From positions 1-31,857 of the IMG/VR virus record IMGVR_UViG_3300037247_000138: 31,857 nucleotides of DNA; one strand, given 5' to 3'. The translations under genes and the position numbers were made by a program. This DNA comes from a virus. Below the pieces are notes generated by a model that did not search any database, had not been told where the DNA came from, and worked only from the letters and a program-made list of their open reading frames with translations. This document shows positions 1-31,857 of this stretch, piece after piece (within the stretch, counting starts at the first letter, position 1; each line of letters opens with the position of its first letter).

Positions 1-1
1 G

Positions 2-817
2 CAAACCGTCGTGTGGGTTGCAGCCGAAGCGTCGGGCTCGATGTCGGTTCGTCTCAAGGCGTATGCACGTGCAAAAGACATCGCACCAGAAAACCTAGAC
101 CTGTGGGTGATCGGCGAGACGCCGCAGCTCATGAACATGGAAGACGCAGTCGTGCTCACCGAGGCGATCAAACAAAAGAGCCCTGGACTAATTATCATCG
201 ACACACTTGCTGCGGCAAGTCTCGGTGCTAACGAGAACAGCGGCGAAGACATGAACATCATCATCGGCGCGTGCCGGATGTTGCACGAGCAGACTGGTGC
301 GCTCGTGCTGCTTGTCCATCACACAGGCAAAGATTTAGCTAGGGGCGCGCGTGGCTGGTCCGGCATCAAAGCTGCGATGCACGTCGAGATCCTCGTCGCG
401 TATCACCTGACCATGCGCAAGATCGAGATAACGAAACAGCGCGACGGTGAGGAAGGTGAGGTTTGGCCTTTCCGTCTGATGGTTGTGCCGCTAGACATGG
501 AGGGGCTCACATCTTGCTACGTGGAGATGCTCGATAAAGCATTGTTATATAGCGAGAATACTGTACTCGAAAAGCTGGGTGGCACGCAAAAACTTGTGCT
601 AGAATGCCTGTTCAGTCTAGTGCAAATAGCAGGGTCCGCAGTTCCAATCATTGAACTACACGACGAAGTTTTACGCCGGATGCCGCTCGTAGAAGGACAG
701 CGCGACAGGCGCCCAGAATACATCAACCGAGCACTGATCAACCTCCAATCGCGAGGCGCTTTGGAAATCGACGGTGACATAGTGAGGCTTATAGACCCCA
801 ATGAAGCAACAGAATAA
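2..817 (+). CDS. RepA-like AAA (RecA-fold) ATPase/helicase, 5' end missing
   Basis: The reading frame is already open at the first base of the window, so the N-terminus, including the expected Walker A loop, lies outside. A GTG at position 11 is in frame but falls inside a conserved strand (VVWVAAEASG), so it is unlikely to be the true start. Seen: a Walker B strand LIIIDTLA near residue 60, a sensor-like LLVHHTGKDLARGARG loop, and a C-terminal segment (last 70 residues) that looks like a winged helix. This arrangement matches RepA/AAA_25-type replicative ATPases of plasmids and phages, which act as hexameric helicases or loaders on DNA. The stop overlaps the next gene by 17 bases, implying one replication-linked operon. 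Family call is good; helicase versus loader role is inferred. Confidence 0.82.
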   Translation, partial: QTVVWVAAEASGSMSVRLKAYARAKDIAPENLDLWVIGETPQLMNMEDAVVLTEAIKQKSPGLIIIDTLAAASLGANENSGEDMNIIIGACRMLHEQTGALVLLVHHTGKDLARGARGWSGIKAAMHVEILVAYHLTMRKIEITKQRDGEEGEVWPFRLMVVPLDMEGLTSCYVEMLDKALLYSENTVLEKLGGTQKLVLECLFSLVQIAGSAVPIIELHDEVLRRMPLVEGQRDRRPEYINRALINLQSRGALEIDGDIVRLIDPNEATE

Positions 818-2423
818 AGTAGTCGAAACAAATTACTTATGCCCGAAGTGCAGACAGCGCTACATGGTCAAAGATGGCTGGCGTACCAATTCTGATAAGA
901 CCAGAACTCAGCGTTACGCGTGCGTAGAGCATGACGGTCACGGTGGACACATTTATTGTTACACGACTACGAACCCAACTGGGCCTGTACGCGGACATGG
1001 CAAGTTAGTCGGAGCACGACCAAGACGATTCGCTCGCAAGCTAGACTCACAACTTTATTTCATCACGGCTGCGCAGAACGCGACTCCGATGCACGAAGGT
1101 TTCTTCGAGGCGATCAGGTCTTGGGTGAAAGACACAGGCGGCGAACTGGTTGTCCTCACGATGCGATATCAGAACCCGACGAGCCGCTGGACTGACAGCC
1201 AAAAGAACGCAGAATATTGGCTGGTCCCTGATGAGCTGCTATACAACCAGCGCAAAAAGCTGAACGATAACCTCGTGCTGATCGGCGACGTTAAGATCCG
1301 ACCCACAGCACACGACCCGCTCAGCGGCTTCGAGAGTATTACACATGGCGAGTCCGGCATCTTTGCACATACAAAGTTACGCCTGACGACCATCCCGACC
1401 CCACACAAACGCGCACCGAAAGTGCTGACGACAACCGGCGCGATCACAGTGCCGAACTACACTGATTCAAAAGCTGGCAAGAAAGGCGAGTTCCATCACG
1501 TGCAGGGTGGCGTCATCGTGGAGATCGTCAACAACAAGATATTTCACTTGCACCATGTCAACTGTCGCAAAAGAGACGGCGCGTTTATCTGGCTTGACAA
1601 AGCATACTATCCGGACGGCACCGTCGAGCGTGCACCAGCATACGAGGCGATTGTGTTCGGTGACGTGCATCATCGTTTCGTCGATCCGGATGTCGTCGAT
1701 GCCACGTTCCGCAAAGGCGGACTCGTCGATGTGCTGAATCCAAGAGTGCTCGTGTGGCACGACTTGCTTGACAGTTACTTCGGCAACCCACACCACGTCG
1801 GCAATCCATTCATCAAGCTCGCGAAACATAAGGCGAACTACCACGTCGCACAAGACGAGGTACTAGAAGCTATCGAGTTCCTGCGTGAGCATGGTCTGAG
1901 CCGCAAGAACTACGTCGTACCAAGTAACCATGACGACATGCTGTCACGCTGGATCATTCGCGAAGACTGGAAAAGAGACATCGCGACTGAGAACATCGAG
2001 TTCTATCTGGAAACTGCACTGGTGATGGCACAGTCCGCACACATGACAGACATCGGTGCTGACTACATCGCTCCGTTCGGCTACTGGATCAACCAGATGA
2101 AAAGCAAGACGGACGACATCACCCCGTTGAAACTAAAGCAGTCGCTTATGCTTATGGATATCGAGTGCGGCTTTCATGGACATCAAGGTCCGGGCGGCGC
2201 ACGCGGCACGATCAAGAACTTTGGTGCGATCGGTGTCAAGCTCATCACAGGTCACGGGCACTCTGAAGCTATCTGGAACGGACACTATCGCGGTGGGACC
2301 ATGACTCGACTTGATGCCGAGTACGTCTTCGGTCCTGATGCTTGGTTAAACACACACGTCAGCATCGACGGCTTCGGTAAGCGTCACCTACACACGTATG
2401 TCGAGGGAGACTTCTGGGCGTGA
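801..2423 (+). CDS. Zinc-ribbon plus calcineurin-like metallophosphoesterase (possible DNase)
   Basis: A 540-residue protein. Residues 14-53 hold a Cys-rich finger (CPKC at 14-17, Cys41, His44, Cys53) typical of a DNA-binding zinc ribbon. The C-terminal half carries the ordered metal-binding motifs of metallophosphoesterases: GDVHH (287-291), HDLLDS (320-325), SNHDD (375-379), GFHGHQG (457-463) and GHGH (484-487). Such enzymes use two metal ions to cleave phosphodiesters, and the Zn ribbon suggests a nucleic acid substrate. The layout recalls large phage metallophosphoesterases such as the T5 A1 protein, needed for host DNA degradation, but that comparison is from memory and unverified. The start is ATG 801 inside the end of the ATPase gene. 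The stop overlaps a GTG start, giving tight coupling. Host-DNA breakdown or replication nuclease are both possible. Confidence 0.72.
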   Translation: MKQQNKVVETNYLCPKCRQRYMVKDGWRTNSDKTRTQRYACVEHDGHGGHIYCYTTTNPTGPVRGHGKLVGARPRRFARKLDSQLYFITAAQNATPMHEGFFEAIRSWVKDTGGELVVLTMRYQNPTSRWTDSQKNAEYWLVPDELLYNQRKKLNDNLVLIGDVKIRPTAHDPLSGFESITHGESGIFAHTKLRLTTIPTPHKRAPKVLTTTGAITVPNYTDSKAGKKGEFHHVQGGVIVEIVNNKIFHLHHVNCRKRDGAFIWLDKAYYPDGTVERAPAYEAIVFGDVHHRFVDPDVVDATFRKGGLVDVLNPRVLVWHDLLDSYFGNPHHVGNPFIKLAKHKANYHVAQDEVLEAIEFLREHGLSRKNYVVPSNHDDMLSRWIIREDWKRDIATENIEFYLETALVMAQSAHMTDIGADYIAPFGYWINQMKSKTDDITPLKLKQSLMLMDIECGFHGHQGPGGARGTIKNFGAIGVKLITGHGHSEAIWNGHYRGGTMTRLDAEYVFGPDAWLNTHVSIDGFGKRHLHTYVEGDFWA

Positions 2424-2596
2424 TCCAACTCTATCGCTTAGACTTTTCATTTCGAGCACGTCCTGGCTGGCCCCCTTCGGCAGTCCTGACCATGCTCATC
2501 GACAATGGATTCGACGTGCTCAAAACTGTCGAGCACTACAAGATCCAAAATTTAGAGCGCATTCAGCTCGTTAACTTTGAGGACAAACCACAATGA
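2420..2596 (+). CDS. Small hypothetical protein (58 aa, GTG start)
   Basis: An unrecognised 58-residue protein. It begins at a GTG that overlaps the TGA of the metallophosphoesterase gene (GTGA), and its own TGA overlaps the ATG of the next gene (ATGA). The two fused junctions, and the fact that it fills an otherwise empty 170 bases, are the main evidence that it is real. The product reads MIQLYRLDF at the N-terminus, has no hydrophobic segment or cysteine, and ends in NFEDKPQ. A WPPSAVLTMLIDNGF stretch looks like a helix-turn packing element. No function is proposed. Confidence 0.6.
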   Translation: MIQLYRLDFSFRARPGWPPSAVLTMLIDNGFDVLKTVEHYKIQNLERIQLVNFEDKPQ

Positions 2597-2991
2597 ATAT
2601 CTCACCACAAATGATCGCACCCGCAGCACAGGCGGGTGTCGAGCTTTTCCAGCTCAGAACGACCCTGATCCCTGGTGATCTGAAGTCGCAAATAACTGTT
2701 TTAGAAGCAGTTTTGATGAGCATTACTACCGGCTCCCTGATAGTTGTGCCAGCCCCCAAACCTGATGTAGAATTACCGGACAAAGTGCCCGGTCCGTCAG
2801 GGGAGGGCAAAGGTCAACCAGAGAAGGAACCAGACAATGCCAGTCTCAGAGAAGCCGTCAAAACCCAGATTGAAGCAGGGCGAAACTCCACAGAGCCCAG
2901 ACTTCCAGAAACGGATGCGAGCGTGGCACCGGGCGATAGCTCTGATCGAAGTGACGGAAGCTCAGGAAGCGCAGCGGAAAGCGGAAGCTGA
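2593..2991 (+). CDS. Hypothetical protein with acidic, low-complexity C-terminus
   Basis: Starts at the ATG fused to the preceding stop (ATGA). Residues 1-55 look folded and helical (ISPQMIAPAAQAGVELF; LEAVLMSITTG), followed by a Pro-rich linker and a Ser/Gly/Asp/Glu-rich tail from about residue 80. That tail is read in a different frame over the first 155 bases of the next gene, so part of its composition may be a by-product of the overlap. Small proteins of this kind occur next to head or lysis genes in phages, but no family could be named. The true C-terminus is uncertain. Confidence 0.55.
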   Translation: MNISPQMIAPAAQAGVELFQLRTTLIPGDLKSQITVLEAVLMSITTGSLIVVPAPKPDVELPDKVPGPSGEGKGQPEKEPDNASLREAVKTQIEAGRNSTEPRLPETDASVAPGDSSDRSDGSSGSAAESGS

Positions 2992-3238
2992 AGCGAGCGC
3001 AAAGCGCGATGTGCTGAAAGAGGCGGAAGACAAGCCCGGCACGACCACAAAGAAACCAACTGCAACTAAGAAAGCTGACGAGACTCCCCCGAAAGATGAC
3101 GAGGGGAGTCTGGTCAGTGCAGTTCGCGAACAGCTTCAAAGTACCAGAGCCGGTGGCTTAAAGTCACGCATTGACACCGCACTCGAAGCAATCGAGGGCG
3201 GCATCAAAGAAGCTGACGACGACAAAAGGAAAAGATAA
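2837..3238 (+). CDS. Charged, helical hypothetical protein
   Basis: A 133-residue protein rich in Lys, Glu and Ala. Residues 23-65 (KRMRAWHRAIALIEVTEAQE onward) form a probable long helix or coiled coil, then a Lys/Thr/Pro-rich linker, then a second helix near the C-terminus. A clear Shine-Dalgarno (GAAGGAA) lies about 7 bases before ATG 2837, and the TAA shares its last base with the next ATG (TAATG); both support this frame. It overlaps the preceding gene by 155 bases out of frame. The composition is like phage scaffold or assembly helpers, but that is only a resemblance. Confidence 0.6.
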   Translation: MPVSEKPSKPRLKQGETPQSPDFQKRMRAWHRAIALIEVTEAQEAQRKAEAEASAKRDVLKEAEDKPGTTTKKPTATKKADETPPKDDEGSLVSAVREQLQSTRAGGLKSRIDTALEAIEGGIKEADDDKRKR

Positions 3239-3597
3239 TGTCTGACCATCTTGTAGATATGAAACTCACGAAGAAGGAAGCGAAGCATGAAATCGCTTGC
3301 GATTCTCCGAAAGGGCCGAGATACCCGTACGGATTACAAATTGATCTGGATGACGAAGCACTGAAAAAGCTGGGTTTCACCAGCTTGCCAGATGTCGGTG
3401 ACGAGTTTATTGTCGTCGGTGTTGGTCCCGTCACGTCAGTTCATGAACGCGAAGACGAAGACGGTACAGACCGCCGCTTCCAAATTCAATTACAGAAGCT
3501 CGAAGTCGGTCCTGCTGTGGCGGGAGCTGCAACCGATACCGCGCTCGCGGCTGTAAGCAAAGGCGTCGAAGACGCTAACAAGTCAAAGAGATCCTAG
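3238..3597 (+). CDS. Capsid-staple-like small structural protein
   Basis: A 119-residue protein with the layout of a widespread small phage family often annotated as capsid staple or capsid-stabilising protein. It has an N-terminal LVDMKLTKKEAK segment, a YPYGLQIDLDDEALKKLG segment (around residues 30-48), a VGDEF turn, and a terminal VTSVHE...FQIQLQKLEV beta pair. In that family the short N-terminal arm is thought to clamp neighbouring capsid subunits. It is fused to the preceding gene by TAATG. It sits on the rightward strand beside lysis genes rather than with the capsid gene, which is unusual and lowers certainty about its role. The C-terminal 30 residues are Ala/Lys-rich and probably disordered. 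Confidence 0.55.
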   Translation: MSDHLVDMKLTKKEAKHEIACDSPKGPRYPYGLQIDLDDEALKKLGFTSLPDVGDEFIVVGVGPVTSVHEREDEDGTDRRFQIQLQKLEVGPAVAGAATDTALAAVSKGVEDANKSKRS

Positions 3598-3599
3598 CT

Positions 3600-3812
3600 G
3601 TGCAAGAAAAAGTAGTCATAGCTGCGGGCGGCGCCCCAACAGTTGCGGTCTTCACAACTACATTAGTTGAGTGGAACATCGTGCTTGAAACCGGGGTGCT
3701 TATCTTTGGGTTGCTAACCGGCGCACTCTCCGCGTACGTTCTACTTCAGCGCATACGTCGCAATCGCCGGGAGAAAATCCGGGCCTCTGGATCTGATACG
3801 AAATGTCAGTAG
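3600..3812 (+). CDS. Holin-like membrane protein 1
   Basis: A 70-residue product starting at GTG 3600, three bases after the previous stop. Residues 4-20 are moderately hydrophobic, and residues 27-50 (IVLETGVLIFGLLTGALSAY) form a strong membrane helix, followed by a basic tail (QRIRRNRREK). The positive C-terminus, size and position just ahead of another holin-like gene and the spanins fit a class II/III holin or a holin partner. Only the membrane character is seen; the lysis role is inferred from context. Confidence 0.6.
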   Translation: MQEKVVIAAGGAPTVAVFTTTLVEWNIVLETGVLIFGLLTGALSAYVLLQRIRRNRREKIRASGSDTKCQ

Positions 3813-4033
3813 GAAGCCTGATCGCAGCTAGTGGCGGGCGTCGTTTTTTCCTAGCCTGCGCGGGCGGAATAACAAGCACGTTGCTATTCGCTTTCGATTT
3901 CCTGACAGAAGGCGGCTACATCACATTACAACTCGCGACTATCGGCGCGTACATCACCGCTAACGTCGTGCAGAAATACAACGAAAGAAAAACCAATGGA
4001 GATTCCCCCGATGACGGAGTACGGCGCGATTGA
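3803..4033 (+). CDS. Holin-like membrane protein 2
   Basis: A 76-residue protein overlapping the previous gene by 10 bases. The pattern GGRRFFLACAGGITSTLLFA, then GGYITLQLATIGAYITANVVQ, then a charged tail, matches a common family of phage membrane proteins annotated as holins: two membrane helices joined by a short turn, with a GAYI(A/T)xN(V/T)xQK motif in the second. In that role it would form the inner-membrane lesion that times lysis. It may be antagonist or partner to the preceding membrane protein; which of the two is the true holin cannot be decided here. Confidence 0.68.
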   Translation: MSVGSLIAASGGRRFFLACAGGITSTLLFAFDFLTEGGYITLQLATIGAYITANVVQKYNERKTNGDSPDDGVRRD

Positions 4034-4103
4034 AGCCTTCCTCAGCACCCTTCCGTGGCTCGTGATTCTATATGCCGCGTACAAGTACGGATACTTTGAA
4101 TGA
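4011..4103 (+). CDS. Very small membrane protein (30 aa)
   Basis: The product is 30 residues (MTEYGAIEAF...YGYFE) with one membrane helix over residues 10-27 (FLSTLPWLVILYAAYKYG). ATG 4011 is preceded by GGAG at 3998-4001; an in-frame ATG at 3996 would add five residues but has a poorer ribosome site. It starts inside the end of the second holin-like gene, and its TGA overlaps the i-spanin ATG (ATGA). The continuous start/stop fusion supports it as a real lysis-cluster gene, perhaps a holin modulator. Confidence 0.5.
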   Translation: MTEYGAIEAFLSTLPWLVILYAAYKYGYFE

Positions 4104-4450
4104 CTCTACAAATTAAACTCATCATCCTGATCGTCATGCTCCTGATCGGCGGGGGCGGGATCTGGCACTACAAGTCGATCATTGCGGAACGCAATCAGCT
4201 CCGCGCTGACGTGATCGTGTTCGAGGCCAACGAAAAAAAGTTCAAACAGACGATCGAGGACGAGCGCCTTGCCGCTCAGCAAGCCGTGAGCGACCGCGCC
4301 GAGACGCAGCGGGATCTCGACCGTCTGCGAGAGGGTCGCGAGAACGACCCGGACGCCCAGGAGTGGGCTGCAACTCCCTTACCGCGCGGTGAGATTCAGC
4401 GGCTTTGTCTAGCGCTGCCCACTATGGTAGGGTGTGACATCGAGGATTAA
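4100..4450 (+). CDS. i-spanin (Rz-like), inner-membrane subunit
   Basis: A 116-residue protein with one N-terminal membrane helix (residues 4-20, IKLIILIVMLLIGGGG), then a charged periplasmic coiled coil (residues about 28-80), and a C-terminal WAATPLPRGEIQRLCLAL segment typical of Rz-like spanins, where the LP motif precedes the end of the periplasmic domain. i-Spanins pair with an outer-membrane lipoprotein to fuse the two membranes in the last step of lysis of a Gram-negative host. Its partner is the lipoprotein at 5374-5634, separated by an unrelated gene instead of being nested or adjacent. Confidence 0.8.
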   Translation: MTLQIKLIILIVMLLIGGGGIWHYKSIIAERNQLRADVIVFEANEKKFKQTIEDERLAAQQAVSDRAETQRDLDRLREGRENDPDAQEWAATPLPRGEIQRLCLALPTMVGCDIED

Positions 4451-5371
4451 ATGTTCATTATTGAAGAAACTCTCAACGCCTGTTTTGCAGGGCCAGGGTA
4501 TAACCTCCCGATGCCCTCATGGTCGCCCCAGGCCAATGAAACTTTGCTGCTTGCTGTTGTAACCAACCAGCCGGTGTTGGCTGTCTATGACGTGTCCGGT
4601 AACGGATTAGTTTGGACTCAGATAGCCGCCGTGGAGAATGCGCGTGGAGTGGCAAATGGCATAGTTTTATTCAGGGCTTCATCACCTACCACACCAACAT
4701 CAGGAGTGGTGACGTTTACTGTTGACGCTCCGAGCCAATACGTCAAAGCCATATTGACTCGCATTTCCGGGGTGGACATAACTACCGACGACGGGGTTGA
4801 GGCATTCAGCATTGCGCCCGGTGGAGTGTCGGACAATGCTGACTTGAAGGTTGACGTTACACCAGTTTTGGACGGAGCCTTTGTATTCGCGTTCGCTGGG
4901 AACTCGCGGGCTTCCAGCAGCATTGTCTCGCTCCCTGTGGGCCAATCAGTAGTCTTTCAAGATTTGGTGGATTGCGGCACTGGTTGGTACAGACTGCGAG
5001 CACAGTTCTGGCAGAAGAACACGCCGGTAAACCCGGCAGAGACATTCACTCTGGGGAAAGACGCCAGTCTTAACGCGAGTGCGCCGTGGGCTGCAATAGC
5101 CGTGGCTCTTTCGTCGGCTGCGGCGCCCGTAGTGGAAAATCCCACAGTCATAGTTGTTTTGCCGAACGGGAGAGTTCGGTTTGTCCCTAACTTGGATATT
5201 GTGTGTACAGACTTGCTCGCGGGCACTGACAAGGAATATTTCTTTGTGGATATTGCTGGGCCTGTGGCGTTTCATCCTATAACGATTGAATCCCCAATTC
5301 CGAACTCTGCTGACACGGTCAAATGCGTATCGGACGGAAAAATCCTACACGAGCTTTTGTTTAAGTCCTAA
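4451..5371 (+). CDS. Beta-sandwich protein of unknown role, between spanin genes
   Basis: A 306-residue, almost entirely beta protein. The ATG follows the i-spanin TAA directly, with GAGG upstream. The pattern SGNGLVWTQIAAV, then IVLFRASSPTTPTSGVVTF, then ILTRISGVD, is that of a jelly-roll/beta-sandwich domain seen in many phage and secreted proteins of unknown function. A second smaller beta domain spans about residues 225-306 (VIVVLPNGRVRFVPN). No signal peptide, enzyme motif or membrane helix is visible. It could be an adhesin-like virion protein or a superinfection or surface factor. Its location between the two spanin genes is odd. Confidence 0.6.
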   Translation: MFIIEETLNACFAGPGYNLPMPSWSPQANETLLLAVVTNQPVLAVYDVSGNGLVWTQIAAVENARGVANGIVLFRASSPTTPTSGVVTFTVDAPSQYVKAILTRISGVDITTDDGVEAFSIAPGGVSDNADLKVDVTPVLDGAFVFAFAGNSRASSSIVSLPVGQSVVFQDLVDCGTGWYRLRAQFWQKNTPVNPAETFTLGKDASLNASAPWAAIAVALSSAAAPVVENPTVIVVLPNGRVRFVPNLDIVCTDLLAGTDKEYFFVDIAGPVAFHPITIESPIPNSADTVKCVSDGKILHELLFKS

Positions 5372-5373
5372 CT

Positions 5374-5634
5374 ATGTTTATGTCTGCAAAATTCACGAAA
5401 GCCGTGAAATTCGGCTTTGCCATTATACTGCTCATCATGCTCTTAGAGGGCTGCGCAACACGCCCGTCTGAAGTGACATACGTGGAGATCCCCGAGGGTT
5501 ACTTACTTGCCTGTGAGCTACCAGAGGCTCCCCAGGCTAACGCTGAGCTGTCCGACGCGTTTGCTAAAGCCTACAAATGTGGCGAGCAGGGTAATAAAGA
5601 CAAAGAACGGATCAGGAACCTACCGCGCAACTAG
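5374..5634 (+). CDS. o-spanin (Rz1-like) lipoprotein
   Basis: An 86-residue protein with a lipoprotein signal: basic start (KFTKAVK), hydrophobic core (FGFAIILLIMLL), and lipobox LEGC ending at Cys27. Glu at the -2 position is atypical for a lipobox. The mature part (YVEIPEGYLLACELPEAPQA, then FAKAYKCGEQGNKDKERIR) has the spacing of paired Cys and the helical end seen in Rz1-type o-spanins. After lipidation and export it would sit in the outer membrane and bind the i-spanin. Met codons at 5374 and 5380 are both possible starts. The stop overlaps the stop of the convergent tail-fibre gene. Confidence 0.75.
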   Translation: MFMSAKFTKAVKFGFAIILLIMLLEGCATRPSEVTYVEIPEGYLLACELPEAPQANAELSDAFAKAYKCGEQGNKDKERIRNLPRN

Positions 5635-6782
5635 ACAAACGCCACTTGATGATCCGTGCCGGCGTCATCTGTGAACCACAGCTCATTCGGGGTTGTATCT
5701 TTTATCCAGAGCTGACCATAGCCAGTTACGTCTGCTATTGCTGCTGCTCGCTCCTGTACAAACAACACACCATCTGTTTTTAATTTGGTTCCATTCCAAG
5801 TAAGCAGTCCTTCCGTATCTTTCCATATCCCACTTACGAGTACGAGAAGGTCGTCATCAGCAGCATCAGTAAGATCAACACCCTGAAGGCTTTCGAGTCT
5901 GGTAGCCACATCATGCCAGTTGATCGAGTCAATACCGACAAATAACAAAGAAGTATCTGATTTAATAGTGACAGATGCATCAATTCCGGCTCCGATGTCA
6001 TCGCCCGATTCAGGAAATAGTTGGAGCCTTCTCGCCCCTTTGTTAATAATTAAGCAACGTCTGCCTGTCGCAGCAGGCGGCATTGTGACTACATCATTAT
6101 GGTTGGCGCAGACAGAAATTTCATTATAGGACGACAGAAGCGGACGCTGACCTTGCGTCTGTGTTGTGGACGCGGTAATTCCCGCCTCCATCGAATGATC
6201 CGCTAGTATCTGATCCGATACTTCTGTATAACGTATCGCTTCCACGGCTCCTACTGAGATAGCATATATATCTGCGCCGGGACTCCACGGTCCCGTATCA
6301 GGATCGCCGGTAAAGTTCGATGACGGAGCGCCTACTGCTCCCGCTGCTAACGTCAACAGACCAGTGTGTTCCCAGTCACCTGCGATAACTTCAGTGGCGC
6401 TTTTATCAACCAAGTTTGCCTCGGTGATCCCGCCATAGGATGTAGCAGTGAGCGCAGCAAAATTAGCATCGTCACCTTCGCGAGCCAGAATAGCGCCGTC
6501 AGTGATCTGTGTTTCGAGGATCGTCAGTGCAGCCTCGTGCTGTGTAACGGCAGCTTCAGGCACTTGACTCGGCGAAATTGAATCAACGAGCTGTTGAAAA
6601 CTTCGTGTCTGTTCCGCAGCGATAGCTTCAGTAGCGAGCGCAGCCGCGAGTTCAGTTAAAGACGGGGTAGTGCCATCTGGCAGTTGCAGATCCGTGCCGA
6701 TCTTTGCACCAACGGTGGCACCAGACTCTATGAGTACCGCCTTGCCGATCGTGCCCGTGACTGGGACGCGTACTTTAGGCAT
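5631..6782 (-). CDS. Tail fibre-like protein
   Basis: A 383-residue protein, last gene of the leftward virion operon, in the position of T7 gp17. Residues 1-110 are helical and may form a trimeric stem (LAAALATEAIAAEQTRSFQQ). The middle holds a GDPDTGPWSPGADIYAIS-type segment common in phage fibres. A beta domain follows (VVTMPPAATGRRCLIINKGA), and the C-terminus has the GQLWIKDTTPNELWFTDDAG pattern found at the ends of many environmental phage fibre proteins. No enzyme motif is seen, so it probably binds receptor rather than degrading it. ATG shares a base with the preceding stop (TAATG). Confidence 0.68.
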   Translation of the reverse strand: MPKVRVPVTGTIGKAVLIESGATVGAKIGTDLQLPDGTTPSLTELAAALATEAIAAEQTRSFQQLVDSISPSQVPEAAVTQHEAALTILETQITDGAILAREGDDANFAALTATSYGGITEANLVDKSATEVIAGDWEHTGLLTLAAGAVGAPSSNFTGDPDTGPWSPGADIYAISVGAVEAIRYTEVSDQILADHSMEAGITASTTQTQGQRPLLSSYNEISVCANHNDVVTMPPAATGRRCLIINKGARRLQLFPESGDDIGAGIDASVTIKSDTSLLFVGIDSINWHDVATRLESLQGVDLTDAADDDLLVLVSGIWKDTEGLLTWNGTKLKTDGVLFVQERAAAIADVTGYGQLWIKDTTPNELWFTDDAGTDHQVAFV

Positions 6783-9100
6783 TACTCGTCCTCAGCTATC
6801 GCTTCAAATCCTGCACTCACCAGATAGGCTTGTATGCGACGACCAGCTCGTATTTGCGTAATAAGATCATCAGTGGATGCCACCAAAATTGCCTTGTACA
6901 ATTCCCGATCGGTCACAGCAGCTCGCATGATCGAGGTCGCCTTATCAAACGTTAAGTTCTGGATGTTCTGACGTACAGTTTCAGAACCCATTTTCGCGAC
7001 AATCAGTGACGGCCCTGCACCTTGACTACCGCCAAGTATTTTCCTCATGAATTTCGTCGCACCTGCGGAACCAAGCATCGCTGCCATGAAGTTCAGGAAG
7101 CGTCCTGGCCCGTCTTGCAATAAGTGTGCAACTGCTTCCGGTGATTTCAACTCCATCATCTTGAGTTGTTTTGCCATGAAGTCAACGCGCGCTAAATCAT
7201 CAACAGTGAAGCCTAACGCCGTCATCGTCTCACGCTGCTGTTCCAAAAATTTCAGCAAGCCCTTACCAGAAATACTGACCTGATCACCGCGTGGGGTTTT
7301 AACGAGCCTGTGTTCCCACATGACTTGAGCAAAATCACCCTTGAGTGCTTCCACCTGATCCGGTGTCATGTCGCGCACAACGCGTGCCGCATCTCGTGGC
7401 TTGCCAAGTACCTTTTTCAAATCAATGCTCTGCTGTGCGAACGCTGACAGTGGGCCAGCCTCACCACGCGCAACTTGAGATTGCGTGCTTCGCAGACGTA
7501 TAGATGTTTGCAGTTGCGATACTGTGAACTCACCGTTCCCCCGGTTCGCTGCATTCTCGACGGTAATGAACTGTCGGTATGTGGCGTCAATATCACGCAA
7601 CTCTTTACTCACCGCAGCCGGTAGCTGGTCTTCCAGAAGCCCTGTCAATGTCTGCTCAGCATCCCGCATGATCGCCGCCTGTGCCTCTGCACGGTCCCCA
7701 GCGGCCCCAGCCCTGTCCATCTGACGTAACCGCTTCCGGATGCGCCTACGGAGCCGTAGAACCTCGTTACTGAGGATCTTGTCTGTAGGCCCCTTGGCGA
7801 GCCGGCCCCCACGCATGATCTGACGCTCAGCAGCAGTAGCGAATTCCATGAGCATGTCGAACATGCCCGTCCGCTCAGCGTCCGTCACAAGAACGCCCAG
7901 GTCCTTCTTGACCGCGCTCTTGGCTACGAGATCAGCCAGGGTGTCTCCGAACCCAGCTTCAGCCACTTCAATAGGGTGCCCCTCAGCGACCCTGTAGGCT
8001 GATTTATAGCTCTTGCCAGCCTCTCGGATCATCTTGTCTGTCTGAGCCCTGACGATCGCTGCACCGGGCGCTGCGACGCTCTGAACGACTGTGTGTTGGA
8101 ACTGGCCCTCGTCCATGCCTGGGCCGAAAGTGGCCTCTAATTCTTCCTGTACCTTGATACGAGCCTCTAGGAGATCGTCTTCGATCTGCTTGGCTACTAT
8201 CGGGTCCCCTTCGAGCGCCTTGCGCTGTACGGACAATGCGCCCAGATCCTCAGTTGCCTGTGCCCCGGTCACGCCTTCAGGCGCAGCCTCGACCCTCTTG
8301 AGAGCTTCTTCCCGAGGGATAGCAAGTCGCTGCTCGATCGATTTTGCTGATCGCTGCATTCCACCCCTCTCGAACGGTGCTAGCAGCGTTTGCCATACTG
8401 ATCTGCCGACGCGTCTAAGCGTCGTTACTGCCACGGACGGGGCTGCTTGCGCAACCACACCGCCCACGACCATCGCGCCGAGCTTAGTACCCGGACCTGC
8501 GTCTTCACCGGCGAGTTTTTCTGCTGCACGCGCGCCACCGCCGCCAAGTGATTCAGTAGCTATGAGCGCTGTGGGATCAGTCACGAATGTTTCACCAGCT
8601 TTGGCGCCCTGGCGTGCAAAAAATGCCTTGAACCTTGACGGTGTTTCTGCTGCAAACTTCAGCATGTGTGGAGTCTTCTTGGCTAAGTACCCGCCGATAC
8701 CAGCCGCCGGTGCGAGAACCTCGCCCGCGCCAAACGCGAATGCCTGACCGAGATTTTCTACTTCCTCAGCGGACTGTAAGCCCAGCGTTCCTCGAACGAT
8801 CTTAGAGGGCTGCGACGGCAGCACAGTTGGAAAAAGTGGAGCCCGCGCACCTGACTCGGCTACAGTTTCCGGAGTCAGTATGTCGGCTATCGTAAGCGGT
8901 ATGCTTGCGAGGCCGGACACAGCCGCACGTCCGAAAGCCTCGTTCGACTCTAGGAGATCATCGATAAACGTGCGCTCTTGCGGAACGTTGCCGAGCTGCT
9001 GTTGCAGCACTGCGAATGCTTCTTCCTCAGTCGCGTCGTCGGGTGCAGTGACGGTGTGAGTCTTTCCCGTTGCTTCGTCTTTGAATTTGAACTCGGCCAT
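6782..9100 (-). CDS. Large internal virion (ejection) protein candidate
   Basis: A 772-residue, mainly helical protein. It opens with a short beta domain (EFKFKDEATGKTHTVTAP, then EEEAFAVLQQQL) known from the N-termini of phage ejection or tail-associated proteins. Gly/Ala-rich hydrophobic stretches follow (about residues 55-70, 120-145 and 205-225) that could insert into a membrane, then long charged helices to about residue 600. In T7-like gene order this is the slot of gp16, the protein that crosses the cell envelope during DNA entry. No lytic transglycosylase motif was found, unlike T7 gp16. Fused to both neighbours by one-base overlaps. Confidence 0.55.
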   Translation of the reverse strand: MAEFKFKDEATGKTHTVTAPDDATEEEAFAVLQQQLGNVPQERTFIDDLLESNEAFGRAAVSGLASIPLTIADILTPETVAESGARAPLFPTVLPSQPSKIVRGTLGLQSAEEVENLGQAFAFGAGEVLAPAAGIGGYLAKKTPHMLKFAAETPSRFKAFFARQGAKAGETFVTDPTALIATESLGGGGARAAEKLAGEDAGPGTKLGAMVVGGVVAQAAPSVAVTTLRRVGRSVWQTLLAPFERGGMQRSAKSIEQRLAIPREEALKRVEAAPEGVTGAQATEDLGALSVQRKALEGDPIVAKQIEDDLLEARIKVQEELEATFGPGMDEGQFQHTVVQSVAAPGAAIVRAQTDKMIREAGKSYKSAYRVAEGHPIEVAEAGFGDTLADLVAKSAVKKDLGVLVTDAERTGMFDMLMEFATAAERQIMRGGRLAKGPTDKILSNEVLRLRRRIRKRLRQMDRAGAAGDRAEAQAAIMRDAEQTLTGLLEDQLPAAVSKELRDIDATYRQFITVENAANRGNGEFTVSQLQTSIRLRSTQSQVARGEAGPLSAFAQQSIDLKKVLGKPRDAARVVRDMTPDQVEALKGDFAQVMWEHRLVKTPRGDQVSISGKGLLKFLEQQRETMTALGFTVDDLARVDFMAKQLKMMELKSPEAVAHLLQDGPGRFLNFMAAMLGSAGATKFMRKILGGSQGAGPSLIVAKMGSETVRQNIQNLTFDKATSIMRAAVTDRELYKAILVASTDDLITQIRAGRRIQAYLVSAGFEAIAEDE

Positions 9101-10227
9101 TACACACCTTCCGACTCAGTGTCTTCAGTAACGATCGAGTAGCCTGGGGGCAGCTCGAACGGAACAGGCTCGCCACGGCGTTCTTTTTCAGCCGCTTCAG
9201 CCGCACTTAGCACTGCCCTAAAATCTGCAAGCAAACCTGACAGCATTTGTGCCGCTGCTATCTCATCAGAGTATGCCTTCGAACCAACTTTCAGCGTGCC
9301 AGCCTTGAGGCGCTTACGCGTCTGTTCAAACTGCCGGTCGTACCACGCTAGTTGACGCCGCCAGTTTTCCATCGCAATAGCATCGCCCTTCAAGACATCT
9401 GCCGGGTGTACTTCCAAGCCGCCCAATGCTTCACGAACTTCATTCGTTGGGCGTCCTGGGATGGCGACTGAACCTGTGAGTGTTGATATTGTCGCCAACT
9501 GGTTAATGATAGCTTTCGCTTTCAACGTTTCTGGCGCCGGCACATCAAAGTCACCCAAGCCAGCGACGATATTCGCCGCGTTTCGTATTATGCCACCAAG
9601 GCCCACCGCAGCGGTCGGGTCAAAGTCAGGCGGAACAATCGTCGGCGTATCGATCAACTCGTCAAGGCCAGTGTCACCAAGGCCGAGGTTAACAGTCGTC
9701 GTGCTCTTGAAGTCATCCGGGAACAGTCGTCGTGCTTCGCTCAACCGCGCTGCCTGCTCGCGCTGATCTATGAGCGCTGTGCCTGTCGGAGCGACTTGTA
9801 GTTCACCTGCCTGCTCACCAAACATTTCAGTGAACAGCCCAGCGCCTACTCCCTTAATCGGATCAAATGGTGCGTCTCCGATCGCAGCTCGCGAGCGTTC
9901 CAAGCCAGCAATACCTGTTTCCGGATCTGCGATGTTCTGGCGTTGACCTAGCTCAAAGAGATCCCCCAAGCCTTGAGTTGCCTGTGGGAAATTTGCCTGA
10001 CCAGAGAGCATGATAATAGCAACCTGATCGGGATTTTCGATGCCCATTACTTTGAGCGCACCCGCTAACTCGTCTCGCTTCTTCGCTGTGTCAACACGAA
10101 TGCGAGCCTTGGCGACCGCGTCAATCGCTTGACCACCTTCTTTTAATCCTTCACGAAATGCTCCCTCACGGTCGATACCGCCGCCGAGCACTTCGCCGAA
10201 TAGTTCGAATCCTTGTGCGTCTGCCAC
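9100..10227 (-). CDS. Internal virion protein candidate (gp15-like slot)
   Basis: A 375-residue protein, helical at the N-terminus (DREGAFREGLKEGGQAIDAV, then KKRDELAGALKVMG) and C-terminus (RRQLAWYDRQFEQTRKRLK; AQMLSGLLADFRAVLSAAEA), with an Ala/Gly/Pro-rich middle. No recognised domain. It is placed between the Met-Cys proteins and the 772-residue protein, the position of T7 gp15. Its TAA shares a base with the next ATG, so its expression is probably coupled to that protein. The role in DNA ejection is inferred only from position and composition. Confidence 0.5.
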   Translation of the reverse strand: MADAQGFELFGEVLGGGIDREGAFREGLKEGGQAIDAVAKARIRVDTAKKRDELAGALKVMGIENPDQVAIIMLSGQANFPQATQGLGDLFELGQRQNIADPETGIAGLERSRAAIGDAPFDPIKGVGAGLFTEMFGEQAGELQVAPTGTALIDQREQAARLSEARRLFPDDFKSTTTVNLGLGDTGLDELIDTPTIVPPDFDPTAAVGLGGIIRNAANIVAGLGDFDVPAPETLKAKAIINQLATISTLTGSVAIPGRPTNEVREALGGLEVHPADVLKGDAIAMENWRRQLAWYDRQFEQTRKRLKAGTLKVGSKAYSDEIAAAQMLSGLLADFRAVLSAAEAAEKERRGEPVPFELPPGYSIVTEDTESEGV

Positions 10228-10238
10228 GTCTTACACTC

Positions 10239-10871
10239 CTAGAGTGGACCAAATAGTGTAGCTTCTTCGCCCGTGCCAAATAAGCCTGCTAACTTTTCAG
10301 TTAAACCTCCGCCGCCGCCTGCAATACCACCGCTTGCGACGCCCATACCAAGACTTGCAAGAGCATCAATGAACGGGTTGTTTCGCTGCTCCGACGCGCG
10401 TAGCCGCGCAAGGAAATCAGCAGACGCACCACGATCTGCAAACACTCCAATGTCAGATGCTAACCGACCACGTCGTACCGCTTCGCCCCGACGCTGCTCT
10501 TGTGGCGCATCAATGCGCGCTAATAGACCAGCACGAGAACCAGCCTCGCCAGCAACCCCTGCACGAGCCGCTGCAACATCCTCAGCGAAGCGCTGGTTAG
10601 CGCCCGGAATGCCCGGTATCGTTTCTTCCTTACCTGTTCGAAGCGCTTCCACGAATGAAGCGAGCGACTCTGCGCGCTCCGCTTCAGGGTCCGATTCACC
10701 AACTCGCTTAATTTCTTCCTGGGTTCGCGCTGCGGCTTCGCGTCCGATTTTACCCTTCTTACGGATGCCAGCAGCGATCTCACGATCCTTGCGTCGTATC
10801 GTTTGTCGCGTGTTAATAGTTTTGGCTCCGATCGACGTAGCCAAAAGTGCAAGACTGACTGGATCACACAT
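10239..10871 (-). CDS. Met-Cys internal virion protein candidate (MCDP)
   Basis: A 210-residue protein beginning MCDPVSLALLATSIGAK, a hydrophobic N-terminus followed by long charged helices (residues 20-135) and a Gly-rich C-terminus (MGVASGGIAGGGGGLTEKLA). GGAG lies well placed before the ATG. It is one of three consecutive genes whose products begin Met-Cys. T7 gp14, an internal core protein ejected into the outer membrane, also begins Met-Cys with a hydrophobic stretch, so an ejection role is likely but inferred. Confidence 0.55.
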   Translation of the reverse strand: MCDPVSLALLATSIGAKTINTRQTIRRKDREIAAGIRKKGKIGREAAARTQEEIKRVGESDPEAERAESLASFVEALRTGKEETIPGIPGANQRFAEDVAAARAGVAGEAGSRAGLLARIDAPQEQRRGEAVRRGRLASDIGVFADRGASADFLARLRASEQRNNPFIDALASLGMGVASGGIAGGGGGLTEKLAGLFGTGEEATLFGPL

Positions 10872-10873
10872 AA

Positions 10874-11086
10874 TTAAAACTCCGCGCCTGATCTATTACG
10901 AACCTGGGCTCTGCGAGGCGTAGTTGGCGCTGCTGTGGGTTCACGAACCGAAGGTCGCAAACTAGCAAGGCCCCCTGGTAGCCTAGAAATAGGTGCTACG
11001 CCGGCACGCGGCGTGGGCCGCGCTCGCGAAAGCACACTGCCGATTAAGCCGTTAGGTCGATTGATCTGAGTATCTGGATTACACAT
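10874..11086 (-). CDS. Small Met-Cys protein (MCNP)
   Basis: A 70-residue protein, MCNPDTQINRPNGLIGSVLS at the start, then Arg/Pro/Ala-rich and probably disordered. It lies two bases from the next gene and four bases from the preceding one, with AGG in the leader before the ATG. The Met-Cys-x-Pro start echoes the neighbouring MCDP protein, suggesting shared processing or a duplicated N-terminal tag. No function is known. Confidence 0.5.
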   Translation of the reverse strand: MCNPDTQINRPNGLIGSVLSRARPTPRAGVAPISRLPGGLASLRPSVREPTAAPTTPRRAQVRNRSGAEF

Positions 11087-11090
11087 AATT

Positions 11091-11681
11091 TTACCTGCTA
11101 AATGGGCTCGCGAAAACTTCCGCTTCGCTCAAACCACGACGACGTTCCGCAGCTTCTTCCTGCTTACGGAACAGATCAGATGTTTTACCAAAAACGTCCG
11201 CCACACCTGAAGTCGTGACGCCTGCTTTCGCGGTGGCTAAGTTCGAACGTATAGCTTCAGCCGCGCGCTGTGATGCTGTCTGGGAAGACAAACCTGATTG
11301 CGCTAATCCGAGTAATTGTATTCGTGCGGCTTCGTCAGATGCTTTCAGATTAGACAGTCCCGCCTGTGCGCCACGTTCAGCTTTCAGCAAACCTGTACTG
11401 AATTCCTCACCAAGCGTTCTGCCTACATCGACAGCCGTGCTGCCACCAGTCAAACCGCTACGAGCAAGCCCGAACTTCAAGCCGCGACTCGCGATCTTTT
11501 GCTGCTTGCGCACATCACCAGATAAGAATGAACGCAACGCACCGACAAAGTCCTGCTGTTGCGCACCACGGCCACCGAATGCGGCATCGATCGCGCTTGT
11601 CGCGCGTTTGATCTCCGCTAACCGTTCTGTTTCACGTGTCTCTGCTGCTTCCGCAGCACCGCCACCACCACCACCACACAT
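11091..11681 (-). CDS. Met-Cys internal core protein candidate (gp14-like)
   Basis: A 196-residue protein starting MCGGGGGGAAEAAETRETER, then continuous amphipathic helix (about residues 12-190) with Ala/Gly/Gln-rich repeats (GRGAQQQDFVGALRSFLSGD; GLARSGLTGGS). T7 gp14 is likewise a 196-residue, helical, Met-Cys protein following a GNAT-fold gene in the order gp13-gp14, so position and type agree even though residue identity is not obvious. It would be packaged inside the head and leave with the DNA. GAGGG precedes the ATG. Confidence 0.58.
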   Translation of the reverse strand: MCGGGGGGAAEAAETRETERLAEIKRATSAIDAAFGGRGAQQQDFVGALRSFLSGDVRKQQKIASRGLKFGLARSGLTGGSTAVDVGRTLGEEFSTGLLKAERGAQAGLSNLKASDEAARIQLLGLAQSGLSSQTASQRAAEAIRSNLATAKAGVTTSGVADVFGKTSDLFRKQEEAAERRRGLSEAEVFASPFSR

Positions 11682-11685
11682 ATTA

Positions 11686-12255
11686 TTAACCCTCTTGGTC
11701 CACTACGTATATCTCAACGTCTTCGCCGTTGGCTCCGTACTTGTGCAATGTGGCTTCGTGTTTTAAGCCGATTCTATCATACCAAGCACGAGCTTTCGCC
11801 CTGTCAGAGAGACACAGCGTTTGAATTCTATGTCCTTGTTTTTTCATCTCTTTTTGCAGTTCGATCACTTTCTGCGTGATCTCTTTGCCCCAGTCTTCCC
11901 ACGATTGATCTGGCACGAGCATGAAAGTCTGCCACACGCCGCGTCGTAAAAGCGCGCAGCCCCCAACTGCAAGCGGCTGTTTGCCGTGAAGAATGACCCA
12001 CTTATAGCCATTCATGTTTGCACAGTTCAGCGCCGTGGCGTCTGCGTCGTACACTTCCATGCCCGAGAGCGCGTTAATCTGTCGCTGCTCATCCGAAGGC
12101 AAGTTGTGACAAATGTATAAGAAGTCAGACAGCACTGGCTCTGTGAGTTCTAAGAGGTCTTCCGGCGTCAGCGGTTTTTTGAACGCTTCTTTTTTGCTCC
12201 GCCCGTCGCCCGAATACTCTGATTTCATTTTATTTTTAAACGCTTTATTTTGCAT
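11686..12255 (-). CDS. GNAT-fold protein (gp13-like)
   Basis: A 189-residue protein. ATG 12255 is chosen because it shares a base with the TAA of the nozzle gene (TAATG) and has AGGA upstream; a longer reading from 12309 would run 55 bases into the nozzle gene. The first 35 residues are basic (NKAFKNKMKSEYSGDGRSKK). The rest follows a GNAT acetyltransferase outline: WVILHGKQPLAVGGCALLR strand pair, TFMLVPDQSWEDWGKEITQK helix, and the late CLSDRAKARAWYDRIGLKHE motif. GNAT-like domains occur in T7 gp13 and related virion proteins, where catalysis is doubtful; here the acetyl-CoA loop (Q/RxxGxG/A) is not clear, so a structural role is favoured. Confidence 0.62.
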   Translation of the reverse strand: MQNKAFKNKMKSEYSGDGRSKKEAFKKPLTPEDLLELTEPVLSDFLYICHNLPSDEQRQINALSGMEVYDADATALNCANMNGYKWVILHGKQPLAVGGCALLRRGVWQTFMLVPDQSWEDWGKEITQKVIELQKEMKKQGHRIQTLCLSDRAKARAWYDRIGLKHEATLHKYGANGEDVEIYVVDQEG

Positions 12256-14990
12256 TATGATCCTGTCCTTTGGTCTTGTAGATAAATAGCTGCGGCTGAC
12301 CATTCCCACTCTTGGTCAGAAGAAAAGACAAGCCGCATTTGAATACTTGGCGCCGTAAGGGGCATCGGAATCATGGTGCCCGGCACACTGTTAATATCGG
12401 CGAGTGTGTAGTCAGGTGTTGCTTGCGAAGTATCTTTTTGATTGTAGCCGAACGTAACCGTAACCTCGCCCTCTCCGACTAGATCAAAACCGAGCATCAT
12501 CTTGTCATCACCAAGCCCGCCGAAGTCAAGATAGTGCCACCAAATCTGACCAGTAAACAGCTCACCGGCTGTCGCTGGATCGCCGACTTGCTCATCACGT
12601 ATCGCTGCTTCGTCGAGCCGCAGGATCTTATCACCTGAACGTAATAGCAGATCCTTGTCCAGAATAGTCCAGTCATCAATCGCTGCGGGGAACGTGTAAC
12701 GGCTCCACGACATCTCGCCTTTACCACCGTTCATCGTCAGCACGAATGCTTCCGCACCGAATATGAGCCAGTATTGACCTTGGCCTGGATAGAAAAGTGA
12801 AATCGGTACTTCGCCTGCTTTTAGCTTGGCTTTCACCAGGGGGTCGATGCTCTTGCCGAACTGTCCCGCCGCCAAGTTCGACGACGCGCCAGCTATGCCC
12901 ATGCTTCGTATGCCGACTTCTACCATAAATACCAAGTCATTCATCACAGGCTGTATGGACATGGCACCGGCAGACGGAATGCCAACAGGTACGGCATCTA
13001 ATATCGCGAAGTTTGTCGGGTCCTCGTCAACTTGCCACATCTGGAAGCCCTTCGAATTAAAGGCGACCAAATTGCTGCGGTATAATCCTAGTGCGGATAC
13101 ATCCTGCGAGCCGTACGTATTCAGTCCAAACGGTATGTAACCGGCATCATTAGCAGTCGTCCAGTCCAGTGGATTGACAGTTGCAGAGAACGGGATGATG
13201 TCCTTATCACCTGCGAATATTTTGCTGGCAGTGATCGCGACAGCCGCAGTGTTCGGACAGTTTGGGTCTTCCACGCGTCGGGTAGCTGCTTTCCATGAGA
13301 TCGTGTTATCCGCAACTTCGCCACCGACAGTAGCCGGGAACGTCGGCTCAGACGAACCACTCACGAGGATCGGAAATGCTTGCCATTGAACACGATTAGC
13401 TGGCACGCCTTCCCACGTCACTTCATTATCGACAACCGTATTGCCAACAACGGTCGGCCAAGTCGGCTCGAAGCTGTCAGAAAATCCGGGGTCTGCCTGC
13501 GTCGCTTTGAATAGAAGCAGTGAAATTCCAACAGGATTCGCGTGACCGATTGTAACTTCGTCAAAAAATATCGCATCACCAATACCGTCAGCGACAAGTA
13601 CAACGGAACATGTGAGCGCACCGTCTGGTGCTAAACCTGATACCGCGACTCTACGATAGGCTGTCGATGCACCGACGATTGGGTCAGCCCCAAAGGTAGT
13701 CCCAAGTAGTGCATCAGCAGCACCATGCCAAGTAATCCCGACATTGGCTGTAAAGCCTGCGCCTATAATTTTTGCATACACCTTGGCTGTAATTTGCTGA
13801 CCCGGTTCAACCGTGAGCCGTGCGGTATTTTCTGATGTCTCGTTTGATGCAGACGCCGCACCAGAGGCTATTGTTGCCCAACCCTCGCTGCCAGCGGTGA
13901 TTGTATGTTCTGTCCAAGTGACCGCATCTGGCGAAGTCATGAATGAACCATTATTCACCTGATTTTCAGAGACTACAAATAAGCCGCTTCCGGCGTCCCA
14001 TACGATCCGTGTCCATAAGCCGGACGGGATTGTGGTGCTGTCCGTCCAGTTTATGCCGTCGTCTGTGAAGCCGGCTGAACTAGCGTCTATCGCAACCAAA
14101 CGATTTTGCGCCGGATCGTATGCCGTACTACGTGACGTGCCGCTGTAACCACTTGGCGCACTTCCCTGATCCGTCCAAGTTATGCCGTCTTCTGAAATTT
14201 TTGTTGCGCCTGCGCTTGAAAAGACAACCCAAAGACCTGCATCACCGAGCCCAGAACACCAAATTATCTCTGCGACAGTCAGCCCGGTATTGGTAACTGT
14301 CCACGTATCACCCCCATCGGTTGACCACAAACAGTTGGTAGTGGCCGAGGAAGTCACCATCAACATGCCGAGCGTTGGTGAGTAATCAATGTTGCCAAAT
14401 GACTCAGATAGAGCCTGTGTACCTTCTACCCAAGCAACACCATCAGAAGACCTGAATATACCTTCAGTCGAGGCTGTCCCCCAGAACATGAGACCAAGTT
14501 CTGAGAACCACTTAAAAAATTGGTTGCTATTGTTGGCAGGAAAGTCACCTGTTGGCGTAATTCTTGTCCACGATGCTCCGTTGTCGGAACTTACGTGCAT
14601 GAAAGCAGAGGGACTTGGGCTGCCACCAGCGATAAACCACTTACCAAGTGAGTTAACTTTTTGAAGTATCATGGCGACATTCTGGAACCATACAGGCGAG
14701 CCGCTAACTTCTACCTCGCTTAACGCCCAGTTCACACCGTCAGAACTTTTCGCCAAGTTATCGACATTTCTTTTGCCGATAGCCATTATCGTACCAGCGG
14801 CGAATGTCATTTTTTGGCTGCCTTTGAACGCGCCGCCTGCTGAGATCGAGTAGTTTCCAGTTTCGTCCCACCCGCCTGCGCCTTCAAAATCAGCGTTGTC
14901 CAGCGCGCTCTGCGATATGGCGTCAGTGATCCTCGGCTGAACTATGTCGCCGGGCGCGTAGAGTTTACCGGGTTGCCATTGAGCAGTCAT
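12255..14990 (-). CDS. Tail nozzle protein, distal part, with inserted Asp-box propeller
   Basis: A 911-residue protein from ATG 14990, two bases after the upstream stop. Residues 1-20 hold a WQPGKLYAPGDIVQP module. Residues 28-65 begin a jelly-roll (ADFEGAGGWDETGNYSI). Residues 82-359 carry seven Asp-box repeats (SSDGVNW, SSDNGASW, SSDGVAW, STDGGDTW, SEDGITW, TDDGINW, SPDAVTW) spaced 42-52 residues apart, which predicts a seven-bladed propeller. The jelly-roll seems to resume at about 367-485 (VEPGQQITAKVYAK; FFDEVTIG). Two 40-residue EPT(W/F)P modules follow (507-566). The last 330 residues (SKIFAGDKDIIPFSATVNPL, then GSQDVSALGLYRSNLVAFNS) match the gp12-type nozzle/stabilisation protein. 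It likely forms the tail tip and may bind surface glycans. Confidence 0.68.
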   Translation of the reverse strand: MTAQWQPGKLYAPGDIVQPRITDAISQSALDNADFEGAGGWDETGNYSISAGGAFKGSQKMTFAAGTIMAIGKRNVDNLAKSSDGVNWALSEVEVSGSPVWFQNVAMILQKVNSLGKWFIAGGSPSPSAFMHVSSDNGASWTRITPTGDFPANNSNQFFKWFSELGLMFWGTASTEGIFRSSDGVAWVEGTQALSESFGNIDYSPTLGMLMVTSSATTNCLWSTDGGDTWTVTNTGLTVAEIIWCSGLGDAGLWVVFSSAGATKISEDGITWTDQGSAPSGYSGTSRSTAYDPAQNRLVAIDASSAGFTDDGINWTDSTTIPSGLWTRIVWDAGSGLFVVSENQVNNGSFMTSPDAVTWTEHTITAGSEGWATIASGAASASNETSENTARLTVEPGQQITAKVYAKIIGAGFTANVGITWHGAADALLGTTFGADPIVGASTAYRRVAVSGLAPDGALTCSVVLVADGIGDAIFFDEVTIGHANPVGISLLLFKATQADPGFSDSFEPTWPTVVGNTVVDNEVTWEGVPANRVQWQAFPILVSGSSEPTFPATVGGEVADNTISWKAATRRVEDPNCPNTAAVAITASKIFAGDKDIIPFSATVNPLDWTTANDAGYIPFGLNTYGSQDVSALGLYRSNLVAFNSKGFQMWQVDEDPTNFAILDAVPVGIPSAGAMSIQPVMNDLVFMVEVGIRSMGIAGASSNLAAGQFGKSIDPLVKAKLKAGEVPISLFYPGQGQYWLIFGAEAFVLTMNGGKGEMSWSRYTFPAAIDDWTILDKDLLLRSGDKILRLDEAAIRDEQVGDPATAGELFTGQIWWHYLDFGGLGDDKMMLGFDLVGEGEVTVTFGYNQKDTSQATPDYTLADINSVPGTMIPMPLTAPSIQMRLVFSSDQEWEWSAAAIYLQDQRTGS

Positions 14991-14991
14991 G

Positions 14992-15753
14992 TTATTTCCA
15001 CGCTGTTCGACCACCAGTAGTATAACGGTCGTCGTCAGGTAAAACTGGTATTACAGGAGTCGGCGGCGTCGCGTCTGGCGGCGTCAATGTCCCGTCTGTG
15101 TCTTCCAATACTGTCTCGCCGGCATTGGTCGGCCAGATCGGTTCGATGTCACCAGAACGCGGCTCGTCGCCGACAACTGAAATGACTTTGAAGTAATAGC
15201 CGTTATACACGGTCGGCTCAATGATGTCGTCCACCGCACGAGGCGCATTCGGAGTCCACGAGGGGTACGGATTACCTAAACGTGTAGCTTCATACGCGAA
15301 GCCATCTGTTACTGCTGGGCTAACCAGAGCCCCCAAATTATATTCGGTATCTGCTTGCCAAATAGTAGCGGAGCGTACCCAAAAGTGATAAATGTTCCCG
15401 TTAGAAAACTCAGCAGCGATATACAGCGCACCCAAAAAAGGCTCAGCAAAATGAATTTTAGTGATCGCAAGATCGCCGTCCGGAGATTTCAGAACATCCA
15501 ACACATACCCAGAAGGAATACTAGATACGACGTTGTGAGAAAATATGTGCAGATCCCCCTCGAATGCAACTAATCCGATTGTGCCTGTTGGAAGTGTCTC
15601 CGTTAAGAACGTGCCGGGTCGGATCTTGACTGTGCGTGCAGACGTAACATAGCCGTTGACGAGATCAAACAGCACATCTTTCAGTGCCGCGCCCTTCGTA
15701 CGCAAGCGGTCAATGCCGCCTTTTACGGTAGTTAAGACTTCTCGGCGTGCCAT
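14992..15753 (-). CDS. Tail nozzle protein, proximal part (gp12-like N-terminal half)
   Basis: A 253-residue protein. Residues 8-72 (VKGGIDRLRTKGAALKDVLF, VNGYVTSARTVKIRPGTFL, LVAFEGDLHIFSH) follow the start of T7 gp12-like nozzle proteins, which read K-GG-I...NG...KRP...F. Strands to about residue 125 continue this fold. It then switches to a WQADTEYNLGALVSP module and an IEPIWPTNAGETVLED module of the same kinds as in the next gene, and ends in a Pro-rich tail. So the nozzle appears to be encoded as two polypeptides whose repeats straddle the gene boundary. There is no sign of a recent frameshift: the junction is a clean TAA-C-ATG. Confidence 0.6.
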   Translation of the reverse strand: MARREVLTTVKGGIDRLRTKGAALKDVLFDLVNGYVTSARTVKIRPGTFLTETLPTGTIGLVAFEGDLHIFSHNVVSSIPSGYVLDVLKSPDGDLAITKIHFAEPFLGALYIAAEFSNGNIYHFWVRSATIWQADTEYNLGALVSPAVTDGFAYEATRLGNPYPSWTPNAPRAVDDIIEPTVYNGYYFKVISVVGDEPRSGDIEPIWPTNAGETVLEDTDGTLTPPDATPPTPVIPVLPDDDRYTTGGRTAWK

Positions 15754-15764
15754 TACAGTGAGCC

Positions 15765-16502
15765 CTACGGAATGAACGTTGTCATTTTGGGCTGCACAGG
15801 TATCCGGTTTTCTTCCGCTCTCGGTATGTATCGTGCCGTACCGTGCGAGTTCGCAGTCAATGACCCCAGATAAGTTGCAACCTGTGACAAGAGCGCTCTG
15901 CCGTCAGGCTGCCCGTAATGATTTTTGGCGTTCCCCAGGGCAAGCGTAAAGACCAACTCCGAATCAAGTGTCGTCGTGTCGTCGTCCGCTACAAAAGCCA
16001 TCAGCCCAAAGTGACCTTTCACTCGGAGGATATACGCGTCAGCCGGCGCAGGAAAAACCTCGATGCCCTGTCGAATCTCGTACGAGTCCGGATACCCTCT
16101 TTGAGCTTCGGTTGTATATCGAGTCGGGTCGATGCCCTCGTTAAGCGGAGCCCAAACACCGTTTAGGTCTTCCATCCCAACCCAGGACGGCGCCTTGAAT
16201 TCGCTAAGAATCTTTGTGCAGAACTCGGCCCCGGAAGTTTGCTCGTCGTTGCTAGCGATGTCGTAGTACCGGGTGCCGGCTGTCATCGTCCAGCTAAAGA
16301 TGCGTTCAGTTTGGAGAGCCGATGACTTCGTGTATAGAAAGCGCTGTGCACTTGTTAGGAAATCATCCAGCAAAGCTGCCATGCCTGGGGGCGGATTAGA
16401 AACTTGTGCAGCGTAGCCTAACCGAACCATCATCCGATTACGGAGTTGACTGAGTGTCGCTGTCGGCAGACCTATAGCACACGCATGGTTAAAAGTTGTC
16501 AT
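15765..16502 (-). CDS. Head-to-tail adaptor (gp11-like tail tubular protein A)
   Basis: A 245-residue protein. It has the layout of podovirus adaptors: an N-terminal helical LSQLRNRMMVRLGYA segment, FLTSAQRFLYTKSSALQTER, a beta insertion (FSWTMTAGTRYYDIA), GYPDSYEIRQGIEVFPAPAD, and a C-terminal LALGNAKNHYGQPDGRALLS helix. Twelve such subunits would dock under the portal and hold the nozzle. It is the first gene after the terminator at 16519-16543 and has AAGGATGAGAG before its ATG, so it depends on readthrough or on a promoter not identified here. Confidence 0.8.
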   Translation of the reverse strand: MTTFNHACAIGLPTATLSQLRNRMMVRLGYAAQVSNPPPGMAALLDDFLTSAQRFLYTKSSALQTERIFSWTMTAGTRYYDIASNDEQTSGAEFCTKILSEFKAPSWVGMEDLNGVWAPLNEGIDPTRYTTEAQRGYPDSYEIRQGIEVFPAPADAYILRVKGHFGLMAFVADDDTTTLDSELVFTLALGNAKNHYGQPDGRALLSQVATYLGSLTANSHGTARYIPRAEENRIPVQPKMTTFIP

Positions 16503-16518
16503 CTCTCATCCTTCTAGC

Positions 16519-16543
16519 AAAAAAGGGCCGGACAAGCCGGCCC
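16519..16543 (-). terminator. Rho-independent terminator after the capsid unit
   Basis: A perfect 7-bp stem GGGCCGG/CCGGCCC with a 5-base loop is followed, on the leftward strand, by six T residues. It lies between the small virion gene and the adaptor gene. It would reduce transcription of tail genes relative to the capsid unit, as T-phi does between T7 genes 10 and 11. Confidence 0.85.
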
Positions 16544-16575
16544 AAGCATCACCTACATCGCACTGCGGAGAATCT

Positions 16576-16977
16576 TTAAACGCCGACTGCTGCGGCCTCG
16601 TCTTCGAGCGCCAATGGTTGTGCGCTCTCGATGCCAGCAGCGTCGCCTGCTACTTCTGCTTCCTCACTGCCTTTTTCCTCAGTGATGGCTGCGTCCATAG
16701 CCTTTTGTAAAGCAGCTACGCCCGGTGCAAACGCGCCGTACACGGCGTGAACGAACGGGGGTTTGTCTGCTTCGTCTCTGTACTTATTCGCCAGTCGCTC
16801 GTACTCGTCGCCGGCTGAATCTGGAGGATCGCGGGTAATTTCTACCTCGTCCACGAATTGAACTTCTTCTCCATGAACTGCTTGAAGGACTGGGCCTTCC
16901 CATGCGGGTACTGTGACCCGGATGACGCTTAGTTCGGATTTGCGAATGTCGAGTACATGGTTCTTTATGATAGCCAT
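16576..16977 (-). CDS. Small virion-associated protein candidate
   Basis: A 133-residue protein. Residues 1-50 are beta-rich (LSVIRVTVPAWEGPVLQAVH) and end in EVQFVDEVEITRDPPDS. Residues 55-95 are helical (DEYERLANKYRDEA; FAPGVAALQKAMDAAI), and the last 35 residues are an acidic Ala/Glu tail. A CGAGGA ribosome site stands before ATG 16977. It sits between the decoration-like gene and the terminator, so it is co-transcribed with capsid and likely made in quantity. Family not recognised; head completion or minor decoration are guesses. Confidence 0.5.
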   Translation of the reverse strand: MAIIKNHVLDIRKSELSVIRVTVPAWEGPVLQAVHGEEVQFVDEVEITRDPPDSAGDEYERLANKYRDEADKPPFVHAVYGAFAPGVAALQKAMDAAITEEKGSEEAEVAGDAAGIESAQPLALEDEAAAVGV

Positions 16978-17003
16978 AGTTAGTTCCTCGTTGTGAAAGG
17001 TGT

Positions 17004-17023
17004 GGCGGGCCTTTCGACCCGCC
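17004..17023 (-). other. GC-rich hairpin after the decoration-like gene
   Basis: GGCGGG and CCCGCC form a 6-bp stem with an 8-base loop just past the stop at 17037. On the leftward strand no T-run follows (ACACCTTTC), so it is a poor intrinsic terminator. It may instead protect the 3' end of the capsid and decoration messages or tune expression of the gene that follows. Confidence 0.45.
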
Positions 17024-17036
17024 GTACCTTGAACTG

Positions 17037-17390
17037 CTAGTTGCCTAGCAGGTAAACCTGTGCAAAGCCGTCTGACAACGTAACCTCGTCCGTCTTGACT
17101 CGAAGATACCGCTTCAGCGTGATCTGCTTGAACTTCGTACCGAATTCGGTATTCGTGAACAAGTCAGTCCAAGAGTCAGTCGATTCCTCGCGACCTTGGA
17201 GAATCACGTTCGGCGCCGTGTCAGGAGTTCCGATCAATGAAGCAACCGAAATCACTGCGACAACGTCGTAGTTTGGCAGAAACGGGATCTTGTTGTTTGA
17301 CGATGAGTTCAGGTCAATCTCAGCCGCTTCAGCAGCAGCGGAACTAACCCAGTCAAGGTCAAGGTCTTCGGCAATAGTGAAAACTTGCAT
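17037..17390 (-). CDS. Capsid decoration-like protein
   Basis: A 117-residue beta-rich protein directly downstream of the major capsid gene, with a strong CGAGGATAAC leader. Strands read DVVAVISVASLIG, PNVILQGREESTDSWTDLFT, KQITLKRYLRVKTDEVTL and FAQVYLLGN. The pattern of one small beta domain next to capsid fits head decoration or cement proteins. It lacks membrane, signal or enzyme motifs. The assignment comes mainly from position, size and expression signals. Confidence 0.55.
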   Translation of the reverse strand: MQVFTIAEDLDLDWVSSAAAEAAEIDLNSSSNNKIPFLPNYDVVAVISVASLIGTPDTAPNVILQGREESTDSWTDLFTNTEFGTKFKQITLKRYLRVKTDEVTLSDGFAQVYLLGN

Positions 17391-17414
17391 GATGTTATCC
17401 TCGTTTGTTGTGGC

Positions 17415-18488
17415 TTAGGAGCCGGTTACAGTGAGGACAGCGTGCGCTCTGCGCTTGCCAGTCGTCAATGCGGCTTTTGCCGTGGTTGCCCAGTAGTTGA
17501 CATACCTGTCATATACACGGGGCGGTCTGCGCGAAACCATCCAGTGACCAGCGATCGGTCGCAGTTTCAGGTAACGCGTGTTGATGAAATAGCAACGGCT
17601 TTCCCACTGGTCGCCGGGACTATCCAGGGTGTCCATCGTGTTAAAGATTGGGTCCCAGATGATCTCGATGCCCTTGAAGAACAGGCCAGTCCTCGCACCA
17701 TCGCCCGTGCTGGCATCTACACTCGTAGAGTCCTTGTTGCCACGAGCGCCGCCGACGATAATCTGCCGGGAAATTTCTGCGTTAGCAGCTTTCCGGTAGG
17801 TATCGACAAAAACATCGCCAGCCAGGAGGAAGTTAGGCGCCTGTCCGCCGTAGCGTACACAAGCCCGCCAAGCAATTTCCATCTCGTCGATGAGATTTGC
17901 TTTGGTGATATCCAGTTTGGCGTAGTTTTGCCAGTACGTCTTGACAGCGGCGTCGATGCCACCAACTGTGCCGGATGTCGGCGTCAGTGAAATCACGTTG
18001 TCAAGGCCCGGAATTTCGAGCGTGCTTTGCGTACCGTCTCGGTGGAGCATGATGTCGAAGCCCTCTTGGAAACCGAGCTTGAGCGTCTCAGTGTTCTCCG
18101 TTAGGAGGTTCGTGAGTTGCACCTTCTCAGCGCCCGAGGGTTTCGCGTCGCGGTCATCCGTCATCAGAATGCCGTTTTGCGTTAGCTCGTCTTCGTTCAA
18201 TCCGAAGCCGTCATGGAACGAGCCATAACTGAACTTGGCTTGGTTCAGGGTTCTCTTACGGTTGTACGTAACCTGACTGTCGCCGAAGTAGCCTTGGAAG
18301 TTCTTGTCGTTGCTTTCGCGGATCTGCTCAACAACATACTGCAAGCCACCGGAATAAGGTTTCCGATCGCCAACCAGTTTCTTGAACAGCGGACGTTCCT
18401 CGTTGATTTGGTCAACGGGATCGTTCTTCAGGAAAAAGTCGATTGCGGCCTTACCTGCATAGGCCAGTTGTTCTGCGTTGAATGGCAT
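17415..18488 (-). CDS. Major capsid protein (HK97-fold candidate)
   Basis: A 357-residue protein in the capsid slot after scaffold and protease. Seen: an N-terminal helical arm (LAYAGKAAIDFFLKNDPVDQ), an extended loop region (YVVEQIRESNDKNFQGYFGD; QVTYNRKRTLNQAKFSYGSF), a helix with TENTETLKLGFQEGFDIMLH, an A-domain segment (APNFLLAGDVFVDTYRKAAN), and a C-terminal INTRYLKLRPIAGHWMVSRR strand. These agree with small HK97-fold capsid proteins that lack an N-terminal delta domain. It has its own promoter (18607-18636), a roughly 115-base structured leader, and the CGAGGA ribosome site, consistent with the highest expression in the operon. Confidence 0.8.
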   Translation of the reverse strand: MPFNAEQLAYAGKAAIDFFLKNDPVDQINEERPLFKKLVGDRKPYSGGLQYVVEQIRESNDKNFQGYFGDSQVTYNRKRTLNQAKFSYGSFHDGFGLNEDELTQNGILMTDDRDAKPSGAEKVQLTNLLTENTETLKLGFQEGFDIMLHRDGTQSTLEIPGLDNVISLTPTSGTVGGIDAAVKTYWQNYAKLDITKANLIDEMEIAWRACVRYGGQAPNFLLAGDVFVDTYRKAANAEISRQIIVGGARGNKDSTSVDASTGDGARTGLFFKGIEIIWDPIFNTMDTLDSPGDQWESRCYFINTRYLKLRPIAGHWMVSRRPPRVYDRYVNYWATTAKAALTTGKRRAHAVLTVTGS

Positions 18489-18606
18489 GATTGCGTCCTC
18501 GTTAGTTCAAAACAATGTTTGCCCTAAGCCCCGCGATGCTAGGTTACGCGGTTGCCGGTGGACGAGGTCCGGCTACGCCATGTGATCTAGGCAGACCACG
18601 AGCGCA
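18489..18606 (-). promoter_or_regulatory. Structured leader of the capsid message
   Basis: The untranslated leader between the capsid promoter and ATG is GC-rich and can form competing hairpins, for example GCCGG pairing with CCGGC, or GGAC-GAG-GTCC, around 18550-18573. The last 20 bases carry ACGAGGA as ribosome site. No riboswitch class is recognised. It may stabilise the message. Confidence 0.35.
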
Positions 18607-18636
18607 ATATTACGAAAAATCATCTCTGCATGTCAA
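18607..18636 (-). promoter_or_regulatory. Sigma70-type promoter for the capsid unit
   Basis: On the leftward strand TTGACA (18631-18636), an 18-base AT-rich spacer, then TAATAT (18607-18612). The -35 is a perfect consensus and lies within the last codons of the DUF115-like gene. Start of transcription is expected near 18600, giving a leader of about 110 bases before the capsid ATG. Confidence 0.65.
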
Positions 18637-19396
18637 GTCCCTCAATTTCGACCTTAAAGCGCTCATAGTTTTCTCGGAAATGCTTTGCTTCTTTTTCTGA
18701 AACCGGCCACTCCGCGCCCGCAGGAACATCCGCAAGGAACCAATGAAACTCAATAGTGGCGCGGGCTGTGTACTGCTTCTGGTTCTTCATATATTCCACG
18801 CATGGAATGTTTTTAGGTAGTGGCGGAGCATGGTGAAACAGCTCATTACTATAATACGGCTTAAACGCACGCATCATCGGGCCGCTCATTGCGCGAATGT
18901 TAGCGCCAGCAGTCTGTCTTTGTACGCGTAAAATCTGGCGCTCGAACTTCGGCCAGGGCGCCTTACTCTGCGCGGTTTGCACATCCGGATCGTGAAAATA
19001 AGTAGGTCCTGTATAGCAATCCAGGCCCACAACGACGACCGGATTTCCGCCGAGCATTACTGCTACGACGACTGCGGCCATGCCGCTATTCAACCGGAGA
19101 TACGCGTTCGGGATTCTGTAGTCGCCCCACCAGTGCCGGGTGATAATTGATACCTCGTACGGACGCAAGATTTCCTCCATGAACTCACCTGTCATGCTGT
19201 GCTTGTGATCGTTGCACACGATGTGTGTAGGCGCGAAATACGTCTGCTTAAAGCCGTGGTCGTTAGCGCTCAACACGGCTGCAAACTCCGTGCCTTTTGG
19301 TATCCACGCAAGGTCACGTATTGCTGAAGGCCCACCGCCGATAACAAGTATTGGACCGCGAAGTTTATTTACCCGGTGGGTGATTAGGTTTGCCAT
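18620..19396 (-). CDS. DUF115-like Rossmann protein (glycosylation-type)
   Basis: A 258-residue protein. Residues 15-24 (PILVIGGGPS) form a nucleotide-binding strand-loop. SANDHG (43-48) and THIVCND (57-63) follow, then NSGMAAVVVAVMLGG (103-117) and VVVVGLDCY (120-128). This order matches DUF115-type proteins, a family linked to sialic- or pseudaminic-acid transfer onto flagellin. The acceptor here is unknown. It is the last gene of an enzyme cassette and directly precedes the capsid gene, whose promoter lies in its 3' end. A transferase or nucleotide-sugar-binding role is likely; target and sugar are not deducible. Confidence 0.6.
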   Translation of the reverse strand: MANLITHRVNKLRGPILVIGGGPSAIRDLAWIPKGTEFAAVLSANDHGFKQTYFAPTHIVCNDHKHSMTGEFMEEILRPYEVSIITRHWWGDYRIPNAYLRLNSGMAAVVVAVMLGGNPVVVVGLDCYTGPTYFHDPDVQTAQSKAPWPKFERQILRVQRQTAGANIRAMSGPMMRAFKPYYSNELFHHAPPLPKNIPCVEYMKNQKQYTARATIEFHWFLADVPAGAEWPVSEKEAKHFRENYERFKVEIEGLDMQR

Positions 19397-19655
19397 AGAG
19401 CGCTACCCGCATCCCTCTTTCGTAAGCGTACGTGTTTCGACAGTGATCTTTTTCATGCCACCGATCAATCGGCGCTGAGAGAATGTACGCGATGTTTACT
19501 TGCCAGCAAGAGCCATCTACGAGCCAGCGGCCCAACAGCCCTGAGACTGATTCGCGAGATTGCGCCCACGGAAAGAACACGATCGCGCAGACCAGCATGT
19601 TGAGCGCGACGTACAGCGGAAAGATCACCTGTTTGAATGTCACTTCAATTTTCAT
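19365..19655 (-). CDS. Small membrane protein in the enzyme cassette
   Basis: A 96-residue protein with one N-terminal membrane helix (residues 9-29, VIFPLYVALNMLVCAIVFFP). A mature part follows with WQVNIAYILSAPIDRWHEKD and a Cys-Arg pair, ending in a basic tail (ERGMRVALYGKPNHPPGK). It overlaps the DUF115-like gene by 32 bases and shares four bases with the ATP-grasp gene. It could anchor the cassette enzymes at the inner membrane, but nothing in the sequence proves this. Family not recognised. Confidence 0.58.
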   Translation of the reverse strand: MKIEVTFKQVIFPLYVALNMLVCAIVFFPWAQSRESVSGLLGRWLVDGSCWQVNIAYILSAPIDRWHEKDHCRNTYAYERGMRVALYGKPNHPPGK

Positions 19656-20572
19656 CTTATTAAGTCCTTGTCAGCGAGAACCGATTCAGGCCACTCGCCA
19701 GCTTCAATTTCATCGAACAGCACTTTGAACATATCAGCCCACTTGTGCGGGCTGTTCCAGCAGACGCACTCGTCACAGTTACCGGGTGACGGCCAGGGCC
19801 AACCTAAAGTCGTCTCAAGCAAGAGCCAGCCGTTCGGTCCTTCTAAGATATCGAATGCGCACCACTTTGTTTCGATCTCTGCGGCGATCTCTTTTGTGTA
19901 CTCTAACAAACTCGCAATCTTGTCGTCCATGACTAATACCGGCTCGACGTTTCCAGTCTGTGCCATTGGCCGATCGGCGAAGTTATACCGTTTAAACACG
20001 AAGAACTTCGTCCCGATTATATTGACTCGCCACGTGACATCGTGCGAGATGTATTCTTGCCAGATTAGATAGCCCTTCTGATTCGGGTAGTGCGATAGGT
20101 TGGGAATACCATCACCGACAAATACCAGTTCGATCTCGCGTCGCGCTTCAACCATGTTCGTAATCAGCCGAACGTTACACGACGACGCGCCTACTTTGGC
20201 TTTCGATATGAACGGATAAGTCATGTCAGATAAAAGTATCTGCGCATCAGCTTCAGAGAACGCCAGTTCAGTGTGCGGCATCCAAGGATGAAACTGCTGT
20301 GTTTGCCCAATCTTGTCTTCGTAAAGCTCAACTTGGGTTGGGTCTTGAATCAGGCGCATACCCGGCACTTCACGCATTATATCCGCTACGCGTCGATGCC
20401 ACTGCAAAAGTTTTTCATTCATAGCTAGGCGAATAAAAACGTATCCTGGCACGCGTAGCTGAAATGAAGCCCTAACTTTGCGTGCACGCCAGCCACGACG
20501 TTTCGCTTCAGTGACAATAACTTTGTGCCAAATAGATTTCGGCAACTCGTCAAATACATACATGACGTTCAT
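19652..20572 (-). CDS. ATP-grasp fold enzyme
   Basis: A 306-residue protein from ATG 20572, which is fused to the stop of the upstream glycosyltransferase gene (ATGA); a longer reading from 20620 would only cover that gene. ATP-grasp features appear in order: YEDKIGQTQQF (84-94), a Lys-bearing glycine loop ISKAKVGASSCNVRLI (122-137), the adenine-hinge strand YLIWQEYI (168-175), WRVNIIGTKFFVFKRYN (181-197), and a metal-ligand region FDILEGPNGWLLLETTLGW (250-268). The usual E-x-N near the end reads E-T-T, so one metal ligand may differ. Such enzymes join a carboxylate to an amine or thiol through an acyl-phosphate. Substrate unknown; protein or peptide tagging is one option. Confidence 0.68.
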   Translation of the reverse strand: MNVMYVFDELPKSIWHKVIVTEAKRRGWRARKVRASFQLRVPGYVFIRLAMNEKLLQWHRRVADIMREVPGMRLIQDPTQVELYEDKIGQTQQFHPWMPHTELAFSEADAQILLSDMTYPFISKAKVGASSCNVRLITNMVEARREIELVFVGDGIPNLSHYPNQKGYLIWQEYISHDVTWRVNIIGTKFFVFKRYNFADRPMAQTGNVEPVLVMDDKIASLLEYTKEIAAEIETKWCAFDILEGPNGWLLLETTLGWPWPSPGNCDECVCWNSPHKWADMFKVLFDEIEAGEWPESVLADKDLIR

Positions 20573-21288
20573 TTCCAGTGCTCCGCAACCCAGCGCATTT
20601 TTTGTGCGTTGTGGTCCCACGGTCGGGGTTTACCATGAAACATGACGATCCTACAGCGGTTACGTACGTGATTACAGCGAAGACAGCGATCAAGTTTTGA
20701 TGACATCACACCTTCATTACGCGTCCAGACTGCTTGATCCGGACCGAGCTTATAAGAGAGCCACCCTTGATCGCTGCCCATAAGGCCAGCGTCGAGAGCT
20801 TCTTGCGGCGATGTCTCTGGATCAAAGTCGTCAAACACGTATGAAAACGCGCCGGTATCCATCAGATACATCGCGCCGCCATATCGCTTCTGTTGAACGT
20901 TCCCCCGATTTAGCCGTATTCCTACGAACGGCTCTGAACGATCCCAGAGCGGTGTCACGTCATCAACGAGTACAACGTCAATGTCCAGAACAACGATGCG
21001 GGGTCCGAAAATGGAGATCATCTCTTTGCTGAATATCTTTAGGCGTCGGTAACACGAAACCCAGCGGTCGATAGGATTACGCACGTCTGCAAAGTCGTCC
21101 CATAACGGGAACGTCTCACCGTTGATCCCTTCTGGATCGTCAGTAATACAGACGAACCGATGCGGCTTGTGGTAGTGCCGGTTCACCATGTTCTCTAAGA
21201 TGTTGACGTGTTTAGCCGTGAACTCACAGCGACTCGGACCTGTCCACCAGTCGGGGGTTTTCCACTTGAAGCAAATTACTGTCAGCAT
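20569..21288 (-). CDS. GT-A fold glycosyltransferase, copy 2
   Basis: A 239-residue protein starting MLTVICFKWK. ATG 21288 is preferred over a start further upstream (21507) because it follows the upstream stop by one base and matches the start of its paralogue. Motifs: CITDDPEGI (47-55), a metal-binding DID at 102-104 (VVLDIDVVLVDD), YGGAMYLMDTGAFSYVFDDF, GSDQGWLSYKLG, and a terminal MFHGKPRPW. These agree with GT-A glycosyltransferases of the GT8/GT32 type that use Mn2+ and a sugar nucleotide. By eye about half of its residues match the neighbour at 21290-22030. Likely cytoplasmic; acceptor unknown. Confidence 0.72.
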   Translation of the reverse strand: MLTVICFKWKTPDWWTGPSRCEFTAKHVNILENMVNRHYHKPHRFVCITDDPEGINGETFPLWDDFADVRNPIDRWVSCYRRLKIFSKEMISIFGPRIVVLDIDVVLVDDVTPLWDRSEPFVGIRLNRGNVQQKRYGGAMYLMDTGAFSYVFDDFDPETSPQEALDAGLMGSDQGWLSYKLGPDQAVWTRNEGVMSSKLDRCLRCNHVRNRCRIVMFHGKPRPWDHNAQKMRWVAEHWK

Positions 21289-21289
21289 G

Positions 21290-22030
21290 TCATTTCCAGT
21301 TATCTCGCACCCATTGATATTTTCGTGCATCAGGGTCCCACGGCTTAGGGTGCCCGTGAAAGTGAATGATCCTTGCGTACGAGGCGTGTATCCGGTTATG
21401 CCACAACAATTTCCCGTCGTTCTGAAAAGATAGTACACCGTCTCTGCGCGTCCAGACCGCGTGACCGCAGCCGAGCTTGTATGACATCCACGCCTGATCG
21501 CTACCAATGTAATTAGCGTCTTTAACTACTTGTGGTGATGTTTTCGCGTCAAACTCATCCCACACGTAACTGTGTGCGCCTGTGTCCATCAGGTACATTG
21601 CGCCGCCGTACACCTTGTCAACGTGGAAGTGACGGTTGAGCGTAGTTTTTTTGTGCAGTCGTATTCCGACAAACGTCTCAGATCGAGCAAGCATCTGTGT
21701 GATGTCGTTCACGATTATGCAATCAAGATCCAGAGACAAGACGCGAGGCCCGAAAATCTCTCGCATCTCTTTGCTAAATATCTTTAGGCGCCTGTAGTTC
21801 GAAAGAAAGGTGCTATCCGGGTTTGCAAGTTCAACGTGGTCATCCCACAGCGGATATGTCTCGCACTCTACACCTTCTGGATCGTCCGTAATGCAAACGA
21901 GACGATACGGCTTGTGGTAGTGGCGTGCGAACATGCGCGCGAACACGTTGACATGCTCCGCCGTAAACTTTCTGTCATCGCGCGTCCACGATGCAGGGGG
22001 TTGCCACTTCCAACAGATTACCGTTAGCAT
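21290..22030 (-). CDS. GT-A fold glycosyltransferase, copy 1
   Basis: A 246-residue protein starting MLTVICWKWQ one base after the stop of the head-protease gene. Motifs parallel the next gene: CITDDPEGV, DLD at 101-103 (VLSLDLDCIIVND), YGGAMYLMDTGAHSYVWDEF, GSDQAWMSYKLG and HFHGHPKPW, all expected in Mn2+-dependent GT-A transferases. Both copies keep the metal, acceptor-loop and C-terminal motifs, so both look active. Differences cluster after the DxD and near the C-terminus, where acceptor choice is usually set. An in-frame reading from 22090 is rejected because it merely overlaps the protease gene. Confidence 0.72.
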   Translation of the reverse strand: MLTVICWKWQPPASWTRDDRKFTAEHVNVFARMFARHYHKPYRLVCITDDPEGVECETYPLWDDHVELANPDSTFLSNYRRLKIFSKEMREIFGPRVLSLDLDCIIVNDITQMLARSETFVGIRLHKKTTLNRHFHVDKVYGGAMYLMDTGAHSYVWDEFDAKTSPQVVKDANYIGSDQAWMSYKLGCGHAVWTRRDGVLSFQNDGKLLWHNRIHASYARIIHFHGHPKPWDPDARKYQWVRDNWK

Positions 22031-22031
22031 T

Positions 22032-22730
22032 TTAGCCCCGAAGTTTTGTCCAGTCGTACTGACCGTCAATTCCGAATACGATGTCAGCAAAGTTCATAGC
22101 TACTGCTAACTTCGCCGGTAGGTAAACGTCTTCTTTTTTGTCCATCTCGGAACGCATCCAAGTTTCAATCTGCTTCCGTGATTTGCCCGCGAAAAACTCG
22201 CCTTCTTCAGCCTTATCCAGATAAATGTCCATCATCTGTACAGACGCGATCTTTTCTTGCGCGTAGTAAGTGTGCATCTGTTTTACCGTGCCATCAAAAA
22301 TGTAAGTACCGTCGTGAAACATGAAAGTAGAATATGGCAACATCGCCCGCCAGTCTGCGGCCTGAAAAATGATAGACGACATACTGCGAGCATGAGAGTA
22401 GTTGAGAATTGTGACGTAATTCGGACAGGCGAGAATAGCTTGATAGATCGCCATGCCTTCGACCCAATCACCACCGTTGGTCTTCATGTGTATCAAAATT
22501 GGTTCATCTGACAGCCCTTGCAGCATTCGCAAGTTCCGAATGAAGCGATTTGCAATCGTGTAGTCGATTCCAGGCTCCGGGTGCGAATCCTCAGTGTCGC
22601 AACTGATTACAAATTCTTCACGACCGAACAAATAAATCTCGCGTTTTTCGGGATCAATGTCGTACTCATGAATGTAATCAAGTGCCGTTACTTCTTTTTT
22701 ATACGTGACTCGTTTGTCGGCCTTGTGCAT
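22032..22730 (-). CDS. ClpP-like (S14-type) head maturation protease
   Basis: A 232-residue protein with the ClpP fold markers: oxyanion-hole strand HMKTNGGDW (81-89), the nucleophile elbow SHARSMSS with Ser116, the catalytic His139 in FMFHDG, and a likely Asp201 in KKEDVYLPAKLAVAMNFADI. Phage proteases of this family trim capsid, scaffold or portal inside the prohead. Its position after scaffold agrees. Normally the capsid gene follows closely; here five enzyme genes stand in between. A host-directed ClpP-like role is possible but less likely. Confidence 0.75.
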   Translation of the reverse strand: MHKADKRVTYKKEVTALDYIHEYDIDPEKREIYLFGREEFVISCDTEDSHPEPGIDYTIANRFIRNLRMLQGLSDEPILIHMKTNGGDWVEGMAIYQAILACPNYVTILNYSHARSMSSIIFQAADWRAMLPYSTFMFHDGTYIFDGTVKQMHTYYAQEKIASVQMMDIYLDKAEEGEFFAGKSRKQIETWMRSEMDKKEDVYLPAKLAVAMNFADIVFGIDGQYDWTKLRG

Positions 22731-22753
22731 TACCGTTCCTTGTAGGTGCGATT

Positions 22754-23977
22754 TTAGTCCTCGATGTCGTCACCGAGAGATTGGCTGACTGCTTCCAGCA
22801 TCGTCGTCGGTTCTTTTTTGCCCTCGCCTGCGGGATTTTTAGGCCGCAGCGGTTCGTGTGTTGGCTCTTTAGGTTTCGACGGATCAGGAACTTCTGGTGT
22901 AACAGTCGCAGGAAGCACCAACTTGTTGTAAGCGGTTTCAAACACTGTGACCCAATCTGACGGGTGCGTAGCACGCATGATGTCTTGCAAAGCAGGGACT
23001 AGAATCGCTTTCTTAGCCATGTACTGCGGATCAGTTGCTAGACGTGTGCCCAGCGCGGTCATGGCCGCTTTACCCTCTGCTACGGCTAGTAAAGTAACGT
23101 TGTCTTGGTCCGCTCTTTCGCTGGCAGCCACAGTAGCCGCGTCATTGGCTTTCGTACGGGCGCGTCCCTGTGCAACTTCTTGAGCCCGTTGTTCGGTGAG
23201 CGTACCAGCTTCCACTTCTTTCGCTAAGTCTGGATGTTCTGCAAGCCAGTCATGACCAGGGATCGGTTCACCAAGTTTAGTTGCAAGTGCGACGTATTCT
23301 GCTTGAATAACCTTGAATGCTTCACGTTGAGCTTCCGGGTCATCACTATTATATAGTGACATGAACGTCAACATCTGTCCGTATGCCTCGGCTGATGTTC
23401 CGGTTTCCCGAACCATCTCAATCATCTCGTCGCGCTCGTTGGTGCGCTCCACGAGATCCTCGTCGCGCGCCTTAACCATCGTGGCTAACGATCGAATGCG
23501 TTCCTTGGTGCCTTCCTTGAGTTCTTCAGGAATCGGGTCGTTGACGTGATCCGGGACTTTTTCTGCAGCTGCGGCGGCTGCGATTTCTTCGGGGGTCTTG
23601 CCCTCCGCTGCGGCGGCTGCGATTTCTTCGGGGGTCTTGCCCTCCGCTGCGGCGGCTACTTCTGCTGCTGCTTTAGCCGCCTCTTTTTCAGCATCGCTCT
23701 CGCCGCCAGTCGGCTCGTCGGGCTTAACCTCGGCGGGCTTTTCGCCGTCCGGGGTTTTTTGTGTCTTGTCATCCGGGGCTTTCGGTTTCCCATCTTTATC
23801 GTCTCCTGTCGGTGTCTTGCCATCTACGTCTTCCATACCGAGCGTTTCCGCGTCAACAGCTTTGCTGACCGCATCAAGCATCGTTTCTTTCGGCTCAGTG
23901 GGCTTAACCGGCACAACCGGCTCAGTAGGTGTAACCTCGCCTTCAGGCGTTTCTTGTTTTACAACTTCGTCAACCAT
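22754..23977 (-). CDS. Scaffolding protein
   Basis: A 407-residue, strongly acidic, low-complexity protein between portal and protease, the scaffold slot. Residues 1-150 are Pro/Glu/Lys/Ala-rich and contain a 13-residue direct repeat (AAAAEGKTPEEIA). Residues 150-350 are helical (RIRSLATMVKARDEDLVERT; AYGQMLTFMSLYNSDDPEAQ). A TML(D/E)AVS motif occurs at both ends (32-38 and 392-398). The basic patch normally found at scaffold C-termini is followed here by an acidic end (GDDIED). It would guide capsid assembly and be cut by the adjacent protease. It starts at ATG 23977 with GGAG upstream. Confidence 0.68.
   Translation of the reverse strand: MVDEVVKQETPEGEVTPTEPVVPVKPTEPKETMLDAVSKAVDAETLGMEDVDGKTPTGDDKDGKPKAPDDKTQKTPDGEKPAEVKPDEPTGGESDAEKEAAKAAAEVAAAAEGKTPEEIAAAAAEGKTPEEIAAAAAAEKVPDHVNDPIPEELKEGTKERIRSLATMVKARDEDLVERTNERDEMIEMVRETGTSAEAYGQMLTFMSLYNSDDPEAQREAFKVIQAEYVALATKLGEPIPGHDWLAEHPDLAKEVEAGTLTEQRAQEVAQGRARTKANDAATVAASERADQDNVTLLAVAEGKAAMTALGTRLATDPQYMAKKAILVPALQDIMRATHPSDWVTVFETAYNKLVLPATVTPEVPDPSKPKEPTHEPLRPKNPAGEGKKEPTTMLEAVSQSLGDDIED
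23568..23657 (-). repeat. 39-bp tandem repeat within the scaffold gene
   Basis: Two complete 39-base copies (starting 23568 and 23607) and the first 12 bases of a third are identical at DNA level and encode AAAAEGKTPEEIA repeats. The lack of sequence drift suggests a recent duplication by slippage, and the length can be expected to vary between relatives. Confidence 0.9.
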
Positions 23978-24046
23978 TTCATACTCCGTTCATTATTGTT
24001 GAGTGTACACAATTCGTGAACGTCCACGTAAAGTGTACAAGGTGAT

Positions 24047-26002
24047 TTATTGGACAGGCGCCCCCGCTGGTGCTGCTGCACCCGGCGACGGGGTAACTGC
24101 CCCGCCAGCTTGTTCTGCGGGGACAGCACCTTCCGGTGTTGCTGCGAGTGTCGGAAGGAACCGATCCAGATTGACTCGGTCATCCATACGTTGCAGTGTT
24201 TCTCGTAACAGTTCGCTCAGCGCTTCAGCAAGCGGCACATTACCAGCCGCAAATGCCTGCTGGATAACAATTATTGTCTCTCGAATCAGCGGCATCACCG
24301 TCGCCCAGGACTGACGCTCCGCGTCTTTGTTTGGCTTGCCCGTCGTGCCGCCTTCGATCTCGACGTTCACCATTGTTACAACTTCTTCGAACGGCATGTT
24401 TTCAGGCCAGAATGCGAGTTTACCGGCGATTTTCACGACGTACTCGTATGGCAGTGCTTGCAACGATAACTCGGCTGTATATCGCGCAAGATCCGTCAAC
24501 ACGTCTTCCTCAGTGTCGCGGTCTGCGCCCGTGCGTGACGCGAATCCAGTCTGCTCGATGTTCGCTTCGGTCGCGGTCTTTGTTCTCGAAATGCCCTGCG
24601 ACAGTGCTTCTTGCACGCCTGCGATCACTTCCATATCTTTAACTGACGCGGACGTGTCATAGATTCGCGGATCATACTTGCCAACAGGTTTTTCAGCGAA
24701 CGCTTTTCTGATGTCGTCGCCACCGATCGGGTTCACCCCAACATACTCTTGATGAACTGACCGTTCGATTTTCTTGATGTCATCCGGCGTAATTTTCTGC
24801 GCGTCAAAAATGATGCCCGGTACAGAACGCTCGCGCGCAAGGCGTCCGTTAGAACGAGCACTTGAGTATTCTTCCTGTAGTTTTATCAACCGGCCAGTCA
24901 ATGACTGTGGATGCCGTTCACTGTCAGTCTCGAACAGCGCCAACTCAAAGTACGGATAGAATCGTGTCGATGCGTGGGGCGGCTGATAAGGAAGCCGCGC
25001 CCACTTGTTGACACCGTCGATCATCGTTTTGATGTGATTGTCGCGCTTATCCCACAGCTCAACCACACGAATGAATTTAACTTCGTCTTCAGCGCCGCCC
25101 CCAGTCTGTGTCGCTGCCGTGTACTTCTCAGCATCCTCGGCAGTGACGTTAGCTGCGCTGCTATCCTTCTTATCCTTGCGCTGGTAAAACACTTTCGCAG
25201 TCTTGAGATCCTCAGCCGTTAGCCGTGGGAACATCATTGGAGCTTCGTCTGACTGTATGAACATCTGGTTAGCGTTCCAGTTCGCGCTCAGATGGTCACT
25301 GATTTCAGACACGTCGAGACTGACTTGCATATCTTCAGCTCGAACAAAGTCGATCGCGAGTCCGCGTCGGAAAACAACTTCGAGTTTGTCCGACAAACTC
25401 GCCATGAGAAGTTCGCTCTCTTTTATAAGAACGTTTATTTCTTCTTCGTCTTTGTCCCCTTCCTTGTTTTTGATAGTTTCACGCTTAGCAACGAGCCGCG
25501 CCATGTTGTCGCGTGCGTCGTTTAGTTTGTTCTCGATGAGCGGGTTGTTGCGCTTCTCAACTACCATGATGACTTTCAGCCAGCCAGGACCGACTGACAA
25601 AGACGAACGCAGCATCTTGCGAAAATACTTTTTCAGCCGCGCGTTTTTCCACAGAAGACGGATCACCAGTTGGAGGGTATCGGCAAACATCTCGTCGTTT
25701 TCGTCCGGAGTCGTGCCAACTTTTTCGGTGGGCTGTGCAAGCACGTCTGGATCTTGCCCGTACAGAAAACTGATGAGAATGTCGATGAACGTGCCGATGT
25801 AGTTGGCATCAACTGCCCACGTCAGGTCGGCTTTACCGCTCGCATATTTACGATCCTTCGCATACTCTTTGCGCGCATCCTTGTCGAATGTTCGTGCTGA
25901 GTTATACGCTTTTAACAGGCGCCTGATGAGCTGTTTTTCTTTTTCGGATTCAGCGTCTAGGTCTGGTCTGCCCTCGTCGCCTGTTACTTCAAAATCGGCC
26001 AT
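24047..26002 (-). CDS. Portal protein
   Basis: A 651-residue protein directly after the large terminase. Portal features seen: an N-terminal helical region with RKEYAKDRKYASGKADLTW, the ANYIGTFIDILISFLYGQDP segment, WKNARLKKYFRKMLRSSLSV and GPGWLKVIMV (clip/stem entry), and RLIKLQEEYSSARSNGRLAR followed by IIFDAQKITPDDIKKIERS, typical of podovirus portals. The C-terminus is helical, then Ala/Pro-rich. Twelve copies would form the DNA entry ring at one capsid vertex, binding terminase during packaging and the adaptor afterwards. CGAGGA precedes ATG 26002. Confidence 0.85.
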   Translation of the reverse strand: MADFEVTGDEGRPDLDAESEKEKQLIRRLLKAYNSARTFDKDARKEYAKDRKYASGKADLTWAVDANYIGTFIDILISFLYGQDPDVLAQPTEKVGTTPDENDEMFADTLQLVIRLLWKNARLKKYFRKMLRSSLSVGPGWLKVIMVVEKRNNPLIENKLNDARDNMARLVAKRETIKNKEGDKDEEEINVLIKESELLMASLSDKLEVVFRRGLAIDFVRAEDMQVSLDVSEISDHLSANWNANQMFIQSDEAPMMFPRLTAEDLKTAKVFYQRKDKKDSSAANVTAEDAEKYTAATQTGGGAEDEVKFIRVVELWDKRDNHIKTMIDGVNKWARLPYQPPHASTRFYPYFELALFETDSERHPQSLTGRLIKLQEEYSSARSNGRLARERSVPGIIFDAQKITPDDIKKIERSVHQEYVGVNPIGGDDIRKAFAEKPVGKYDPRIYDTSASVKDMEVIAGVQEALSQGISRTKTATEANIEQTGFASRTGADRDTEEDVLTDLARYTAELSLQALPYEYVVKIAGKLAFWPENMPFEEVVTMVNVEIEGGTTGKPNKDAERQSWATVMPLIRETIIVIQQAFAAGNVPLAEALSELLRETLQRMDDRVNLDRFLPTLAATPEGAVPAEQAGGAVTPSPGAAAPAGAPVQ

Positions 26003-26030
26003 GAAATCTGTCCTCGGTCAGTTGCGTTGC

Positions 26031-26060
26031 ATTGTACAGGAGTCCACGCCAGCGCGTCCA
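26031..26060 (-). promoter_or_regulatory. Possible promoter before portal
   Basis: TGGACG (26055-26060), 18 bases, TACAAT (26031-26036) on the leftward strand. The spacer equals that of the two stronger promoters, and the predicted start leaves room for the CGAGGA ribosome site. The -35 is weak (4 of 6). Confidence 0.3.
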
Positions 26061-26064
26061 CCCC

Positions 26065-27669
26065 CTATCTATACCTCACTTGCGGTTTATCCTGCTCGTC
26101 TTCCCACTCGATCCACTTCGCTGTGAATGGCTTGATGACTGGCTTCTGCGGCATCGCTACGCGGGGCACTTCGCGGAACTGATCTATTGCACGGCCAATG
26201 AGCCCAGCCACGTCCGCCTTGTCGTCGAATCGGCCACCGGAACTCATCGTAGCGATCTGATTGAGCAAGTCGTGCGCCCACGGGACATTCGGCAAATGCA
26301 CGTGTCCCGCATTCGCACGCGCGACAAACGCCGCCACCTTCGCGCGCTTATCTTTCATGCAGGGCAGCGCCCGGATATCGACATAAACGCGCCGCTCTTT
26401 CATCATTCTATTTATAAGGGGTCGTACAGACTTGTCGATCAACCCGCCTTCGTTAAACCACATTCGGCAGATGTTTGGCGCGCGAAGACTCGCGATGATG
26501 TCAAGCATCGCTGTGACTGAGTCGTCAGGAGATTTTTGTCCAGACCACCACTCTAAGCCCCATAGATCACCGTCACCGTCCATGCCAAACAGCCCGTGCT
26601 CAGAGAAATCGCCGCCACCTTCCGTGACCGCGTAGTCAGACGCGCCGTACAGCGAGAGCACTTCGTATGGCGGCGCCTGCCCTGGTGAGTACCACTGGAT
26701 CTTAGTACGGTCAATGTCGCCGCCTTCTTCCGGCGCCGGACGCTGCTGGTACAACGATGCCCACACGCGTCGGCCTTCTTTGCCGGGCGCGTTTTCATAC
26801 ATCTGCCAGTGCTGCGGTGGAAAGAACTGCGGCCAGAGATACTCGCCCAGTTCGCGGCCAAGCGGATCGTCCGGCTTCTCGCACTTCGCTGGCACATTAA
26901 GAACATACCAGTCCATGCCGTCCTTGCATCGGATGAACCCGGTACTTCCGTCGTAGTCATCCGGAAGAATTGAACCAGCAAGATCCTGCTCGTTCCATCG
27001 CGTCATTATCATTATGACCCACGCGCCCGGAAGCAACCGAGTCATGATGTCATCTTGGTATCCATCGAGCGTCTTCTGACGCACTGTCGATGAGTCGGCT
27101 TCCTCGCGTCCGGCGACAGGATCATCAATTATGACTCCGCTCGCCCGGTTGCCGGTGATGCCGGACATGATGCCGGCTGCCATGTATTCGCTTTCGTTAC
27201 TGAGTGCCCAGTCTTCCGTCGCGTCGCGCGTCAGATGCGGTGTGTCATCCCAGATATTTTGGTAGCGTTTCGACTTGCAGAGTTGGATGCAGCGACGCGA
27301 CTGTTTCTTCGCAATCTTGTCGGCGTAACTTCCGAGGATTATTCGAGACTTGGGTTTGCGTCCCATCTCCCAGGCCGCTGCGACGACGGGTATATATGAA
27401 GACTTCGCGCTTCCCGGTGGCATGAAAACCATCAGGCGCCCGAACGGAGTGTTCATGCAATTCTGCGTAGCTTCCAGCATCATTGCATGATGTATCGCCA
27501 TCAAGTCGCGCGCCGGCCCGATCAGATCCTCGTCCGGACATAGCGCATCCATCGGCGCACCAGGGATGTCCACGTTCAGTGCAAAGCTGTGCAGAGATTG
27601 CTGAGCGCGTTTACGCTTCAGCATTTCGACTATGGCATCTTCTTCAGTGAACGCTTGTGCTCGCGCCAT
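26065..27669 (-). CDS. terL: Terminase large subunit
   Basis: A 534-residue DNA-packaging motor. The ATPase part has a Walker A-like MPPGSAKSSY (83-92), Walker B VIIDDP (179-184) and the coupling motif MTRWNEQDL (222-230). The C-terminal RNase H-like nuclease shows the acidic residues expected: Asp345 in GASDYA, Glu407 in FNEGG, and Asp486 in FDDKADVAG. It cuts concatemers and pumps DNA through the portal encoded next. The small-terminase candidate lies about 2.6 kb upstream rather than adjacent. ATG 27669 has ACGGAGAA upstream. Whether cos, pac or terminal-repeat packaging is used cannot be told by eye. Confidence 0.92.
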   Translation of the reverse strand: MARAQAFTEEDAIVEMLKRKRAQQSLHSFALNVDIPGAPMDALCPDEDLIGPARDLMAIHHAMMLEATQNCMNTPFGRLMVFMPPGSAKSSYIPVVAAAWEMGRKPKSRIILGSYADKIAKKQSRRCIQLCKSKRYQNIWDDTPHLTRDATEDWALSNESEYMAAGIMSGITGNRASGVIIDDPVAGREEADSSTVRQKTLDGYQDDIMTRLLPGAWVIMIMTRWNEQDLAGSILPDDYDGSTGFIRCKDGMDWYVLNVPAKCEKPDDPLGRELGEYLWPQFFPPQHWQMYENAPGKEGRRVWASLYQQRPAPEEGGDIDRTKIQWYSPGQAPPYEVLSLYGASDYAVTEGGGDFSEHGLFGMDGDGDLWGLEWWSGQKSPDDSVTAMLDIIASLRAPNICRMWFNEGGLIDKSVRPLINRMMKERRVYVDIRALPCMKDKRAKVAAFVARANAGHVHLPNVPWAHDLLNQIATMSSGGRFDDKADVAGLIGRAIDQFREVPRVAMPQKPVIKPFTAKWIEWEDEQDKPQVRYR

Positions 27670-27681
27670 CTGACTTCTCCG

Positions 27682-28476
27682 TTATGCTCTTGGGAACGCC
27701 TCAGTTGGTGGGGTGAAGTTCGCTGTGTAGCGTGCAACACCTACTGTGAAACGCGTTTCGTCTATCCAACCATCAAAGGGGAGGACAAGCGGAAAGTCTG
27801 TAGAAAACATACCGCCAAACATCAATACTTCGTCGGAGGTAGCGATAATATCTGTACCGATGTCGATGTTTCCGCCAACTTGTGTACCGTCCCAAAAGAC
27901 GCGTACGATGGTACCGTCGCGACAGGCCGCCCAGTGATACCAAATATTATTGGCTGGTGCGAATTTCGGGGCACCCAAGTCGTTTACGACCGAGTCTGCG
28001 CCATTGAGAGACCAGAAAAATCTGGTTTTCTCGTCGCCGCTATTTTCCCACAGTCCTATAGTCCATGCTTTACCGCCAGTGCCGTCGTTGTTCCACTGAC
28101 CTACCCAAAAATCCTGGGTACTTGAGTGGGGAATGTCTTGCCAACATACCCAACCCTCTAACGTGAAGTCATTGTTACTTAAGTCGTAAGCCGCAATGTC
28201 GGGAAAATGGACAGCGTCTGACGTATCTACCTCAGTGCGCAATGACGAAGTGCCAAACTTCTTCTGGGCAGTATCAAGGTGTGCTGAGTTGAGGAAGGTA
28301 GCGACAGCCGCATTATCTGATTCTTCAGTGTACGCGGTAGCGTCATTTGCCCCATTGAACCCGGCTAGGAAAACCACACTAGCGAAGTCTGGATCGCCAG
28401 CGTCGGCAACACTGACAGCACGTTCACGTAATGCGGAGCGGACAGAACCGCGCAGTGACAATGTCCGTCGTGACAT
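27682..28476 (-). CDS. LamG/concanavalin-like lectin protein
   Basis: A 264-residue protein with a short basic N-terminus (SRRTLSLRGSVRSALRERAV) and a laminin-G/concanavalin-type jelly-roll from about residue 33. The pattern is VVFLAGFNGANDATAY, KKFGTSSLRTE, FTLEGWVCWQDIP, AWTIGLWENS, NIWYHWAACRDGTIVRVFWD, and FDGWIDETRFTVGVARYT, ending near FTPPTEAFP. These are the hallmarks of LamG_3 domains in phage tail and virion proteins, which bind carbohydrates. It sits upstream of terminase beside another small virion-like gene, so it may be a head- or tail-attached adhesin. No enzymatic motif. Confidence 0.72.
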   Translation of the reverse strand: MSRRTLSLRGSVRSALRERAVSVADAGDPDFASVVFLAGFNGANDATAYTEESDNAAVATFLNSAHLDTAQKKFGTSSLRTEVDTSDAVHFPDIAAYDLSNNDFTLEGWVCWQDIPHSSTQDFWVGQWNNDGTGGKAWTIGLWENSGDEKTRFFWSLNGADSVVNDLGAPKFAPANNIWYHWAACRDGTIVRVFWDGTQVGGNIDIGTDIIATSDEVLMFGGMFSTDFPLVLPFDGWIDETRFTVGVARYTANFTPPTEAFPRA

Positions 28477-28478
28477 GG

Positions 28479-28841
28479 TTAAACCAGAACTTCGACTTGG
28501 ATGACGCTGTCGTCGCCGGCTGCGGCTTCGATGAACGCTAGATGTGTCGCGAGCACGTCGCCCGGACTCGGCACTTCAAGAATCTGAACGCCGGCAGCGA
28601 ATAGCTTACTGTTCGTGCCGTCGTTGCCGATGGTACTTGTCGCATCAACGTCACTTGGGCCAAACATGATGTAGCAGTCAACAAGCGCGGTAACTTCGAC
28701 GAGCTTGGCACCTGTGGGGATAGTTACACGAGCAGTCGTCGCAGCAATGGTGCCGCCGACGCGTGCCGTACCTGTTTTGATTTGGAGAGCTGACCGTCTG
28801 ACGAATACAAATTCGCCGTCTCGTGTTTGTTCCTGAAGCAT
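28479..28841 (-). CDS. Small beta-rich virion protein candidate
   Basis: A 120-residue protein, beta-rich throughout (EFVFVRRSALQIKTGTARVG; AKLVEVTALVDCYIMFGPSD; DVLATHLAFIEAAAGDDS), with the style of head-fibre or decoration proteins, including a FGPSDVDAT loop. It is the first gene after a strong promoter and ends two bases before the LamG gene. A CGAGGATCATACAATG leader indicates good translation. Precise role unknown. Confidence 0.5.
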   Translation of the reverse strand: MLQEQTRDGEFVFVRRSALQIKTGTARVGGTIAATTARVTIPTGAKLVEVTALVDCYIMFGPSDVDATSTIGNDGTNSKLFAAGVQILEVPSPGDVLATHLAFIEAAAGDDSVIQVEVLV

Positions 28842-28883
28842 TGTATGATCCTCGGAGTAGTTAAAGTTCCGTATCGCTCACGG

Positions 28884-28913
28884 ATAATACGCTTTAGCGG
28901 TCACATCTGTCAA
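28884..28913 (-). promoter_or_regulatory. Sigma70-type promoter
   Basis: On the leftward strand TTGACA (28908-28913), an 18-base spacer, TATTAT (28884-28889). The -35 overlaps the TGA of the preceding small gene. It lies 43 bases before the ATG at 28841 and probably drives the adhesin, terminase and portal genes. Confidence 0.7.
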
Positions 28914-29098
28914 CTAGGTGGGGTTTTCGGCTCGCAGCGCACATCCAAAAACTGTCGTCGGAGCGTGGTCATATTTTTGAGCTGTGCCGCTGTTCTCAAG
29001 CAAACAATTCGCGACGGCATCTCCTGGCTCATCTCTTTAACGAACCAGTTGTGATTCACGTCAGATGTCAGCACCAAATAAAGCAGATACCATTTCAT
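28910..29098 (-). CDS. Small protein with hydrophobic N-terminus
   Basis: A 62-residue protein, MKWYLLYLVLTSDVNHNWFV at the start, with a late Cys (IVCLRTAAQLKN) and another near the end (FLDVRCEP). Short phage proteins of this layout, with a WYL-type hydrophobic strand and two conserved Cys, are common and uncharacterised. Its ATG is fused to the stop of the upstream gene (ATGA), and its own stop lies in the promoter at 28884-28913. Confidence 0.6.
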   Translation of the reverse strand: MKWYLLYLVLTSDVNHNWFVKEMSQEMPSRIVCLRTAAQLKNMTTLRRQFLDVRCEPKTPPS

Positions 29099-29358
29099 AC
29101 GAAATCAAACTCCTCGATACTGATTACGTTCACGTTTGGAATCACAGCCAGATTCCTCTGACTCCCGGTCTCAGAGACAGAGCCACACAATACTATGCAC
29201 TCGTCATTCTCCTCGCAGATCCAACCCACGTCTTTAATCACCATCGGAGTCAAGTCCTGCCCCCTGTTTGGTTCGTAGTACGCCAAGTTGGCGTAAGCAT
29301 CGCCCCACGTTACTATCACCAAGTGCTTGTCTTTAAAGTTCATCTTACTCGACGACAT
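29095..29358 (-). CDS. Small SH3-like hypothetical protein
   Basis: An 87-residue beta-rich protein. HLVIVTWGDAYANLAYYEPN, then IKDVGWICEENDECIVLCGS, then RNLAVIPNVNVISIEEF is a pattern found in many small phage proteins that start with a VxWxDA strand and carry a VGWxxEEND turn; function unknown. The overlaps (14 bases with the upstream gene, four with the next) support the frame. Confidence 0.62.
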   Translation of the reverse strand: MSSSKMNFKDKHLVIVTWGDAYANLAYYEPNRGQDLTPMVIKDVGWICEENDECIVLCGSVSETGSQRNLAVIPNVNVISIEEFDFV

Positions 29359-29533
29359 AGTCTTCCTCCCGGCACATCGTCACGCCGACGAACCCCTCAA
29401 CATGATTTTTCTTCCAGTTCCGGACAATGGTACGTTCCATCCGGTCGCAGTCAGCATCGTCCTCGGTCGGGATGCGCTGCTCATACTGCGGAACAGCTCC
29501 GAACCAAGTCAGCAGTATGAGCACGGTTTTCAT
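29345..29533 (-). CDS. Small exported protein candidate
   Basis: A 62-residue product from ATG 29533, which shares its first base with the TGA of the upstream small membrane gene (TGATG). MKTVLILLTWFGAVPQYEQR resembles a short signal peptide or signal anchor. The rest is charged (TEDDADCDRMERTIVRNWKK). A longer reading from 29608 is rejected because it runs through the upstream gene. Function unknown. Confidence 0.5.
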   Translation of the reverse strand: MKTVLILLTWFGAVPQYEQRIPTEDDADCDRMERTIVRNWKKNHVEGFVGVTMCREEDYVVE

Positions 29534-29679
29534 CAGATAGCAAAACCGTAATGACCTAAAATTGATACTAGGGCACCGGCTAAAAGCGCTCCAACAAACA
29601 CGCCCCACATGAAGGCATTTTCAATGTCCCACCAGTCGTAATACAAACCGTTGTCCGTAAAATCTGTCTCTTGTTCCAT
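29533..29679 (-). CDS. Very small membrane protein (48 aa)
   Basis: ATG 29679 has an excellent AGGAGAAAATC leader. The 48-residue product has an acidic N-terminus (MEQETDFTDNGLYYDWWDIE) and one membrane helix (FMWGVFVGALLAGALVSILG). Its TGA overlaps the next ATG by one base. Unknown role; could be a membrane partner in host takeover or lysis timing. Confidence 0.6.
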   Translation of the reverse strand: MEQETDFTDNGLYYDWWDIENAFMWGVFVGALLAGALVSILGHYGFAI

Positions 29680-29705
29680 GATTTTCTCCTGGGTAAAAGA
29701 TACCT

Positions 29706-29723
29706 GCACTTATCAATAAGTGC
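29706..29723 (-). other. Perfect 8-bp hairpin at a gene end
   Basis: GCACTTAT and ATAAGTGC are separated by two bases, and the loop contains the stop of the gene at 29713-29913. There is no clean T-run directly after it on the leftward strand (AGGTATCTTTT), so it is a weak terminator or a message-stability element. Confidence 0.45.
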
Positions 29724-29913
29724 CAGTATATCCGTTCGGATCTTTTTTGTAAGCTCGGATGCGATCGGCAAAGCTCTGTGCAGCCTTCGTCATGTCTTCG
29801 GGCGACTTCAAGCCCAGCACTATCGCCGCGAACTGGTCGCCTTTGCCCGTGAAGAACCGAGCAAAGACGCTACCGTCCGCCCGCTGATACGGGCCTTTGA
29901 TGAAGACCTTCAA
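29713..29913 (-). CDS. Small hypothetical protein (TTG start)
   Basis: A 66-residue protein (MKVFIKGPYQRADGSVFARF, then SPEDMTKAAQSFADRIRAYK). The only plausible start is TTG 29913, fused to the stop of the phosphatase-like gene (TTGA); no ATG is available nearby. A mixed beta-alpha pattern is predicted, and it ends in NGYTGTY. Unknown family. The rare start codon may keep its level low or tie it to translation of the upstream gene. Confidence 0.45.
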   Translation of the reverse strand: MKVFIKGPYQRADGSVFARFFTGKGDQFAAIVLGLKSPEDMTKAAQSFADRIRAYKKDPNGYTGTY

Positions 29914-30308
29914 AACTTGTCCATCGCTTCTTTGACGAGATCAAACATATACGATTCTTTGATGAGTTCGATCAACTCGTCGTCGCGATACGCGTAGCTG
30001 TCCGGAATGTCGAGCACCTGAGTTTCGATGCCATCAAGATCAAAGCGTTCAGCAATTCTCTGACGCATCCCGTCTTGCATGAAGACGATCTCGTCCGCCC
30101 ACACAACCAGTTCCTCGGTGACGGGGATAAGCGCGTGGTAGTCATCACACCCCGCATTTCGCGTGTTGAAGTTGAACGGCTCACCAGCAAGGACGACTGC
30201 TGCCGTTGCTGAGCGCAGAATACCTCCGCTGCAAACGCAAAGCACTCTCTTATAGTTGCCCTGGTGTGGGTTCTTGATTACTCCGTACTTCTGCATACTG
30301 ATTGACAT
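29910..30308 (-). CDS. Low-molecular-weight protein tyrosine phosphatase-like protein
   Basis: A 132-residue protein with the signature loop VLCVCSGGILRSATAA: Cys26, five residues, Arg32, Ser33, as in LMW-PTP/arsenate reductase-type enzymes. An acidic candidate for the general acid is Asp103 (DIPDSYAY). FNFNTRNAGCDDY and WADEIVFMQDGM match the usual second and third strands of phage members. It would dephosphorylate Tyr or Ser/Thr residues, or another phospho-substrate, in the cytoplasm. AGGAG precedes ATG 30308. It stands between the small-terminase candidate and small accessory genes, so it may act on host signalling or capsule kinases; that is inference. Confidence 0.72.
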   Translation of the reverse strand: MSISMQKYGVIKNPHQGNYKRVLCVCSGGILRSATAAVVLAGEPFNFNTRNAGCDDYHALIPVTEELVVWADEIVFMQDGMRQRIAERFDLDGIETQVLDIPDSYAYRDDELIELIKESYMFDLVKEAMDKF

Positions 30309-30309
30309 T

Positions 30310-30726
30310 TTACTTCTCCTGTGGTGTCGGTAATTCTTCTGCCTCGCCTTCGAATGTTTGTCCCGTCGTCTGCGCTGTCGCGAGTAGCGCTTTCAATTCG
30401 CCAATCGTCAGGTCTTCCAAAACAACGGTGCCGGCAGCACTAATCTGTGCCTCGACTCGCGAGAGCTTCGGTACGCTGAATTCTAACATACGCACGACGA
30501 TGTCGAGTGCACCTTTAGGGTCGTCGAGCGCGACATATTCGAGCCAGAACTGGAACTGTTCCATGTTGCGATCAGTTAGTTCGGCGATTGCGGTCCGCAA
30601 TCTGGCCGTGGCGAGCTTCTTGCTCGCGTCCGAGGTTCTGGTGAGCCCCGCTTCAGCAATGCGACGCGCGGATTTTTGGTCCGGTGACAGACGCGCGTCG
30701 GCTTTCTTTTCGAGTTCGGTTCTCAT
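30310..30726 (-). CDS. Terminase small subunit candidate
   Basis: A 138-residue helical protein. Residues 1-50 are basic and rich in Arg/Lys/Ala (DARLSPDQKSARRIAEAGLT), suitable for DNA contact. The centre (FQFWLEYVALDDPKGALDIV, then EFSVPKLSRVEA) resembles the oligomerisation region of small terminases, where DPxxALxxxxxLxEYxxPKLxR is recurrent. The C-terminus is acidic. The ATG is fused to the preceding stop (ATGA). It would recognise the packaging site and regulate the large subunit, encoded 2.6 kb downstream. Assigned from pattern and operon position only. Confidence 0.5.
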   Translation of the reverse strand: MRTELEKKADARLSPDQKSARRIAEAGLTRTSDASKKLATARLRTAIAELTDRNMEQFQFWLEYVALDDPKGALDIVVRMLEFSVPKLSRVEAQISAAGTVVLEDLTIGELKALLATAQTTGQTFEGEAEELPTPQEK

Positions 30727-31139
30727 TCTTTGTATTTACAAACCGTGGGGCCTGGGTCGATCGTGTCGAACCTTGCAAGCGCTTCGACGATGTAACGATT
30801 TTGCACGTAGTAAGCCTCGCGTTCGCGCATTCTGCTGTCTTCGCACGACTGAGTGTCGAATTTGCCACTCTTATCTTGCAAGTAGTGCGTAAACTCGTGC
30901 ACGATCAAACTCGATGCAAAACTTTGCTCGATGTCAGAATACTTCTCGTCGATATAAACAACGTCGCTGTCATCGTACCAGCCAGCGACATTGCACTCGT
31001 TACCACCACAGACATTTTCAACGAAAAACGAGTGCTGCTCAAACGAAACTTCCGGCAACTCCGCCTTCTCGTAGCCAGAGAGCATCGCTGTCCATGAAAG
31101 GAAAATAGCTAAGTATTCGATGTAGGTGTCTTCAGACAT
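30723..31139 (-). CDS. HExxH zinc metalloprotease-like protein
   Basis: A 138-residue protein with zincin motif VHEFTHYLQ (His81, Glu82, His85) and a likely third ligand among Glu106/Glu108 in MREREAYYVQNRY. The N-terminus (TYIEYLAIFLSWTAMLSGY) is mildly hydrophobic but not a clear signal peptide. Four Cys residues (44, 49, 99, 133) could form disulphides if exported. Small phage zincin-like proteins of this kind are known but uncharacterised. It is the first sizeable gene of the leftward operon, next to the non-coding region, with a strong GAGGATAAC ribosome site, so it is probably made early in that transcript. Confidence 0.65.
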   Translation of the reverse strand: MSEDTYIEYLAIFLSWTAMLSGYEKAELPEVSFEQHSFFVENVCGGNECNVAGWYDDSDVVYIDEKYSDIEQSFASSLIVHEFTHYLQDKSGKFDTQSCEDSRMREREAYYVQNRYIVEALARFDTIDPGPTVCKYKE

Positions 31140-31167
31140 ATTGTTATCCTCGCAATGCTGGATCAGC

Positions 31168-31245
31168 CTACCACAAATTCCACCATAGAAACCAGCCGGC
31201 CAGGACAGCGATGAGCCAGAACACGATGAGCAGTTTTCGTTTCAT
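31168..31245 (-). CDS. Possible 25-aa membrane peptide
   Basis: The frame reads MKRKLLIVFWLIAVLAGWFL and ends WWNLW, a basic start followed by one membrane helix. The ribosome site is weak (GGGG). It would be the most upstream leftward gene. Size makes it uncertain. Confidence 0.35.
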   Translation of the reverse strand: MKRKLLIVFWLIAVLAGWFLWWNLW

Positions 31246-31287
31246 GCCCCGACAATACTCTGTTCTCAACTTCGCTGCGAGTGTAGC

Positions 31288-31301
31288 GATTCGTACGAAT
31301 C
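31288..31301. promoter_or_regulatory. Perfect 14-bp palindrome (operator candidate)
   Basis: GATTCGTACGAATC is a perfect two-fold symmetric site about 45 bases upstream of the first possible leftward gene. The size and symmetry fit a dimeric DNA-binding protein site. No matching second copy was seen. Confidence 0.5.
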
Positions 31302-31419
31302 AAGTCGCAATTCATGCGACATCGTTTTTCAAAAATAAAATATCGCGGACCCGAGAGGCACCTGCCCAGGCAGCGGGCGTAGGGCGAGCGCTCAGCGCAT
31401 CGCGGGGTACGCCCCCTTC

Positions 31420-31443
31420 TGTTCATACAGAACGTACTGAACA
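31420..31443. promoter_or_regulatory. TGTTCA-N12-TGAACA inverted repeat
   Basis: Arms TGTTCA and TGAACA flank TACAGAACGTAC. Further GTTC/GAAC half-sites occur inside and just after it (31451-31456). The pattern resembles a repressor operator with overlapping half-sites. Confidence 0.4.
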
Positions 31444-31498
31444 TTGCGATACGTTCAGCGATGTCGGCTGATTCAGCGAGTTGCGAACCGCAATGCCG

Positions 31499-31564
31499 GC
31501 ATGTCGCAGTGCGTGCGGGTTGGCATGTCGCAATGCTTGCGTGTTTAAACGCATGTCGCAATGC
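31499..31564 (+). repeat. Three direct repeats GCATGTCGCA(A/G)TGC
   Basis: Copies start at 31499, 31523 and 31551 (offsets 24 and 28 bases). Two are identical and the first has one change. The spacing is about 2.5 helical turns, which is iteron-like. Confidence 0.7.
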
Positions 31565-31632
31565 CGCACGTGTTGGGTGTACTTATCGGGCTGCAATGCC
31601 CCAAGGGTTGCGCCGCTTGGCTTACCTGCCTT

Positions 31633-31672
31633 GCCGCAACGTGGGTACTAAAGTACCCTTCGTTGTTGCGGC
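31633..31672. repeat. Nested double-stem hairpin
   Basis: The outer arms GCCGCAAC (31633-31640) and GTTGCGGC (31665-31672) enclose inner arms GGGTACT (31643-31649) and AGTACCC (31652-31658) with a two-base loop. Both stems are perfect. There is no T-run, so a terminator is unlikely; a cruciform or protein-bound structure is more likely. Confidence 0.65.
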
Positions 31673-31735
31673 TTTAGGTGTTCAAACCTTTGCCGCAAGT
31701 TGCATGTATTGCGACCAGCCAAGCGAAGGTAAGCT

Positions 31736-31773
31736 ATTGATTGCAGTGTGTATTCTATCAACCCGCAATCAAT
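31736..31773. repeat. Inverted repeat ATTGATTGC/GCAATCAAT
   Basis: Nine-base perfect arms at 31736-31744 and 31765-31773 with a 20-base spacer, directly next to the first GCAAGTTG palindrome. Confidence 0.55.
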
Positions 31774-31792
31774 GCAAGTTGAGGCAACTTGC
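31774..31792. repeat. Palindrome GCAAGTTG-AGG-CAACTTGC (copy 1)
   Basis: Perfect 8-bp arms with a three-base centre. The same arms recur 58 bases to the right with a different centre, and a single half-site lies at 31695-31702. Shared arms with changed centre mark a protein-binding site. Confidence 0.65.
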
Positions 31793-31831
31793 GGCAAACC
31801 GACAAATTGCCCCTCATAAACAGCAAGTGCC

Positions 31832-31850
31832 GCAAGTTGCCGCAACTTGC
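31832..31850. repeat. Palindrome GCAAGTTG-CCG-CAACTTGC (copy 2)
   Basis: Second copy of the palindrome, seven bases from the window edge; further copies may lie beyond it. Confidence 0.65.
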
Positions 31851-31857
31851 ATAGGGC

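Follow-up and report, generated by a model that had tools for sequence, protein, structure and literature searches.

A glycosyltransferase and ATP-grasp ligase cassette in the head gene module of uncultured phages

Genes of the cassette

The window (the whole 31,857-nucleotide stretch analysed, IMG/VR record IMGVR_UViG_3300037247_000138, positions 1 to 31,857) is a metagenomic fragment. Five tightly packed ORFs run on its minus strand from 22030 to 18620, flanked by a ClpP-like protease gene and the capsid gene (Table 1). All five had been noted in a preliminary description, which joined them by ATGA-type overlaps. True ATGA overlaps are present at two of the four internal junctions (GT2/ATP-grasp and ATP-grasp/membrane protein), whereas a 1-bp gap separates the GT1 and GT2 genes and the membrane protein and GT42-like genes overlap by 32 bp. 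The cassette has no sharp boundary in the GC profile of the region, and promoter-like sites are no more frequent in the region than in shuffled sequences.

Table 1 Features of the cassette and its flanks in the window
Feature	Coordinates	Strand	Length	Assignment or remark
Probable scaffold protein	22754..23977	-		borders the variable slot upstream in relatives; role judged from position and composition
ClpP-like protease	22032..22730	-		upstream neighbour; Pfam CLP_protease, E 2.9e-13
GT1	21290..22030	-	246 aa	GT-A glycosyltransferase of glycogenin type (GT8-like), paralogous to GT2
GT2 gene	20569..21288	-	239 aa	GT8-like glycosyltransferase, tandem paralogue of GT1
ATP-grasp ligase	19652..20572	-	306 aa	LysX/ArgX/RimK-like
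Small one-helix membrane protein	19365..19655	-	96 aa	phrog_3342
Putative glycosyltransferase	18620..19396	-	258 aa	GT42 (CstII sialyltransferase)/DUF115-like
Major head protein	17415..18488	-		downstream neighbour, candidate target; phrog_9953, E 3.8e-34

The enzyme classes proposed earlier are borne out, with the refinement that the two transferases are specifically GT8-like and that the protein termed DUF115-like is nearest to GT42 sialyltransferases. The products of the GT1 and GT2 genes are 58% identical in alignment and match the glycosyltransferase family phrog_1962 (E 4.9e-11 and 3.4e-10, respectively). A single window sequence falls below the Pfam GT8 cut-off; the profile of the GT8-like family matches glycogenin (E 1.6e-4). 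The DxD (LDLD) and GSDQ motifs are intact in GT1, and residues D102 and D104 are invariant in the family alignment, as expected of DxD-bearing GT8 members of the GT-A fold family. Related phages have a single GT8, to which the GT2 gene is the nearer copy, at 63-64% identity.

The GT42-like protein matches phrog_4603, an alpha-2,3-sialyltransferase family (E 5.7e-6), and its profile matches CstII (E 1.3e-3); no Pfam family scores above cut-off. Foldseek aligns its AlphaFold model (pLDDT 87.7) with CstII at E 4e-4 and a probability of 1.00, but with a TM-score of just 0.44-0.47. The likeness to GT42 sialyltransferases (CstI/CstII) and to DUF115/MptE-like proteins lies at the level of the fold and includes a conserved G-x-D core motif.

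The small membrane protein matches its family with E 2e-4 and has one strong hydrophobic stretch, peaking near residues 10-28. Its gene is found without the other cassette genes at two further loci (L116 and L117), and we therefore reject it as an integral fifth member; it is a separable passenger.

The AlphaFold model of the ATP-grasp protein (pLDDT 93.4, pTM 0.91) has its best Foldseek matches in ArgX (E 1e-14) and RimK (TM-score 0.70-0.74), although the LysX, ArgX and RimK structures listed by Foldseek are only 11-19% identical to it in sequence. It stays under the curated cut-offs for LysX (28.6 bits, NCBIfam, E 7e-7, vs 275.6) and RimK (17.2 vs 143.4). In the family alignment, K124 and D241 are invariant and E253 is present in 30 of 31 sequences; the family has the fold, the ATP-binding lysine and the two acidic metal ligands of LysX/ArgX and RimK. 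The third metal ligand is Asn in RimK/LysX-type enzymes, whereas the window family has Thr or Ser at this position. Therefore, the chemistry of the ligase is uncertain.

A single-protein pattern scan with the ATP-grasp protein recovered no relatives; profiles alone recovered them. The family is absent among 50,697 phage records and abundant in uncultured viruses. A five-sequence profile gave no matches in a first genome scan, and a 31-sequence profile retrieved seven remote cellular loci, which correct the label "strictly viral" to "almost only viral". The family, previously unrecognised, is thus nearly restricted to viruses, and its cellular cousins are all remote. These cousins lie in polysaccharide loci, with genes for ABC-2 export, UDP-sugar dehydrogenase, glycosyltransferase and deacetylase adjoining, and one of them is fused to a glycosyltransferase domain. 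A GT8/ATP-grasp fusion in locus L025 is an overlapping-frame artefact.

Recurrence of the gene pair and the variable slot

The scan for recurrence used the ATP-grasp profile alone, without reference to glycosyltransferases, and yielded 73 viral loci. A same-strand GT8 gene lies within 2.8 kb in 66 of them, at a median gap of 267 bp, and the linkage holds in 60 of 66 groups after clustering at 95%; of the seven exceptions, three or more stop at a contig edge. The cassette genes of the window are homologous to and syntenic with genes of other phages (46-64% identity). Given this synteny and the pairing of ATP-grasp with GT8, the five-gene arrangement is far beyond chance. The set recurs widely, and the recurrence check named in the preliminary description thus speaks for that description. 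Tight linkage is limited to the ATP-grasp/GT8 pair, however; the membrane protein and GT42-like genes also occur alone, and the five genes do not form one unit as had been proposed.

Across phages, the neighbours of the cassettes are TerL, portal, MuF, protease and capsid genes. The cassette-bearing phages differ in the families of TerL (phrog_38, phrog_2 and phrog_9), portal (phrog_146 and phrog_12) and head protein (phrog_9953, phrog_10 and phrog_3437), which suggests that cassettes were gained repeatedly while their tie to virion genes remained constant. Cassettes elsewhere also carry GT2 (phrog_1721), Methyltransf_24, NDP-sugar epimerase or sulfotransferase genes. Methyltransferases and small membrane proteins were counted from BLAST clusters (C4 and C6); counts from iterated profiles, which recruited alternative-frame ORFs in GC-rich contigs, were discarded.

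In most related contigs, a homologue of the probable scaffold protein lies ahead of the slot. The slot between scaffold and capsid is empty in four capsid relatives (129-206 bp); in others it holds a 142-180-aa HExxH protein, a GT42-like gene only, GT42-like, GT8 and sulfotransferase genes together, or the full set, and HNH-like and membrane genes are also among its contents. This shows that the cassette genes are dispensable for the head module. The ClpP-like protease is missing from the equivalent position in related phages and is itself a variable content of the slot. The view that normally nothing intervenes between protease and capsid gene thus holds for part of the phage group only.

Such variability, with contents as seemingly unrelated as the HExxH, HNH-like and membrane genes, would be expected if unrelated passengers had loosely gathered in a tolerant slot. 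We regard this explanation as extremely unlikely for the cassette, since ATP-grasp and GT8 are linked in many phage types and at differing positions, with their active-site motifs intact.

Candidate role in virion glycosylation

The explanation that best fits these observations jointly, and that we consider reasonably probable, is that the genes form an accessory cassette of the head operon by which a virion protein is glycosylated late in infection, the ligase contributing an amino acid or a comparable group. Judging from position and strand, the cassette would be transcribed late, together with the head genes. A co-produced protein, most likely the capsid or a tail protein, would receive a short sugar that is built or lengthened by both GT8-like enzymes and probably also by the GT42-like protein. 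The ligase, to judge from its LysX/ArgX/RimK-like fold, may then form an amide bond from an amino acid or similar amine to a carboxylate on the sugar or at the end of the protein. The resulting coat would probably alter recognition of the particle or its survival outside the cell. In the capsid alignment, no column distinguishes carriers of the GT8 gene from non-carriers; therefore, the capsid is not specifically implicated as the target.

RimK adds amino acids to ribosomal protein S6, and the ArgX, LysX and RimK families extend protein carboxylates. With these as its nearest solved folds, the ATP-grasp enzyme might place amino acids directly on a virion protein, independently of the glycosyltransferases. 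GT8 adjoins ATP-grasp almost always (66/73), and one cellular relative carries a fused glycosyltransferase domain; both argue for a joint glycan pathway and make direct tagging improbable.

Bacterial surface glycans are commonly built by GT42 and GT8 enzymes, and the best structural matches here are CstII and glycogenin/LgtC-type enzymes. The enzymes could therefore modify the host surface late in infection, for superinfection exclusion or against re-adsorption of progeny to debris; the membrane protein would then serve as anchor. The polysaccharide loci of the cellular cousins are in accordance with this, as is the usual interpretation of phage glycan clusters (PMC7824862). We nevertheless hold it to be unlikely. 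The set matches nothing in the gtrABC serotype-conversion cassette (GtrA flippase, GtrB polyprenol glycosyltransferase, polytopic GtrC): among the five genes there is no flippase, polyprenol-phosphate glycosyltransferase or polytopic glycosyltransferase, only one short one-helix membrane protein, which is also present without the glycosyltransferases. A tyrosine integrase occurs in only one of 12 records, most of them possibly incomplete, and lysogenic conversion is therefore unlikely. Nor does a role at the host surface require a constant position within virion modules.

Viral glycosyltransferases are capable of glycan hypermodification of DNA (Pyle et al. 2024, cited in PMC12619734), and the glycosyltransferases and ligase might act on phage DNA bases. 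This is very improbable. No thymidylate-synthase-type hydroxymethylase was found in 12 related records, many possibly incomplete, and the position among head genes and the accompanying sugar methyltransferases, epimerases and sulfotransferases better suit protein or surface glycans. A Tet/JBP search of 16 records, many possibly incomplete, gave no match, with the control likewise silent.

For the favoured virion-glycosylation reading, a more specific form can tentatively be advanced, which we think possible but doubtful: the virus-dominated ATP-grasp family and GT8 would define a new class of virion glycosylation in uncultured phages, in which a capsid or tail glycan carries an amino acid or peptide-like group in amide linkage. 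Our literature search found no phage modification with an amide-linked amino acid on a virion glycan.

Comparison with known cassettes

Virion glycosylation is so far experimentally known in few mycobacteriophages; it has been shown for Che8, Corndog and Myrna (Freeman et al. 2023, cited in PMC12363180). In Corndog-type phages the interval from portal to capsid protease encodes three glycosyltransferases and a methyltransferase (PMC4351075), and in the gene order of Catdawg and Corndog (cluster O) it holds an O-methyltransferase and three glycosyltransferases. As in the window, sugar-modifying enzymes are embedded within the head module; those of Corndog/Catdawg are produced in infected cells and absent from the virion. 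The idea of late glycan modification of virion or host surface gains support. The preliminary description knew of no system with this exact makeup; a similar one is, however, on record: the head-module virion-glycosylation cassette is an already known type, and what is new is the composition and the ATP-grasp family.

Corndog and Catdawg lack genes of the ATP-grasp, GT8 and GT42-like types, and no Catdawg gene is matched by the GT8, ATP-grasp or DUF115 profile. Both phages have other glycosyltransferase families, not close homologues of the GT8 of the window, and another head module. One of their glycosyltransferases is homologous to the GT2 (phrog_1721) of several ATP-grasp cassettes.

It appears from our data that many uncultured phage lineages follow a strategy related to that of these mycobacteriophages, with other enzymes and a ligase of an unrecognised family, and that its genes occupy an interchangeable slot within head operons. 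If so, the surface chemistry of the particle would be a modular phage trait, and a new ligase family would become accessible to biochemistry; relatives with and without the cassette allow a clean test.

Tetraselmis viridis virus S20 (NC_020840) has a further block of genes, lying between its head genes and head closure Hc1. This block has no ATP-grasp relative in a protein search of the collection and is a larger set than the cassette of the window. Like the cassette, it lies inside a virion module, and it contains a GT8 (phrog_1962) homologue, an "alpha-2,3-sialyltransferase", a methyltransferase and other glycosyltransferases.

Composition of the cassette

The window is a metagenomic virus record of 31,857 bases, and the cassette, described here by computational analysis, lies within its head module. 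GT1 and GT2, two of the five cassette proteins, are paralogues (58% identity), each with intact DxD and GSDQ motifs. As single sequences they match phrog_1962 'glycosyltransferase' (E 4.9e-11 and 3.4e-10, respectively), and the profile of their family extends to the GT8 enzyme glycogenin (E 1.6e-4). The fourth ORF encodes a 96-aa one-helix membrane protein of phrog_3342 (function unknown). The fifth weakly matches GT42 sialyltransferases in sequence (E 1.3e-3), and its predicted fold appears to resemble the same enzymes (E 4e-4, prob 1.00, TM 0.44-0.47), followed by DUF115/MptE-type HPPK (E 1.3e-2).

The third ORF encodes an ATP-grasp protein, modeled confidently by AlphaFold (pLDDT 93.4, pTM 0.91). 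The best PDB matches of the model are ArgX/LysX (E 1e-14) and RimK (TM 0.70-0.74), ligases whose reaction joins amino acids to carboxylates of proteins. Across the family, two residues never vary, the ATP-site lysine K124 and D241; E253 occurs in 30/31 sequences, and Thr/Ser occupies the usual position of the third metal ligand.

Features of the window and of other loci
Feature	Source	Coordinates	Strand	Remark
TerL	window	27669-26065	minus	
Portal	window	26002-24047	minus	weak P22-like match
Probable scaffold	window	23977-22754	minus	
ClpP-like protease	window	22730-22032	minus	
Cassette, five ORFs	window	22030-18620	minus	
Major head protein	window	18488-17415	minus	
DNA transfer protein	window	801-2423	plus	phrog_1745 match, E 7.7e-121; primase/helicase-like fragment adjoins
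Sulfotransfer_2-like gene	L002	1526-2128		Pfam E 1.4e-4
Sulfotransfer_2-like gene	L003	3786-4388		Pfam E 1.4e-4
HExxH-type protein	L002	5232-5753		142-180 aa
HExxH-type protein	L115	2488-3030		142-180 aa
HExxH-type protein	L118	5563-6084		142-180 aa
Slot ORF with RLGDGE motif	L134	6449-7219		256 aa
Fusion protein	L143	1852-6750		1632 aa

Linkage of the ATP-grasp and GT8 genes

In two contigs of the window's phage group, GT8, ATP-grasp, membrane protein and GT42-like genes keep their order (46-64% identity) and adjoin a capsid gene that is 83-95% identical over the available parts. Three queries found no ATP-grasp relatives among 50,697 phage records; a profile built from 31 ATP-grasp proteins retrieved 74 viral loci, 73 with a readable ATP-grasp ORF. 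In 66 of the 73, a same-strand GT8 gene lies no more than 2.8 kb away (median gap 267 bp), and at least three of the seven loci lacking one stop at a contig edge. The link is kept in 60/66 groups after 95% clustering. No glycosyltransferase served as query, so the search itself cannot have produced the linkage.

It is possible that the ATP-grasp protein alone tags a protein directly with amino acids, but this would leave the constant GT8 partner unexplained. We place the ligase in a glycan pathway, mainly because of the setting of its cellular relatives. These were found at only seven loci in 84,980 genomes (23-29% identity), and the four whose genes were read are all of surface-polysaccharide type. 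In a Gammaproteobacteria MAG (L143), ABC transporter ATPase, TPR repeats, GT4-type glycosyltransferase and ATP-grasp are fused in one protein, and neighbouring genes encode an ABC-2 permease, a UDP-sugar dehydrogenase and an epimerase.

Setting in other phages and the Corndog precedent

Elsewhere, cassettes lie between MuF and prohead protease, between capsid and Neck1, beside TerL, after the head protein or before tail genes (head-gene labels on distant contigs are profile matches). The phages concerned have TerL, portal and head proteins of differing PHROG families. The virion module is thus the constant setting, and the exact insertion point shifts. This pattern suggests that the cassette was gained independently several times and that its expression alongside virion genes was selected for. 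Other cassettes add Methyltransf_24 enzymes, a family-GT2 enzyme of phrog_1721, an NDP-sugar epimerase or a sulfotransferase; some short ORFs of GC-rich contigs may be miscalled.

This kind of system is already known from mycobacteriophage Corndog; the enzyme set here is new. Between their portal and capsid protease genes, Corndog and its relatives encode three glycosyltransferases together with an O-methyltransferase; these enzymes were detected in infected cells but not in virions, and capsid modification has been proposed (PMC4351075). As related by citing papers, virion-protein glycans are reported for Che8, Corndog and Myrna (Freeman et al. 2023, cited in PMC12363180), together with weaker antibody recognition. 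One cassette enzyme of Catdawg, a Corndog relative, belongs to phrog_1721, the family of the GT2 enzyme in several ATP-grasp cassettes.

The cassette could possibly modify the host surface instead, but its five genes include neither a flippase nor a polytopic glycosyltransferase, and a tyrosine integrase was found in only 1/12 records. DNA hypermodification is disfavoured, as no thymidylate-synthase-type hydroxymethylase was found in 12 related records; Tet/JBP had no match in 16 records, in a search whose control was equally silent.

The slot between scaffold and capsid

A capsid-profile search gave 28 contigs, in which, with the window's relatives, we compared the scaffold-capsid interval (slot). 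The order portal-scaffold-slot-capsid-tape is conserved, and the slot contents differ. The slot is empty (129-206 bp; L135, L137, L138, L139), or holds a 142-180-aa HExxH-type protein only (L115, L118, L119, L136) or with the small membrane protein (L116, L117), a GT42-like gene without other sugar genes (L122, L129, L133), sulfotransferase, GT8 and GT42-like genes (L123), GT2, GT8 and GT42-like genes (L134), or ATP-grasp, membrane protein, GT8 and GT42-like genes (L016, L130, L132 and the window's group). Therefore, the cassette is accessory, the small membrane gene is separable from it, and the ClpP-like protease is itself variable. No capsid alignment column divides GT8 carriers from non-carriers, so the capsid sequence cannot reveal the modification target.

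Related phages have an HExxH-type protein or nothing in place of the ClpP-like protease after the scaffold; that of L002, one of the two closest relatives, matches no PHROG or Pfam family. The difference may reflect an exchanged prohead protease or merely another slot gene. In L134, a slot ORF without a PHROG match has an RLGDGE motif reminiscent of GT-D/DUF1792 glycosyltransferases. The two closest relatives (L002, L003) also carry a Sulfotransfer_2-like gene, possibly sugar-modifying, between TerL and portal, a second insertion point in the head module.
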